64,000 nt of DNA from an uncultured Muribaculaceae bacterium. Its GTDB lineage: Bacteria > Bacteroidota > Bacteroidia > Bacteroidales > Muribaculaceae. The notes beneath the pieces are model-generated. The model was not told the DNA's origin. It ran no database searches and worked only from the letters and a program-made list of their open reading frames with translations. This document shows positions 1 through 64,000 of the stretch, piece after piece. The position numbers and the translations under genes are program-made. The DNA is taken from NCBI GenBank assembly GCA_947525975.1, contig CANNVE010000002.1, positions 62,001 through 126,000 on the forward strand, written 5' to 3'. How positions within the stretch are numbered: position 1 is the first letter of the stretch; every line of letters starts with the position of its first letter.

Positions 1-764
1 CGTTCAAGAGGCTTAAATGTGCGGTGAATCCCATTGGGGATGTTCTCATATTGAGACCTAACCAAGGCATTGCGAAAGAACCATGAATGTTTGGCAAAAC
101 TCTCATTGTTGACCTCAAAGCAGAAGCTACGGATATACTTTATCAGGAACACAGCGGTTGTGCGAGTATTGCCCTCGCCAAAAGCATGACTTTGCCAAAC
201 ACTTGATATAAACCGGGAAATATGGTTAATCGCTTCTTGCGCGGAATGGCTACTATAATCAAACTTTTTTTCCTCTGAAAAATCAAAGGTCAACAGTTCC
301 ATCAAATTTCCGGCATTGCCATATTCGATAGTATCACCGTCAAGGATCCATTGGTTCTTGGTGATGTTATATGTGCGGAACAATCCGGCGTGAGGCAGAA
401 TACCCTTGAAAAGATAGCCATGAATATGTGCCAACTCCATAGGGGAGAAGGTAAAAGCCTTCTGTGCCAACAGAGCATTGATGCGCTCCGATACACCGTC
501 CGCCTCAAGAGTACGGTCCGCCTCCGCCTTTTCCCGCACATCCTTCTGCTGATAATACTCTTCAAGTCGACGGCGTACTTCCTCTGCGCTTATCTTACCT
601 TCGATATTTTCTTTAGCCTGCGACACAAGAAAATCCGATGGAGTCAACCCATCAACCTGCTGCAAGCCGATGGCAATAGACCAGTTCTTCGCCCTCTGCA
701 CCTTATCCGGCTCAGAGGAACGCAAATACTGCTCAAACTCTTGATATTTATCTTCGTATGCCAT
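1..764 (-). CDS. Fic family protein with N-terminal VbhA-like antitoxin domain (truncated by window edge)
   Basis: Reverse-strand frame from ATG at 764 open to base 1 (not in ORF track because it runs off the edge); Fic motif HAFGEGNTR; N-terminus AKNWSIAIGLQQVDGLTPSDFLVSQAKENIEGKISAEEVRRRL resembles VbhA antitoxins. Confidence 0.88.
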   Translation of the reverse strand, partial: MAYEDKYQEFEQYLRSSEPDKVQRAKNWSIAIGLQQVDGLTPSDFLVSQAKENIEGKISAEEVRRRLEEYYQQKDVREKAEADRTLEADGVSERINALLAQKAFTFSPMELAHIHGYLFKGILPHAGLFRTYNITKNQWILDGDTIEYGNAGNLMELLTFDFSEEKKFDYSSHSAQEAINHISRFISSVWQSHAFGEGNTRTTAVFLIKYIRSFCFEVNNESFAKHSWFFRNALVRSQYENIPNGIHRTFKPLE

Positions 765-776
765 GACTATATTATT

Positions 777-1610
777 TTAATCAAAATAATAATTGTTTTC
801 TTGGAATGAATAAAACTTTGAACGCCATTTCTCTAAAAGAACTGTATCTGAAGGATCATACAACGCAATCTTTTCCAAAACTCTTACCACTAACGCGTAA
901 AAATACATTCTCACCTCTCTCATTAAATTATTTCTGCCTAAATTATGTATTTCCCAATTAGGTTCATAAAATGGATTCTCATAATATGGAATTTCATCAA
1001 TTCGACTAAAATCCCAATTAAGTCGGTTGCATAACCTTTTTAAATTACCCATTAAGCAATGATCCGAATATTCAAAATACTCCATAAAATTTTCAATTTC
1101 GTTTAGCTTATCATCAAAAATGTTGATTAATTCATGAAATTGTAAATTTGTATCATATTCTCTATGTAAGTTAGATGTGTCGTTCAAATGAATACTATCT
1201 ATTGAATACCAAAATTGTTTCATTGAGTGTTGCAGTTGCTCAAGCATAATACGTGATAACTCCAAAATTATTCCCGAAAACTTTTCTTCATGTGAGCGTT
1301 TCATTTCTTTTAAGATCTCAACAGTATATTCCAAAGGGTTCCCATCAATTATTTTGTGATGACGGCTACAGAGCAGTATCAGATTATCATAACCATTGCA
1401 TTCGCTATCCGATAATGTATTATTGAAGCGTGGACCACCAGGAGAAAATGCTTCAATATGACAACACTCACCAGTAAGTTGGTTATCATCTTCAAATATC
1501 GGGACATGACATCCTGTAAATGCACAACAATTACCAGACCTGGCAAACAGAGCCCTTAAAACGGTAGGGTTTATTGCTCTACTTTTCTTTCCTGATGGTT
1601 CTAACTTCAT
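777..1610 (-). CDS. HNH endonuclease-like protein
   Basis: CCAFTGC ... CCHIEAFSPGG ... NLILLCSRHHKIID is an HNH/zinc-finger arrangement. Confidence 0.75.
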   Translation of the reverse strand: MKLEPSGKKSRAINPTVLRALFARSGNCCAFTGCHVPIFEDDNQLTGECCHIEAFSPGGPRFNNTLSDSECNGYDNLILLCSRHHKIIDGNPLEYTVEILKEMKRSHEEKFSGIILELSRIMLEQLQHSMKQFWYSIDSIHLNDTSNLHREYDTNLQFHELINIFDDKLNEIENFMEYFEYSDHCLMGNLKRLCNRLNWDFSRIDEIPYYENPFYEPNWEIHNLGRNNLMREVRMYFYALVVRVLEKIALYDPSDTVLLEKWRSKFYSFQENNYYFD

Positions 1611-1706
1611 AAAATGACAACAAGTTTATCAATTATATAATTGTTATTCTAATTCATTGACCTTTATTGATTGACGAATGAAAGACAGTTTAAAAATTAT
1701 GGCGCG

Positions 1707-2345
1707 TTAGATGATTTCTACCTTAACTTGTATATGAAATGCCTCGGCAATGGTGAGGATTTGTTTGCGTTTGGTGGCGGTATCGGAGCAGGTCATCAGT
1801 AGATATCCGTTGCCGAGTGGCTTTTGAGCAGTTTGGTATTTCTTATCTACTGTATTGCTGACAAGGGGGATTTTGTTGGCGATTATACCAACGGCTCGCA
1901 CTTTGTCAACTCCGACCTTAAGTACAAATTTATGCAATGATTCCCATGCTGTACGCTCTTCGATGATTGAGCCGTCTGGCATAGTTATTCTTAGTCGAGT
2001 GCGTGGGTTTGTTACAACCTTTTTGCCACCCTTTTTCTTCTCAGTGTGTTCAACAACTGGATCAGGTTTGATTTCCACCGCGTCTGGTAGAACTTCGGTT
2101 ATATTTCGTTTTCGAGATAGGCTTACTTTAAGAGGGACGCCAGGCCCATAGTCAACTACTAAGACAAGCTCTCGCTGAACCTGAGCCAATGCTGGTTCAA
2201 TCTTCTCAGTAAGCGTTGGGAGAATCTCAGTGCGGATAAGATCCTCTTCAAGTTTGGCGGCTTCCTGTTTCAGCCGTTCATCAATGGGGAGATTAAGTTT
2301 CCGCAGATTCTCCATTGTTATATACAGTTCGCTCAGCGTTGACAT
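1707..2345 (-). CDS. Uncharacterised R-M-associated protein (212 aa)
   Basis: Intact ORF, tightly spaced with neighbours; C-terminal block RTRLRITMPDGSIIEERTAWESLHKFVLKVGVDKV looks like a conserved domain. Confidence 0.65.
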   Translation of the reverse strand: MSTLSELYITMENLRKLNLPIDERLKQEAAKLEEDLIRTEILPTLTEKIEPALAQVQRELVLVVDYGPGVPLKVSLSRKRNITEVLPDAVEIKPDPVVEHTEKKKGGKKVVTNPRTRLRITMPDGSIIEERTAWESLHKFVLKVGVDKVRAVGIIANKIPLVSNTVDKKYQTAQKPLGNGYLLMTCSDTATKRKQILTIAEAFHIQVKVEII

Positions 2346-2351
2346 AGTTAT

Positions 2352-2720
2352 TTATATTATAGGGATTCGCATTTGATATAGTTTATTATACCAATCGTTT
2401 TTTAGTCTGTTTGCTTCATGGTCAATTTCATTTGATTCACGAAGTTTCTCCGGCTCTTTCAAATCACGAAAAATTAATAGTGCTTTATTGACTTGTTTAT
2501 AATATTCAACAGCATTATCAATCGTTTTTGAAGGTATGGCTGAAATCGCCGCCTTGCCATTCAGGACATTTATCAGAGCCCTGAAATCTGAACTATAAGA
2601 GTTGGCTGAAATTGAGCGCAATACAGATTCATCTTCAGGCTTCATCATTGGCGAAAATACTTCAATGAAACGAGAAAAATCATCTCTACCATCTGGTTGA
2701 TTATAATTGAATTGATTCAT
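2352..2720 (-). CDS. Hypothetical protein (122 aa)
   Basis: Intact ORF in the same operon, 6-nt gap to next gene. Confidence 0.6.
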   Translation of the reverse strand: MNQFNYNQPDGRDDFSRFIEVFSPMMKPEDESVLRSISANSYSSDFRALINVLNGKAAISAIPSKTIDNAVEYYKQVNKALLIFRDLKEPEKLRESNEIDHEANRLKNDWYNKLYQMRIPII

Positions 2721-2746
2721 ATTCGTTTTTGTAATAAAACTACACC

Positions 2747-3259
2747 TTAATATATAATTTGATGCTTTTGAGAATCTTGAGTATAGTTGAGATACTCTAA
2801 CGTTGGTAGAATAAATGCTTGAAGCCTTTTATTCATCATATATATTACGGATAGTTGGATGTATCGTTTTAATGCTTCTTCCGGAACATCGTGTCCGCTT
2901 ACATAGGTATTTGGTTTAGAAAGTTTTTCTTTTGTTTCATCTTTAATCTTGATATTGTAAGGCTCATATCCATAGATGCTATAAGGGCCATTACTCTTTT
3001 TGTACTCCCAAGTATATGGGAAGGAATCACCCATACCTCCTTCTTTGAATTCTGATAGGATGTTATTCAATCTCCTTTTAAAAATCAAATACTTGCTTAA
3101 TTTATAAGTCAGGTACACTACGACTATTACCGAGAGCCAAAGCCATACGGGGATATTGTAATTCCACAGCCATTTTTCTGTGATGGAATATAGGATTCCT
3201 GATGCAATTAAGCTACTAATTACACCGAAAATTATACCTTTAATGGTTTCTTTGTTCAT
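2747..3259 (-). CDS. Hypothetical membrane protein, two N-terminal TM helices
   Basis: Hydrophobic segments GIIFGVISSLIASGILY and VWLWLSVIVVVYLTY. Confidence 0.6.
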   Translation of the reverse strand: MNKETIKGIIFGVISSLIASGILYSITEKWLWNYNIPVWLWLSVIVVVYLTYKLSKYLIFKRRLNNILSEFKEGGMGDSFPYTWEYKKSNGPYSIYGYEPYNIKIKDETKEKLSKPNTYVSGHDVPEEALKRYIQLSVIYMMNKRLQAFILPTLEYLNYTQDSQKHQIIY

Positions 3260-3322
3260 AATTGTTGTAGTATTTATAAGTTAATGAATTCGTATTTTTC
3301 TCGAGAAGTTAAAGTTTTTGTA

Positions 3323-6300
3323 CTAACTTGCGAAAAGGTATCCGCCATTTTGAGATGCACGGATAATGAATTGATTACATAGAAGTTCATTTTTCTCTCT
3401 GAATGTTGTACGGTCGTAGCAGTCCGGCAACGTCATGTCAAGAGTATCTCTAACGAACAAGATGAAGGAGCTTTTCTTAGAACTATCTTTATACCAATCA
3501 GTGGTAAACAGCTGGTCTTGATTTGACTTCAATTTTGAAAGCAAATCACGGGCGGCAGCTTTCACTTTAACGACATCTTCTTTTGAGAGATTTTCCTTGC
3601 GGAGTATATCAAACACTTCAAGTTCTTCTTCCGTAAGACCCTCTTCGGATGCGCGGCGTTGTTCAGCCGACATACGTGTGAGCAGCTCCATCAGTTCTCG
3701 GAATGCTTGCTCAGATTCTGTGCTGCCGGCATTATAACGGTCGATAATGCGTTGAAATTCCTCTGCAAAAGTGCGACGCTCGCTGTTTTGATTGAGCATT
3801 GCATCGAGTTTTTGCGAGATGAAATCTTCAAGATCAGCGATTTCAAGTGCTTTGCACTTTGATTCGCCGTATTGTTCACGGAGTTTGTCTATATCAAGAC
3901 GGCTAAGGTCAAATTCTCCAAACTCCTTGATAGTGTACTCTCTATTCTCAGCCGGGCCGTCACCTTTCGGCACAATACTCTGATTGAGCAAATCTTTGAT
4001 GCGGCGACGAGCAGAATCAAGATTGCCACGGTCAACTGAGTTATCTATAACTTGTCGGAGGTAATGGATAACCTCAGCCATCACAAAATCTTCTTTGATG
4101 CTTATAATGTCGGGCAAACATTCATCATAAATCAGTGAAATGGTGTTGTCGAACACCGCGAATTGAGCCTTGCGTTCAACAGGATTTATGAGAATGTTTG
4201 CGTATTGGTCAAAGAGTGAGATTTGATTAAAAGCTTTATTGAGGTTGAGAATCTTATGTAAATCGACATCAAGCCCACGGCACCATTCCACGCACTGAGA
4301 AATGGCAGAACGAAGATGAGCATATAGTTCATCAAGTGTCATAGCCGCAGGGGTATTGCCTCCGGGGGTGTCTGCGCCGGGACTATCGGACTCCTCCTCG
4401 TCACCGTCTCCTTGCGTATCTCCATAGGTGGCAAAAGCTTTTTTCAGACTGCCGAAGATGTTGCAGTAAGAGATAATCTGACCGCACGATTTTTCTCGTC
4501 CAAGCGCGTCAAGAGTTGAGCATCGACGATTGGCACGCGCGATAGTCTGCATAAGATTTTGCCCTGCAAGAGGCTTATCCATATAAAGAGTTGACACCAT
4601 TGGAGAGTCGAAGCCAGTGAGCCACATAGAGCATACAAAAACAATCCGCAGAGGGTTGTTTTCAACTCGAAATTGGTCTTGCAATTCCTGTCCTTCTTCG
4701 TTAACATCGATCATACGCTCGCGATGAGGACGAAGGTTTAGACCTTCGGCAGCAAAGCGTTCATCATCGCCTTGGCTTTCGCTGATTACTACGGCCATAT
4801 CGGTAGAGCGCATCCACTCACGGATTTTCAACTTGTCCTGATACTCTGCCGATGTAGGATTGAGCGACATCAGTTCGTGGTTGATGTCGGCAATCTTTTG
4901 CTGCCATTTAGCGGTGACAAGGTCATACATTCTGACAGCGGTAAAGCGGTCAACGCTTACCACCATTGCCTTGCCGAGATAGCCACGGTTTATGATATGC
5001 TCCACTATATCATCAGCAATCTTGGCAAGACGCGCCGGACGGCGGAGTATTTCAAGCTCCTTGGCATACTCGCGTTCGAGGCGTTGACGGCTGTCATCAT
5101 CAAGTTCTTCATCTTGAAGAATATTGATGAAGTCGGCATTGAACGTCGGATTTTCATTCTGCACCTCAGGCAGGTGGTTGCGATAAGTGAGGCGCACGGT
5201 GGCATCATCCTGCACAGCCTGACTGAAATTATATTCGCTGACCGTTTCGCCAAACCATTTGTTGGTGAGTTTTTTACTTCCGAAAAGCGGCGTGCCGGTA
5301 AACGCCATATACTTGGCGTTAGGCAACCCTGCCCTGAGATTTTCAGCAAGCGATTTATATTGTGTGCGATGAGCCTCATCGATAAAAACAATGATATCAT
5401 CTCGTTCTGAGAGAATGGGATATTTTTTGCGTTTATCGTAGCGGAATTTCTGAATAAGCGTAAAGAGTATGCGGTGATCTTCTTTTTCAAGCATAGTACG
5501 GAGACGGTCGCTTGTTTTAGGCTGGCAGTCTTCGTCCGCACTCATAAAGCCGCTATGCAAAAAGTTGCGGTAAATCTGACTGTCGAGGTCTTCACGGTCG
5601 GTAATGATAAGGAACGTGAAATTACCCGGGAAGCGGTTTTTAAGCAAGCGGGCGAGGTACACCATTGAGAAACTTTTGCCGCTTCCCTGTGTGTGCCAGA
5701 ACACGCCCATCTTTCCGCGGTCTTCTTCGCGAGGAGAGCCGCAAAGATATTTATAACGTTCGACGGCTCTGCTCACTCCAAGGAATTGATGATTTTTGGC
5801 ACATATCTTTTTGGTGCCGTTGTAGAAAAGGATATAATTGTGGATGTAGTCAAGCAAATTTTCCTTTTCCAGTAACGAGTGAGCCATTACATCAAGACTG
5901 ATTTTCTCGCTTTCGATTTCATCTTTGTTGATTTTATCCTCCTCGGAAGCTCTGAACCAAGGGGCGAAAAAAGCCCAGTCGGCATAAGTCGCACCTATGC
6001 GGGTATGCAAGCCATTGCTCGCAACGAGCACGGCGTTATAGGCCATAAGTTGAGGAATGGCATCTTTGTATCTTGTCAAGTTGTTGGAGAAAGCCTCCTT
6101 GACAGGAATGTTGCTATCTTTTAACTCAATGGTTATGAGCGGCAGTCCATTGACATATACAATGACATCAGGGCGCAGACGGTAAACATAGCCTTGGATC
6201 CAAAGTTGGTTGACAACATCGAATTGGTTACTTGTCGGTTTCTCCCAATCTATGAATTGCACGGTGCGTGGCTCACGTTTGCCGTTGGCTTGAAGCACCG

Positions 6301-6619
6301 GCATCTTATAGCCGTTGATAATCCGCGAAAGGATTGTGGCGTTGAGCGTAGCCGGGTCGGAGTGCAGGTCAATGTCATTAAGTGCGGCCACGGCTGTATT
6401 CACATCTGCGTCATCGAAGCCTTGCTGTCGGTCGGTGGCCGAAGCATTTATGCGCTTGACCTCGCGGCGGAGTACGTCGAGGTTAAGCACACCGCGCTCC
6501 GAGCTGCGATGCAAGTGGTCGGTAGCATAGCAATTGAAATGATTGTCGTAGCCCAATTCATTGAGGCATACATTAATCAGTTCTCTCTCTATATCATCTT
6601 CCTTAATAAAGTATCTCAT
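3323..6619 (-). CDS. hsdR: Type I restriction endonuclease subunit R
   Basis: 1098 aa; VFWHTQGSGKSFSMVYLA Walker A, IVFIDEAHRTQ DEAH box, MAFTGTPL, N-terminal nuclease region ITIELKDSN. Confidence 0.96.
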   Translation of the reverse strand: MRYFIKEDDIERELINVCLNELGYDNHFNCYATDHLHRSSERGVLNLDVLRREVKRINASATDRQQGFDDADVNTAVAALNDIDLHSDPATLNATILSRIINGYKMPVLQANGKREPRTVQFIDWEKPTSNQFDVVNQLWIQGYVYRLRPDVIVYVNGLPLITIELKDSNIPVKEAFSNNLTRYKDAIPQLMAYNAVLVASNGLHTRIGATYADWAFFAPWFRASEEDKINKDEIESEKISLDVMAHSLLEKENLLDYIHNYILFYNGTKKICAKNHQFLGVSRAVERYKYLCGSPREEDRGKMGVFWHTQGSGKSFSMVYLARLLKNRFPGNFTFLIITDREDLDSQIYRNFLHSGFMSADEDCQPKTSDRLRTMLEKEDHRILFTLIQKFRYDKRKKYPILSERDDIIVFIDEAHRTQYKSLAENLRAGLPNAKYMAFTGTPLFGSKKLTNKWFGETVSEYNFSQAVQDDATVRLTYRNHLPEVQNENPTFNADFINILQDEELDDDSRQRLEREYAKELEILRRPARLAKIADDIVEHIINRGYLGKAMVVSVDRFTAVRMYDLVTAKWQQKIADINHELMSLNPTSAEYQDKLKIREWMRSTDMAVVISESQGDDERFAAEGLNLRPHRERMIDVNEEGQELQDQFRVENNPLRIVFVCSMWLTGFDSPMVSTLYMDKPLAGQNLMQTIARANRRCSTLDALGREKSCGQIISYCNIFGSLKKAFATYGDTQGDGDEEESDSPGADTPGGNTPAAMTLDELYAHLRSAISQCVEWCRGLDVDLHKILNLNKAFNQISLFDQYANILINPVERKAQFAVFDNTISLIYDECLPDIISIKEDFVMAEVIHYLRQVIDNSVDRGNLDSARRRIKDLLNQSIVPKGDGPAENREYTIKEFGEFDLSRLDIDKLREQYGESKCKALEIADLEDFISQKLDAMLNQNSERRTFAEEFQRIIDRYNAGSTESEQAFRELMELLTRMSAEQRRASEEGLTEEELEVFDILRKENLSKEDVVKVKAAARDLLSKLKSNQDQLFTTDWYKDSSKKSSFILFVRDTLDMTLPDCYDRTTFREKNELLCNQFIIRASQNGGYLFAS

Positions 6620-6632
6620 TGCGGCAAACGAT

Positions 6633-7790
6633 TTAAGGTGTCACTTCAAGCTGACCGCTCATAAGTTGAGGCAACAAACGGTCGCGCATCTGCTGAAGTT
6701 GGGAATTTTTAGAGGTTAGAATTTCCATTTCATCGACAATAGGGGAAATTATATCGTCGAATTGCTGTATTATCTTTAGAGAAGGAATCAGAAGAAGCTG
6801 TTTCCTTATTGCAGATGGCTTTAAATGCAGTACATTGGAACCATTAGCAAACTCGGAAATAAACTTACTATATCCACCAAATCTAAACATCGTATATAAA
6901 AAGATATTAGGAAGTTTAGACTTGACTCTTGCTAAATCGGTGGAAATTATAGCCGTTTCAGAGTATTCTGGAATAAGCGTGACAGCTCCAACCGTGCGGC
7001 GGTCTTGCGTCATATCAGTTACACCCATAACCAAATCACCTTTTTTTACTATATGCTGAGGTTTGTAATTGCCTGCAAATAGTTTCAAACCATCATAGTT
7101 GTAGCCACCGTATGATTTGATGTTTTTTAGATTGATTAGTTTTACACCCTCAGTAACATCTATTTCTTCGGAAGTATAAGAGCAACCTCTGTCAAATTTA
7201 ATAAATTCTTCCAGTTGCTTGTATTCCCAACCTTTGGGTAAGCCATCGACAAACTCGGTGGTTTCGTGGCCGGGGAAGCGGAAAAACACAAACCACTCAC
7301 GATATGTACGCATAGCCATTTCTTCCAAAATTGCTATGCGCTTATTGTTTAATTCAATACTATCATCATAGTTTGTTAAAATTGAAACAATTTTTTGTTG
7401 AGAGACTAATGAAGGTATCTCTATTGCAATGTTTCTAATCAAAGAGGGTGTTACATGAGGAATTGCCGACCCTCTTTGAGAATGACTTAATTCAGATTGC
7501 TTGCTTTTCAACAAGTAATAAAGAAAGTCATGATCTATATTTTTTGTGGGGTCTATGATAAAACCATCGGTTACGAATATGGGTTCTTTCCAAAATGAAA
7601 CATATCCAGCAGATGCTCCACTTCGAGAAATAACAATAGTTTTCCCATCTCTGTTATATTGATTAATGTAATACGCAGGAGCTTTGCCACCAAGAATTAC
7701 AGGATATGGGCCTACAGTAGCATCTTTACGAGTGATTGCTTTCCCTTTCTTAATGGAAATTACATCTCCGAATTTGCAGTGATGCCACAT
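6633..7790 (-). CDS. hsdS: Type I restriction specificity subunit S
   Basis: Two TRD halves with SQQKIVSILTNYDDSIELNNKRIAILEEMA conserved helices; overlaps hsdM stop. Confidence 0.94.
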   Translation of the reverse strand: MWHHCKFGDVISIKKGKAITRKDATVGPYPVILGGKAPAYYINQYNRDGKTIVISRSGASAGYVSFWKEPIFVTDGFIIDPTKNIDHDFLYYLLKSKQSELSHSQRGSAIPHVTPSLIRNIAIEIPSLVSQQKIVSILTNYDDSIELNNKRIAILEEMAMRTYREWFVFFRFPGHETTEFVDGLPKGWEYKQLEEFIKFDRGCSYTSEEIDVTEGVKLINLKNIKSYGGYNYDGLKLFAGNYKPQHIVKKGDLVMGVTDMTQDRRTVGAVTLIPEYSETAIISTDLARVKSKLPNIFLYTMFRFGGYSKFISEFANGSNVLHLKPSAIRKQLLLIPSLKIIQQFDDIISPIVDEMEILTSKNSQLQQMRDRLLPQLMSGQLEVTP

Positions 7791-9613
7791 TATATACCAA
7801 ACTTATTAAGGTTTTCAATAATGTTCTCCATTAGCTCATTGCTTCTATCGTTCAAAGCGCAGAGTTCAGATTTGAGAGAGGTCATACTTTCGCGGAAATC
7901 GTTGAGGTCTTCAACGTCGAAGATGACACCGACATAGCGACCGGGGTTGAGCGAGTAGTCCTGTTCGCGAATTTCTTCAATGGAGGCTGCTTTGCAAAGG
8001 CCGATAACATCGCGATACTTGCCGTCGGGGAAGTTGTCTATAAGCCATTGGCGCATAGAAGTTAAATGGTTTAACTCTTTTTTGGCCTCGGCCAAAGCGG
8101 TTTCGGCTGCATCAATACGGCGTTTGATGTCGTTTTTAAGATTTTTGCCGGGATTTTCCGACAGGGATGTTTTAGCTTCGAGGGTTGCTGCTTTTTTTTC
8201 TTCAACGCAACTCTCATATTTGGTGGTCAAATCGTGGATGCGGTTGTCGTAATGCGACATTAGCAAGTGCCAATAGGCTTCATCACCTTGGTAAATGTGA
8301 CGGATGCAAGCGAGGTTGGCGACATGCTCATCGGTAAACTCTCGATGTGCGCGGTCAACCTGTTTATAGAAATTGCGGGCGTTGATGAAAAGCACACGCT
8401 TATCCTCGCGTCGTGCTTTGTCAAAGAACCAAATAGTGGCAGGCAGCGTGACAGAGAAGAACATATTGCTCGGCAGTGAAAGCATCGCGCTCACAATGCC
8501 GTCCTCAACCAAACGGGCGCGTATCTCGGCCTCCGACTTGCCGGCATCTGTGGCAATCGAAGCCATAACGAGAGCTGCTCGCCCGGTGTCATTAAGTGCC
8601 GTGGCGAATTGATTTATCCAAAGATAATTTGCATTAGGCACGGTTTCTCCATCCTTGCTCTTGGATTTGGTCTTGTTTTTTGGTATGCCAAATGTATTGA
8701 ATCGAGGGTCATCCTTTACTTTGTCGTAGCTTACATCATCAACATTAAAAGGAGGATTTGCCATTACAAAATCAAACGTGCCAAATGAATTGTGAGGGTC
8801 GCTGTAATAGCTGTTGGCTTGAACTATGTTCCCGTTCAAGCCGTGGAGGAACATATTCATTCGGGCGAGCTTTACGGTTTCGTTTTCTTTCTCGATACCA
8901 TAAACGCTGATACGGTCGGGGCGGTCGTTGCTGCGCTGAACGAAGTCGGCACTTTGCACGAACATACCGCCCGAACCACAGGCAGGGTCAAGGATGCGTC
9001 CTTGATATGGCTCTATCATTTCAACCATGAGACGGACAACGGAGGTCGGGGTGTAATATTCACCGCCACCTTTGCCCTCACTGCTTGCGAATTTGCCGAG
9101 GAAATACTCGTAAACCTTACCGAATACGTCACCCTCCAAATCACGAGGAATTGAATTGATGATTTTCAGAAGCGAGGCAGTGAGCGAATAGTCGCGTATG
9201 TTTTCGCCGTCTTCCTTAGGTTCAAGATTGAAATATTCATCTTTGGGGAGTGAGCCTACGAGTTCGGGCTTGTGTTGCTCTATACCCTCCATTGCCTGTT
9301 TGATAGCAAGGGGAATATCCTCTTGCTCGCTCAAACTAAGTAAATAGTCAAAATGAGATTTCTCCGGCAGATAATATCCGCATTTGCTCAAAGCGATTTC
9401 CTCACGTGTTTTCGGGTTACGGGTATTCTGTGAAGCGGAATATTCGGCTTCAATCTCATCTTTGAACTTATCGTATTTGTTTGATGCAAAACGTAGGAAT
9501 ATTAGCCCCAATAATGGGGTTGAATATTGTGTCGATTTAAGACCGCTCTCTGAACGCAACTTGTCTGCTGCTTCCCACAGTCTATCCTCAAATTGTTTCA
9601 GCTCCTCTGCCAT
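7790..9613 (-). CDS. hsdM: Type I DNA methyltransferase subunit M
   Basis: N-6 MTase motifs ILDPACGSGGMF and FDFVMANPPFN. Confidence 0.96.
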   Translation of the reverse strand: MAEELKQFEDRLWEAADKLRSESGLKSTQYSTPLLGLIFLRFASNKYDKFKDEIEAEYSASQNTRNPKTREEIALSKCGYYLPEKSHFDYLLSLSEQEDIPLAIKQAMEGIEQHKPELVGSLPKDEYFNLEPKEDGENIRDYSLTASLLKIINSIPRDLEGDVFGKVYEYFLGKFASSEGKGGGEYYTPTSVVRLMVEMIEPYQGRILDPACGSGGMFVQSADFVQRSNDRPDRISVYGIEKENETVKLARMNMFLHGLNGNIVQANSYYSDPHNSFGTFDFVMANPPFNVDDVSYDKVKDDPRFNTFGIPKNKTKSKSKDGETVPNANYLWINQFATALNDTGRAALVMASIATDAGKSEAEIRARLVEDGIVSAMLSLPSNMFFSVTLPATIWFFDKARREDKRVLFINARNFYKQVDRAHREFTDEHVANLACIRHIYQGDEAYWHLLMSHYDNRIHDLTTKYESCVEEKKAATLEAKTSLSENPGKNLKNDIKRRIDAAETALAEAKKELNHLTSMRQWLIDNFPDGKYRDVIGLCKAASIEEIREQDYSLNPGRYVGVIFDVEDLNDFRESMTSLKSELCALNDRSNELMENIIENLNKFGI

Positions 9614-9623
9614 AGTTAAAAAC

Positions 9624-9718
9624 GAAAACTCCCACGTAGCATCTGAAGGCTGACCTTATCGAGCTATGCTCGCTTTGCAACCGCAAAGAATGCCTGTAAC
9701 GACTACACTGGAGTTTTC
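9624..9718 (-). ncRNA. Putative structured 5' leader of hsdM (four-way-junction-like)
   Basis: Outer stem gaaaactcc/ggagttttc (9 bp, extendable with G-U pairs) enclosing three consecutive hairpins aagg-ctga-cctt, cgagc-tat-gctcg, ctttgc-aacc-gcaaag; lies between promoter and start codon. Confidence 0.55.
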
Positions 9719-9793
9719 AAAGGTTTTTCGGCTCGCGCCAGTTGTATTTTCTATTAATTGGTCATTTTCAGATAGACGTTACTATTCCTTTTA

Positions 9794-9824
9794 CAAAATT
9801 ACACATTTTATTTGAGGGAGACAA
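9794..9824 (-). promoter_or_regulatory. Bacteroidetes-type promoter for hsdMSR
   Basis: Reverse strand TTG (9824-9822), 20 nt, TAATTTTG (9801-9794), matching TTTG/TAnnTTTG. Confidence 0.6.
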
Positions 9825-9843
9825 GGCGTTGAGAGAGAAAAAA

Positions 9844-9890
9844 GTAGCTCTACACTGGGCAAACATAGGATTTGGCGGGTGTGGAGCTAC
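9844..9890 (-). terminator. Rho-independent-like terminator after prophage gene block
   Basis: Inverted repeat gtagctctacac ... gtgtggagctac followed on reverse strand by TTTTTTCTCTC. Confidence 0.65.
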
Positions 9891-9900
9891 CATGTGAGGA

Positions 9901-10659
9901 TTATTCCTCCGGAGTATAGATGCATTTCAGGCGGGTGAGGGAGTGGGCGTGGCGGAGGGAGTCGCGGTAGGCGATGTCCTGTTGCCAGCGGCCGGTCTGC
10001 CAGTCGCGGTATTGCTTGGGGAAGTTTTCGCGGTAGAATTGTCCGAAGGCGACGGCTTCGGCGTTGTCCTCATACCAGTGGTCGAGGTGCTCTATGCGGT
10101 TTTCATAATCGCGCCTTGTATCCGAAGCGGAGCGTGACACGAGGATGCTGCCCATTATACATATGCCGACAACTAAGCCTACAATTCCGAAGGTGGGAAG
10201 GTGCAGTCGGAACACATCGGTCCAACTCTTGAAGTTGTCATCGAGTCGCTTACGGTCATCATCGGAAAGAGTTGCTTCAATGGCTGTCGGGATTGAGTCG
10301 AGCTGCCGTTCCAACCGGTCATGGAAGATGGCGCGGGTCGTCGCTTCGTCGCGTAGCATCATACGGATTTCATAGGCGTGACCAAAGTCTTTCATGGTGT
10401 CGTCGTCGTCATCCCATGCTCGCTTCTTGCCTTTCTTTACGAAATGGTCGAACTCGAACTGATACTTGTTCTTTCCTGTGCGGACATCTACGAGGCCGCC
10501 GCCTTCTTCGAGGGCTTCGGTCTCTGTGCCGGCAGTCGGGGTCAGCTTTGTGGTTGTGTCTTTGGGCACGTCGATTTCTTTCCACCCTGCGTCGGTGGGT
10601 GCGCCGTCCACTGAAGCAGTGGTTTCAATCGCGCATTTGCCCCATGAGAGTTGTGACAT
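9901..10659 (-). CDS. Chimeric ORF: phage tail-tube-like N-terminus joined to mobilization-like membrane protein C-terminus
   Basis: N-term MSQLSWGKCAIE...KYQFEFDHFVKKGK tail-protein-like; C-term TM IVGLVVGICIMGSILV plus FGQFYRENFPKQYRDWQTGRWQQDIAYRDSL resembling Bacteroidales mobilization proteins. Confidence 0.5.
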   Translation of the reverse strand: MSQLSWGKCAIETTASVDGAPTDAGWKEIDVPKDTTTKLTPTAGTETEALEEGGGLVDVRTGKNKYQFEFDHFVKKGKKRAWDDDDDTMKDFGHAYEIRMMLRDEATTRAIFHDRLERQLDSIPTAIEATLSDDDRKRLDDNFKSWTDVFRLHLPTFGIVGLVVGICIMGSILVSRSASDTRRDYENRIEHLDHWYEDNAEAVAFGQFYRENFPKQYRDWQTGRWQQDIAYRDSLRHAHSLTRLKCIYTPEE

Positions 10660-10686
10660 AGTCTTTCGTGTTAAATTGTTAGTTAC

Positions 10687-11238
10687 TTATTTTTTTTGCA
10701 CTATCGGCGTAACGATGACATCCGCTCCATCCTCTGTCTCAAGCAAAGGGAAGTAGCCGTCATCATCGTCTGTGTCTGTCGCGTCGATCATTGCGTCCTG
10801 CGGTGTCTTTATCGGAGCGTTGTCGTGTCCGAAATACTCGTATTTCAGCTTGACGACCACGAAGTGCTGATTTATCTCCGCCGCTTCCTCCGTGTAGATG
10901 GTCTGCTGCAGCTTGAACTTGTAGCAGGAGACCTCTGCCGTGAGGCTGTCTGCCCATGCCTGCGCGAGTTTCTCCATTTCCTCGGTTCTGCGTCCGTCCT
11001 CGACCCATGTTCCGTTTCTGAATGGGTCAATGTCCGGGACGTAGATGTTTACTGTCACGACACCCGTTTGGATTTGGTCGGGCAGTCCGGCAGTAAAGGT
11101 TACGACAGCGTCCTCCTTGCGGCTGTCGCGTGGGCGGTAGCCGTTTCGGTACACCTCTCCCGATATCTCCGCGTAAAGGGTGGAGTCTTTCAAGAGGCGG
11201 CGAATGTCGCCTTGTATCTGCTTTCCTGTCTTTGCCAT
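10687..11238 (-). CDS. Phage neck/tail-completion-like protein
   Basis: Position between neck and tail tube genes; 183 aa. Confidence 0.5.
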   Translation of the reverse strand: MAKTGKQIQGDIRRLLKDSTLYAEISGEVYRNGYRPRDSRKEDAVVTFTAGLPDQIQTGVVTVNIYVPDIDPFRNGTWVEDGRRTEEMEKLAQAWADSLTAEVSCYKFKLQQTIYTEEAAEINQHFVVVKLKYEYFGHDNAPIKTPQDAMIDATDTDDDDGYFPLLETEDGADVIVTPIVQKK

Positions 11239-11245
11239 TGTCGTT

Positions 11246-11686
11246 TCACATAAATCCGAGTTGTTTCAGCATCCGAGGCACAAGCCTGTCAGCGAGGAGT
11301 TCCGCGCTGTCTATGACATCTCGCCCGGTCGCCGAGACGTGGGCTGCGTAGTTCATTCCGGCCACCACCACGAGGACTATGCCCTCCGGGAATTGCCGGA
11401 CTATCTGCTTCGCGAATTGGATTCCGGTTTTCGCTCCGTCGCCGCCTTTCTTGACCACCTCGAAGTTGCTCTGATAAACTATCTTGCCATCGCTTGCGAT
11501 GACGTATCCGATCGAACTGCGGAGGTTGCCTGTCTGGTCTTTGTAGGAGTTGGTCTCCCTTGCAGCGTTTAGGCATCGCTCCCCGACGTACTGCAAATTG
11601 TAGATGAGCGCATTGATTATCCGCTCCATCTGCTGCGCAATGTATTCGTCGATTTCCGACATTGGTGTCTTCTGAACGATGCCCAT
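11246..11686 (-). CDS. Phage gp10-like/neck protein
   Basis: Position and size (146 aa), alpha/beta pattern typical of HK97 gp10-like proteins. Confidence 0.5.
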   Translation of the reverse strand: MGIVQKTPMSEIDEYIAQQMERIINALIYNLQYVGERCLNAARETNSYKDQTGNLRSSIGYVIASDGKIVYQSNFEVVKKGGDGAKTGIQFAKQIVRQFPEGIVLVVVAGMNYAAHVSATGRDVIDSAELLADRLVPRMLKQLGFM

Positions 11687-11696
11687 ATTTACCGTG

Positions 11697-12026
11697 CTAT
11701 ATTAAAATTTTGATTTCGGCCACGGCTTCCAATGCTTCCGGCGGCGCGATCAGCGAGAATTCTCCGATGGTTTTCCCGGTTTTGTCATTCAGTCGCAGCT
11801 GCTCGGCTTCGGGCAGGGGCTGTTCCTCTATTAGCACCGTGTAGGTGGCTTTCGTTGTCGGTTCGCCCAGTGTCTTCGCCAAGAGGTTGCGGTTGATTGG
11901 CAGGAACTGACAAGGGATAGGCTTGCCCCAACCGACCGAGGTCGGCTTTTCGGGGTAGCCTGTCTCCGGGTCAATCTTCGCAGTGGTCTTCTGCTTGAAT
12001 TCGATTGTGCCGTTTTCGATAATCAT
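11697..12026 (-). CDS. Phage head-closure-like protein
   Basis: 109 aa, small beta-rich ORF in head-neck module, overlaps upstream ORF. Confidence 0.45.
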   Translation of the reverse strand: MIIENGTIEFKQKTTAKIDPETGYPEKPTSVGWGKPIPCQFLPINRNLLAKTLGEPTTKATYTVLIEEQPLPEAEQLRLNDKTGKTIGEFSLIAPPEALEAVAEIKILI

Positions 12027-12355
12027 AGACGGTCTCCTTTGTATCCGAAGGTCGCGCCGACGGCATTCGCACCCGGCTCAAGTTCATCATATATCGCTTG
12101 TGCGTCCCTTCTGAACTGCTTGCGCTGCTCGTCCGTGAACGAGTAGGACTGACCGCCCTGCGTGATGTTGGGGGCAAGCGATAGCCAAAGCAGGAGGTCT
12201 GCTTTGGCAAGGCGGTGTTCCTTGCTATTCAGACTCTCCTGCGAGGCATCAGCGGTAAGCGAAAGATTGCGCCGTTCCGCTGTCTCCACGAGTGTACGCA
12301 GCGGTATCGGATAAGCGTTTACGCTCTTGAGTGCGTCGAGATTGGTGTTTGCCAT
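12023..12355 (-). CDS. Phage head-tail connector-like protein
   Basis: 110 aa helical ORF directly downstream of major capsid. Confidence 0.5.
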   Translation of the reverse strand: MANTNLDALKSVNAYPIPLRTLVETAERRNLSLTADASQESLNSKEHRLAKADLLLWLSLAPNITQGGQSYSFTDEQRKQFRRDAQAIYDELEPGANAVGATFGYKGDRL

Positions 12356-12378
12356 TGGTGCTTCGCGTCAGATGGTTG

Positions 12379-13476
12379 TTACGTCCACTCCGTCTTGTCG
12401 GTGCGGACGTAGATGTTGCGGTATGCGGTATCGAGAACGGGGATTGCGTCTGCTTCGCCGATAGTGACCTCGCCTTTCGGTTCGATCGTTCCGTATTTCT
12501 TGATGACGGTGTGGGCGCGGACAGCGCGGATGATGCTGTGGCTTGCGTCATCGTCTTCGAGGATGTCGTATTGGGTTGAGCCCAGTCTCTCAGTCTCGGA
12601 AAGGATAATGCGGTGGTCGGCGAAGGGGTTGCCTGTGATGTCCGGCTTGTCATCGAATTCGCGTGTGATGTCTTGGTCGATAACTCGCAGCTGAAGACCG
12701 CCCAGCCACGCCTGTTCCTTGAGCATGGAGTTGATTTGGGCAAGGTTCGGGGTCTGCGAGATGTTGAGGGCATTCGACGCGAACGAGGCGCAAGCCTTGA
12801 CGATTTGGTCTGCCGACGCAATGCGGTAGACCTCGTTGAGGTTGACGAAAGCAAACCGGGGATTGCGTCCGAGCTTCTTCGCTTCCTCGCGGATTTTTAC
12901 GAGATCGCCGATGATGTCGGCAGACGCGTGATCGCCCCAATCGGTCAGGGCTGTCACTTTCTGCTCATCGTCCACGTCGTAGTCGAGGTCGAATTCGTTG
13001 GCGAAGGTGGCGTTTGTCGTGGTCGTGAAAGCCAATTTTCCTGCGTTGGAGGCTAATGCCCACACGATGTATTCAAGCTCAGACTGCACGCCGACTGCGC
13101 AAAAGTCGATGTCTTCGCCCCAAAACTCGACCAGCGCTGTTGCGTCATCGTCTTTGGCGAGGGCGCGCTCTGTCTGGTAGCGCTTCATGTCGGCGCACGT
13201 CATCTCACGCGAGATGGCGATGTAAGGCAGGTCGCCTTTCGCGCTTTGGAAGATGGGGCGGCGCTTGCGGATGATCGTGCCGTTGTCTGCGTGGAGGTCG
13301 GCGGCTACGTTCCTCTTGGCGAGCTGATTGGTCAGCATCTCCCAATTGAACCCGGTTCGCTTCTTTACAGGGAAGTATCTGCCGAAAAGGAAGGGCTTCA
13401 TGTCGAGGCTGTTGAGGCGCGCTGACACCATCTGCTGATTAAGCCCGTGGATAAGTGTATTGACTACTGTTGCCAT
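12379..13476 (-). CDS. Phage major capsid protein (E-family like)
   Basis: 365 aa; sequence pattern and position after decoration/head-fiber gene. Confidence 0.75.
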   Translation of the reverse strand: MATVVNTLIHGLNQQMVSARLNSLDMKPFLFGRYFPVKKRTGFNWEMLTNQLAKRNVAADLHADNGTIIRKRRPIFQSAKGDLPYIAISREMTCADMKRYQTERALAKDDDATALVEFWGEDIDFCAVGVQSELEYIVWALASNAGKLAFTTTTNATFANEFDLDYDVDDEQKVTALTDWGDHASADIIGDLVKIREEAKKLGRNPRFAFVNLNEVYRIASADQIVKACASFASNALNISQTPNLAQINSMLKEQAWLGGLQLRVIDQDITREFDDKPDITGNPFADHRIILSETERLGSTQYDILEDDDASHSIIRAVRAHTVIKKYGTIEPKGEVTIGEADAIPVLDTAYRNIYVRTDKTEWT

Positions 13477-13491
13477 TGCTGCTTGTGGGGA

Positions 13492-14061
13492 TTAGAGGTT
13501 GATGATTCCTTTCAGCTTGTCGACAATGAAGCCGGGGACGGGGTTGTTGCGAGTCACGCCGACCACCCATGCGTCTGTCTGGATGTTTGATTTGGAGTCG
13601 AAGGGCTGTCCTGTGCCGTTGATTGACTGAGGCTCGTATTTGAGCGCGGAGTCTGCGGTGGCTTCGGCTTTGGCTTCAACGATGAAGCCGCCGACGGGGA
13701 TTGCCCCGAGCGCGGTCTTTACCGTGATTGCGTCAAACTTCTTGTTGCTCTCGTCGATTGCTGTGATTGCATGAGCCGCTCCGTTAAGCGAGGTCATGAC
13801 TATGTCGCCCACCTTGAAGTTGTGGAACTTGGAGACCTTGATGGTCGTGTCGGCTGCGGCTGCCTCTGCGACCACCTCGCCGGTCTTGACGACGTGAGTG
13901 ACTCCCTCGATGGGGGCGCCCAGTACCGCGCCTTCCCGGAGGTAATTGCCGCCGAGCTCCGATGTGGCCACAGATACGCCACCGCGCACGTCGGCCACCT
14001 TGTGGATGACGTACCTGGGCGTCAGGTCGTCGCGTCTTTTTTTGACGGTCATTCTTGCCAT
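13492..14061 (-). CDS. Phage head fiber/decoration-like protein
   Basis: 189 aa, immediately upstream of major capsid gene, ends in structural-protein-like repeat. Confidence 0.55.
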   Translation of the reverse strand: MARMTVKKRRDDLTPRYVIHKVADVRGGVSVATSELGGNYLREGAVLGAPIEGVTHVVKTGEVVAEAAAADTTIKVSKFHNFKVGDIVMTSLNGAAHAITAIDESNKKFDAITVKTALGAIPVGGFIVEAKAEATADSALKYEPQSINGTGQPFDSKSNIQTDAWVVGVTRNNPVPGFIVDKLKGIINL

Positions 14062-14085
14062 TTGTCTGCGTTTTTAGGATTGAAC

Positions 14086-14763
14086 TTAAAAAGGCTGCTG
14101 TCCATCCGCGAAAGCGCCGTCTCGCTTCGAGATGGCGGCTATCTGCGCTTCTGACAGCTCCGTTGTTGTTAGTCCGCCTGTTGAAGCGGAGGGCTTCCCG
14201 AATACAGCCCCTTTTGCGGCAGTCTCGTTGGCTATGCCTTCGACCTCGGTCGTAACCTCGCCCAGCATGGTTGTGAATTCCTCGTCGGTGTATTTGTCGA
14301 GAGAGATTCGCCCATATGCCTTTCGCATGGTTTCGGGCAGTTTCTCGATGACTGCGTTAAGCTTCTGCTTTCGGGTTTCGGTGGTTCGGGCTGCGTCCTG
14401 CGCGTCGAGGCGATCGAATAGTTTCTGCGCCCACGCAGGGATTTCGTCCGCTTCCCCGGTGGTTTGATTGGTTGCGCCGCCTGTCGGCTCGCCCCCGGCT
14501 GTGTTGGTCTTCACTCCGTCTTTCAGCCCATAGCGAGTCTCGTAGTCCTTGACAGCGTTCTCACGCGCTGTGTTTGACGCTTCGGTCGCACGGCTGTCTC
14601 CGTAGCTTTCGATGACCTGCTGAATGGTCACTCCCTCTACTGCGGTCTTGACCTGTTCTGCGGTTGTGGCAGTCTTCGCGAGCTTGGTCGCTATCCTGTC
14701 GAGGATTGAAGTCGATACCCCCGGATACTTGGTTGTAAGGGCTTCTAAAATTACTTTTTTCAT
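14086..14763 (-). CDS. Phage capsid scaffold-like protein
   Basis: Likely start MKKVILEALTTKYPGVSTSILDRIA; helical, acidic, Gly/Thr linker, upstream of capsid gene. Confidence 0.55.
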   Translation of the reverse strand: MKKVILEALTTKYPGVSTSILDRIATKLAKTATTAEQVKTAVEGVTIQQVIESYGDSRATEASNTARENAVKDYETRYGLKDGVKTNTAGGEPTGGATNQTTGEADEIPAWAQKLFDRLDAQDAARTTETRKQKLNAVIEKLPETMRKAYGRISLDKYTDEEFTTMLGEVTTEVEGIANETAAKGAVFGKPSASTGGLTTTELSEAQIAAISKRDGAFADGQQPF

Positions 14764-15102
14764 CGCGATGATAAATGATATTTGTATGTTTTGTTGTCTC
14801 TGATGCTTGCTGTTGTTCATGTAGTCGCTCTGCATGCCTTTGGGGATTCATGAAAGGCGTTAGGCAAGGCCGTTTCGGGCAGTTTGGGCATTTCAAAAAT
14901 CTCATTATCAATGAATTTATCCCCAACTTTTGTCACTCTTCGTACACTATGACTTGACTGCTATTGCTTTTTTTTGATTACATATATTAACGTGAGTATT
15001 TTTTTTATGAAATGATAATGGCCGAATATTTTGATGCCCGGGTGTGAAAAACATCAAAATTTTTGCGTACTTTTGTGGCATAATACGTGAAATTCCAACT
15101 AA

Positions 15103-15312
15103 ATGACTTATACAGATATGACTGACCAAGAATTTGAAGAGATGTGGCGCAAATGCAAGGAACGCGACCGTCAGGAACGCGAAAAGTGGCTCGCCATGTC
15201 TAAACAGGAGCGAGACCAAATCAAGGAACGCACAAGAGGTTTCCGCTCTTGGGAAGATCTGACAGACTATGAGCCTACCGCTCCGTCAGATGAAACATCC
15301 ACAGACCGTTAG
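15103..15312 (+). CDS. Small charged protein (69 aa)
   Basis: MTYTDMTDQEFEEMWRKCKERDRQEREKW; opposite strand to head genes, preceded by TACTTTTG promoter-like motif near 15067. Confidence 0.5.
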   Translation: MTYTDMTDQEFEEMWRKCKERDRQEREKWLAMSKQERDQIKERTRGFRSWEDLTDYEPTAPSDETSTDR

Positions 15313-15400
15313 CGTCCTGTTCCACGCTCTCAAAGATGAACTGACCGCCTTTGTCGAACAGAACCTCTTGCTGATTTGGCTGTGGATGTTCCTCCTCTGA
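15269..15400 (+). CDS. Overlapping small ORF (43 aa) with hydrophobic C-terminus
   Basis: Translated by hand: MSLPLRQMKHPQTVSVLFHALKDELTAFVEQNLLLIWLWMFLL; overlaps the 69-aa ORF in another frame. Confidence 0.4.
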   Translation: MSLPLRQMKHPQTVSVLFHALKDELTAFVEQNLLLIWLWMFLL

Positions 15401-15441
15401 AAAGCCATTAACTTCTAATTTTATGATTGCTGTTTGTTTAT

Positions 15442-15472
15442 TTTGTAGTTTAAAGATTATTTCGTATCTTTG
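15442..15472 (+). promoter_or_regulatory. Bacteroidetes-type promoter
   Basis: TTTG (15442-15445), 19 nt, TATCTTTG (15465-15472). Confidence 0.7.
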
Positions 15473-15478
15473 CGGTGA

Positions 15479-15575
15479 GATAAGATCTAAATAATAAGAA
15501 TTGGCGAGGGCGTTGCCGTCGCCTGATTAATCTCATGCAGAGTCTTTGTTATTTCAAAGGCTCTGTTATTTCTTT
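15479..15575 (+). ncRNA. Candidate small RNA with own promoter and intrinsic terminator
   Basis: Stem TGAGAT/ATCTCA, nested GGCGA/TCGCC hairpin, then CAGAGTCTTTG-ttattt-CAAAGGCTCTG followed by ttatttcttt. Confidence 0.5.
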
Positions 15576-16877
15576 GATCTTGCCATCCCGAAATACTACA
15601 ATGATTCTCTTGATGGTTTCTCCTATGTTTGATCTTATTGCGTTTTCATTGTAAAATGAAGGATTATGAAAGTATAAAATTAGGCTGTCACAACTTGTGC
15701 CATTCAACTCATTGAATTTTCTAAGTTGTTTTTTCTTTGCTTTTATTCCATTTTTTATCGTATTGGTGTTATTCTCCGTTATCGACCTTATATCAATCCT
15801 CATCCTATTGGTTGTTGTATCTAATGAAGTAAGTTGTTTTCCAGTGAAGGGATTGTATATATGTTCACTCTCTAAAATGCAAGAATATCCATTATGGAAT
15901 AGTATATCTTGACATATCAATTCTAAATCCGTTGAGGATAGCCCGTCAGGATATTGTAAATCATGTAAAAAGAATTTCCGTTCACTTTCAGAACTATGAT
16001 TCTCGTGCTCGATGTGAATCGCCTTCACCCCTCCATTCTTAGGGTTAAACTCCACATCCTTGTATTGTGGATCAGATTTCAGGCGCTCATACTCCCTCCG
16101 GTTGGCTTCGATACGAGCCTCCGCTTCTGTTGATTTGGAAGCTTTATCATCGGAAGAAACAGGATTCCTCAATATCTCAGTTACCTTCTTTTGGTTATCC
16201 CTGATGAAATAAGGAAGTGTGCCGTGTTTCTCTCCGGCTTCGATGCGGTCGGCATTATCCTCCACCCAGTACTTGAAAGCTGCAGGAACGTCGCGCACGG
16301 TGTTCACGCTGCCCTTTGTTTGCTGTTCTCCGTTCAGTATTCGACGGGTGTCTTCCGCCATCTCGTCCTCGGTCTTAAGCACGGTTATCGCCTTGCAGCG
16401 GCAATGGGGATGCCACCCTACAAATTTGAAATCCTTGGGATAGCGTCCCGCGAGGGTGTCGCAGATGTCGGTCAGCGGAGCTCCGTTCAGCGTGTGGTTG
16501 TTGCTCAGTTTGATTTCTATGCCCACGACAAAGTCCATCTGCTGCCATCGCAAATGGTCGCTCGTGCGGTAGGCGATGTTGGTCTCCGTGGCGGCGAGTC
16601 TCCGGGCATTTTTGTAGCTGCTTCGGTACACTCCGCGCCCCGGGTGGAATGCTGCGGCTGCTTTGGAGAGTTTGAGGTTGCCGTGCTTGTCCCGGACGCG
16701 CCGGAAGAGTTTGTCAGGGTGCTGCAGGTATTGCCGGAGACTGCGCGTCATCTTCGCCGCGCTCTCGCCGGTGCGGATTCCCAAATCAAGCCCCAGTTCT
16801 ATCTCTCGCTTGAATGCGGTAGCGTACCTCCACACTCGATCGGAAAGGTTCAGCCCTTGCTCCGTCTTCTCACTCAT
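15549..16877 (-). CDS. MuF-like phage minor head protein with C-terminal toxin-like domain
   Basis: MuF region LFRRVRDKHGNLKLSKAAAAFHPGRGVYRSSYKNARRLAATETNIAYRTSDHLRW...HPHCRCKAI; AT-rich unrelated C-terminus from about residue 280. Confidence 0.75.
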   Translation of the reverse strand: MSEKTEQGLNLSDRVWRYATAFKREIELGLDLGIRTGESAAKMTRSLRQYLQHPDKLFRRVRDKHGNLKLSKAAAAFHPGRGVYRSSYKNARRLAATETNIAYRTSDHLRWQQMDFVVGIEIKLSNNHTLNGAPLTDICDTLAGRYPKDFKFVGWHPHCRCKAITVLKTEDEMAEDTRRILNGEQQTKGSVNTVRDVPAAFKYWVEDNADRIEAGEKHGTLPYFIRDNQKKVTEILRNPVSSDDKASKSTEAEARIEANRREYERLKSDPQYKDVEFNPKNGGVKAIHIEHENHSSESERKFFLHDLQYPDGLSSTDLELICQDILFHNGYSCILESEHIYNPFTGKQLTSLDTTTNRMRIDIRSITENNTNTIKNGIKAKKKQLRKFNELNGTSCDSLILYFHNPSFYNENAIRSNIGETIKRIIVVFRDGKIKEITEPLK

Positions 16878-16889
16878 CTTAACGAGGGC

Positions 16890-17228
16890 GATGCAACCGC
16901 AGAGGTGGCCGCTGAAATAGAGAGCGATTTGAAAGCGGAGGACAAGACTGCAATTGCCAAATCAAAAAGCCGCCGCCCTCCGCTGAATTTTGAGGAGATG
17001 GGCATATTGCCGGGCGCCGTCCTCTCATTTGTGAGAGACCCGAAAATTGCCGTTACCGTTGTCTCCGCAAAGAAGGTCTCGCATGAAGGTGTCGAGACAT
17101 CCCTTTCTCCGTTGACCGCAAAGTTGCTCGGTCGCGCTATGCTTGTGCAGCCGACACCTTATTGGGAGTTCAAGGGCGAGAATCTTCGCGACATCTATGA
17201 CCGTGTCTATCCCCTGTCTGACGATTAA
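16890..17228 (+). pseudogene. RAMA-like domain fragment
   Basis: NFEEMGILPGAVLSFVRDPKIAVTVVSAKKVSHEGVETSLSPLTAKLLGR...YWEFKGENLRDIYDRVYP resembles restriction/methylase-associated (RAMA-like) modules; no convincing N-terminal partner. Confidence 0.45.
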
Positions 17229-17410
17229 GGTTAGATCGCCCAAATAATCGCCACACGCCGCGTTTGCGGTCTTCCGTGGACACTTGTGCCACTCGAGGCG
17301 AAACAGCGCGACACGGCGCAAAGCAAAGGCCGGCAGGCCCATTCTCGCGTAAAGTGCATTCACGCCATGCCGCCGCCCCCGAAAGCCGGGCAATCGTGAG
17401 GCATAACAAA

Positions 17411-17441
17411 AGAGCGGAAGCCATTCGCCGGCCTCCGCTCT
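17411..17441 (-). terminator. Intrinsic terminator downstream of integrase
   Basis: agagcggaagcc-attcgcc-ggcctccgctct stem, followed on reverse strand by TTTGTTAT. Confidence 0.7.
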
Positions 17442-17460
17442 CGCATCGCATTTGTTCCCC

Positions 17461-18627
17461 TCAGTCCTTGTCTGTGTCGTTCGGCAGGATTGGGGGGATC
17501 AGCATTGCCGCCTCCTGCTTCTTCTTGTCCATCATGTGCGCGTAGATCAGGGTAGTGTGGATTTCCTTGTGCCCGAGAAGCTTCTGCACCGTGTAGATGT
17601 CAGCCCCGAGGTCGATCATCAGCACGGCGAATGTGTGCCGCCCGCTGTGGAAAGTTATGTCTTTCGTGATCCCTGCGCGCACCGCCCATCGCTTCAGCTC
17701 CATGAGGTAATATGACGAATAGGAGAAGTTCGGGAACACGTGGTCCTCCTCTCCCCGCCGCTCCCCCATGTAGGCTACCGCCTGGGGATTGATGTCGATG
17801 TATTCCTGTCCGCCCGTCTTCTTCTGCTTGAAGACGATTCTCGTAAACTCCCCCTGCTGCCTCACCTCTTTCCACTTCATCTTCTCGATGTCGCTCTTGC
17901 GGAGTCCCGTCAGGCACGAAAACATGAACGCCCTCTTCAGTATCGGGTACTTGCACTCTGCCGCCGCCATCGCCTTCACCTCGTCGAGCGTGAGGTACAC
18001 ACGCTCTCGCTCGTCCACCTTGAAGCCCTCGATCCCGCGCAGCGGATTTCGCGGCATCATTCCGTCCTCAAAGGCCTGGTTGATGCAAGCCCGGAGCTTG
18101 TTGAAGTATGAGACCTTGCTCGCGCTCGACAGCGGCTTGCGGTCTTCGGTCGTGGCCGCCTTCTTCCGCTTGTCCCGCACCCGAGCCGTGCGGTCGAGAT
18201 AGTCCTTGAATCCCTGCACGAATTCCGGCGTCACGTCCCTGAACGTCATCTCCGGGCGGCAGTATCTTTCGAGGTGCTTGAGCGCGCTGTACTAATTCCC
18301 CCAATTGCCGAGGCTCTCCGGGTTTTGGTGGCGCTTCTCGCAAAGCGTGCGGTAGTAGTCCAGGAAGTTCGCGTCGAGCCTGTATCCGCCATCGAAGCCG
18401 AAGCGCCCGTTCTGAAATTCTACCACCCTCTTGGCCCGGATCGCATCCGCGAGCTTGAGGGTCTCCTTGTTCTTCTCCTTGTCGGCTCTCGTCCTCTCCG
18501 GAATGAGATAGAGGCTGAGGTACTCATAGCTGCGCTTGCCATTGATGTAGATGTCGAGATAGAGCGAAGTGTTGCCGCTTGCCATCCTGCGCTGCCGGAG
18601 GCGTATCGGCTCCTTTGATTTTTCCAT
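17461..18627 (-). pseudogene. Tyrosine recombinase/integrase interrupted by in-frame TAG
   Basis: C-terminal catalytic residues R (TGLRKSD), HSGRHTFA, LGHKEIHTTLIYAH; N-terminal SAM-like half upstream in same frame; TAG at 18292-18294 between NWGN and YSALKHLERYC. Confidence 0.88.
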
Positions 18628-18811
18628 TTTTGTTGCTGTTTGTTGCTGATGTCTATTCGAGCAACAAAATAACAACAAAAAATCGAGAAAACAAAACAAA
18701 ACGCATAGAAAACGTGCCCAGTCTCAAGACCTACTATCCCTTTGACCACAAGCGATATAATTCCACATACTTGCGTTTCCTTTCCATCCATTTCCCATCC
18801 CCATCCCCGCT

Positions 18812-20152
18812 TCATTTACCGATGCAGAAGCGAGTGAAGATTGATTGGAGGATTTCGGGGGTGGTTATTTGGCCGAGGATTGAGGAGAGGTGGTCGATGG
18901 TGAGGCGGAGATCGATTGAGATGAGGTCGCCGCTGATGTTTGCTTCGAGGGCTTGGATCACCCGGGTGATTGATTGGGAGGACTGGAGCAGGGCTTGATG
19001 GTGGCGGGCGTTTGTGATTAGGATTTCTCCGGCGTGCGATGCGGCTTCTCGGGCGGCTGTGTCGGCGAGCAGTGCTTTCAGGCGCTCTATCCCTGATCCG
19101 GTCTTTGCCGATATGGCGCAGTCGATTGTGTCAGTGGATGCGGCTGTAGGGGGGAATTGGTCGGTTTTGTTCCATGCCCATATTACGCTGGCTGTTGTGG
19201 GGGGGGTTTGCGGGAGGGTGGGGTTGGAGCCATCGATGAGGGCTATGATTATGTGGGCGTTGGATGCGGCGCTGACGCTGCGCTGTATGCCGAGGTTTTC
19301 TATTGTGTCTGAGGTCTGGCGCAGTCCTGCCGTGTCCATGAGCCGGAACGTGTATCCTCCGATCGTGATGGTGTCTTCTACAATGTCGCGGGTGGTGCCG
19401 TGGATGTCAGAGACTATTGCGCGGTCGTCGCCGAGCAGGGCGTTGAGGAGCGATGATTTCCCGGCGTTTGTGGCTCCGATTATTGCCACCGGGATGCCGT
19501 TTTTTATGGCTGAGCCTGTGCGGAATGATTCTGACAGGCGCTCTACTTCGGCCTTTACCTGACGGGCTATCTGCAGCAATGCTTCGCGTGAGGCGAACTC
19601 CACGTCTTCCTCCGAGAAGTCGAGTTCGAGCTCAAGTAGTGAGGCGAGTTGCAGCAGTTGGTCGCGCAGTTGCTGCAGGCGAGATGAGAATTGGCCTCTC
19701 ATCTGGCTGATGGCAATGCGGTTGGCCTCGCGGCTTTGGCTCGCTATCACGTCGGCCACAGCCTCGGCCTGCGCGAGGTCGAGCTTGCCGTTGGCGAATG
19801 CGCGGCGTGTGAATTCGCCGGCTTCGGCCATGCGGGCTCCGGCTTTTATCAGTGAGTTGAGTATTTCTCTTTGCACGTAGGCCGAGCCGTGGGTCGATAT
19901 CTCCACGGTGTCTTCGCCGGTGAATGATGCCGGCGCTCTGAATACTGTGGCCACGGCCTGGTCGAGTTCTCCGCCGTCCGAGTCCATTACTGATCCGTAG
20001 TGGGCCGTATGGCTTTTGGCGTGGCTCAATGGCAACCCTTGCCAGATGGCGTCGGCTATTGCTATGGCAGCGGGGCCTGATATTCGGGCTACGGCTATGC
20101 CTCCTGTCCCCGCAGGGGTAGAGATTGCGGCTATCGTGTCGGTGTTTGTCAT
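18812..20152 (-). CDS. mnmE: tRNA modification GTPase MnmE
   Basis: MTNTDTIAAISTPAGTGGIAVARISG, GATNAGKSSLLNALLG, DTAGLR, C-terminal FCIGK. Confidence 0.98.
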   Translation of the reverse strand: MTNTDTIAAISTPAGTGGIAVARISGPAAIAIADAIWQGLPLSHAKSHTAHYGSVMDSDGGELDQAVATVFRAPASFTGEDTVEISTHGSAYVQREILNSLIKAGARMAEAGEFTRRAFANGKLDLAQAEAVADVIASQSREANRIAISQMRGQFSSRLQQLRDQLLQLASLLELELDFSEEDVEFASREALLQIARQVKAEVERLSESFRTGSAIKNGIPVAIIGATNAGKSSLLNALLGDDRAIVSDIHGTTRDIVEDTITIGGYTFRLMDTAGLRQTSDTIENLGIQRSVSAASNAHIIIALIDGSNPTLPQTPPTTASVIWAWNKTDQFPPTAASTDTIDCAISAKTGSGIERLKALLADTAAREAASHAGEILITNARHHQALLQSSQSITRVIQALEANISGDLISIDLRLTIDHLSSILGQITTPEILQSIFTRFCIGK

Positions 20153-20160
20153 TTGTTGTG

Positions 20161-21006
20161 TCAGCGTTTAAACCATGTGCGTGTGTCGGCTGTGGCCTCA
20201 ATCTTGTTTTCGAGGTCATCGGGGAGGGCTGCGAAGAAGTCGTATCCGGTGATGGCCTCTATGTCGTCTACGGTGGTGGCGGTGTTCTGGTATCCGCCTC
20301 TTACAGCTGAGTTGGGCATCACGAATCCGATGGCTCTCGGTGGATTAGCGTATGGGGCAAGCACTACTTTGAAGAATCGTTCCGGCACAGTCACCTTTCC
20401 TTGTCCTATTGTGCGTGTGATCTTGTCGGTGAGCACCGGCCCGCATATTATGATTATTGCGCTGTCGCGCACGGCCCAATCGCGGCATGTCTCTTCGAGC
20501 GATTTCCAGGCGCCGCTGTTGAGCGAGTGTGCTTGTGGGCACATGTTTGTGAGCAAGAAGCAGTCGCGCATGGCCTGCACGTCCCATTTCATGTCTCCGG
20601 CTGGGCACATGTGGCCCCGGTCGAAGCCGGAGTTGCGGTAGTCGTCGAGTGTGGGCGATGAGTCCACCGTGACGTCGGGATTGAACGCGCCGTCTTTGCG
20701 CGATGCCTCTTGGGCGCGCGCTTCGGCTCGCGTAAGTTCCCAGGCCACGTAGTTGGGCACTTTGTGGTCGGGGTTGAACGACAGGTCGAATCCTTCGTAT
20801 CGCTTGTAGATTGATTTCAAGTCGTCGGGAATCTCCACAGCCATCAGTTTTTCGGCTTCGGAGATCGCTGACGCCGGATATTCTTCATCTGCGGCGTTCT
20901 TCTGGGTCTCGCATGCGCTCCATAGGCCTATTATTATGAGCGAGATGAAGAATATGTATGCGAGATTGCGCTTTACGTTTCTGTTTTTGCTTTTTCGTCG
21001 TGCCAT
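20161..21006 (-). CDS. DNA/RNA non-specific endonuclease
   Basis: FDRGHMCPAGDMKWD matches DRGHxxPAxD active-site motif; N-terminal TM/signal. Confidence 0.92.
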   Translation of the reverse strand: MARRKSKNRNVKRNLAYIFFISLIIIGLWSACETQKNAADEEYPASAISEAEKLMAVEIPDDLKSIYKRYEGFDLSFNPDHKVPNYVAWELTRAEARAQEASRKDGAFNPDVTVDSSPTLDDYRNSGFDRGHMCPAGDMKWDVQAMRDCFLLTNMCPQAHSLNSGAWKSLEETCRDWAVRDSAIIIICGPVLTDKITRTIGQGKVTVPERFFKVVLAPYANPPRAIGFVMPNSAVRGGYQNTATTVDDIEAITGYDFFAALPDDLENKIEATADTRTWFKR

Positions 21007-21043
21007 GTTGTGTGGATGTGAGATTGATTGGCTGTATGGAGAC

Positions 21044-21619
21044 TCAGATCAGCTTGCCGGGATTTTTGGAGATGAAATCCTTCCATGATTTGTATCCTTT
21101 CTGCGCTGCCGGCCTCTGCTGCTCGTAGAAATGGCATAGGGCGGCTCCGAGGGCATCGGTGGCGTCGAGCTCGGGCAGGAGGTTCTCGCGTGGGATAGAC
21201 AGTATGCGTCTGAGCATTTCCTGCACTTGCTCTTTTGAAGCCGACCCCACGCCCGTTATGGCTTGCTTGATTTTGCGGGGTTCGTATTCGGTGATCGGCA
21301 CTTGCCTGGCGAGGGCAGCTGCCATGGCCACGCCTTGAGCGCGTCCGAGCTTGAGCATCGATTGCACGTTCTTCCCGAAGAAAGGGGCTTCTATCGCCAT
21401 TTCGTCGGGTAGGTATTGCTCCACAAGCGAAAGCACGCGCTCATAAATGCGGGCGAGGCGCAGGTAGTGGCTTTCGAATTTGTCGAGCTTTATCACGCCC
21501 ATGGCTATCATGGCTGGCTTTTTCGCCTTGACGCCGAGTATGCCATAGCCCATGACGTTTGTGCCCGGGTCTATGCCAATTATCACCTTGTCCCAGTCGG
21601 CGGGTGATAGAGCGGTCAT
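21044..21619 (-). CDS. ruvC: Crossover junction endodeoxyribonuclease RuvC
   Basis: [39 protein letters not shown]; start trimmed from ORF track. Confidence 0.96.
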
Positions 21620-21900
21620 TCTACGGTCTCGAGAAACGTGCAGAACGACAATGCTTTTTCGCCCCAGAATCGCGTGAGCTCCTGCCTGAGGGGGGCGCCT
21701 GACTTCCTGTCCCATTCGAGGGCGTCGGCCATGCTGTCGAATGACAGATGCAGGGCGTATCCGCCTGCGTCTTCGTTTGCTATTATTCGCGCGAGCATGC
21801 CTATGGCGGGGGCGCTCGCGGCGTAAGTGTTTTTCACCCAATCCAGGGCTTCGGCCGCTATCGAGGGGTCGAGGACGAATGTCGTATTTATTATTATCAT
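21616..21900 (-). CDS. DUF4286 family protein
   Basis: 94 aa, [26 protein letters not shown] pattern. Confidence 0.75.
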
Positions 21901-21922
21901 CGCGGTAGTGTTTTGATTTGGT

Positions 21923-22678
21923 CTATTGCAGGTTTGGGGCTGATTTCCTGCGCATGATGTATCTTGGCAGGAAGAGCAGATGGCGCATTATGGCGGTGGC
22001 CGGGCCGTAGTATGTGCACATGATCTTGAAGCGCTCGATCAGCGACCGGCGGTGATTGCGGGTGGTGACGCCTTCGCAGAGGTAGTCGGCCAGAGGCTTG
22101 TCGATGCATACGTTGCGGCGCGAATGCTGCAGGCAAATGATCATCCACTCGTAGTCGGCCGAGAATCTGTAGGCGGTGTTGAAGTATCGGGTGATGCGCC
22201 TGAGCACGGCGCATGCCTGGTGGCAGACAACCATGCCGTTTTTGAAGCTGTCGAGAGTCAGCGTTTCAGGCGCCCGCAGGTGGCGGGGCCCGAGGTATGC
22301 GCCGTTGTCGTCAACCACGTTGGTCTGCCCGTAGACGATGCCCGGATAGTCGTTTGCCATTATTGCGTCGGCTATCTGCTGCAGGGTGTCGGTCGAGTGG
22401 AATTTGTCGCCGGCGTTAAGAAAGATCACATAATCGCCCTTGGCTATGTCCAGAGCGTTGTTCATGCCGTAGTATACGCCGTCGTCCTTCTTCGATTCGA
22501 TCCTCATCTTGTCGTTGCCGGCTTCAGCGGCGACTTTCAAGGTGTCGTCAGTCGATGCGCCGTCCATGATGATGTGCTCGTAGAGTCCGCACGTCTGCGA
22601 AGCCACGCTCTCCACGGTGCGGCGTATGGTGTGCTCGGCGTTGAAGGTGACGGTGATGATTGAGAACAGCGGAGCCAT
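21923..22678 (-). CDS. Family 2 glycosyltransferase
   Basis: MAPLFSIITVTFNAEHTIRRTVESV, IIMDGASTDDT, YVIFLNAGD. Confidence 0.92.
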   Translation of the reverse strand: MAPLFSIITVTFNAEHTIRRTVESVASQTCGLYEHIIMDGASTDDTLKVAAEAGNDKMRIESKKDDGVYYGMNNALDIAKGDYVIFLNAGDKFHSTDTLQQIADAIMANDYPGIVYGQTNVVDDNGAYLGPRHLRAPETLTLDSFKNGMVVCHQACAVLRRITRYFNTAYRFSADYEWMIICLQHSRRNVCIDKPLADYLCEGVTTRNHRRSLIERFKIMCTYYGPATAIMRHLLFLPRYIMRRKSAPNLQ

Positions 22679-25600
22679 CAGCCTTTGAATTTGAGGTAAA
22701 GGTCGTTGGCGGCGGTCTCTGCTGTCACCTTTCCTGATATGCCGCTTTTGGCCATCTGTCCTACTTGCGAGCGGCGAAGCGTGGTGCACTTTATGTCGGC
22801 GAAGTCGTTGGCGCGCGCTGCCGGTATCACCTCATAGAGGCATGTTTCGCATTCAGCCTCAAGCAGTCGGGCAGGCGTCGACCCCATCGATCCCGAAAGA
22901 ATCATGTCGACCGGTGTCATCCTCTCGAATATCGAATTTTTCGAGTTGGAGTGCAGGCTGTAGAGGCCATCGCCCTCGTGCACGGGGCAGGCGAACACGA
23001 GTCGGCGCTCGGCGTTGTGTGAGTGCTTCACATTGCGCTTCTTCTGCGCTATCTCGCGCATCGGCACCTTCACCGCGCATTCGTCTTCATATACCATAAG
23101 CAGCATTTGGTCTGCTTCATCGTCGGTCACTGTCAGGGCCAGGCGGTCGGCATCGTCGTCGATGCTCCATTCGTCGTCAGTGATTATGTATTCGTTGTCT
23201 CCAACGAAGCGTATGTAGAAGTTTGGCGTGACGTAATGCTCTGTGCCATAGTCATGCAGCACGTTCTTGCGCAGGCGCGATGTGGCCACCCGGCTGTCGC
23301 CGGGGTTGAGGAGGAGATTGCCGTCAGCCAGGGTTTCTGCCGGCTTTTCGTCGGCAGGCTTGGCTTGGGGCCCTGGTTTCTGAATCTCTTTGGGCGTTGA
23401 TGCCGGGGATGAAATGCGCGCCTGTTCGCGTGCGGTCTCTGCCTGGCGGTTGTATGTGGCTTCACGATCAGCGTAGAACTGCTCGATCTCGCGCTGTGAC
23501 AGTATGGGCTTGGTGTTGTTTCCATGTCGCACATAGATCACGCCGTCGAGCGTGACAACCTTCTTGCAAGGCTTCACTTTCACGTATATCACCGACTTGG
23601 TGGCTTCGTCGTCGACACCGGCTGTGGCATATTCGCCGGCGAGCGAGCCGAGGCTGAAGGCCTTGTCTATGAGATTTTGCAGATAATTGGCCATGTTGTC
23701 GGCTGTCTTGATCGACCGGCGGTACATATTGTTGCGTTCCGATTGGTCAAGCTTGTAGAATTTGAAGTCCTCATCCAGGCCGCGCTCGTAGCGGTCGTCG
23801 CTCACGCCTATGTAGAGGGTGCCACCGGTGGTGTTCATGAAGCTTGCGATGATGTGGAGTATCTCATGCTCCTGCTTGTCGGGGTCTGCCATCGATATGC
23901 CGCTCTTGCCTTTCTGGGCCGGATATACGAGGCTGCTCTTGAATTCGAGGTATTGCGATTCTGAGCCGTAATATTTCAGGTTGCGTGTCTCGCTGTATAC
24001 GTTGAGGGCCTTCGCTATCGATTCTTTGATCGACGAGGCAGCCGGGTTGTCGAAGTTGATGTCGTGCAGCAGATTGTGCGACAGGGTCATCTGCGCCAGC
24101 TCCTTGTCTGACGCCGAAGCTCTGGGGTCGGAAGTGATCTGCCACAGCCAATCGTTGTCTTCGCTGTGGCCCAGGCACGATACGATGTCAAGCTTGGCCG
24201 CCATGCGCTCCACAAGCGCGTTGCCGGGGGCGAGTGCTTTGACGCGCTCAATGTCGTCGCGGAATATCTGCTTATTCTTGGCGTATTGCTGCTGCAGCAT
24301 CAGCACGCTCTTGTGCGCCTTCAGGGCATTGGCCAGCTGCTGGTCGCCGATGGCGCGGGCCAGCAGGCCTGCGTAGCTCAGGTAGTCATAGGCCTGGAGT
24401 ATGCTGTCGTTGGTCGATACGGCCTTATACCTCAATATCTCCACTATTTCGCGTATGTCAGATCTCGAGAGCATCTCTTCGTCATCTATCTCCGAGTCGC
24501 TTTCGTCGGGGATCACGTTTTCGGCCACGTGCAGCAGCAAATTGTGCAAGGCGTTGGCGTTGTTGATGGCTACGCCGTCGATGGGGCCTTCCTCCACCAC
24601 GGCGTGCACCGTGTCGTTGTTGAAGTCGGTGATGCTCACCGACAGTATGGTGCCAGGTCGGAAAGGAAGTTCGTCGTCAGGGTATTTTTTGACGAAAAGC
24701 CCGAAGCCGTGTTCCGATATGGCGCTGTAGCTGTGGCCGTTGTCCTTGGTGATGACGCAGTAGCATTTCGCGCCGGTAGAGGTGATGTCGCGGGTGATTC
24801 CGCGCGTGGCCTCAAGCAGAGAGAATTCAGGGATGTCGTTGAGGTCGAAATCGATCACCCGGGCATTGAACTGCAGGGGCTCGCCCTGATTGTTGCGGAA
24901 GGCTCCGGTGGTGACGTTGTGCAGCGTGTATCCTACGATCTCCTCGGCTCGGATTATGCCTTCGGTGTCGAGGAAGTGATCGTCTACCACGCGGCAGTGG
25001 AAGGCCTCGCTGCGCGAGGGGTCGGTCGAAGACGGTATTACCCTGTCGATCTCTATGCGCACCACATCGTCGATGTCAGCGCTTCGCTTTGCCGATCCGA
25101 GCGCTGTGGTCTTCGGCAGGGTCTCGAAGAGGGTATCCTCCACCTCGCTCCAGAAATCAGCGTGTCCGTCGAGCGATTTCATTTTCTGTCGGTTGAGCGG
25201 ATGCGCCATGTCCAGTTCTATCTGCGGGTTGATCCAGGGCATCATGCCGTTGGGTATCTGCAGGTCGCCTTCGATGTCTGTGCGCCTGAGCAGGAGGCCG
25301 TTGTCGCTCACCATAAACTCCACCTGCCCCGACTCAAAAAATCTCGGGTTGGTGGGCAGCACAGCGTTCTTGGGTGGGTCCACCGTGGCTCGGGTCATCA
25401 TCATCATCGGCTCTTTTATCTCCTCCCAGGTGAAATCATTGGGAAGCTTCACGTCCATCAGCGACAGCAGCGATTTGGTCAGCAGAGTGTCGGCTTTGGC
25501 GCGGCGCAGAAGCGACAGGCAGCGGAAGAAGAATGACAGGTTGAGCCTCATGTCGATATGGTCGTCGGGCATGGCGAGCGACTGCTGTATGGCTATGGCC

Positions 25601-26754
25601 GTCAGCATGCGCTCGATCATCTCGTTGTCTGACGATGTCTCGGGCGTGAGGAAATGGTCTATCTGCTCTCGCGTGTCGGAGATGTATATTTCGAGCTGGT
25701 CTACAAATGCCCTCCTGAAAGGCTCGGCCATCCATGTGTCGGGCGACCATCCCATCAGAGTGTCAAATATGCTTCCGAGACTTGAATTGACCAGCTCGGG
25801 AGTGGTGCGGAACAAGATCATCAGTATGGCGAATTGCTTCTCGGGGTGGAAGATGTAGCCCGACACCTTGAGGCATTTCAGCAGATTGCCGATGAATTCC
25901 TTTTGCTTGTGCTCTCTGATCACGGAGAGCGTCTCGATGTATACGTCGATCTGCTCTATGGCTCCGGTGAGCTCGCTCTGCAGCTGTGTGCGCTCATCGC
26001 CCTTGACGTTGCGCAGAAAGTCGCTGCCCTGGAGCAAGTGCAGCAGCAAGCGCTTGTATCCATCAAGTATGCGTCCCGTGAGATCGAAATTCTTCTTCTC
26101 GCCCACGGCGTCGCTAAACCACCGTGGCAGCAGCGTCTTAATGGCGCGCGAGGCGGTCACCACCCACGAAGGCAGCCCCCTGTCGAGTTCGCTGATGGCT
26201 TCGGCCAATTCGGGTATCTGCCTGATCTCAGCCTCTATTTTGGGAGCCATATATCCCTTCACGCCAATGATCGAGGTGAGCTCAAACATGCGCTGCATGC
26301 GCAGCTGAGAGTCGGCGCTGCTGCGGCGCAGAGTGTAGTGGGTATGTTCGAGCGCATCGAAACGGCATCTGATGGTCTGCCCTATGGTGAGTTTTCCGCT
26401 GTTGTCATACAGCTTGAATATCAGGCCGTGCTCGTCGCTAAGGCGATAAAACTTCACATCGTCGTTAGGCTTGGTGATCACCTTGAATTCAAATTCCTGG
26501 CCTTTTGAGAAACCGTCGGCGTAAAAGTCGCTGACATAGCGAGGCATATTGTGAGCCAGCACCATGTCGGGGCCGTTGTATCCCTTGATTCTGCAGTTGA
26601 GGGTATCGGGCAATGGCTGGCCTTTCTGGAATGTCAATTTGTTGAGCCTGAATTCGCCCTGGGGGGTAATGATTCTGAAAAAAGTCTCATCATCGCCATA
26701 ATCTTTGTTGATTGGAAAATCTCTGCTGATAAATTCCTTCTCGGGTATGAACAT
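22678..26754 (-). CDS. Large AlbA_2 (Schlafen-type) domain protein
   Basis: 1358 aa; YGSESQYLEFKSSLVYPA ... EILHIIASFMNTTGGTLYIGVSDD is an AlbA_2 signature. Confidence 0.8.
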   Translation of the reverse strand: MFIPEKEFISRDFPINKDYGDDETFFRIITPQGEFRLNKLTFQKGQPLPDTLNCRIKGYNGPDMVLAHNMPRYVSDFYADGFSKGQEFEFKVITKPNDDVKFYRLSDEHGLIFKLYDNSGKLTIGQTIRCRFDALEHTHYTLRRSSADSQLRMQRMFELTSIIGVKGYMAPKIEAEIRQIPELAEAISELDRGLPSWVVTASRAIKTLLPRWFSDAVGEKKNFDLTGRILDGYKRLLLHLLQGSDFLRNVKGDERTQLQSELTGAIEQIDVYIETLSVIREHKQKEFIGNLLKCLKVSGYIFHPEKQFAILMILFRTTPELVNSSLGSIFDTLMGWSPDTWMAEPFRRAFVDQLEIYISDTREQIDHFLTPETSSDNEMIERMLTAIAIQQSLAMPDDHIDMRLNLSFFFRCLSLLRRAKADTLLTKSLLSLMDVKLPNDFTWEEIKEPMMMMTRATVDPPKNAVLPTNPRFFESGQVEFMVSDNGLLLRRTDIEGDLQIPNGMMPWINPQIELDMAHPLNRQKMKSLDGHADFWSEVEDTLFETLPKTTALGSAKRSADIDDVVRIEIDRVIPSSTDPSRSEAFHCRVVDDHFLDTEGIIRAEEIVGYTLHNVTTGAFRNNQGEPLQFNARVIDFDLNDIPEFSLLEATRGITRDITSTGAKCYCVITKDNGHSYSAISEHGFGLFVKKYPDDELPFRPGTILSVSITDFNNDTVHAVVEEGPIDGVAINNANALHNLLLHVAENVIPDESDSEIDDEEMLSRSDIREIVEILRYKAVSTNDSILQAYDYLSYAGLLARAIGDQQLANALKAHKSVLMLQQQYAKNKQIFRDDIERVKALAPGNALVERMAAKLDIVSCLGHSEDNDWLWQITSDPRASASDKELAQMTLSHNLLHDINFDNPAASSIKESIAKALNVYSETRNLKYYGSESQYLEFKSSLVYPAQKGKSGISMADPDKQEHEILHIIASFMNTTGGTLYIGVSDDRYERGLDEDFKFYKLDQSERNNMYRRSIKTADNMANYLQNLIDKAFSLGSLAGEYATAGVDDEATKSVIYVKVKPCKKVVTLDGVIYVRHGNNTKPILSQREIEQFYADREATYNRQAETAREQARISSPASTPKEIQKPGPQAKPADEKPAETLADGNLLLNPGDSRVATSRLRKNVLHDYGTEHYVTPNFYIRFVGDNEYIITDDEWSIDDDADRLALTVTDDEADQMLLMVYEDECAVKVPMREIAQKKRNVKHSHNAERRLVFACPVHEGDGLYSLHSNSKNSIFERMTPVDMILSGSMGSTPARLLEAECETCLYEVIPAARANDFADIKCTTLRRSQVGQMAKSGISGKVTAETAANDLYLKFKG

Positions 26755-26812
26755 TTTCTGTGTCTGTTATTGATGATTAAACATATAAATTGGCGCGTAT
26801 GCGCCGACAATG

Positions 26813-26842
26813 CAAATGTACGAAAAAAAAATCGTATATTTG
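26813..26842. promoter_or_regulatory. Divergent promoter pair
   Basis: Reverse TACATTTG (26820-26813) toward the AlbA_2 gene and forward TATATTTG (26835-26842) toward the nitroreductase gene. Confidence 0.55.
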
Positions 26843-26871
26843 CACATAATTAGTTTAAAACACCTTAAATT

Positions 26872-27621
26872 GTGACTGACAACTTCTTCAGAGAGAGGCG
26901 CACTGTGCGCCAATACACCGACCGGCCCGTGACCGACGACACCCTCAGGGATCTCGTCGAGCAGGCGGCCAACGCCCCGACCACGGGCAATATGCAGCTC
27001 TACAGCCTCATCGTCACGCGTGACCCCGCAATGAAGCGCGCGCTTTCGCCTGCCCATTTCGGCCAGCCTCAGGTAGAGGGATGCTCGGTGCTGCTTACGT
27101 TCTGCGCTGATTTCAACCGGTTTGTGAAATGGTGTGAGGCAAGCGACGCCGAGCCCGGATACGATAATCTCCAATCGCTCGTCACAGCCTTCATCGATGT
27201 AGTGATTTTCGCCCAGCAATTCTGCACGGTGGCCGAGGCCAACGGCCTCGGATGCTGCTATCTCGGCACCACCACCTACAATGCGCCCGACATAGCCCGC
27301 ACGCTCAAGTTGCCGAAGCGCGTAGTGCCGGTGGTGACTCTGTCTCTGGGGTATCCTGTGAGCAAATGCGCCGATCCGGGGCGTCTGCCCGTGGAAGCCA
27401 TCATCCACAACGAGACCTACGGCGACTATTCGCCTGAAGACATCCGCCGCATATACGCCGAAAAGGAAGGCCGCGCCGACAGCAAGGGTTTTGTGGAGGA
27501 GAACGGCAAAAAGACACTGGCCTAGGTATTCACCGATGTCAGATATACCCGCACCGCCAACGAAGAATTCTCCCGCAGATTGGCCGACTATCTTAAAGAG
27601 GCCTATCCGTTCGCGAAGTAG
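26872..27621 (+). pseudogene. Nitroreductase family protein with in-frame TAG near C-terminus
   Basis: FFRERRTVRQYTDRPV...NAPTTGNMQLY; frame continues after TAG (27523-27525) as VFTDVRYTRTANEEFSRRLADYLKEAYPFAK. Confidence 0.75.
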
Positions 27622-28600
27622 CCCCCGATTCTATGATTTTCCTTGCGCCTGACACGGCTGCCCGCAAGCGCGAGGCGGCCTCGTCGGGCGTGAGTGTATC
27701 AGAGCTTTTGTATTGCTCGGCTGATATTATGGTCAGCCCGGGGCGGGAGGTCGCTTCCACGCCGTCTCTGACGCATCCGCCTATCGCTATGGCGGGAATC
27801 CCCCTTGAGATTGCGGCCTCGCACACGGCGTGCGCGGCTTTCCCGGCGAGCGTCTGCTCGTCGATGCAGCCTTCTCCGGTGATTGCGACCTCTATTCGGC
27901 TCCAGTCTATGCCATAATTGCCAAGCACGTATTCCGCGCCCTTAAAGCATCGCGCGCCTATGGCTGAAGCCAAGGCAAATCCCAATCCGCCCCCAGCTCC
28001 GTCAAATGGCGATGTGCGGCCTCCGCCCCATTGGCGCATGGCCTCAATCAGCCTTCGCCTGAGCACGGGCAGGTCAGCCTCTGTGGCGCCTTTTTGAGGA
28101 GCGAATGTCAGCGCGTCGAGGCCGCCGTCGGTCGAGAGCAAAGGCGCGCATACGTCGCTTAGCCCTATGAGTCGGTCAGCGTATGAATTGAGGCGGTCGG
28201 CGCCAAGCGCATTCAGAAATCCCACGCCGGCATCGCATATGCCGGTGCCTCCTATGCCTATTATGACTTTTCCGCATCCCCCCTCAAGTATCTCGCGCAC
28301 TTTCAGCCCGAGAGGCGCTGACGACGCATGCATCACGCCGCCCATCTCGGCGGCTTGCCTTAAGCCGATCCACGCGCTGCTGTCTATCGCGGCCATGCGC
28401 GAAGGCTTGTGCACGAAGTATCCGTCACGCTCTTCCCAGTCCTCCGGATTGCGCGATGCGAGAGCGAGGGCTGTGCCCTCGCCTCCGTCGGCCATAGGGG
28501 CCATCAGGCATTGATAGCCGCCAAAGCCGTCGGCCATGACCGAGGCCGCCTCTCTCGCCGAGAGGGTGCCTTTGAATTTGTCAGGCGCTATGAGTATCAT
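27593..28600 (-). CDS. Glycerate kinase
   Basis: MILIAPDKFKGTLSAREAASVMADG, PMADGGEGT, GAGGGLGFALA. Confidence 0.95.
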   Translation of the reverse strand: MILIAPDKFKGTLSAREAASVMADGFGGYQCLMAPMADGGEGTALALASRNPEDWEERDGYFVHKPSRMAAIDSSAWIGLRQAAEMGGVMHASSAPLGLKVREILEGGCGKVIIGIGGTGICDAGVGFLNALGADRLNSYADRLIGLSDVCAPLLSTDGGLDALTFAPQKGATEADLPVLRRRLIEAMRQWGGGRTSPFDGAGGGLGFALASAIGARCFKGAEYVLGNYGIDWSRIEVAITGEGCIDEQTLAGKAAHAVCEAAISRGIPAIAIGGCVRDGVEATSRPGLTIISAEQYKSSDTLTPDEAASRLRAAVSGARKIIESGATSRTDRPL

Positions 28601-29378
28601 TCGGGTCAGAGGATTGCGGACTTATTATTTCGGCCATGTCATTGGCCAGGTGCATGCCTTCGGGCAGCATGAGCTCGGCGGCTCGGCCCATCTGATGGCT
28701 TATGTGGGTGAAATAGGTCACCTTCGGCTCTGCTTTCCTCACGATTTCGATTGCCTGCTCAAGATTGAGGTGCGATAGATGCTCCTGATGGCGCAAAGCG
28801 TTGATCACGAGCGTGTCGCAGCCTTTGATAAGTTCGATGGTGGAGTCAGGCATTGTCTTGCAGTCGGTGATGTAGGCCAGAGATCCGATGCGATATCCCA
28901 CTATAGGGAGTTTGTAGTGCATCACCGGCAGAGGCGTGATTTCGATGCCTTCGTGCTCAAATTTCCTGTCAGGGTCGATGATGCGCAGATCGAAAGTAGG
29001 CACTCCTGGGTATGGATCCTTGGCGAAGCAATATGGGAAGTTGTGGCGAAGCCCCCGGGCCACATCTTCGGTGCAATACACCGGGAATGGCCCGTCGGCG
29101 CAGTATGGGCGCAGGTCGTCGATGCCGCCGACATGGTCATAGTGTATGTGCGTCACCAGCAATGCCGACAGCGGCGGTGCCCCGGCGCGAAGTATCTGCT
29201 GCCTGAAATCAGGCCCGCAGTCGATCAGCAGGTTTTGGTCTCCGACCTTTGCTATGGCCGAGGCTCGCAAGCGCTTGTCGCGCGGATCGTGAGAGGTGCA
29301 CGTGTGGCATCGGCAGCCTATCTGAGGCACTCCGGTAGATGTGCCTGTGCCGAGAAATAGCAGCCTGATCTGTCCCAT
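28581..29378 (-). CDS. MBL-fold metallo-hydrolase
   Basis: MGQIRLLFLGTGTSTGVPQIGC, VTHIHYDHVGGID. Confidence 0.9.
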   Translation of the reverse strand: MGQIRLLFLGTGTSTGVPQIGCRCHTCTSHDPRDKRLRASAIAKVGDQNLLIDCGPDFRQQILRAGAPPLSALLVTHIHYDHVGGIDDLRPYCADGPFPVYCTEDVARGLRHNFPYCFAKDPYPGVPTFDLRIIDPDRKFEHEGIEITPLPVMHYKLPIVGYRIGSLAYITDCKTMPDSTIELIKGCDTLVINALRHQEHLSHLNLEQAIEIVRKAEPKVTYFTHISHQMGRAAELMLPEGMHLANDMAEIISPQSSDPNDTHSA

Positions 29379-29382
29379 AATC

Positions 29383-30345
29383 TTATCTGCGGAAATAATC
29401 GAGGTATCCTCCATCCTCGAAAAGCAGGAATATGCCGTCGCTGTATTGCCAATACTCCACCATGCCTCCCTGCGACGGGCGCTGTCCGATGGTGGTGGGC
29501 GCGCCGAGGGCCAGGCGGCATTCCTCGCGTGTCATGCCCTTGCGCACTCTTGAGTGCATGATGAGATTCCACACTTCGTTGGATATGTATGAGTATTTCT
29601 CCCTTGGGTTGTCAAACGAGAAGAGTGTGCAGAAATTGCGAGTCGAGGTGGGCTTGTTGCCGATTGTCATGAACATCGAGAAGAGGCGTTCGGAATCAGC
29701 AGGGCGGAACACCACGCTCAGCGGGTAAAACTCATTGCCCGGTCTGACATCGACCACCTCGATCGGCACGTGGCGCAGGCCGTTGACGGCCTGGGTGCCG
29801 TCGGGGGTGTACCACAGCGGGGTGTTGGCATAGTAGGTCTTTCCGGCGATTTGATTCCTCACGCTGTCGACCACCGACATTTCGATGGTGAATGGCACCT
29901 CGAGCTGGGCTTTTGACATCACGTCTTTCCATGGAGTGTTGTCGCGGTATATCAGGCGCTTGCCCAGCGGAGACACGAATTCGATCTCGGTGATTTCGTC
30001 GCCCGTGACGTTGACAAACGGGCGCATGTCGTGGTATGCTATTTCCTTGCCGGCGAGGTCTTCTGATGTGGCGTCAGACGATGGCATGAACATAATGCCG
30101 ATTTTTTTGTCCGACACATAAAATTTCTTTCCGGGCTGCCAGTCTTTGGGCGCTTCGGGCCTGACGTCAGATAGAAATGACTGTTCGGCCGTCTGCACGA
30201 TGTTTTCCTTCCTGACGTCGGAATATGAGATTTTCGGGGTGCTTTCCACGCCGGTGAAGCATCCCTGCATAGCTGCGGCGAAGCCTGCGCACATGATTGT
30301 GCGCAGGCTTCCGCGTATAGTAGAGATTGAGAGTTTCAGTTTCAT
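29383..30345 (-). CDS. Putative lipoprotein with BamE/SmpA-like C-terminus
   Basis: Signal sequence to Cys (MQGC); GMTREECRLALGAPTTI. Confidence 0.6.
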   Translation of the reverse strand: MKLKLSISTIRGSLRTIMCAGFAAAMQGCFTGVESTPKISYSDVRKENIVQTAEQSFLSDVRPEAPKDWQPGKKFYVSDKKIGIMFMPSSDATSEDLAGKEIAYHDMRPFVNVTGDEITEIEFVSPLGKRLIYRDNTPWKDVMSKAQLEVPFTIEMSVVDSVRNQIAGKTYYANTPLWYTPDGTQAVNGLRHVPIEVVDVRPGNEFYPLSVVFRPADSERLFSMFMTIGNKPTSTRNFCTLFSFDNPREKYSYISNEVWNLIMHSRVRKGMTREECRLALGAPTTIGQRPSQGGMVEYWQYSDGIFLLFEDGGYLDYFRR

Positions 30346-32003
30346 GCCAGCAGCAGTATCAGGGTCTGGGCCGCCACCACGCGCAGGAACATCGTCAGCG
30401 GGTAGACCGTAGAGTAGCTCACGGCGGGAGCGTCATTGGCTGTGCTGTTGTTGGCGAAAGCCAGGGCTGGCGGGTCAGTGTAGCTGCCCGAGAAAAGGCC
30501 CATGATGGTGAGATAGTTGATCTTGTACTTTCCGCGCGCTATGCAACCCACGATCACGAGGGGCACGAAGGTGATGACAAAGCCCCATATCACCCACCAC
30601 ATGCCTGTGGTGTTGAAGACCGCGTCGGCAAATCCGTGGCCTGCCGATATGCCCACCGATGCGAGGAAGAGGCAGATGCCGAGCTCACGCAGCATCATCG
30701 ATGCCGAGCTCGAGGTGTAGGTGACAAGCTTGAACTTGTATCCGAATCGGCTCAGGAGGATGGCCACCACGAGCGGGCCGCCGGCGAGGCCGAGCTTCAT
30801 GCCGAAGCCTACGTTGATCGATCCGAGCACTATGCCGAGCACTATGCCCACGAATATGGTGATCAGGTTGGGCTGGTGCAGGCGCTTCATTGAGTCGCCG
30901 AGGAGATTCGATAGGCGGTCGATATCCTGCAGATCGCCTACCACGGTGATGCGGTCGCCTATCTGCAGGCGCAGGTTGGGGGCGGCCAGCAGGTCAACGC
31001 CGGCGCGGTTCACGCGTGTGCAGTTCACGCGGTATCCGTTGTGCAGGCGCAGCGATCCCAGCTTCACACCGTTGTATTCGCTTTTGGTCACGAGGATGCG
31101 GCGCGAATAGACGGGGGTGGGGGCTTCGTCCCAGTTGACATCTGTCTTGGGGCCGAGTACGGTCAGGAATTTGTCTGCGTCGTGGGTCGAAGCCACGATC
31201 AGCAGCTTGTCGCCTATGTGGATTTCTGTCGTGCTCATGGGGATCACGATGGAGCCGTCGGCCACCATCATCCTCGACACCACAAAGTTGCAGGGAATCA
31301 CATCGTGAAGCTGGCGCAGGGTGCGTCCCTCCACGAGCTTGTTGGTGACCTGCAGGGATATGAGGAAAGGCTTGAGGTGCGATTCCTCCTGCTCGCGCTC
31401 TATGTCAGAGATCTCGTCATTGACCTTGATCTTGAACACTGCCTTGATCACAAACATGGCGGCGATGATGCCGACTACGCCGAGAGGGTAGGCTGCGGCG
31501 TATCCCTGGGCCATCTGGTTGGCCTGCTGGGCGCCGTCGGCCATGGTCGATATGGTCTGCTGCGCGGCGGCGAGGCCGGGAGTGTTGGTGACGGCTCCGC
31601 TCATGACGCCCACCAGAGGGCTGATGTCGTTGATGTTGCCGAAATAGTAGATCAGGGTCACAATCACTACGTTGAGAGCCACCATCAGCACAGCGAGGCC
31701 GTTGAGCCTCATGCCCCCCTGCTTGAACGATGAGAAGAAGCCGGGGCCAACCTGAAGGCCAATGGCGAAGATGAAGAGAATGAGGCCGAATTCTCTCACA
31801 AACTTGAGTATCGACTCATCGACAACGTAGCCGAAATGGCCGAGCAGGATGCCCATGAACAACACGAATGTGACGCCGAGCGACACCCCGAGCACCTTCA
31901 TCTTTCCAAGAAAAATGCCGGAGGCGATCACTGCCGAGTATAGCACCAGAGTGCTGGCTATCGACGTGCTGCCGGGACAAAACAAATCTTTAATCCAATC
32001 CAT
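30342..32003 (-). CDS. AspT/YidE/YbjL-type transporter with TrkA-C domains
   Basis: Two hydrophobic duplicated halves (GVMSGAVTNTPGLAA, LFSGSYTDPPALAFANN) flanking TrkA-C repeats. Confidence 0.88.
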   Translation of the reverse strand: MDWIKDLFCPGSTSIASTLVLYSAVIASGIFLGKMKVLGVSLGVTFVLFMGILLGHFGYVVDESILKFVREFGLILFIFAIGLQVGPGFFSSFKQGGMRLNGLAVLMVALNVVIVTLIYYFGNINDISPLVGVMSGAVTNTPGLAAAQQTISTMADGAQQANQMAQGYAAAYPLGVVGIIAAMFVIKAVFKIKVNDEISDIEREQEESHLKPFLISLQVTNKLVEGRTLRQLHDVIPCNFVVSRMMVADGSIVIPMSTTEIHIGDKLLIVASTHDADKFLTVLGPKTDVNWDEAPTPVYSRRILVTKSEYNGVKLGSLRLHNGYRVNCTRVNRAGVDLLAAPNLRLQIGDRITVVGDLQDIDRLSNLLGDSMKRLHQPNLITIFVGIVLGIVLGSINVGFGMKLGLAGGPLVVAILLSRFGYKFKLVTYTSSSASMMLRELGICLFLASVGISAGHGFADAVFNTTGMWWVIWGFVITFVPLVIVGCIARGKYKINYLTIMGLFSGSYTDPPALAFANNSTANDAPAVSYSTVYPLTMFLRVVAAQTLILLLA

Positions 32004-32259
32004 TTTACCAATTGAATGTACACTAATTGAAATTTAGCGCAAAGGTAGCGATTTTTTTTATAGGCATCATCATTTTATCCCCACAAAAATTCTCTTATCA
32101 ATAATGTTCGCGGGCTTGGGGCGAAAGGGCCTATACCTAAATTTGGGTATTTCGGTTTTGGGCGAGGATGCCTACTTTTGCAAACGCATTTCTTAGCCCG
32201 CCTGCACATGTGGCGCGCCACTCCGCCGGCGCGGGATTATTTTTTATGTTTGGATAAAT

Positions 32260-33057
32260 ATGGACAACAACGTTTCGAGGCTCTCCGGCGAGCCGGTGAT
32301 CCATGTAAAGGATCTGTCGATGAGATACGACGGAGGCAGGCAGATATATGATGGTCTGTCGTTTGACGTGCCCCAAGGACGCATTCTCGGCCTCCTCGGC
32401 AAAAACGGCACAGGCAAGACCACCACCATCAACATACTGATGGGATATCTGCGTCCCCGGGGCGGCGAATGCCGCATTTTCGGCGAAGACATACGCCGTT
32501 TGTCTCCGGCCACGCGCAGTCGCATCGCGCTCCTGATCGAAGGCCATGTGCAGTACTCATTTATGACCATCAGCCAGATCGAAAGGTTCTATTCACGCTT
32601 CTATCCCAAATGGAACAGGGCCGCATACTACGAGCTCATGTCTAAGCTTAAAGTGTCGCCTGACCAAAAGATCTCTACCATGTCATGCGGTCAGCGGTCG
32701 CAGGTTGCGCTGGGATTGATATTGGCCCAGAACGCCGATCTGCTCGTGCTCGACGATTTCTCGCTCGGTCTCGATCCGGGCTATCGCAGGCTCTTTGTAG
32801 ATTATCTGCACCAGTATGCCAAGGCTGAGAATAAGACTGTGTTCATGACATCGCACATAATCCAGGATCTTGAGAGGCTTATCGACGACTGCATAATACT
32901 CGATTACGGTAAGATTCTCGTCCACAAGCCTGTGTCAGAGATCATGAGCGAATTCCGGAAAAGCGCGCCCGAGAATCCGGATCCGTACATACGAGAGCGT
33001 GAGCCGTCGCTTCTCACGCTTGAGGACGCATTCATTAGTCTTACCGGAAAATACTGA
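32260..33057 (+). CDS. ABC transporter ATP-binding protein
   Basis: GLLGKNGTGKTTTINILMG, Q-loop region, LLVLDDFSLGLD; degenerate signature MSCGQRSQ. Confidence 0.93.
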   Translation: MDNNVSRLSGEPVIHVKDLSMRYDGGRQIYDGLSFDVPQGRILGLLGKNGTGKTTTINILMGYLRPRGGECRIFGEDIRRLSPATRSRIALLIEGHVQYSFMTISQIERFYSRFYPKWNRAAYYELMSKLKVSPDQKISTMSCGQRSQVALGLILAQNADLLVLDDFSLGLDPGYRRLFVDYLHQYAKAENKTVFMTSHIIQDLERLIDDCIILDYGKILVHKPVSEIMSEFRKSAPENPDPYIREREPSLLTLEDAFISLTGKY

Positions 33058-33063
33058 ATCTAA

Positions 33064-33732
33064 ATGGAGAAAGCAATAATTGTAAAGGAATGGCTCAAGA
33101 CGAGGCTTGCCGCTGCCGCGTCTATGGTGCTGTGCCTGGCCATGGCCGCATACGCCATCTTGAAGATCAACCGGCTTGTGGCCCTGAAAGGAGCAGATCA
33201 TCTATGGATGATAATGCTGCTGAAAGACAATACGTTTATCGACGCCATACAATACACCACCGTCATATCTGCCATCATCGTTGGAATAGCGCAGATGGCT
33301 CCGGAGATGACGCAGAAAAGGCTGAAGCTGACCCTGCATCTGCCTTATCCGCAGATGCGCATGGTGGGCCTAATGCTTTCGGTGGGGCTCGCCGAGCTGA
33401 TTGCCATCTTCGCGCTTCAGTGCGCCTCGATAGCCGTTTTCTACTCAACCTTGATTCCGGCATCGCTGGTGTGGCGCGTAGTGCTTACCTCGCTGCCATG
33501 GTATCTGGCCGGCCTGATCGCATATCTCTTTACGTCGGCTGTGTGCCTCGAGGGCACATGGATGCGCCGTGTGGTGCTCGCTCTGCTTGGCGTCTGCGCT
33601 GTGATGATATGCTATCTGCAGCCTGCGCCCGAGGCCTACAACGGCATGTTGTGGATGATTGTCGCATTCGTTTTCTTGCTCGCCCTGCTTCCGCTGGGCT
33701 CAGTGCTGCGCTTTAAGGAGGGGCGCCAATGA
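33064..33732 (+). CDS. ABC transporter permease-like membrane protein
   Basis: 222 aa, about six hydrophobic segments, operon position. Confidence 0.7.
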   Translation: MEKAIIVKEWLKTRLAAAASMVLCLAMAAYAILKINRLVALKGADHLWMIMLLKDNTFIDAIQYTTVISAIIVGIAQMAPEMTQKRLKLTLHLPYPQMRMVGLMLSVGLAELIAIFALQCASIAVFYSTLIPASLVWRVVLTSLPWYLAGLIAYLFTSAVCLEGTWMRRVVLALLGVCAVMICYLQPAPEAYNGMLWMIVAFVFLLALLPLGSVLRFKEGRQ

Positions 33733-34940
33733 TCATGAAAAAGAGTTACAGGATATTTATTTACGCGTTTGGCGTGTGTGCTTTGGCCTGGTTTTTGCCA
33801 TGGCTCTATTCTTTAGCCTTCCCTTCAGCCGCATCCGATCCCTTTGTGGCGTATTCGCCGGTGGCTGACGCATTCGTTATTTCAGAAAACGGCGAAGTTC
33901 CGAGCATACGCATCGCCGGCTCAGACAGAGTCTACTCAAAGGAAGAGCGCGACAGCCTGCTGCCGCAGATATATTTCACTCAGTTGGCGGCCCGGGAGAA
34001 ATTGCCCGACTCAATCGCCGGTAAAGAAGTGAGCCTACCCATATTCAAGCATTCGCAGTGGGTGTTTTCATCCCTGCCTATGGATATCAACAAGGTGCAG
34101 CCGCAATGGCATCTGATGATGGAGTCTATGCCCAAGCGTTACGAACTCGAGGATCCGGATGAGGCCTTCTCGCTTTCGGACGGCGAGGTGCGTTTTGTGG
34201 AGATGGCCGGCAACCGCGTCGATGAAAAGCGGAGCCAGCGCTTCTCGAAGGCTTTCAGCGAAAAGGGATTCGCGTATCCGCCACGTCACTTCAGCGCCAA
34301 CATCACTGCCCGCAAGCCTTATGACGAAGGTTATCTTATTGTCGATGACGCAGGCGCGCTGTTTCATGTGAAGATGCGCGCAGGCACGCCTTATGTGGCC
34401 AAGATTGACATGCCCGAGGCAAAGTGCGCTTTTATCCTGGAGAATGTCGACAGGCGTCTTCTGGGCCTTGTGTTTGACAAAGACAATAACCTATACGCGC
34501 TTGAGCGTGACGGATACCGCGCAGTGCCTTTGGGCATTGCCATCGACCCCGGCAAGCAGCGCATGGCCGTGATGGCAAATATATTCAACATCGTTGTGCG
34601 CAGCCGCGACAATGACGGCGCAGATTGGTGGGCGGTTGATGCCGACACCTACAGCCCGCTGGGGCATTACAGATACGATTATCCCGAATCAGCTGCCTCG
34701 AGAGCGGCTGAATGGATTTTCCCTTTCCGCCTCACTTTCACTGACGTTGACGACAGCTACGCGTGTCCGCGCATCACCAATGTCTCATTCAAGGCCTTGG
34801 CTCTTGGCTCAATCCTTGCCGCCATCATGCTTGTGTGGGGAGTGCGCCGCAGGCGCGATGCTTCTCAATGCGCGGCCATTGCAGTCTGCACTCTGGTTTT
34901 CGGAATCTATTTTTTCATCATAAAACTTTTGAAAGTATGA
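33729..34940 (+). CDS. DUF4857-like membrane protein
   Basis: TM helices at both termini, overlaps permease gene; family inferred from context. Confidence 0.6.
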   Translation: MIMKKSYRIFIYAFGVCALAWFLPWLYSLAFPSAASDPFVAYSPVADAFVISENGEVPSIRIAGSDRVYSKEERDSLLPQIYFTQLAAREKLPDSIAGKEVSLPIFKHSQWVFSSLPMDINKVQPQWHLMMESMPKRYELEDPDEAFSLSDGEVRFVEMAGNRVDEKRSQRFSKAFSEKGFAYPPRHFSANITARKPYDEGYLIVDDAGALFHVKMRAGTPYVAKIDMPEAKCAFILENVDRRLLGLVFDKDNNLYALERDGYRAVPLGIAIDPGKQRMAVMANIFNIVVRSRDNDGADWWAVDADTYSPLGHYRYDYPESAASRAAEWIFPFRLTFTDVDDSYACPRITNVSFKALALGSILAAIMLVWGVRRRRDASQCAAIAVCTLVFGIYFFIIKLLKV

Positions 34941-35503
34941 AACTTACTTCAATCTTCTATCCCATTTTAGCCGTATTCGCCCTCGCTGTGGCATCATGCG
35001 GCGGTGGCAAGGCTACGTACGAAGTGGCTGACGAGCCTGCAGTGTTCACTGTCGACGCCGTTGTGGCCTCTGCCCCTGAGTTGGTTGACTCTGTGATCGA
35101 CATCGAGGGCGTATGCTCGCACACCTGCAAGCACGGCGCCACAAAAATGTTCCTTATCGGGGACTCTGCCACCTTGCGCGTCGAGGCTGGCGAGCTTGGG
35201 GCATTCGATACGAAAGTGATCAACAATCTGGTCAATGTCAAGGGAAAAGTATGCGAGGATCGCATCGACGAGGCATATCTCTCGCGCCTCGAGGAGCAGA
35301 TAAAGGCCAATGCGGCCCAGCAGCATGGCGAGACCGAGGCCGGTTGCAGCCACGACAATGCAGCCAACAAAGTAAAGGCCTCGACACCGATGGCTCAGAT
35401 AGAGGAGATGCGCTCGCAGATAGCTGACCGCACGGCCAAGGAGGGCAAGCCCTATCTTTCACGCTATTATGTGTTGGCGCAGGCCTATGAAATAGCCGAG
35501 TGA
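34937..35503 (+). CDS. Lipoprotein of unknown function
   Basis: MKLTSIFYPILAVFALAVASCGGG lipobox; CSHTCKHG motif. Confidence 0.7.
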   Translation: MKLTSIFYPILAVFALAVASCGGGKATYEVADEPAVFTVDAVVASAPELVDSVIDIEGVCSHTCKHGATKMFLIGDSATLRVEAGELGAFDTKVINNLVNVKGKVCEDRIDEAYLSRLEEQIKANAAQQHGETEAGCSHDNAANKVKASTPMAQIEEMRSQIADRTAKEGKPYLSRYYVLAQAYEIAE

Positions 35504-35506
35504 CGC

Positions 35507-36112
35507 ATGGATGCTAACAATTCGGTCGGCGTCAGCGAGCATAAGCGTCGCAAGCGGGGACTGAGGTGGGCATGCACGGCTCTGCACCGCGATCTCGGAT
35601 ATTTCTTCGCGGGGATTGTGCTGATTTATGCCATTTCCGGCATAGCCATGAACCATCGAAACAGCTTCAATCCTAATTATTCGGTCGAGAATGTCACCTT
35701 CGCCCTTCCCCCTGACGTGGCCGATGCATACGACGAAGTCGATGCCGCCGACATAGATGCCATATTCTCGGCTGCCGCGTGCCCGCGCAATCAATACACC
35801 AAGCATTTCCGTGATGCGGGAGGCCGGCTTAAGATTCTGATCAAGGGCGGCTCGTCGATCACCGTAGATTTGCTTGCGCGTGAAGCTTCGTATGAGAAGA
35901 TCACGCCCCGCGCGGTGCTGGGTCCCATGGTCAGGCTCCACTATAATCCCGGTCGTTGGTGGGGTGTCTTTTCCGACATTTTCGCTGTCTCCCTTATCCT
36001 CATCACCATCACCGGCCTGTTCATACTGAAAGGGAAAAACGGCATCAGACGCCGTGGAGCGATCCTTGTGATCGCCGGCCTTTTGGCTCCCATCTTATTC
36101 ATCTGCTTGTGA
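35507..36112 (+). CDS. PepSY-associated TM protein
   Basis: LHRDLGYFFAGIVLIYAISGIAMNHR typical N-terminus. Confidence 0.78.
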   Translation: MDANNSVGVSEHKRRKRGLRWACTALHRDLGYFFAGIVLIYAISGIAMNHRNSFNPNYSVENVTFALPPDVADAYDEVDAADIDAIFSAAACPRNQYTKHFRDAGGRLKILIKGGSSITVDLLAREASYEKITPRAVLGPMVRLHYNPGRWWGVFSDIFAVSLILITITGLFILKGKNGIRRRGAILVIAGLLAPILFICL

Positions 36113-36125
36113 TTTAAATTCAATT

Positions 36126-36164
36126 GCGGGCGCTGACCGATGCTTTTCATCGATCAGCGCCCGC
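36126..36164 (+). terminator. Intrinsic terminator of the ABC/PepSY operon
   Basis: gcgggcgctgaccgatg-ctttt-catcgatcagcgcccgc then tttatt. Confidence 0.85.
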
Positions 36165-36343
36165 TTTATTGTATGCCTGCGCGCATGCGTCGGCAAACAA
36201 TTCCTCTATTTTGGTAATTATATCATAGGTATTGGTATAGACTGTTTGACAGGAATGCCTTAAATTTGCACATCCCAAACAATCGCTGTGCCTTAAGCCG
36301 GACTTTTCTTTAGTCGCACCGCAATAATGGCAAATAATAATTA

Positions 36344-38119
36344 TTGACTGATATGGAATTGACAGACATCCACTCGCCAAAAGACATCAAGGGACTGGCG
36401 ATCCCTGAATTGGCTGATCTGGCCGAAAAGCTTAGAGGCGCGTTGCTGCGCAAGCTCAGCGCGCATGGAGGCCACATAGGCCCTAACCTCGGCATGGTCG
36501 AGGCTACAGTGGCCCTGCACTATGTGTTTGATGCGCCTGAAGACAAGATTGTCTTTGACGTATCGCATCAGAGCTATGTGCACAAGATGCTCACCGGTCG
36601 CATCGAGGCATTTATCGATCCCGCGCATTACGATGACGTCACCGGGTATACGTGCCCTGCCGAAAGCCCCTACGATTTATTTGAAATCGGGCACACATCC
36701 ACATCTGTGAGCCTCGCCGGCGGCCTTGCCAAGGCCCGCGATCTGAAGGGCGGAAACGAAAACGTGATTGCGGTGATAGGCGATGGATCCCTCAGCGGCG
36801 GCGAGGCCTTCGAGGGCCTCGATTATGCGGCTGAGCTCGGCTCTAACTTCATAGTGGTGGTCAATGACAACGATATGTCGATAGCGGAGAATCACGGCGG
36901 CCTCTATGATGACCTCCGACGCCTGCGCGAGACTGACGGCAAGTCTGAGACCAACTATTTCAAATCTCTCGGGTTTGAATATCGCTATGTGCCTTACGGC
37001 AACGATGTGAAGTCGCTTGTCGACGCCTTTGAGACTGTAAAAGGCATTGATCATCCCGTGGTGGTGCACATAGCCACCCAGAAGGGCAAGGGATTCGCGC
37101 CGGCCGAGGCGCATCGCGAGCAATATCACTTCGGAGCGCCATTTGACATCTCCACCGGCAATCCTCTCAATATCGACGAGACTCCCGACTACGCTGACAT
37201 CACGGCTGAGCGCCTGCTCGAGATGGCGCGCAACGACAAGGATGTGGCTGTGATCACAGCAGGCACCCCCGGCGTGATAGGCTTCACTCCCGACCGCAGG
37301 AAGGCCATGGGGGCGCAGTTCATCGACGTGGGCATTGCCGAGCAGCAGGCAGTGGCCCTTGCCTCCGGCCTCGCAAAAGGCGGAGCCAAGCCTTTCTTCG
37401 GCGTGGTGAGCTCATTCATCCAGCGCGCGTACGACCAACTGTCGCAGGATGTTGCCATCAACAACACCCCCATAGTGGTAGGCGTTTTCTACGGCTCGAT
37501 GTTCGGCATGAACGATGTGACTCATCTCGGATGGTTTGACATAGCCCTGATAAGCAATATCCCGGGCTGGGTATACCTCGCCCCCACCTGCAAGGAGGAA
37601 TACCTCGCTATGCTCGATTGGGCCATGGCGCAGACATCTCACCCTGTGGCGATAAGGCTGCCGATGAAGGTGGTGGTCACAGGCCGCAACTATGCATCAG
37701 ACTATTCCGCTCTTGACAAATACAGCGTGGAGCGCCGCGGAAAGGATGTGGCCATCATAGCAGCCGGATCTATGTATCAGACCGGTGAGGCCGCCGCCGA
37801 TGCTCTCGCGGCTAACGGCATTGACGCCACCCTGATAAATCCCTGCTATCTGAGCGGCCTCGACGAGGCGCTGCTCACTGAGCTGGAGGCTGACCATAGG
37901 CTTGTGGTCACCATCGAAGACGGAGTGCTCGACGGCGGTTTTGGCGAGAAGATCGCGAGATTCTATGGTACAAGCGGCATGGCAGTGAAATGCTACGGCC
38001 TTAAGAAGGAATTCGCTGACCGCTACAGCTACGCCGAGCTTGCCCAGGCATGCCGTCTCACCCCGGCTCAGATATCATCTGATGTGATTGACATCCTCGG
38101 TCGCAAAACTAAAGCATGA
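36344..38119 (+). CDS. 1-deoxy-D-xylulose-5-phosphate synthase-like transketolase
   Basis: HIGPNLGMVEATVALHYVFD, VIGDGSLSGGEAFEGLDYA, FIDVGIAEQQAVALASGLA. Confidence 0.88.
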   Translation: MTDMELTDIHSPKDIKGLAIPELADLAEKLRGALLRKLSAHGGHIGPNLGMVEATVALHYVFDAPEDKIVFDVSHQSYVHKMLTGRIEAFIDPAHYDDVTGYTCPAESPYDLFEIGHTSTSVSLAGGLAKARDLKGGNENVIAVIGDGSLSGGEAFEGLDYAAELGSNFIVVVNDNDMSIAENHGGLYDDLRRLRETDGKSETNYFKSLGFEYRYVPYGNDVKSLVDAFETVKGIDHPVVVHIATQKGKGFAPAEAHREQYHFGAPFDISTGNPLNIDETPDYADITAERLLEMARNDKDVAVITAGTPGVIGFTPDRRKAMGAQFIDVGIAEQQAVALASGLAKGGAKPFFGVVSSFIQRAYDQLSQDVAINNTPIVVGVFYGSMFGMNDVTHLGWFDIALISNIPGWVYLAPTCKEEYLAMLDWAMAQTSHPVAIRLPMKVVVTGRNYASDYSALDKYSVERRGKDVAIIAAGSMYQTGEAAADALAANGIDATLINPCYLSGLDEALLTELEADHRLVVTIEDGVLDGGFGEKIARFYGTSGMAVKCYGLKKEFADRYSYAELAQACRLTPAQISSDVIDILGRKTKA

Positions 38120-38125
38120 TAGTCT

Positions 38126-39004
38126 ATGCCAATATTTGGTTTTAACAGAAATCTGATCATTTTATTGGCTGCATTTTGTGGCCACACCGCACTCTACTCT
38201 ATGACAAATCAACCAGATAACCCCACAAGGCTCACATCCGGCCCGTCGCAGATCAAGCAGACGGCCGGAAGGGCCGTGCTTGGCGAATTCGCGCCTAAAT
38301 TCGCCGAACTAAACGATGATGTGCTGTTCGGAGAGGTATGGAGCCGCACTGACAAGCTTTCGCTCCGCGACCGCAGTCTGATCACGATAACATCTCTCAT
38401 CAGCCAGGGCATCACTGACTCTTCTCTCGAGGCTCACCTACAAAACGCCAGGAAAAACGGCATAACACGTTCTGAAATATCTGAAATAATCACTCAGGTG
38501 GCTTTTTATGCCGGCTGGCCCAAGGCTTGGGCGGCTTTCCGCCTCGCCACTGAAATCTGGAAGGACGATACAGCCGCATCTGACGCGAAGGAGAAGTTTC
38601 AGCAGCAGATTATCTTTCCTATCGGCGAGCCCAACACCGCATACGCCCGATATTTCATCGGCAACAGCTATCTCGCCCCCATATCGTCAGAGCAGGTAAA
38701 GATTGCCAATGTGACATTCGAGCCTGCATGCCGCAACAATTGGCACATACATCACGCCACCAAAGGTGGAGGCCAGATGCTCATAGGCGTGGCCGGACGC
38801 GGATGGTACCAGGAAGAAGGCAAGCCAGCCCAAGAGATACTCCCCGGCACGGTGATCCATATTCCGGCCAATGTGAAGCACTGGCATGGAGCCGCCGAAG
38901 ACAGTTGGTTCTCTCATCTGGCGTTTGAGATCGATGGCGAAAACGCCTCGACCGAATGGCTCGAGCCGGTCAATGACGATGACTATTCGCATATCGGCGA
39001 TTGA
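38126..39004 (+). CDS. Carboxymuconolactone decarboxylase-like domain fused to cupin
   Basis: LRDRSLITITSLISQG...HLQNARKNGITRSEISEIITQVAFYAGWP followed by cupin NNWHIHHA...GTVIHIPANVKHWHGA. Confidence 0.88.
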   Translation: MPIFGFNRNLIILLAAFCGHTALYSMTNQPDNPTRLTSGPSQIKQTAGRAVLGEFAPKFAELNDDVLFGEVWSRTDKLSLRDRSLITITSLISQGITDSSLEAHLQNARKNGITRSEISEIITQVAFYAGWPKAWAAFRLATEIWKDDTAASDAKEKFQQQIIFPIGEPNTAYARYFIGNSYLAPISSEQVKIANVTFEPACRNNWHIHHATKGGGQMLIGVAGRGWYQEEGKPAQEILPGTVIHIPANVKHWHGAAEDSWFSHLAFEIDGENASTEWLEPVNDDDYSHIGD

Positions 39005-39022
39005 CGCCTCGGCATACGAAAG

Positions 39023-39055
39023 CAGGATGCTCCCATATCACATGGGGGCATCCTG
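39023..39055 (+). terminator. Intrinsic terminator-like hairpin
   Basis: caggatgctccc ... gggggcatcctg. Confidence 0.65.
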
Positions 39056-39104
39056 TCATAATTTCTGGCCCTCTGAGGGGCCGAAAGAAGCAAGTTATAT
39101 TGTT

Positions 39105-39539
39105 TTACGGCTTCACGTTGTTGCCGGTGATTTCCGCGGTGGCTATGTTGTAGTATAGTGTGTAGTCAAGCAATTCCACTATGTATTCTTTTGAGTCGCG
39201 TATGACGGTGAAGACATTTCCCGTATTCTCCGTTTCCTGCAGATAATTGTAAAGGACGGGTGGAAAATCGTTGAAAAGCAATTCCTTTGGCAGAGGCATG
39301 CCGTTGCCGTTGATTTGGGTCCAATTGCTGTCGCTGTTAAATACTATTGTGGGGCCGTTCTTCACTGTCAGGGTGTATGTTGTCATAGTCGATGAAAAGG
39401 CGCTCACCTCTGAGTTGGGATAATACTGCGACAGGAAATTCTGCACCTTTTGGGGCATGTCGTCGTAGTTTTCGTTGTTAGAGCATGATACGAAGGTTAA
39501 TGCCATGATGGCCGAGAGGATGAGTATGATTTTCTTCAT
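39105..39539 (-). CDS. PepSY-like putative lipoprotein
   Basis: MKKIILILSAIMALTFVSCSNN lipobox; PQKVQNFLSQYYPNSEVSAF. Confidence 0.75.
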   Translation of the reverse strand: MKKIILILSAIMALTFVSCSNNENYDDMPQKVQNFLSQYYPNSEVSAFSSTMTTYTLTVKNGPTIVFNSDSNWTQINGNGMPLPKELLFNDFPPVLYNYLQETENTGNVFTVIRDSKEYIVELLDYTLYYNIATAEITGNNVKP

Positions 39540-39652
39540 AACTTTTGCGTTTTTTTGATAATATGGATGCTTATGCTTTATGTGTTTCCATATTTTTAAC
39601 GTAAATGAGATGTTAATTGTTGTGTTTTGCAAAAGTTAAATATAAAAGAAAT

Positions 39653-39685
39653 AAGAAAGCGTGACGCCGAGCGCCACGCTTTCTT
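39653..39685 (-). terminator. Intrinsic terminator downstream of glgP
   Basis: aagaaagcgtg ... cacgctttctt perfect 11-bp stem. Confidence 0.8.
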
Positions 39686-39705
39686 CGTTATGTCTGTGAT
39701 TGGAA

Positions 39706-42267
39706 TCAGATCCAGCGTGTGAACGCGAAGTCCATGCGGTGGGGCAGGTTCGGGTTCTTGGGATAGAGGCGGAAGCCATAGCGGAATACGCCGGGGTCAA
39801 CGGTCTGGGCCTTGAGCTCGTAGGTGAGCACATTGCCTTCCTCCTTGACTACCTTGAATTCACGCTTCTTCCAAAGAGTCTCGCCGCCGTTCTCCTGCTT
39901 GTAGCTTATCATTTCGAGGCCGAGATCCTTGCCAATGCCATTGGTGTCGATGATGGCGGTGATGGTGTTGGTGTCTCCGGTGACGCTTGAATTCTTGTTG
40001 ACATTATCCTGGCTCTGAAGGTCAAACACCTTGATGCCGTCCCATTTGGCGGCCACGTCTTCCTTCCATGCCACAATCTCCTTTGCGAGTTTGCAGTCGT
40101 TGGCCATGAGCTTGGCGCTGCGCTTAGCCTCAGGCTCGTAGAAGCGCTCGATGTAGTCTTCGATCATGCGCTGCATGGTGAAGTGGGGAGCGATGTCGCC
40201 GATAGAGCGCTTGATGTATTGTATCCACTCGGGAGAATATCCCTTCGAGTTCTTTGCGAAATAGAGGGGGATGATCTCGTTTTCGAGCATCGAGTAGATG
40301 GTGGCTGCATCGAGGCGGTCCTGCTGGGCCTGGTCGGTGAATGTGCGCTTGTCGGTGAGAGCCCAGCCGGCCTTCTCGTTGAAGCGGTAGCCTTCATACC
40401 ACCAGCCGTCGAGCACAGAGAAGTTGAGCACGCCGTTCATTTCGGCCTTCTCGCCTGATGTGCCTGATGCCTCGAGCGGACGGGTGGGGGTGTTGAGCCA
40501 GATGTCAACGCCGGTGACAAGGCGCTTGGCCACGATCATGTTGTAGTCCTCAAGGAAGATGATCTTGCCGAGGAACTGGGGCATGCGCGAAATCTCCATG
40601 ATGCGCTTGATCAGGCCCTGGCCTGCGCCGTCGGCGGGGTGAGCCTTGCCCGAGAAGACGAACTGCACGGGGAATTGCGGGTTGTTGACGATCTTGTCGA
40701 GGCGCTCCAGGTCGGTGAAGAGAAGGTGAGCGCGCTTGTATGTGGCGAAGCGGCGGGCAAAGCCGATGATAAGAGCGTTGGGGTTGATCTTGTCGAGGAT
40801 GTTCATCACAGCCGAGGGATCGCCCTGGTTTGCGAGCCACTTGGCCTTGAAGTCGCGGCGCACGAAGTTGATGAACTTATTCTTCATCGTCACGCGCATA
40901 TTCCAGATCTGCTCGTCGGTGCATTTGAAGATGCCTTCCCATGCCTTGGTGTCGCTCTGGTGGGTGAATACCTGCTTGCCGAGGTGCTTGGTATAGAATT
41001 CTTTCCAATCCGAAGCGGCCCAGGTGGGCATGTGCACGCCGTTGGTGACATAGCCTACATGGCTTTCCTCCCATGTATAGCCCTTCCAGATGCCGGCGAA
41101 CATCTTCTTCGACACCTCGCCGTGGAGCCAGCTCACGCCGTTGGCTTCCTGGCATGTGTTGAGAGCGAAGACGCTCATCGAGAAGCGGTCGTTGGTGTTG
41201 GGGTTCTCGCGACCCATGTTCATCAGGTCGTTCCAGCTGATGCCGAGCTTTGCGGGATATTCGCCCATGTATTTGCCGAAGAGGCCTTCGTCGAAGTAGT
41301 CGTGGCCTGCGGGCACAGGGGTGTGCACGGTGTAGAGCGAAGAAGCGCGCACGAGTTCAAGAGCGACGTTGAACGACATGCCTTCCTGCACGTAGTCTAC
41401 GAGGCGCTGCAGGTTGAGCAGGGCGGCGTGGCCTTCGTTGGCGTGATAGAGTTGGGTCTTGATGCCGAGCTTCTTGAGCATGAGGATGCCGCCGATGCCG
41501 AGCAGGTATTCCTGCTTGATGCGGTTTTCCCAGTCTCCGCCGTAGAGCTGGTGGGTGATTGAGCGGTCCCACTCGCTGTTCATGTCGAAATCGGTGTCGA
41601 GCAGGTAGAGCTTCATGCGGCCCACGTTCACGCGCCAGATGTGGCTGTATACCACGCGGCCGGGGTAGGGCACTTCAAGCACCATGGGAGTGCCGTTCTT
41701 GTCGAGCACTTGCTCCAGGGGCAGCTGATTGAAGTTCTGGGGTTCGTAGTTGGCTATCTGCTGGCCGTCTACGCTGAGGCTCTGTGTGAAGTAGCCGTAG
41801 CGGTAGAGGAAGCCTACGGCAGTCATGTCGACGCGGCTGTCAGATGCCTGCTTGATATAGTCGCCGGCGAGCACGCCCAGACCGCCAGAATATATCTTCA
41901 GGCAGTTGCAGAGACCATATTCCATTGAGAAATACGATACCGAGGGGATGTCGTCGCGCATGGGCTGTGCCATGTATTCCTTGAAATCAGCGTAGACCTT
42001 CTGCATCTGTGCGTTGAGGTTCTTGTCGGCCATGATTTCCTTCAGGCGCTCAGAGGTGAGCTGCTGCAGCAGCATCACGGGGTTTTCGCCTGTCGAACGC
42101 CACAGGTCGGGGTTGAGGTCGCGGAAGAGGGCCTTTGCCTCGCTGTTCCAAACCCACCAAAGGTTGCGGGCCATTTCCTCAAGAGGCTTGAGCTCTGTGG
42201 GGAGTTCGGCCTTTACAGTAATGTCACGCCAGATGGGTGCATTAGTGTTGCTTACGGGGAGTTTCAT
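39706..42267 (-). CDS. glgP: Alpha-glucan (glycogen) phosphorylase
   Basis: 853 aa; [37 protein letters not shown]. Confidence 0.93.
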
Positions 42268-42338
42268 AATAGTTTATTAATGTTTTGTTGTTTGTTTTCT
42301 ATTGTCTTATGCCTTTGCGGCCATGCACATGCCTGCTT

Positions 42339-43997
42339 TCAGAATTGATTGCGGTGCATCTCGTTTTCGAGGGCTATGGCGTAGGCTTTGTCGTAATATT
42401 CAATGAAGTATGACCATGATGCTTTCTTCGCGGTGCGCATAGCGGCCTTGCGTATCTCTTCGATCTCTGATTCATGAGAGTCAACGAGTGTCTTAAGGTC
42501 GATTGCTATGGCCTCTTTCACTTCGTCGTAGTTGAAGTCTCCACGATGCTCTACTTTCACGCCGCAATCCTTGAACGAGTTGTCGAATGTGTCGAGCACC
42601 CACTGTCCGAATCCCGAGAGCGAGGTGGTGATTGTGGGCACGCCGAATGCCACGCTCTCGAGCGGTGTGTATCCCCAAGGTTCATAGTATGAGGGGAATA
42701 CGGTGGCGTCAAGCCCGGGCAGCAGGTCGTAGTATGTCTTGCCGAATATGCCGTCGTCGCCGTTGAGGTAGCAGGGCACGTAGACCATGGTCACGCGGCT
42801 TTCCTCACAGTTTGCGAAGCCTATCTGGCGTATGCGGCATATCACGTCGTCGCTCTGCGGGTTGTTGATCTCATGTGAGATGATGGGCTCTGGCAGGGCA
42901 TTGCGCTCGCCCGCGGCTATTGCCGCCGAGAGATCGGCGCGGGGGCCTTTGACCCATGCCGGCACCATGACGAACGCTATGATCTTGCGGTCAGGGTCGA
43001 GGTCGCCAAGGCGGGCTATGGCATCGAGGTATAGATCAATGCCCTTGTTGCGGTATTCGCATCGGCCTGAAGTGGCGATGATGAAAGTGTCCTCGGGATA
43101 TTTATTTCCGGTGAGGGCTGATACGGCTCCGATCAGCGCGCTGCGCGAGTCTTTGCGAGCCTTGGCGTATTTGGTCTTGGCAGGCACGAAGTTCTCTTCA
43201 AATCCGTTGGGAGTGACCACATCCGGCTTGCGTCCGAGCAGCTGATGGCATTCGCGGGCCGTCACCTCGCTCACGGTGGTGAAGCAGTCGGCCTGCCATG
43301 CGGCGGTCTTCTCAAGCGAGTGCTTGGCTTCCATGTTGAGCTCGGCGGCCATCTGGTCTCCGTTGTATCCGGGTAGGTAGTCGTATAGGGGCTTGCCGTT
43401 GCCGCAGATGCTCCGGCCTATGCAGGTAGCATGCGTGGTGAATACGGTTGCCACCTCGGGAATTGCGTTTTTGACGTATAGGAGCGCCATGCCGGTGGTC
43501 CACTCGTCGAAGTGAGCTATGACGCGCTTGCCCTGGCGGGCACCGTAGGCTGATGCAAGGCTCTCGATGACCACTCCGGCAGCGTGAGAGAACGCGCACG
43601 CCTCGCCATAGTCGCCGTATGCGTGGAGCGAGTCTACGCCGTAGAGCTGCCACATGCGTCCGTAGAAGTCATTGTTGGCAGCGTACATGCCCTTGAAGTC
43701 AACGAGGATGGCTATGGGCTTGCCGGGGATGTCCCAGCGGCCTACGCGCACCTTCACGTCATTGGGCAGCGAGAGGTTTTTGCGCCATTCTTTAAGGAGT
43801 GTTTTTGATTCGAGAAAGAAAGGTGAAGGAGTGGTCTCTGTCCAGACATCCGGGCCAATGAAAATGACCTTGTCCTTGAAGGATTTCTGTAGGGTTTTGG
43901 CTTTTGTAGAGAGCACAGTGTAGATTCCGCCCACTTTGTTGCAGACCTCCCAGCTGGTCTCTATCAATAAGTCAAACTCTAAAGGTGAATTATCCAT
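42339..43997 (-). CDS. GT3-type glycogen synthase
   Basis: LIETSWEVCNKVGGIYTVLSTKA, THATCIGRSICGNG; start moved to MDNSPLEF because the promoter motif lies at 44023-44040. Confidence 0.88.
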   Translation of the reverse strand: MDNSPLEFDLLIETSWEVCNKVGGIYTVLSTKAKTLQKSFKDKVIFIGPDVWTETTPSPFFLESKTLLKEWRKNLSLPNDVKVRVGRWDIPGKPIAILVDFKGMYAANNDFYGRMWQLYGVDSLHAYGDYGEACAFSHAAGVVIESLASAYGARQGKRVIAHFDEWTTGMALLYVKNAIPEVATVFTTHATCIGRSICGNGKPLYDYLPGYNGDQMAAELNMEAKHSLEKTAAWQADCFTTVSEVTARECHQLLGRKPDVVTPNGFEENFVPAKTKYAKARKDSRSALIGAVSALTGNKYPEDTFIIATSGRCEYRNKGIDLYLDAIARLGDLDPDRKIIAFVMVPAWVKGPRADLSAAIAAGERNALPEPIISHEINNPQSDDVICRIRQIGFANCEESRVTMVYVPCYLNGDDGIFGKTYYDLLPGLDATVFPSYYEPWGYTPLESVAFGVPTITTSLSGFGQWVLDTFDNSFKDCGVKVEHRGDFNYDEVKEAIAIDLKTLVDSHESEIEEIRKAAMRTAKKASWSYFIEYYDKAYAIALENEMHRNQF

Positions 43998-44207
43998 ATA
44001 TCGGTGATAGATTTCTTTTTTCAGCGCAAAGTTAGCGATTTTTTCTGAATCTACCAAAAAGTGCGCTGTCCCAAAGCCAAAAACATAGGTTATAGGGGCG
44101 CGCTGACGGGCATTAAAAGCAGGGGCGCATCAGAATCCGGGGCTTTCCCGGGATGCCTGATGCGCTCCTGCCTATGCCGCGATCCGAGCGTTTTCTCGGG
44201 AAATGCG

Positions 44208-45017
44208 TCAGATGCCCTCGCTGTGCGGGTTGAAGTCGAGGGTTTCGGTTCGTTGCTTCACTTCGCGCTCTGTGACCTTTCCATTGTCGGCCTTGTCTTC
44301 AGCCGCGCCCGGATACTTCTTTTCAGCGATAGTCTGGCATTTTGACTTTTCTTTTGCGTTCTTTTCCATAATATCAGTGTTTGTTTTAGATATGAATTTC
44401 TGAGCCGGTTCATCCTCGAGCAGAGGCAGCGCGTTCATCTCTTCGATGTATCCGAGGAGCTCGTCGCGTCCGGTGCCGTTTTCTGACGACGTCACGAAGA
44501 TAGGCGGAAGCTCCTCCCACTGCTCGAGCAGGCGCTCGCAGTATCGGGCCACATTTCCGCTGGCTTTCTGCTTGCCCAGTTTGTCGGTCTTGGTGAAGAC
44601 TATGCTGAAAGGCACTTCGTTCTCAGCGAGAAATTCCATGAATTTCAGGTCGATCTTCTGCGGCTCCAAGCGAGAATCGATCAGGAGGAAAAGATTGGTC
44701 ATCTGTCGGCGCTGCAGTATGTAGTCGCGTATCATCGCGTCGAGCTTGGCGAGGTCTTTTTTGCTGCGGGCCGCGTATCCATAGCCCGGAAGGTCTACTA
44801 TGTACCATGAGTCATTGATCAAAAAATGATTTATGAGCATGGTTTTGCCGGGGGTGGCCGAAGTCATGGCCAATCCCTTGCGCTTGGTGAGCATATTGAT
44901 CAGCGATGATTTGCCTACGTTGCTTCGTCCGATAAATGCGTATTCATGCATGCGTGTGTCGGGGGTCTTGTCCACCCCCGGCGCGCTGCCTGCGAATTTT
45001 GCTTCTTTGATGATCAT
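44208..45017 (-). CDS. engB: Ribosome biogenesis GTPase EngB with C-terminal extension
   Basis: [30 protein letters not shown]; extra about 60-aa tail. Confidence 0.93.
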
Positions 45018-45095
45018 AATCTCTTTCTCTATTATATCTTATTAACAAATCTGATATGGCCAATGTTCGTCAATGCCGGAGGCATAGGCGGGTCG

Positions 45096-45884
45096 CTACT
45101 GGTAGTGCGGATCGAAGATCTGGTTGAGCAGGTGGGCGAGGCGCAGTCCGCCGCGAAGGAATTGGGTCTCGATGACGGGCGTGAACTTGGCCACGTAGTC
45201 ATATGACATCTTCTCGCCCGAGGGCGATCCCTTGTACACGTCCCGGCTCAGCCTGTAAGTCTCCCTGCACCAGTCGCTGATGCTGCCGGCGATAATGGCT
45301 TCTTGCTCTACGGGAGTGGCGCGGTCCACTTGCTGCTGCCATTCGGTGTAGGTCCAGTCATGCGCGCTCTTCACCACTTGGTTGTCCCATACGCTGTGCA
45401 GGTTGTTGTCGCGGCCAAAATAATTGACCTTGATCTTGTTTCCGCCGAGGTCGGTCTGGCGTCCCATGTGCATTGGCTGGTGCATATCGCCCAGCAGATG
45501 TATGAGTATCTTGAGGGCCAGGGCCGACTCCTCAGGCGTTAGGTCGCCGCTTTTGAGTTTTTCGGTCTGCTCAATCGCTGCGAGCTCGATGTCGCCCTTG
45601 GGGTGGCGTGCCATGTCGTCGTATGAAACGCCGTCGTTGGTATTCTTATAATGCCATGTCGACGTGTAGCTGTATTCCGGGGTATGGCTCGCGTTGTCGA
45701 GCCAATTAGCCCAATAGACCATGGATTTGCCTTGGAGTATCGAGTCCACGGCGTGGCGCGTGGTTTCGGTCAGGTGGTTTTCGGCTATATAGGCTGTCAC
45801 GTCATGGCCTTTCTGTGACCAAGCCATGGACGAGAGGGCCATGGCTGACGCTATTGCGGCGGAAAAAAGTTTCTTAAATATCAT
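45096..45884 (-). CDS. S1/P1 nuclease
   Basis: WSQKGHDVTAYIAENHL, HLLGDMHQPMHMG, GRDNNLHSVWD. Confidence 0.94.
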   Translation of the reverse strand: MIFKKLFSAAIASAMALSSMAWSQKGHDVTAYIAENHLTETTRHAVDSILQGKSMVYWANWLDNASHTPEYSYTSTWHYKNTNDGVSYDDMARHPKGDIELAAIEQTEKLKSGDLTPEESALALKILIHLLGDMHQPMHMGRQTDLGGNKIKVNYFGRDNNLHSVWDNQVVKSAHDWTYTEWQQQVDRATPVEQEAIIAGSISDWCRETYRLSRDVYKGSPSGEKMSYDYVAKFTPVIETQFLRGGLRLAHLLNQIFDPHYQ

Positions 45885-45902
45885 ATCGGGCTGTTTTTAG
45901 GA

Positions 45903-46277
45903 TCAGCGGGCGGCGATCACTTCGATTTCCACTTTCGCGCTTTTGGGGAGAGCCTTTACGGCCACTGCCGAGCGGGCGGGGTAGGGGCTGGAGAAGTTGG
46001 CCTCATAGACAGCGTTCATAGCTGCGAAATCGGCCATGTCGGCGAGGAAAACGGTGGTTTTGACCACGTTGTCGAGCGAAAGGCCTGCTGCGGCCAGCAC
46101 TGCCTTTACGTTGGCGAGCGATTGAGCCGATTGGGCGGTGACGTCATCGGGCATATCGCCTGTGGCGGGGTCGATGGGGAGTTGGCCTGATACGAATACG
46201 AATGCGCCGGCGTCGATGGCCTGGCTGTAGGGGCCGATTGCTGCCGGCGCCTGGGTCGATGTGACTGACTGTTTCAT
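45903..46277 (-). CDS. RidA family protein
   Basis: APAAIGPYSQAIDAGAFVFVSGQLPIDP; start trimmed. Confidence 0.93.
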   Translation of the reverse strand: MKQSVTSTQAPAAIGPYSQAIDAGAFVFVSGQLPIDPATGDMPDDVTAQSAQSLANVKAVLAAAGLSLDNVVKTTVFLADMADFAAMNAVYEANFSSPYPARSAVAVKALPKSAKVEIEVIAAR

Positions 46278-46321
46278 TGTGTTGATTTTTAAGTTTGTGT
46301 ATGCGAGATTGGTAAATTGTG

Positions 46322-47896
46322 TCATTTGATGCCGATAGCCTCGGCAAGGGCCGTGGCGCAGCGGTCGCCGTCGATTGCGGCGCTGGCTATGCCGCCGGCG
46401 TATCCGGCTCCTTCGCCGCATGGGTAGAGGCCGGGGACGCTGATGTGCTGCATCGAGGCGCTGTCCCTGACTATGCGCACGGGCGATGACGTGCGCGTCT
46501 CATTGCCAATGACAATGGCCTCCGGGCTGACGTATCCCTTGTATTTCTTGCCGAAATCGGCGAAAGCGCCCTGCAGGCGCTTGGCCACCATCACGGGCAG
46601 AATCCTTTCGAGCCGCCCCGGATGCACGCCGGCGGTGTAGGATGAGCGTGGCAGTGACTCCGACTCCTTTCCGGCTATGAAGTCGGTCAGGCGCTGTGCC
46701 GGGGCATTCTGGGTGTCGGTGCCGGAGTGGTTGTAGAAGCTTTTTTCTATTCCTTGCTGGAATTTCATCATCTTCAGAGGGTCGTCGCCGGGAATGTCCT
46801 CGGGAAGCACCTCTACGACGATGCCGGAATTGGCCCACTGCGTGCCACGGTTGCTGGGCGACATGCCGTTGACCACCATCAGCCCCGGCTCGTTGGTGGC
46901 GGGGATGATGTATCCGCCCGGGCACATGCAGAATGAATACACAGCCCTGTCATCGACTCTTGTGAGCAGGCTGTATTCGGCCGGCGGGAGATATTTGCCC
47001 CGGCCCTTGGGAGAGTGGTAGAATATGCTGTCGATCAGTGCCTGCGGGTGCTCCACGCGCACGCCCACTGCTATTCCCTTTGGCTCAAGCCCCACGCCTT
47101 TGGCCTGAAGCATGCGGTAGACGTCGCGGGCCGAATGTCCCGTGGCCAGGATCACCGGTCCGGAATACTCGATGGCCTTTCCGTCAGAATCAGTGGCCAT
47201 CACGCCTGCGCACCGGCCATCGGCCATGATTAGGGAATCCACGTGCTCGCCGAAATGCACCTCTCCGCCGCATTCGATGATGGTGTGGCGCATTGCCTTG
47301 ATCACCGCCGGCAATTTGTCGCTGCCTATGTGGGGATGCGCGTCGACCAGAATGTCGGGGTCGGCCCCGTGCTGCACGAATATGTTGAGCACTTTCTCTA
47401 CTGATCCGCGCTTCTTGCTGCGGGTGTACAGCTTGCCGTCAGAATAGGCTCCCGCGCCGCCCTCGCCAAAGCAATAGTTGCTGTCGGGGTCCACCTTCCC
47501 TTCGCGGCTTATCGCGGCCAGGTCGGTGCGGCGGCTGTCGACGTCTTTGCCGCGCTCGAGCACCACGGGCTTCACCCCGAGCTCGATGAGCCTCAATGCG
47601 GCGAATAGGCCTGCCGGGCCAGCGCCTACCACGATCGCGAGGGGAGCGTCGGCGGCAAGATGCTTGTACTCCACAGGGGCGGCCATCGAAGCGGCGTCGT
47701 CAATCCCGTCGATGTGGGCTGTGACGCTGAGGTTGACCATCACTTGTCGCTGACGGGCGTCGATCGACCGGCGGTTGATGTCTACTTTCTTGATGCGGTT
47801 GACGTCGACGTCGAGCGCTGTCGATATTTCTATCTTAAGTCTGAGCTCGTCGTAGGCCTGTTCAGGCTTCAGACGGAGCTGTAAGGGTTTTGTCAT
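46322..47896 (-). CDS. FAD-dependent oxidoreductase
   Basis: VVGAGPAGLFAALRLIE, GEGGAGAYSDGKLYTR, GEGAGYAGGI. Confidence 0.92.
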   Translation of the reverse strand: MTKPLQLRLKPEQAYDELRLKIEISTALDVDVNRIKKVDINRRSIDARQRQVMVNLSVTAHIDGIDDAASMAAPVEYKHLAADAPLAIVVGAGPAGLFAALRLIELGVKPVVLERGKDVDSRRTDLAAISREGKVDPDSNYCFGEGGAGAYSDGKLYTRSKKRGSVEKVLNIFVQHGADPDILVDAHPHIGSDKLPAVIKAMRHTIIECGGEVHFGEHVDSLIMADGRCAGVMATDSDGKAIEYSGPVILATGHSARDVYRMLQAKGVGLEPKGIAVGVRVEHPQALIDSIFYHSPKGRGKYLPPAEYSLLTRVDDRAVYSFCMCPGGYIIPATNEPGLMVVNGMSPSNRGTQWANSGIVVEVLPEDIPGDDPLKMMKFQQGIEKSFYNHSGTDTQNAPAQRLTDFIAGKESESLPRSSYTAGVHPGRLERILPVMVAKRLQGAFADFGKKYKGYVSPEAIVIGNETRTSSPVRIVRDSASMQHISVPGLYPCGEGAGYAGGIASAAIDGDRCATALAEAIGIK

Positions 47897-49256
47897 ATTT
47901 CTTGATGAATTTCTTGTTGTAAATGATAAGGACGGTTACGGCAAGCAGGAAAGCGAGTCCGTCGCTTCCCACCATGCCTGCCCACACGCCGTCGACTCCC
48001 CAATAGCGGGGCAGCAGCCATAGCAGCGGAAGCAGGAATATGAGCTGGCGGGTGAGCGACAGGGCTATCGACAGCTTGGGCTTGCCTATGCTCTGGAAGT
48101 AGTTTTGAATCACCACCTGTATCCCGACCACCGGGTAGATTATGAAATAGATGCGGTAGGCCCGGCGAGCCATATCGATCATGGTGGCGTCGGTGGTGAA
48201 CATGCGCGAGAGAACATCCGGCATCGTCTCGGTGAGCAGGCATCCCACCGCAGTGATGGCGAATCCGCACCAAAGGCCTTTGCCGAGGGTGTCTTTCACG
48301 CGCTGTATCTTGCCTGCGCCCATGTTGTATCCGAGTATCGGCTGCATGCCCTGGGTCACGCCGAAGACTATCATCACGAAAAACATAGACGTGCGGTTGA
48401 GTATGCCGAATGCTCCCACGGCTATGTTGCCGTCGGCGCCGGCTGTGGCCAGCAGTGATTTGTTGATGAATATCACCACAAGGCAGGCGCAGCAGTTCAT
48501 CAGGAACGGAGACAGGCCTATGGCGTATATGCGCTTGATGACGAGCGTATTGAAGAATCCGCACCTGAAATTGAAATGCACGAAGCTCTTTTTCGAGATA
48601 AAGTGGTGGAGCACCCACACCAGAGCCACGCTTTGCGCCCCGATGGTGGCCCAGGCGGCTCCGGAGATGCCCCATCCGAGCTTGAATATGAATATGGGGG
48701 CGAGCACTATGTTGACAGCCACAGATATCAGCGCCGAATACATGGCCTTGCGCGGATAGCCGGTGGCGCGCATCACATTGTTGAGGCCTATGAAGATGTA
48801 TGATATGGGAGTGCCGATGAGGATAACCTTTATGAATTCGCGCGCGAAAGGCAGAGTCTCGTCTGTGGCGCCGAAAAGCCGCAATATCGGGTCCATGAAT
48901 ATGTATGACAGGCCTCCGAACACCACCGAGTGTATCACGCACAGCATGAGCACCGTGTTGACGGTCTCCATGGCGCGGTTGAGATTTTTCTGCCCGAGGA
49001 AGATCGAGCTGATTGTGGCGCCGCCCACGGCCACCAGAGTGCAGAATCCGATCACGAGATTCATCAGAGGGAAGGTGATGGCCAGGCCCGAGATGGCCAT
49101 CGGGCCTACGCCCTGGCCTATGAAGATGCTGTCGACGATGTTGTAAACAGACGTGGCCACGCTGGCTATTATGGCGGGCACGGAATATTGCACAAGCAGC
49201 TTGCCTATGCTTTCGGTGCCGAGGGTCTGGGCTGATGCAGGTTTTTGGTTTGACAT
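47862..49256 (-). CDS. MATE family efflux transporter
   Basis: 464 aa, 12 hydrophobic segments, NIVDSIFIGQGVGPMAISGLA, GVTQGMQPILGYNMGA. Confidence 0.93.
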   Translation of the reverse strand: MSNQKPASAQTLGTESIGKLLVQYSVPAIIASVATSVYNIVDSIFIGQGVGPMAISGLAITFPLMNLVIGFCTLVAVGGATISSIFLGQKNLNRAMETVNTVLMLCVIHSVVFGGLSYIFMDPILRLFGATDETLPFAREFIKVILIGTPISYIFIGLNNVMRATGYPRKAMYSALISVAVNIVLAPIFIFKLGWGISGAAWATIGAQSVALVWVLHHFISKKSFVHFNFRCGFFNTLVIKRIYAIGLSPFLMNCCACLVVIFINKSLLATAGADGNIAVGAFGILNRTSMFFVMIVFGVTQGMQPILGYNMGAGKIQRVKDTLGKGLWCGFAITAVGCLLTETMPDVLSRMFTTDATMIDMARRAYRIYFIIYPVVGIQVVIQNYFQSIGKPKLSIALSLTRQLIFLLPLLWLLPRYWGVDGVWAGMVGSDGLAFLLAVTVLIIYNKKFIKKYDKTLTAPSEA

Positions 49257-49284
49257 TGTATGCTGTTGGAAACGTGAAATAATT

Positions 49285-50712
49285 TTAATGCTGCCGGGCC
49301 TTTCTTTTAAGGCCTACCATGCTTTTGATGAAGGTCGCCGCTTTGTCTTCGCCTTCTTTCTTCTCGTCGGCGTCGATGTTGATCTTGATTCCTGACAGTG
49401 GAATGTCATCCTCTGCCTGCAGCGATGAGCGGTTTTGCCTGTCGAGGGTCTCTACCACGCCTTTGAAATTTTCTCCGAAGTTAGGTATGAAATCGTGGTA
49501 TCCGTAGGTGTTGAGCCTCTTCCTCACAAACCCCAGAGTGATGGCGGCGGGGTCGGCTGCAGGCTGGAATCCGTAGGTCTGCTGGCGCGCGTCGATCACT
49601 ACGCGCGAGATGATGCCGCTGTCAGTGAGCTTGTCGGTCACCGAGGTCACGAGCTTTGACGGGATGCCGTATTTGCCGGTTATTTCATGAGCGGTGAGCG
49701 GGGGCTCCATCTTCACGAACCGCTGCACTATGGCTGCGGCTATCGCTATCGTCACCTTCTCGTCATAGTCTTTGGATATGTCATTGATCTGGTCTGAAAA
49801 AGTGAATTGGAAGATATTCTGCGAAGCGTAGGTCAGCAGGCATCCGGTCAGGCATATCACCCACACGAGCTGCATCCACAGCAACAGCAAGGGCAGGAAC
49901 GAGAAACTGCCGTAGATGGCGTTGTACTTGGCCACATAGACCTGGCCGCTGACAAACAGCCACTGCAGCAGCATGAAGCCGATGCCGGCGAAGAGGCCGG
50001 GAAGCAGGGCGTTAGCGAATTTCACCTTGGTGTTGGGCAGCAGGGCGAAGAGGGCCGAGAAGAAGATGCAGGTGAAGAGGAATGAGCCGAACTCGAAGAG
50101 GGCGGATATCACGGGTGTCATGAACGTAAGCCCGAAGAGATCCTGTATCGATGAGCTCATGAAGGCGTAGAGGCCTCCGCCGCATATCATCAGCACGGGA
50201 AGTATCAGCATCATCGCTGTATAGTCGGTGATCTTGCGCCAGATGCTGCGGCCTTCGCGCACATTCCAGATCAGATTGAACGAATCCTCCACATTCATCA
50301 TCAGCGATATCAACGTATAGAGCAGAAACACTATGCCTACGCCCACGAATAGCCCCTCCGATGCTTGATTGAGGTAGGAATCTACAAACGTCAGAGCGTG
50401 GATGATACTTTCGCGCTGGCTCGGAAATATGTGCAGCAGCTCGGCCTGAAGATAGTCCTGAAGCCCGAATCCACGGCCAATGGCGAATAGCAATGCCAGA
50501 GCCGGCACTATGGCCAGCAGGGTGCGGTAGGTCATGGCGCAGGCCTGCGTCTGTATGTCGGTGTTGAGAAACGACCGCACCGATATGTTGAGCGTCTTGA
50601 TGAGATTCACCCAGAACAGGGGGCGCGTGTCGGCCCATACGCCTTCAGAGCAATAGGCCCATTTGGCCTTTGCGCTGTCGATGATGTGGTTGAGTCTGTC
50701 TTTGACGTTCAT
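49285..50712 (-). CDS. YihY/BrkB family membrane protein
   Basis: ACAMTYRTLLAIVPALALLFAIG, NAIYGSFSFLPLLLLWMQLVW. Confidence 0.9.
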   Translation of the reverse strand: MNVKDRLNHIIDSAKAKWAYCSEGVWADTRPLFWVNLIKTLNISVRSFLNTDIQTQACAMTYRTLLAIVPALALLFAIGRGFGLQDYLQAELLHIFPSQRESIIHALTFVDSYLNQASEGLFVGVGIVFLLYTLISLMMNVEDSFNLIWNVREGRSIWRKITDYTAMMLILPVLMICGGGLYAFMSSSIQDLFGLTFMTPVISALFEFGSFLFTCIFFSALFALLPNTKVKFANALLPGLFAGIGFMLLQWLFVSGQVYVAKYNAIYGSFSFLPLLLLWMQLVWVICLTGCLLTYASQNIFQFTFSDQINDISKDYDEKVTIAIAAAIVQRFVKMEPPLTAHEITGKYGIPSKLVTSVTDKLTDSGIISRVVIDARQQTYGFQPAADPAAITLGFVRKRLNTYGYHDFIPNFGENFKGVVETLDRQNRSSLQAEDDIPLSGIKINIDADEKKEGEDKAATFIKSMVGLKRKARQH

Positions 50713-50756
50713 TTATTGTCTATGGTGCTGAAGGGGTTGATGTTGAAAACGCGGTG

Positions 50757-52124
50757 TCAGCCGAAGAGCGAGCGGAATGCTTCCTCCACTTTGGCCACCT
50801 CGGTGATTTTTATGCCTAATTTTGAAACGTCGACGCCCTTAAGATTGTTCTTGGGCACGAGCATTGTCTTCATGCCGAGTTTCTCGGCCTCGGATATGCG
50901 CTGCTCGATGCGGGTCACCGGGCGTATTTCGCCCGAAAGGCCCACCTCTCCGGCAAAGCATGTGTCGCGGTCGATGGGCATGTCGACATTGCTCGACAAG
51001 ATGGCGCACACCACGGCCAGGTCGAGAGCCGGGTCGTTGACCTTCATGCCCCCGGCTATGTTTAGGAATACGTCTTTCTGTCCGAGTTTGAAGCCGACGC
51101 GCTTTTCGAGCACGGCAAGCAGCATATTCATGCGTTTGCCGTCAAATCCGGTCACTGACCGCTGGGGAGTGCCGTAGGCCGCCGTGCTCACAAGCGCCTG
51201 CGTCTCTATCAGAAATGAGCGGGCGCCCTCTACCGTCACGCCCACGGCCATTCCCGACAGGTGCTCGCCGTTGTGGGGCATAAGCATCTCTGACGGATTC
51301 TTCACCTCGCGCAGCCCCCGGTGGCTCATTTCGTAGATACCGAGCTCAGAGGTGCTTCCAAATCGGTTTTTGATCGGACGCAGTATGCGGTACATGTATT
51401 GGCTGTCGCCGTCGAATTGCAGCACAGCGTCTACGATGTGCTCAAGCACTTTGGGGCCGGCGAGGCTGCCCTCTTTGTTGATGTGGCCTATGAGGATCAC
51501 GGGCACGCCTGACTCTTTGGCGTATTTCAGCAATTGGGCCGCGCATTCGCGCACCTGGCTCACGCTGCCCGCCGATGATTCCAGAGCATCGCTCGCGATG
51601 GTCTGTATAGAGTCCACCACGAGTATGCCGGGCTGCACGTCGTCGATGTGCTCAAATATGTTTTCGAGCGATGTCTCGCTCACTATGAAGCAGTTGCTGC
51701 TGCCTCGGCCTATGCGGTCGGCCCTGAGTTTGAGCTGGGTGGGGCTTTCCTCGCCGGAGACGTAGAGTATGGTCTTTGTCTTGATGGCCAGCAGATTCTG
51801 CAGCACGAGAGTCGACTTGCCGATGCCAGGCTCTCCGCCGATGAGTATGATCGATCCCTGCACAAGGCCTCCGCCGAGCACTCGGTTGAGCTCCTCCGAG
51901 GGCATGTGTATGCGAGGCTCTGACATGGCCTCGATTTCCGACACAGCCTGCGGGCGGCTCTTGCCGCGCCCGGATATGGGCGAAGCTGACCGGGTCTTGG
52001 CGGGCACGCGCTCTTCGACAAGGGTGTTCCATGCTCCGCAGGCGGGGCATTTGCCTTCCCATTTGGGCGATTCGTTGCCGCAGGAAGTGCACATCCACAC
52101 GGTTTTTTCTTTTGACTTAGCCAT
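50757..52124 (-). CDS. radA: DNA repair protein RadA
   Basis: CTSCGNESPKWEGKCPACGAWNT zinc finger, GGEPGIGKSTL, KNRFGSTSELGIYEM. Confidence 0.97.
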   Translation of the reverse strand: MAKSKEKTVWMCTSCGNESPKWEGKCPACGAWNTLVEERVPAKTRSASPISGRGKSRPQAVSEIEAMSEPRIHMPSEELNRVLGGGLVQGSIILIGGEPGIGKSTLVLQNLLAIKTKTILYVSGEESPTQLKLRADRIGRGSSNCFIVSETSLENIFEHIDDVQPGILVVDSIQTIASDALESSAGSVSQVRECAAQLLKYAKESGVPVILIGHINKEGSLAGPKVLEHIVDAVLQFDGDSQYMYRILRPIKNRFGSTSELGIYEMSHRGLREVKNPSEMLMPHNGEHLSGMAVGVTVEGARSFLIETQALVSTAAYGTPQRSVTGFDGKRMNMLLAVLEKRVGFKLGQKDVFLNIAGGMKVNDPALDLAVVCAILSSNVDMPIDRDTCFAGEVGLSGEIRPVTRIEQRISEAEKLGMKTMLVPKNNLKGVDVSKLGIKITEVAKVEEAFRSLFG

Positions 52125-52866
52125 TGTTTCTTCTGAATTCGGCGAGAGTTATGGCCGTGGCGATGGCCACGTTGAGGGATTCTGATGTGGGGCGGTCCTT
52201 GGGGTAGGAGGGAATGGTGATTCGGCGAGTCACGTGATTCGCTACCTCCGGGCTTATGCCATTTCCTTCATTGCCCATGACTATGATGCCCCAATTTTCC
52301 AATCTGGTCTTGTAGATGTCAGAGCCGTCAAGAAAAGTGCCGTATACAGGTGCGCCCCAGTTGGTATCAAGCATTTTAGGGAGGTCGCAGTATGTCACTG
52401 TCACCCGTGAGATTGCTCCCATGGTGGCCTGCACCACTTTGGGATTCCACACATCGGCGGTGTCATGCGAGGCGAAGATTCGTTCCACGCCCATCCAGTC
52501 GGCCACGCGCATGATTGTGCCGAGGTTGCCCGGATCCTGCACGCAGTCAAGGGCAAGCGCCAATTCGCCATCCCTAAGGTCAATGCTCTCTTCGTCCCGG
52601 GGTATCTCATACACGGCTATGACAGAAGGCGTTGTAGCCAAGGTGGAGATTGCCTTAAGGTCTGATGGCTTCGCCTCTTCAGCCACATCGGCGTAGGCAT
52701 CGGGGCGCTCCCACTCGGGCGTATGGAGCAGCCTGACCAGCCTGAAGTGGCCGAGAGTGTCTCGCACGCACTTATCGCCTTGGGCCATGAACCACCCGGT
52801 GGCTTTGCGGCCTTTCGGCGTAGAGAGCGAGGCCAATGTCTTGCGGTCGTTGTTGGTGATGGGCAT
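52117..52866 (-). CDS. SpoU/TrmH family RNA methyltransferase
   Basis: ALDCVQDPGNLGTIMRVADW, GNEGNGIS, start trimmed. Confidence 0.92.
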   Translation of the reverse strand: MPITNNDRKTLASLSTPKGRKATGWFMAQGDKCVRDTLGHFRLVRLLHTPEWERPDAYADVAEEAKPSDLKAISTLATTPSVIAVYEIPRDEESIDLRDGELALALDCVQDPGNLGTIMRVADWMGVERIFASHDTADVWNPKVVQATMGAISRVTVTYCDLPKMLDTNWGAPVYGTFLDGSDIYKTRLENWGIIVMGNEGNGISPEVANHVTRRITIPSYPKDRPTSESLNVAIATAITLAEFRRNNG

Positions 52867-52894
52867 TTTTTTTTCTGACGTAAATAATTGACGA

Positions 52895-54838
52895 TTAATA
52901 CTTGATGGCATCCACCTCGGCGAGCCACAGCGCTGCGCTCGCGTCGCTCGGCATGCGCCAGTCGCCTCGGGGCGAGAGGCACACTGACCCCACCTTTGGG
53001 CCATCGGGAAGGCATGAGCGCTTGAACTGCTGCTGGAAGAAGCGGCGGAAAAATTCGCGCATCCATTTGTGGATCACCCTTGGCTCATATTCATCTTCAA
53101 ACGCTGCCAGAGCCAGGCTCCAGATCCGCTTCGGGCTGAAGCCGTAGCGCAGGGTATAATAGAGGAAGAAATCGTGTAGCTCGTAGGGGCCTACGAGATC
53201 TTCGGTCTTTTGCGCTATCTTTCCTTCAGAATCTGTGGGCGTCAATTCCGGACTGATGGGGGTGTCGATGATGTCGAGCAGGGTGTCGCGGCATTCGGCG
53301 TAATCTTCGTCATACGCGAAATATCGCACCAGATATTTTACGAGAGTCTTGGGCACGCCGCAGTTCACGGCGTACATCGACATGTGGTCGCCGTTGTATG
53401 TGGCCCAGCCGAGCGCCAGCTCAGAGAGGTCGCCTGTGCCGAGCACTATGCCGTTAACCTTGTTAGACATATCCATAAGGATTTGCGTTCGCTCGCGGGC
53501 TTGTGAGTTTTCGTATGTCACATCATGCACCGAGGGGTCTTGGCCGATGTCGGCGAAGTGCTGCGCCACAGCCTTTCCGATAGGAATCTCCATGGCTGTG
53601 ATGCCAAGCTGCTCCATCAGTTTCCAGGCGTTGTTTTTGGTGCGGTCGCTTGTGCCCAGGCCCGGCATTGTGATTCCGATGATTCCTTTCTTGTCAAGGT
53701 TTAGCCTGTTGAATGCTTTTGCGGCCACGAGCAGAGCCAGGGTGGAGTCGAGGCCGCCCGAGATGCCGATCACCAGCTTTGAGCAGTGGATGGCTTCAAG
53801 GCGCTTTGCCAGGGCGGCAGCCTGTATGTTGGTGATCTCTTCGCATCTTTCGGCCATGGTCTCGTCAGTCGGGGGCACAAAGGGGTGGGCATCGACTCTG
53901 CGCATCAGTCCCGGACCTTCAGCCCCGGGCAGATTGATTTTCCGCACGGCGTATTCATGGCAGTCGCGGTTGGCGCAGTCGGCGAATGAAGTGAGGTGCA
54001 TTCTGTCGCGGTTGATAGCCATTATGTCGATGTCGGCGACTGTGAATTGAGAATCAGGCCGCCAACGCAGATTGCTGGAGATGATGGTGCCGTTTTCCGC
54101 CACAATGGCCTTCCCGTCAAAGACGAGGTCGGTCGATGACTCTCCATATCCGGCGGAAGCGTAGACATAGCCCGCGATGCAGCGTGCTGACTGTTGCTTG
54201 ATAAGGGAGGTGAGATATGCGTATTTGCCTATCAGGTCGTCGCTTGCCGACAGGTTCACAATCACCTGCGCTCCGGCCAATGCTGCGTGGCTGCTCGGCG
54301 GGATTGGGGTCCATAGATCCTCGCAGATCTCAACGCCGATCTTCACGCCGTTGACGTCAAGCAACTGTGATGTGCCGAACGGGACCTCTTCAAAACCGCA
54401 GGCGGAGATGTATTTCACGGGCTTGGGCTGAGCGGGCTGCCACCAGCGCTTTTCGTAAAATTCATTGTAATTGGGCAGATATGTCTTAGGGATGACGGCT
54501 GCGACCCTGCCGTCGGCGAGGGCCACCGCGCAGTTGTAGAGTTGTCCGTCAACCACGATGGGGGCGCCTACGACCGCCATTGCCGGTTGGCCTGATGTGG
54601 CTTTGGCCAATTCGTTGACTGCCAATTCGGCGCTGTTCAGCAGCACTGAGTTGTGGAATAGGTCAGCGCATGTGTAGGCCGTGACGCTCATTTCCGGGAA
54701 TACAGCGAGGCTGATGCCGTAATCGGCTATCAGCTTCCGGTAAAGCGCCGCGATATTATCGGCGTTAGCCTTTGTGTCGGCCACTGCCACCGATGGGGCG
54801 CATGCCGCAACTCTAAAAAATCCGTCCATATTGATCAT
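52895..54838 (-). CDS. nadE: Glutamine-dependent NAD+ synthetase
   Basis: N-terminal nitrilase domain VEICEDLW plus IGISGGLDSTLALLV, GTGDLSELALGW. Confidence 0.97.
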   Translation of the reverse strand: MINMDGFFRVAACAPSVAVADTKANADNIAALYRKLIADYGISLAVFPEMSVTAYTCADLFHNSVLLNSAELAVNELAKATSGQPAMAVVGAPIVVDGQLYNCAVALADGRVAAVIPKTYLPNYNEFYEKRWWQPAQPKPVKYISACGFEEVPFGTSQLLDVNGVKIGVEICEDLWTPIPPSSHAALAGAQVIVNLSASDDLIGKYAYLTSLIKQQSARCIAGYVYASAGYGESSTDLVFDGKAIVAENGTIISSNLRWRPDSQFTVADIDIMAINRDRMHLTSFADCANRDCHEYAVRKINLPGAEGPGLMRRVDAHPFVPPTDETMAERCEEITNIQAAALAKRLEAIHCSKLVIGISGGLDSTLALLVAAKAFNRLNLDKKGIIGITMPGLGTSDRTKNNAWKLMEQLGITAMEIPIGKAVAQHFADIGQDPSVHDVTYENSQARERTQILMDMSNKVNGIVLGTGDLSELALGWATYNGDHMSMYAVNCGVPKTLVKYLVRYFAYDEDYAECRDTLLDIIDTPISPELTPTDSEGKIAQKTEDLVGPYELHDFFLYYTLRYGFSPKRIWSLALAAFEDEYEPRVIHKWMREFFRRFFQQQFKRSCLPDGPKVGSVCLSPRGDWRMPSDASAALWLAEVDAIKY

Positions 54839-56010
54839 TTCTTAATGCCGCCCTTCACTCCGCCGCCCAGCGAGAAGATGTTCTGGTCGTAGCTTACAGT
54901 CTTTTGCCCCTGCTCGCGGTGGCGCTTCAGAGCGAGCATCACGAGTTCGTCGATCAGTTTGTCGAAGCTCAGGCCGGTGGCTTCCCAAAGGTAGAATGAG
55001 AGCGAGCCGGGGATGGTGTTGATTTCGTTGACGTATACCTTGCGGTCGTCTCGGTCCACGATCACGTCTACGCGGCTGACGCCGTGGCATGACAGGGCCC
55101 TGAATGTCTCTCCGGCGAGATATTGTATGCGCTCGGTCTCTTCTTTGGGCAGATCTGCGGGGATGCGCTTCTGCGATGCCTGCATGCCTTTCGTGCCCTT
55201 GGTGCCTCCCATGTATTTATCTTGGTATGACAGGATTTCGCCGCTCTTTATGGGCTCTTCGAGCACCGACATGCGATAGTCGTCGCAGTCTCCGAGCACT
55301 GAGCAGTTGATTTCCTGCAGATGTTCCACCATATGCTCCACGATGATGCGTGTGGAGTATTTTTCGGCGTCGGCCACCCGCTCTTTGAGCTGCTCAGCGT
55401 CATATGCGGCGCCTATGCCCACGCTGCTGCCCAGGTTTGCGGGCTTGACGATCACGGGGTATCCGAGCTTGTCCTCAATCTTGGCGATGAGCTCTGCCTG
55501 ACGGCGGAACCATTCCTTGTCGGTGAACCAGACGTAGTCTACCACGGGCACGTCGCAGGCCTGCAGTATCATCTTCATTGTGATCTTGTCCATGCCATTG
55601 GCCGAAGCAAGTGTGTCGCATCCGGCGTATGGGATGCCGGTAGAGACGAGTATGCCCTCGAATGTCCCGTCCTCGCCGTTCATGCCGTGCAGCACCGGAA
55701 GAGCCACGTCAAGGGTGGTGAGCACGGGCGATTTGAAAAGGGATTTCTTCTTGGTGTAGAGATTGTAGTCGCCGTAGATTGGCTCCATGTACACCTCGGT
55801 GCATTTTGCCAGCAGAGAGGGGATGTCGCGGTAGTTGGCTACCTCAAAGAGTGCGTCGCCGGTGTACCATTTGCCTTGCTTCGTGATGTATACGGGCACA
55901 ATCTCGTATTTGTCACGGTTGGCGGCATGCATGGCCTGCGATGCCGAGATCACTGATATTTCGTGTTCGGTGGACCTTCCGCCGAAGAATACACCAATTC
56001 TTGTCTTCAT
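54835..56010 (-). CDS. ddl: D-alanine--D-alanine ligase family protein
   Basis: VFFGGRSTEHEISVISA, KPANLGSSVGI, NEINTIPG. Confidence 0.93.
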   Translation of the reverse strand: MKTRIGVFFGGRSTEHEISVISASQAMHAANRDKYEIVPVYITKQGKWYTGDALFEVANYRDIPSLLAKCTEVYMEPIYGDYNLYTKKKSLFKSPVLTTLDVALPVLHGMNGEDGTFEGILVSTGIPYAGCDTLASANGMDKITMKMILQACDVPVVDYVWFTDKEWFRRQAELIAKIEDKLGYPVIVKPANLGSSVGIGAAYDAEQLKERVADAEKYSTRIIVEHMVEHLQEINCSVLGDCDDYRMSVLEEPIKSGEILSYQDKYMGGTKGTKGMQASQKRIPADLPKEETERIQYLAGETFRALSCHGVSRVDVIVDRDDRKVYVNEINTIPGSLSFYLWEATGLSFDKLIDELVMLALKRHREQGQKTVSYDQNIFSLGGGVKGGIKK

Positions 56011-56042
56011 TGCTTTTGTATGATTAAAATATGATTCTTTGA

Positions 56043-57641
56043 TTACTTGAAAGTGTCGGGAAGGTCATTCTCGATCAGCACGGCATCTCCCGGCGCGGCC
56101 ATTTTCAGCATCATGTCGTTGGCCTGGGCGAAAGTGGAGGCTTCGCATACGTTTTCCTTCGGCATCCCTGCGCGGTTTATGCCCTCGATGATCGCCTCGC
56201 GGTTGTATTCGCCCACCACTATGGCAATGTCGGCATTGCGCGCTATCAGCTCTCCGAAATTGGCGTTGAGCTCATGCTGCTTGTCGCCAAGCTCGATCAT
56301 GCCGGGGGTGATGACGATGCGTTTGCCGGGGGCGAAGCCGGAGAGCACTTCGAGCGCCATGGCCGATCCCTGGGGATTGCTGTTGTATGCGTCGTCGATG
56401 ATGGTGATGCCGTTGGGCAGGCGCTTGATGCTGAGCCGGTGCTCCACCTGCTGTATCTTGCTCACCGCGTATCTTACCTTTTCAGCAGGGACGCCCAGCC
56501 TCAAGGCCACGATGACAGCCGCGATCAGGTTTGACACGTTGCACCGGCCCACAAGCGGGGTGGAGAGGGAGATCACGGGGCCTGATTTGTCGCAGATGGT
56601 GAATGTGGTGCCGCTGTGGCTGTATTTGATGTCGGTGGCGCGGAAGTCTGAAGCCTCTGCATCGTCAGCCGTGTAGCGCATGCATTCGGCGTTGTCCACG
56701 CGGCGGTTGGCTATCATCTCGAAGTCGTTGTTTATCACAGCGAGTCCGTTGGAGGGCAAGGCATCGACCAGCTCGAATTTTGTGCGCTGCACATTCTCGA
56801 TGCTGCCGAATGATTCGAGGTGCATCGGGCCAACGGCTGTGACGATGCCTATCGACGGGTGCACGAGGTCGCAGATCTCTTTGATGTCGCCCACTTGCTT
56901 GGCGCCCATCTCCACGATGAACACTTGATTGTATGGCTTGAGATTTTCGCGTATGGTGCGCACTACTCCGAGGGTGGTGTTGAAATTGCCGGGAGTCATG
57001 GCCACATCGAATTGCTCCGACAGGATGCGGTGGAGATAGTGTTTGGTGCTTGTCTTTCCATAGCTGCCGGTGACACCGATGATCTTCAGGTCAGGCATTT
57101 GCCTGAGTATCGAGGCCGCCTCATCATAATACTTTTTTGTGATATGGTTCTCCACGGGCTTAAGCAGCGCGTTGGCCGCGAGCATGATCAGGTCGGCCAC
57201 AGCGTAGCAGGCAAGCGAGAGAGCCAGGCTGCCCGGCAGGCCGCACCAGCGTCCGTCGCCGTGGAAGAAAAGCGGCAGGATTATGATGGCTGCCTCTATG
57301 ACCACTGAAAGGGCATAAATGCGGATGGCGCGCTTGGTGAATACCAGCGGCTTCTTGTATTTGGCCGAAATGAGGTTGTATCCCTCCCAAAGAGCGAAAG
57401 CGATTGCAGCCGCCACTGCCACAATGCCGGGTATCATGGGCGCGAGGCACACGAATAGCAGTATCAGCGATATCAGACGGTCGGCCTTGGTCGATTCTCC
57501 ACCCGATTTGCGCCATAGGGCGTATCGGTCGGGGCGATAGGAGTTTTGCTGAAACATCATCAGCTGGCGCTTTATCTGTAAAGCGGAGGTGATGGCCACC
57601 ATCAGGATGGCCGCTATGGCGATAGCTATCATAGTATGCAC
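56043..57641 (-). CDS. Mur ligase (MurF-like) with N-terminal membrane domain
   Basis: GVTGSYGKTSTKHYL P-loop, VEMGAKQVGDI, DDAYNSNPQG; about 170-aa hydrophobic N-terminus. Confidence 0.9.
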   Translation of the reverse strand: MHTMIAIAIAAILMVAITSALQIKRQLMMFQQNSYRPDRYALWRKSGGESTKADRLISLILLFVCLAPMIPGIVAVAAAIAFALWEGYNLISAKYKKPLVFTKRAIRIYALSVVIEAAIIILPLFFHGDGRWCGLPGSLALSLACYAVADLIMLAANALLKPVENHITKKYYDEAASILRQMPDLKIIGVTGSYGKTSTKHYLHRILSEQFDVAMTPGNFNTTLGVVRTIRENLKPYNQVFIVEMGAKQVGDIKEICDLVHPSIGIVTAVGPMHLESFGSIENVQRTKFELVDALPSNGLAVINNDFEMIANRRVDNAECMRYTADDAEASDFRATDIKYSHSGTTFTICDKSGPVISLSTPLVGRCNVSNLIAAVIVALRLGVPAEKVRYAVSKIQQVEHRLSIKRLPNGITIIDDAYNSNPQGSAMALEVLSGFAPGKRIVITPGMIELGDKQHELNANFGELIARNADIAIVVGEYNREAIIEGINRAGMPKENVCEASTFAQANDMMLKMAAPGDAVLIENDLPDTFK

Positions 57642-57723
57642 AATAAAATTATATTATCGTGCAAAAATACCAATTATTTGCGAGAACACCAATTTTTGTG
57701 CACCGTAGTTTGTTTCGGCGGCT

Positions 57724-58197
57724 CTACTTTTTGGCTGATGCGGAGATTTTGATGGCATAGTCCACTTTCACGGCTACGTCGTAGGGAGTGGCCTGCCCTT
57801 TGGCGCGGGGAGGCTCGGAGAGCCGATAGTACCATACGCGCTGGGAATCCCAGCTCTTGAATTCAAACTGGCGTGTCTGACCCGGTTCCAAAGCGTCAGC
57901 CGGCGTCAGTTTCAAGGCCCGGCGGTGGAGTTGTCGTCCTTTCGAGTCGAGGTAGTCAATGGTGATTCCTATCTCGGAGATGGTGTCGGTGCCTCGATTT
58001 GTGGCGAGCAGTGATTCTTTGGCTGATTTTAGCGTCTTTTCATACCCGCTCAACGCGATGCTCGCTGCCGTGGCTGTGTCGGCAGGCGTCTCTGCCTCCG
58101 GCATCGGCTGAAGCTTGAGGCCGGGGCGCGTGGTGCGCTGGGCGAAGGAGGCGCATAGCGAAAGAATGATGATGATAAGCGTGGTGCGCGGTCTCAT
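57724..58197 (-). CDS. Secreted hypothetical protein
   Basis: Signal peptide MRPRTTLIIIILSLCASFAQ. Confidence 0.6.
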   Translation of the reverse strand: MRPRTTLIIIILSLCASFAQRTTRPGLKLQPMPEAETPADTATAASIALSGYEKTLKSAKESLLATNRGTDTISEIGITIDYLDSKGRQLHRRALKLTPADALEPGQTRQFEFKSWDSQRVWYYRLSEPPRAKGQATPYDVAVKVDYAIKISASAKK

Positions 58198-58226
58198 GTG
58201 TGTCAGGTTTAGGGGGGGCGGAGTTG

Positions 58227-58829
58227 TCACAGGCAAGGGCGCATATTGGTGTCATCCACCGGATATATCTTGTCGGCGCCGTCGAGATTGGAGGGCCTCG
58301 TGTTTTCGTTGAATACCCCGACCCTGAAGAAATAAGGTACCCAGCGCCAGAATGCCACCCGCTTGCCTGTAGAGTAGGGCTTGAAGCATAGGTGTCCGTC
58401 TACGATGGTCAGCGCGGCGTCGGCCTTTTTCAGGCGCTTGTTGCCCAGCCGCTTTGAGTCGAGATGGGCATCGTAGGTGTTGGCTGTGGGGGTAGTCACA
58501 GCAGAGCCTATCGGCGTGCCGGGCCTGACGTCGAGGCTTGGCGATTCGAGCATCAGTATCTGGTAGGTAGTGGCAGTCTTTTTCTCTATCAGCAGCGTGG
58601 CTCCGTCAGCCGGGAATTGCCATACGCCTTCGATGGCGTCAGGATGCCTGCCCGCGAAAATAGACGCGATGCTGTCGCTGTCCCACGGCGCGGCTATGGC
58701 GAGCGCGGGAAGCAGCGACAGCATCAATATGGTCAGGTACCGTCTCAAAGCGGTCGGTATTATTAGAGTGAGCTGAACCGGTAGGCGAATCCGAGCGAGA
58801 GGATTTCCTTGAACTGCAGTTTGTGCCAA
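58227..58829 (-). CDS. Secreted hypothetical protein
   Basis: Hydrophobic N-terminus YLTILMLSLLPALAIAA; exact start uncertain. Confidence 0.55.
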   Translation of the reverse strand: MAQTAVQGNPLARIRLPVQLTLIIPTALRRYLTILMLSLLPALAIAAPWDSDSIASIFAGRHPDAIEGVWQFPADGATLLIEKKTATTYQILMLESPSLDVRPGTPIGSAVTTPTANTYDAHLDSKRLGNKRLKKADAALTIVDGHLCFKPYSTGKRVAFWRWVPYFFRVGVFNENTRPSNLDGADKIYPVDDTNMRPCL

Positions 58830-60163
58830 TTTTCGTTCTCCACCTTCGGGGTGTCGGTGTCGTAGCGCAAGTGGGTGAAGACCTGTGTGGTGATGTATTT
58901 GTTCACCTCAAACATCAGGGTATTTTCCCAGTCGCAGTAGGTGCGGTCATAGTCGGTGAAACCGAATAGGCGCGAGCGCAGCGATATGTTGTAGCAGATC
59001 TTCCAATTGAGCGTGAATTCGAGTTTGGAACCGAATTTATGCAGAGTCTTGTGTCCGGGATCTATTCCGTAGGCCGTCTCGTCCATCCTGCGGTTGGTGC
59101 AAATGGTCATGTTGTATGACAGCGGCGAGATGTTGGCGTCAAACGCGAATGTCTTCTTGCGGTTGGTGGTGCTGTAGGTCATACCAAGCGCGAGGTTGAG
59201 CTCGGCAGGCGACATGAATGCCGACCTGAGGGCGTGGCTGTTGGTGCGGTAGGCGTTGAAGAGCTGGGTCTTGAATTGACCGGTGACTGAATAATACCAC
59301 TTTTCGATGGCTTTTATGCCGAGCAATGTGTTGATCTGCAGCAGATCGTCAGATATGTTGTAGTTGTGCAGCGAATCATCCGGCGCGCTGTTGAGGCCCA
59401 GCTTGTATTGGAAGGTGGTCTCGAAAAGCAGATTGGGGTGGAAAGCCGGATTGAGCTTTACGTTGTAGTATACGTTGATAAGAGCGTTGAGGTTATTGTT
59501 GCCGCCCTGATACCAGTTGGGCGATACGTAGGCCTGCGAGAATTGCAGCGATGCCCTGAAATCCTTGATCCAATGCTTCTTGTTGACTTCTTCGGCTATG
59601 AGCGTGGTGCTGTTGTCGACCTTTGTGGGCTCTCCGCTCACATTGAGCTTGAAGTCTTCGGGCTTTGCCTCAGAGACAACGAAGTCTTTAGGAGGATCGG
59701 GCAGCAGGCGGCGGTTGTAGCGCATGGCCCAGGGGCGGTATGAGGCCATGTCGCGCAAAGAGCGGTTGTAGCGGGCATATGACGCCTGAAGGTCTTCGAT
59801 CCATCTCAGCGACTCCACGCCCGAATAGTCGGGAGCGAACACTGATGTGGTGTCAGGGGCTTCGTAATGGCTGAAAATTGCCGGCAGATACATGATCGAA
59901 GGCAGCGGAGCGAGGCTCTTGAGCTGCTCCGGCGCGTAGAAATTGGCCAAAAGGGAGTCGGCCACGGTTGTGTATGAGGCTGTGTCGGCCACTTCGCCTG
60001 CCGGCGTGTAGTTTCCGGAAATGATGTTGTTGAGTTTGGCTCCTAATGATTGAGATTCGTCTTGGCCGTCATTGACTTTCGCCGAGTCGAAAAACATGGC
60101 TTGGCCCAAGCCGGTCACGGACGAGGCCAAGATTATGGCTGATGTGAGCAATGTGCGCAACAT
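58763..60163 (-). CDS. DUF3078-like outer-membrane protein
   Basis: MLRTLLTSAIILASSVTGLGQ signal; beta-rich, WYQGGNNNLNALINVYYNVKLN. Confidence 0.78.
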   Translation of the reverse strand: MLRTLLTSAIILASSVTGLGQAMFFDSAKVNDGQDESQSLGAKLNNIISGNYTPAGEVADTASYTTVADSLLANFYAPEQLKSLAPLPSIMYLPAIFSHYEAPDTTSVFAPDYSGVESLRWIEDLQASYARYNRSLRDMASYRPWAMRYNRRLLPDPPKDFVVSEAKPEDFKLNVSGEPTKVDNSTTLIAEEVNKKHWIKDFRASLQFSQAYVSPNWYQGGNNNLNALINVYYNVKLNPAFHPNLLFETTFQYKLGLNSAPDDSLHNYNISDDLLQINTLLGIKAIEKWYYSVTGQFKTQLFNAYRTNSHALRSAFMSPAELNLALGMTYSTTNRKKTFAFDANISPLSYNMTICTNRRMDETAYGIDPGHKTLHKFGSKLEFTLNWKICYNISLRSRLFGFTDYDRTYCDWENTLMFEVNKYITTQVFTHLRYDTDTPKVENENWHKLQFKEILSLGFAYRFSSL

Positions 60164-60204
60164 AAATGTCGGATAGTTGAAAGGTGGTCTGTAAAGGTGA
60201 TTGG

Positions 60205-60957
60205 TCACGGCTTGGTGGCCGTGTAGATGGTGCAAGCGCCGAATGTCAGGGGCATCCAATGCGGATCAGCGAATCCGGCCTGCTCTATGAGGCTGCACAT
60301 GGCGGCTCCCTGCGGCACAGCGGCGATGCTCTCTGGCAGATATGAATATGCACGCGTGTCATGCGAGGCCATGCGTCCGACCATGGGGATGATATGCCTG
60401 GTGTAGAGGTTGTAAAGAGGCTTTACGGCTGCCGATGCCGGCGTGGAGAGCTCGATGACGCAGAGCATGCCGCCGGGTTTGGCCACCCGGGCCATCTCGC
60501 GGTATCCGTCGAGGAGCCGCTCGAAGTTCCTCACTCCGTAGGCCACGGTGATGCAGTCGAATGCGTTGTCGGGGAAGGGGAGGCTCAGGCAGTCGGCAAT
60601 GTTGAGGCTCACGCGGTCGGCGAGAGCGGCTTTCGCCACTTTCCCGCGGCCTATCTCCACCATGCCCTCCGACAGGTCGATGCCGGTGACCCGCGCTCCC
60701 TGCACTTTTCGGGCCAGGAGTATGGCGAGGTCGCCGGTGCCTGTGGCCACGTCAAGTATCTGAGGCGAAGGGATGGAGCGCAGGCGCCGGCGTATCATGC
60801 CGACGGCCTTGCGCCTCCATAGCTTGTCGATGCCCATGGTCATGGCGCGGTTCATGAAGTCATAGGCCGGGGCTATGTTGTCAAACATTTCCCTGACCTG
60901 CTCCCCTTTGTGGCGGTCGTCGCCATAGGGATTCACTTTTTCCGCGTCTATTTCCAT
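60205..60957 (-). CDS. menG: Demethylmenaquinone methyltransferase
   Basis: MFDNIAPAYDFMNRAMTMGIDKLWRRKAV, ILDVATGTGDLAI, start trimmed. Confidence 0.94.
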   Translation of the reverse strand: MEIDAEKVNPYGDDRHKGEQVREMFDNIAPAYDFMNRAMTMGIDKLWRRKAVGMIRRRLRSIPSPQILDVATGTGDLAILLARKVQGARVTGIDLSEGMVEIGRGKVAKAALADRVSLNIADCLSLPFPDNAFDCITVAYGVRNFERLLDGYREMARVAKPGGMLCVIELSTPASAAVKPLYNLYTRHIIPMVGRMASHDTRAYSYLPESIAAVPQGAAMCSLIEQAGFADPHWMPLTFGACTIYTATKP

Positions 60958-60980
60958 TGCAGTTGGTGTTGGTCGGTGGT

Positions 60981-61925
60981 TTAGAGTCGGTTGAGGCAGT
61001 CGAGCACGTTCTTTTCGATGCGGGCTGCGATGTCGGCCTCGGGAGCCTTCACAAACTTCTCGCCGGTGATGTGCTCGTAAAGCTCGATGTAGCGGTCTGA
61101 CACGCTTTCGCAGAATGCGTCGGTCATTTCGGGCACTTGCTGGCCGGTCTTGCCCATGAATCCATGCTCGATGAGCCACTGGCGCACGAATTCCTTAGAA
61201 AGCTGGCGCTGTGGCTTCCCGGCAGCGAAAAGCTCGGCGTAGGTGTCGGCGTAGAAGTAGCGTGAAGAGTCGGGGGTATGAATCTCGTCAATGAGGATCA
61301 CTTTTCCGTCACGCTTGCCGAATTCGTATTTCGTGTCCACGAGTATCAGGCCCTTGTCGGCGGCCATCTTTGTGCCGATCTCAAACAGGGTGCGTGTGTA
61401 GGCCTCCATCTGCTCGTAGTCTTCCTTCGACACGATGCCGCGCGCTATGATCTCTTCCTTTGAGATGTTCTCGTCATGTCCGGCGTCGGCCTTGGTGGTG
61501 GGGGTGATGATGGGCTCGGCGAATTTCTGATTCTCCTTCATGCCGTCGGGGATCTTCACGCCGCATATCTCGCGGCATCCGGCCTCATATTCGCGCCAGG
61601 CGCTGCCTGTGAGGTATCCTCGTATGATCATTTCCACCTTGAATCCCTCGCATTTGTATCCTACGGTGACCATGGGGTCGGGTGTGGCGATCTTCCAGTT
61701 GGGCACGGCGTGGGCCGTAGCGTCGAGGAATTTTGCCGCGATCTGGTTGAGCACCTGTCCCTTGAAGGGAATGCCCTTGGGCAGGATCACGTCAAAGGCC
61801 GATATGCGGTCAGTGGCGACCATCACGAGGATGTCATCATTGATGTCATATACGTCACGCACTTTGCCGTGGTATACGCTTGTCTGCTTCGGAAATTTGA
61901 AGTCGGTGAATGTGAGGGTGTCCAT
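60981..61925 (-). CDS. purC: Phosphoribosylaminoimidazole-succinocarboxamide synthase
   Basis: [42 protein letters not shown]. Confidence 0.95.
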
Positions 61926-61980
61926 TGTATTTGAGTGTTTTTGTGGCGCGGTGTGGCGCGCCTGATGTGATAAATCCTGA

Positions 61981-62952
61981 TTATTGATTCTCGGGCTGAT
62001 GCTCTTCTTGCTTCTCCTTGTCGTAGGCCTCGTAGGCCTCTACGATGCGCTGCACCAGATGATGGCGTATGATGTCCTTCTTCGTGAATTCCACCTTGCC
62101 AATGCCGTCTATGCCGTTGAGCACCTTCAGGGCCTGCACCAGGCCTGAGCCCATGGAGCGGGGCAGGTCGATCTGCGTGACGTCGCCGGTAATTATCATC
62201 TTGGCGTTCATGCCCATGCGGGTCAGAAACATCTTTATCTGATGGGTAGTGGTGTTCTGGGCCTCATCGAGGATTATGACGGCGTCGTTGAGGGTGCGTC
62301 CGCGCATGAATGCCAGGGGAGCTATCTGTATGGTCTTGGAGTCCATGTACTCCTTGAGCTTCATGCCGGGGATCATGTCTTCGAGCGCGTCATACAGGGG
62401 CTGCAGGTAGGGGTCAATCTTGTCCTTCATGTCGCCGGGGAGGAATCCGAGCTTTTCGCCGGCCTCTACGGCGGGGCGCGAAAGTATGATTTTGCGAATT
62501 TCCCTGTTCTTGAGCATGCGCACGGCCATGGCTATCGCCACGTAGGTCTTGCCCGTGCCTGCGGGGCCGAGGGCGAAAGTGAGGTCGTATTTGTTGATGG
62601 TCTCTACCAGCTTCTGCTGATTGGCGGTGCGCCCGCTTATGGGCTTTCCGTTCACGCCGTAGATGATCACGTCGTCCTTCTTCATCTCATCCTTCGGCTC
62701 GCCGCCGTGGATGATGTCGAGTATGGCCTCGTCGGTGAGGCGGTTGTATTTCTCAGCGTAAGCCTCGATCGCCTTTATCTTTGTCTCGAAGTCGGCAGTC
62801 TCGGCGTCTTCGCCTATCACTTTTATGACAGAGCCGCGGGCCGCGATGCGCAATTTAGGGAATAGATTGCGTATCAGATGCATATTGGCGTTGTTCACGC
62901 CATAGAAAGTGATTGGGTCTACTTTGTCGATTATAACTATTCGTTCAATCAT
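61981..62952 (-). CDS. PhoH family ATPase
   Basis: [45 protein letters not shown]. Confidence 0.96.
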
Positions 62953-63090
62953 AATTATCCTTTAGGATTTCAGCGCAAAGTTAGCGATTATTTACTAAAA
63001 ACACAATCTAAACCCACGTAAATATCCACACTTTTCTGTCGCGATGAGAGATTTGTCACAGATTTTTTTTTATAAAACAAATAAATTTCA

Positions 63091-63098
63091 TAATTTTG
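63091..63098 (+). promoter_or_regulatory. Promoter -7 element for the cobalamin-riboswitch transcript
   Basis: TAATTTTG directly upstream of the riboswitch. Confidence 0.55.
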
Positions 63099-63107
63099 CC
63101 GAGCAAT

Positions 63108-63276
63108 GGTTCTCCAGCGCATTTTCAGGCGTCCCGGAGATTAAAAGGGAATCGGGTGAAAATCCCGGACAGTCCCGCTGCTGTAAGTTGTCGCTAAGAG
63201 AGGCAGACACTGCGCCACTGGCTGAAAAGCCGGGAAGGCGTCTGCCGCCAGACAACGAGTCAGAAGACCTGCCTTG
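63108..63276 (+). promoter_or_regulatory. Cobalamin riboswitch
   Basis: ggttct ... aaaagggaatcgggtgaaaatcccggacagtcccgctgctgtaa ... gccactggctgaaaagccgggaaggcg ... gagtcagaagacctgcc. Confidence 0.96.
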
Positions 63277-63355
63277 CGAAACATATCCATTTTAGTCTCG
63301 AGGAAAGGCATGAAAGGAACCAACAGTTATTACATATATTAGTTATCATTACGCA

Positions 63356-64000
63356 ATGAAAAAAGTTTACTTTTTTTCACTGCTGATGCTCTTATTGTGC
63401 CATTCGGTGCCCATATGGGCCCAGGATGATGGCGCACGAGTCGTCACGCAGTTGCAGTTCGGCAAGCAGACCGTTACGGTGCCTGCCGATGGGGAGTTGA
63501 TCTTCTATGATTTCAAAGGAACAGAATCGATCAACTCAGTGAGCACCAACAATCAGCATTCCCTCACTGTCTTCGAGCCGGAAGTCGAGGGAATGTCGGT
63601 GCAAATCACATTTGAAAACATTGACATCAAGAACGATGGATCTTCCTATCCGGGAAAAGTGCTGGTGTATTCGGGCGACCCTGACAGCGGAGATGCTTTC
63701 GCGTGGGCGAGCACGTATTCGGATGTCACCGGCAGCACGTTGATGCCCGAGGGAGACGTGATGGCGACTCTTGACGGCACCTACAGCGATTTGTCGTACT
63801 ACTCCTCGGCTCCTGACGGATCGCTCGGCGTTGGCGTCCTCTGGCGCTATGCAAAGCGATGTGATGGTTGGACAGCCAAGGTGAGGTGCATAAAGCTGAC
63901 AGACATGTCAGTCACCGGGGCCGGATCTGCCTACGCAGGTGTTTCTGACTCTCCGAAGAGCAAGGTAGATGTGCCTGTCGCCGGCGTATATGTCGATGCC
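63356..64000 (+). CDS. Secreted surface protein under B12 riboswitch control (truncated by window edge)
   Basis: MKKVYFFSLLMLLLCHSVPIWAQDDG signal peptide; beta-rich CUB-like stretch; open to end of window. Confidence 0.75.
   Translation, partial: MKKVYFFSLLMLLLCHSVPIWAQDDGARVVTQLQFGKQTVTVPADGELIFYDFKGTESINSVSTNNQHSLTVFEPEVEGMSVQITFENIDIKNDGSSYPGKVLVYSGDPDSGDAFAWASTYSDVTGSTLMPEGDVMATLDGTYSDLSYYSSAPDGSLGVGVLWRYAKRCDGWTAKVRCIKLTDMSVTGAGSAYAGVSDSPKSKVDVPVAGVYVDA

Follow-up and report, generated by a model that had tools for sequence, protein, structure and literature searches.

The closest functional analogues of the leader described here are the RNAs of AbiF and ToxIN, which have one cognate protein each (PMC12373285). 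Like our leader, abiF RNA (RCd22) and the type III toxin-antitoxin RNA ToxI are structured RNAs that precede a defence gene, separated from it in ToxIN by a terminator; however, they bind a single cognate protein family, whereas unrelated proteins follow the present leader, which also has no Rfam match to abiF RNA. Control of restriction-modification (R-M) gene expression is likewise exerted by the antisense-RNA and C-protein circuits of EcoRI and Eco29kI, but these are type II systems, while our leader is a sense-strand element common to types I, II, IIG and III. A 2013 review of restriction-system regulation covers reverse promoters and antisense RNA, and the terms 'riboswitch' and 'attenuation' never occur in it (PMC3874152).

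Riboswitches and other structured 5' leaders resemble the element in position, in their compact pseudoknotted fold, in forming a multi-copy regulon, and in having a basal P1 helix that adjoins a U-tract and start codon (the expression platform). They differ in that the present family has no Rfam match and serves defence rather than metabolism or transport. Amino-acid attenuators such as Bacteroid-trp share with it a short upstream open reading frame (uORF) and a terminator-like stem, but here the uORF spans 2-9 codons without a run of codons for a single amino acid, and is not universal. Restriction systems need to be held back on entry to a new host or in an unprotected genome, and we know of no account of how Bacteroidales restrain theirs. 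Here we describe what appears to be a new family of pseudoknotted leader RNAs, found in Muribaculaceae and more rarely in other Bacteroidales, which probably controls or restrains R-M and related defence operons in an attenuator- or riboswitch-like manner.

The hsdM locus and the fold of its leader

The window (the whole 64,000-nt stretch of DNA that was analysed) carries a type I restriction operon with the following surroundings:

9794-9824, minus strand: Bacteroides-type promoter, read directly (TTG at 9824-9822, 20-nt spacing, TAATTTTG at 9801-9794)
9613-9611, minus strand: hsdM start codon, ATG
7790-9613, minus strand: hsdM, 607 aa, first gene of the type I operon (Pfam N6_Mtase and HsdM_N)
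6633-7790, minus strand: hsdS (Pfam Methylase_S)
3323-6619, minus strand: hsdR (Pfam HSDR_N, SWI2_SNF2 and T1RH-like_C)
12379-13476, minus strand: prophage major head protein
15549-16877, minus strand: prophage head morphogenesis protein
17461-18249, minus strand: prophage tyrosine integrase
18812-20152: mnmE/trmE

The prophage genes belong to a remnant (9901-18249, minus strand) that separates the restriction operon from the 3' terminus of mnmE/trmE, which we take to be a known type of island insertion site. Just 5' of the promoter is an inverted repeat with 20-nt arms (9844-9890), probably a terminator that parts the restriction operon from the prophage remnant.

A sequence-only reading of this region had proposed a promoter at 9794-9824 and, between it and the hsdM ATG, a 95-nt cloverleaf (9624-9718) in which a closing stem holds three perfect hairpins in a four-way junction. 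The promoter boxes are indeed of the Bacteroides type when read on the minus strand, a TAnnTTTG box also lies upstream of the leader in the aligned family members, and it is from this box that we would place the 5' end of the transcript. The closing stem is present as a 9-bp helix between GAAAACTCC (9718-9710) and GGAGTTTTC (9632-9624) on the minus strand, as are two of the hairpins (CTTTGC-ggtt-GCAAAG, 9688-9673, and CGAGC-ata-GCTCG, 9672-9660). The third (AAGG/CCTT) gave way, in both the minimum free energy (MFE) fold and the covariation, to a helix of AGGC (9695-9692) with GCCT (9650-9647) that encloses both perfect hairpins. The four-way junction is therefore unsupported, and a cloverleaf is neither what folds nor what the family conserves. 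Although 9624-9718 is thus genuinely structured, it is only the 3' half of an element of about 160 nt that runs from the mRNA 5' end, with conserved sequence and pairing partners reaching upstream to about 9782. The transcript strand folds at -36.2 kcal/mol, compared with -22.5 ± 3.0 for shuffled sequences (z = -4.56; none of 200 shuffles as stable), and the opposite strand less stably (-31.5 kcal/mol). A tRNA-like cloverleaf was rejected, ARAGORN having called no tRNA or tmRNA gene in the window.

Architecture of the element

Comparison of family members points to a core made up of a basal helix, P1, and a hairpin, P2, onto which the 5' end of the transcript is predicted to pair at three places, namely both sides of the P1/P2 internal loop (A-A', B-B') and the P2 loop (C-C'), in a triple pseudoknot. 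The parts in the window are, in transcript order:

9777-9782, minus strand: element A (GTAACG), close to the 5' end of the mRNA, partner A' (covariation)
9768-9773, minus strand: element B (ATCTGA), partner B' (covariation and swapped sets)
9760-9763, minus strand: element C (GACC), partner C' in the P2 loop (about 94% of cells hold standard pairs)
9754-9765, minus strand: possible 3-codon uORF (ATG ACC AAT TAA), overlapping element C
9729-9740, minus strand: hairpin P0 (TGGC-gcga-GCCG; 91.5% of cells paired, two-sided changes at 4/4 pairs)
9710-9718, minus strand: P1a 5' strand, GAAAACTCC (two-sided changes at 8/8 modelled pairs, 91% of cells paired)
9703-9706, minus strand: P1b 5' strand (GTAG), pairing with 9639-9636 (97% of cells paired)
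9696-9701, minus strand: A' (CGTTAC), forming the 5' side of the internal loop between P1 and P2 (covariation)
9692-9695, minus strand: P2 5' strand (AGGC), pairing with 9650-9647 (94% of cells paired, 4/4 two-sided)
9673-9688, minus strand: E1, optional hairpin extending the P2 loop, CTTTGCGGTTGCAAAG
9660-9672, minus strand: E2, optional hairpin extending the P2 loop, CGAGCATAGCTCG
9652-9655, minus strand: C' (GGTC) in the P2 loop (covariation)
9647-9650, minus strand: P2 3' strand (GCCT; covariation)
9641-9646, minus strand: B' (TCAGAT), forming the 3' side of the internal loop between P1 and P2 (covariation)
9636-9639, minus strand: P1b 3' strand (CTAC; covariation)
9624-9632, minus strand: P1a 3' strand, GGAGTTTTC (covariation)
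9618-9623, minus strand: U-tract after P1 (GTTTTT), a terminator-like or initiation-region element

Elements A and B comprise about six pairs each and lie about three nucleotides apart. A' and B' would face each other across a single internal loop that separates P1b from P2. The 5' strand should be able to run down one side of this loop and up the other, then reach the P2 loop through C, in which case all the helices could coexist. The two perfect hairpins of the sequence-only reading are E1 and E2, so that an optional extension of the P2 loop had been taken for the core of the element. Both occur in about 16 members among those read, most of the family being without them, and when present they always lie between the P2 strand and GGTC. 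Each shows a compensatory change, TTGC/GCAA to TCGC/GCGA in E1 and C-G to T-A in E2 (L092).

A second optional module, consisting of two CCGGCTTGCCGCTTGGCTTTGCCAAG-like hairpins, is seen between element C and P0 in some of the members (L007, L093, L095, L118 and L122). At L185 (1501-1573) the leader of an hsdM-like gene keeps B, C and P0 and has lost the P1/P2 domain; such a natural deletion would be a useful control.

Covariation of the core and the pseudoknot

Across an alignment of 100 family members, 88.2% of cells are paired under the full structure, compared with 29-46% in slid controls, and two-sided changes occur in 32 of the 37 pairs. Cells with two-sided changes number 208, against 49.8 in shuffles; kinship can inflate shuffle-based results of this kind, and is retained in the slid controls. 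Because only P0, P1 and P2 guided the alignment, A-A', B-B' and C-C' constitute a test that is independent of the fit. Taken alone, these pseudoknot pairs are formed in 82.6% of cells (slid controls 19-54%, all lower), with 44 two-sided cells compared with 15.8 in shuffles, and on four of five measures none of 500 shuffles matched them (2/500 on the fifth). At several A-A' positions, 13-39% of the sequences do not form the pair in this alignment. G-U pairs are common at variable positions of P1, with 23, 13 and 13 of 100 sequences carrying them at three pairs.

Individual members exchange both partners together, and B changes wherever B' departs from TCAGAT. Swapped B-B' sets include TACTCTC/GAGAGTA (L153, L173), TATGCG/CGCATA (L151, L166, L172), CCAGA/TCTGG (L165) and, from another bacterial family, TACCGC/GCGGTA (L178), while GCAGAC/GTCTGC and GCTGAC/GTCAGC were read directly from the sequences of L191 and L192. 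For A-A' the swap is TTAAGC/GCTTAA (L149/L151). Random re-pairing reached the observed complementarity in 0 of 2000 trials for B-B' and 0 of 1000 for A-A'. Forms of C-C' that were read directly are GACCAA/TTTGGTC and the full-length variants GGCCAAA/TTTGGCC (L008) and GGCCGAA/TTCGGTC (L010). We conclude that the leader is almost certainly a conserved structured RNA. Among the functions suggested from sequence alone for the hsdM structure, a cis-regulatory RNA is the one supported by the covariation check run here on homologous leaders, in which covariation is strong and G-U pairs are tolerated, as well as by the fixed site between promoter and start codon and the U-tract after the basal stem.

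Distribution of the family

A nucleotide search of 61 genomes returned related promoter-leaders in the same genus before different genes. At L022, whose HsdM is 95% identical, the leader is without the two perfect hairpins and precedes a DnaB-like gene, with hsdM the next gene after it. A covariance model built from nine sequences (R1) matched 113 of 297 Muribaculaceae genomes, in 18 of 30 genera and with up to six copies per genome. Homologous contigs that bear names identify this family, to which the window belongs, as Muribaculaceae. Models of 100 members (R2) and with more divergent members added (R3) extend the element to a small number of further families of Bacteroidales (G436, G059, G655, G506), where it is rare; two among the weakest order-level matches (L188, L189) look like ordinary terminators. 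Among 396 phylum-level (Bacteroidota) genomes, only the window's own genome matched at E up to 0.01, a result that doubles as a specificity control.

That genome holds one strong copy and one weak, diverged copy. The latter (L191 1501-1630; G000:C5:90087-90216), picked up by the extended models, has diverged strongly and is followed after 14 nt by a gene for a C5 cytosine methyltransferase; the leader was undetected at three of the genome's four C5-methyltransferase loci (L195-L197). Collections of plasmid and phage records gave no match to the window leader, nor did plasmid records to the L085 leader; in IMG/VR one contig is a near-identical locus. An Rfam 15 cmscan of window positions 8500-11000 gave no match at E up to 1, and Rfam 15 yielded none of relevance in eight related loci and none at gathering scores in 20 further loci. 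A 2017 survey reportedly listed 224 candidate RNA motifs; our literature search found no description of the family, with a prior listing in that survey not fully excluded.

Genes downstream of the leader

By manual tally of clusters and family matches, restriction-modification or related defence genes are found in at least 83 of the 98 operons downstream, the base being members with a downstream ORF and either the first gene or the operon's second gene being counted. These include type I HsdM and HsdR, Eco57I/MmeI type IIG and type III Mod proteins, as well as type II systems, C5 and D12 methyltransferases, TdeIII endonuclease and GmrSD. Also counted are SNF2/ResIII helicases, OLD-like AAA ATPases, Z1, DUF6079 and a WYL regulator, and in other Bacteroidales families the leader stands before genes for HsdR, HsdM and an SNF2 helicase. 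Members that depart from this pattern are for the most part low-scoring matches or lie at contig edges, and weaker matches with no recognised defence gene downstream include L143, L145, L147, L161 and L162.

Two further ideas did not survive this tally. Protein-binding autoregulation by HsdM was rejected because many proteins with no relation to one another are encoded behind this leader. A dispersed repeat with no link to hsdM, which the initial reading had named as grounds for refutation, is at odds with copies which, although multiple, precede restriction and defence operons rather than random sites, with one strong and one weak copy in the home genome. Sensing of S-adenosylmethionine (SAM), also raised, does not fit members whose first gene is no methyltransferase.

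Placement and proposed mechanism

In most members the ATG follows 3-16 nt past the end of the model. Five or more T in the 8 nt after P1 are present in 86% of leaders compared with 24% of control upstream regions, and six or more in 63% compared with 8%; the control regions are A-rich instead. Such an arrangement argues for an output through termination and/or a block on initiation. The stem runs directly into the U-tract, as in an intrinsic terminator, but with its long structured 'loop' and A-U-rich base P1 is unlike a textbook one, and a simple terminator scan limited to loops of 3-8 nt, as would be expected, did not flag the site. No mutually exclusive antiterminator of comparable stability was found: a nested B+C alternative has a median of -4.0 kcal/mol compared with -17.1 for P1+P2, and a switch using B+C as antiterminator was set aside as energetically weak. 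The far greater stability of P1+P2 favours docking over mutually exclusive folds.

We propose that the P1/P2 hairpin forms beside the start codon and that the transcript's own 5' end then docks there, A to the 5' side of the loop, B to the 3' side and C to the P2 loop, to give a compact riboswitch-like fold. With P1 and the U-tract lying 3-16 nt 5' of the AUG, they would most likely restrain expression through premature termination and/or blocked translation initiation, a role we favour on balance. Docking of the 5' end would be the likely regulated step, set by a small molecule, a protein or a ribosome on the upstream AUG. We infer the off-state logic; what the analysis itself shows is the existence of the RNA family, how it pairs, where it lies and which genes it accompanies. 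The broader idea that one pseudoknotted RNA class, set before almost all types of restriction system and several further defence systems, reads a single cellular or infection signal and so switches every defence that Muribaculaceae, and certain other Bacteroidales, possess is more tentative.

Alternative explanations

A ribosome-sensing leader, in which translation of the short uORF (AUG-ACC-...-stop) competes with docking so that operons respond to changes in translation such as those in infection, would explain why an ATG stands at the B-C linker column in 78 of 100 members, where a ribosome would block docking, and why 94% of these frames reach a stop within nine codons, compared with 23% in the +2 frame. 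However, conservation of ATGACC is partly due to C-C' pairing and common descent, and divergent members (L153, L173, L178, L181 and L191) keep the pairings and not the ATG; universal uORF attenuation was rejected for this reason, and we regard ribosome sensing as unlikely. About equally unlikely is a 5' structure that merely enhances stability or translation, takes in no signal and is passed on together with the promoter as a cassette for expressing defence genes. The promoter box and leader are conserved together while sequence further upstream is not, as such a cassette would have it, but a triple pseudoknot and its compensatory upkeep go beyond what mRNA protection needs, and P1 and a U-tract so near the AUG should lower expression, not raise it.

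The leader might instead be released by termination at P1 as a separate stable RNA acting in trans, for example as an antitoxin or in complex with the protein encoded downstream. P1 and the U-tract are terminator-like, and AbiF and ToxIN likewise place a structured RNA ahead of the defence gene, which in ToxIN is set off by a terminator (PMC12373285). Against this, each operon has a single copy without tandem RNA repeats, and because the proteins downstream have unrelated folds (methyltransferases, helicases, HsdR, GmrSD, OLD-like ATPases), one RNA family is not plausibly cognate to them all, making a trans-acting RNA improbable. Less probable still is an element acting as DNA, whether a site for recombination or for an invertase, a mobile repeat or the target of a DNA-binding regulator. 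Its arms are inverted, copies occur in many genomic contexts and restriction operons are mobile, yet the well-scoring members always lie in sense orientation between promoter and first ATG, G-U is common at variable P1 pairs, the home genome has one strong copy, and the queries tried matched no plasmid or phage record. The crossing long-range pairings also lack a rationale in DNA, and the recombination site of the sequence-only reading is judged unlikely. We continue to prefer a cis-regulatory RNA that restrains the operon behind it.

Unfamiliar genes behind the leader

If this is correct, a single RNA module placed on unrelated restriction and defence operons would represent a general, transferable layer of immune control in abundant gut bacteria, and the leader would offer a search handle for new defence systems among the unfamiliar genes behind it (such as those at L157, L118 and L095). 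Proteins without a clear known defence family follow the leader at L157 (2189-4480), L118 (283-1989), L095 (2733-4913) and L111 (3634-4491), and we regard them as candidate defence genes. The L095 protein is dynamin-like, and that of L111/L124 is a 286-aa partner adjoining a type II methyltransferase.
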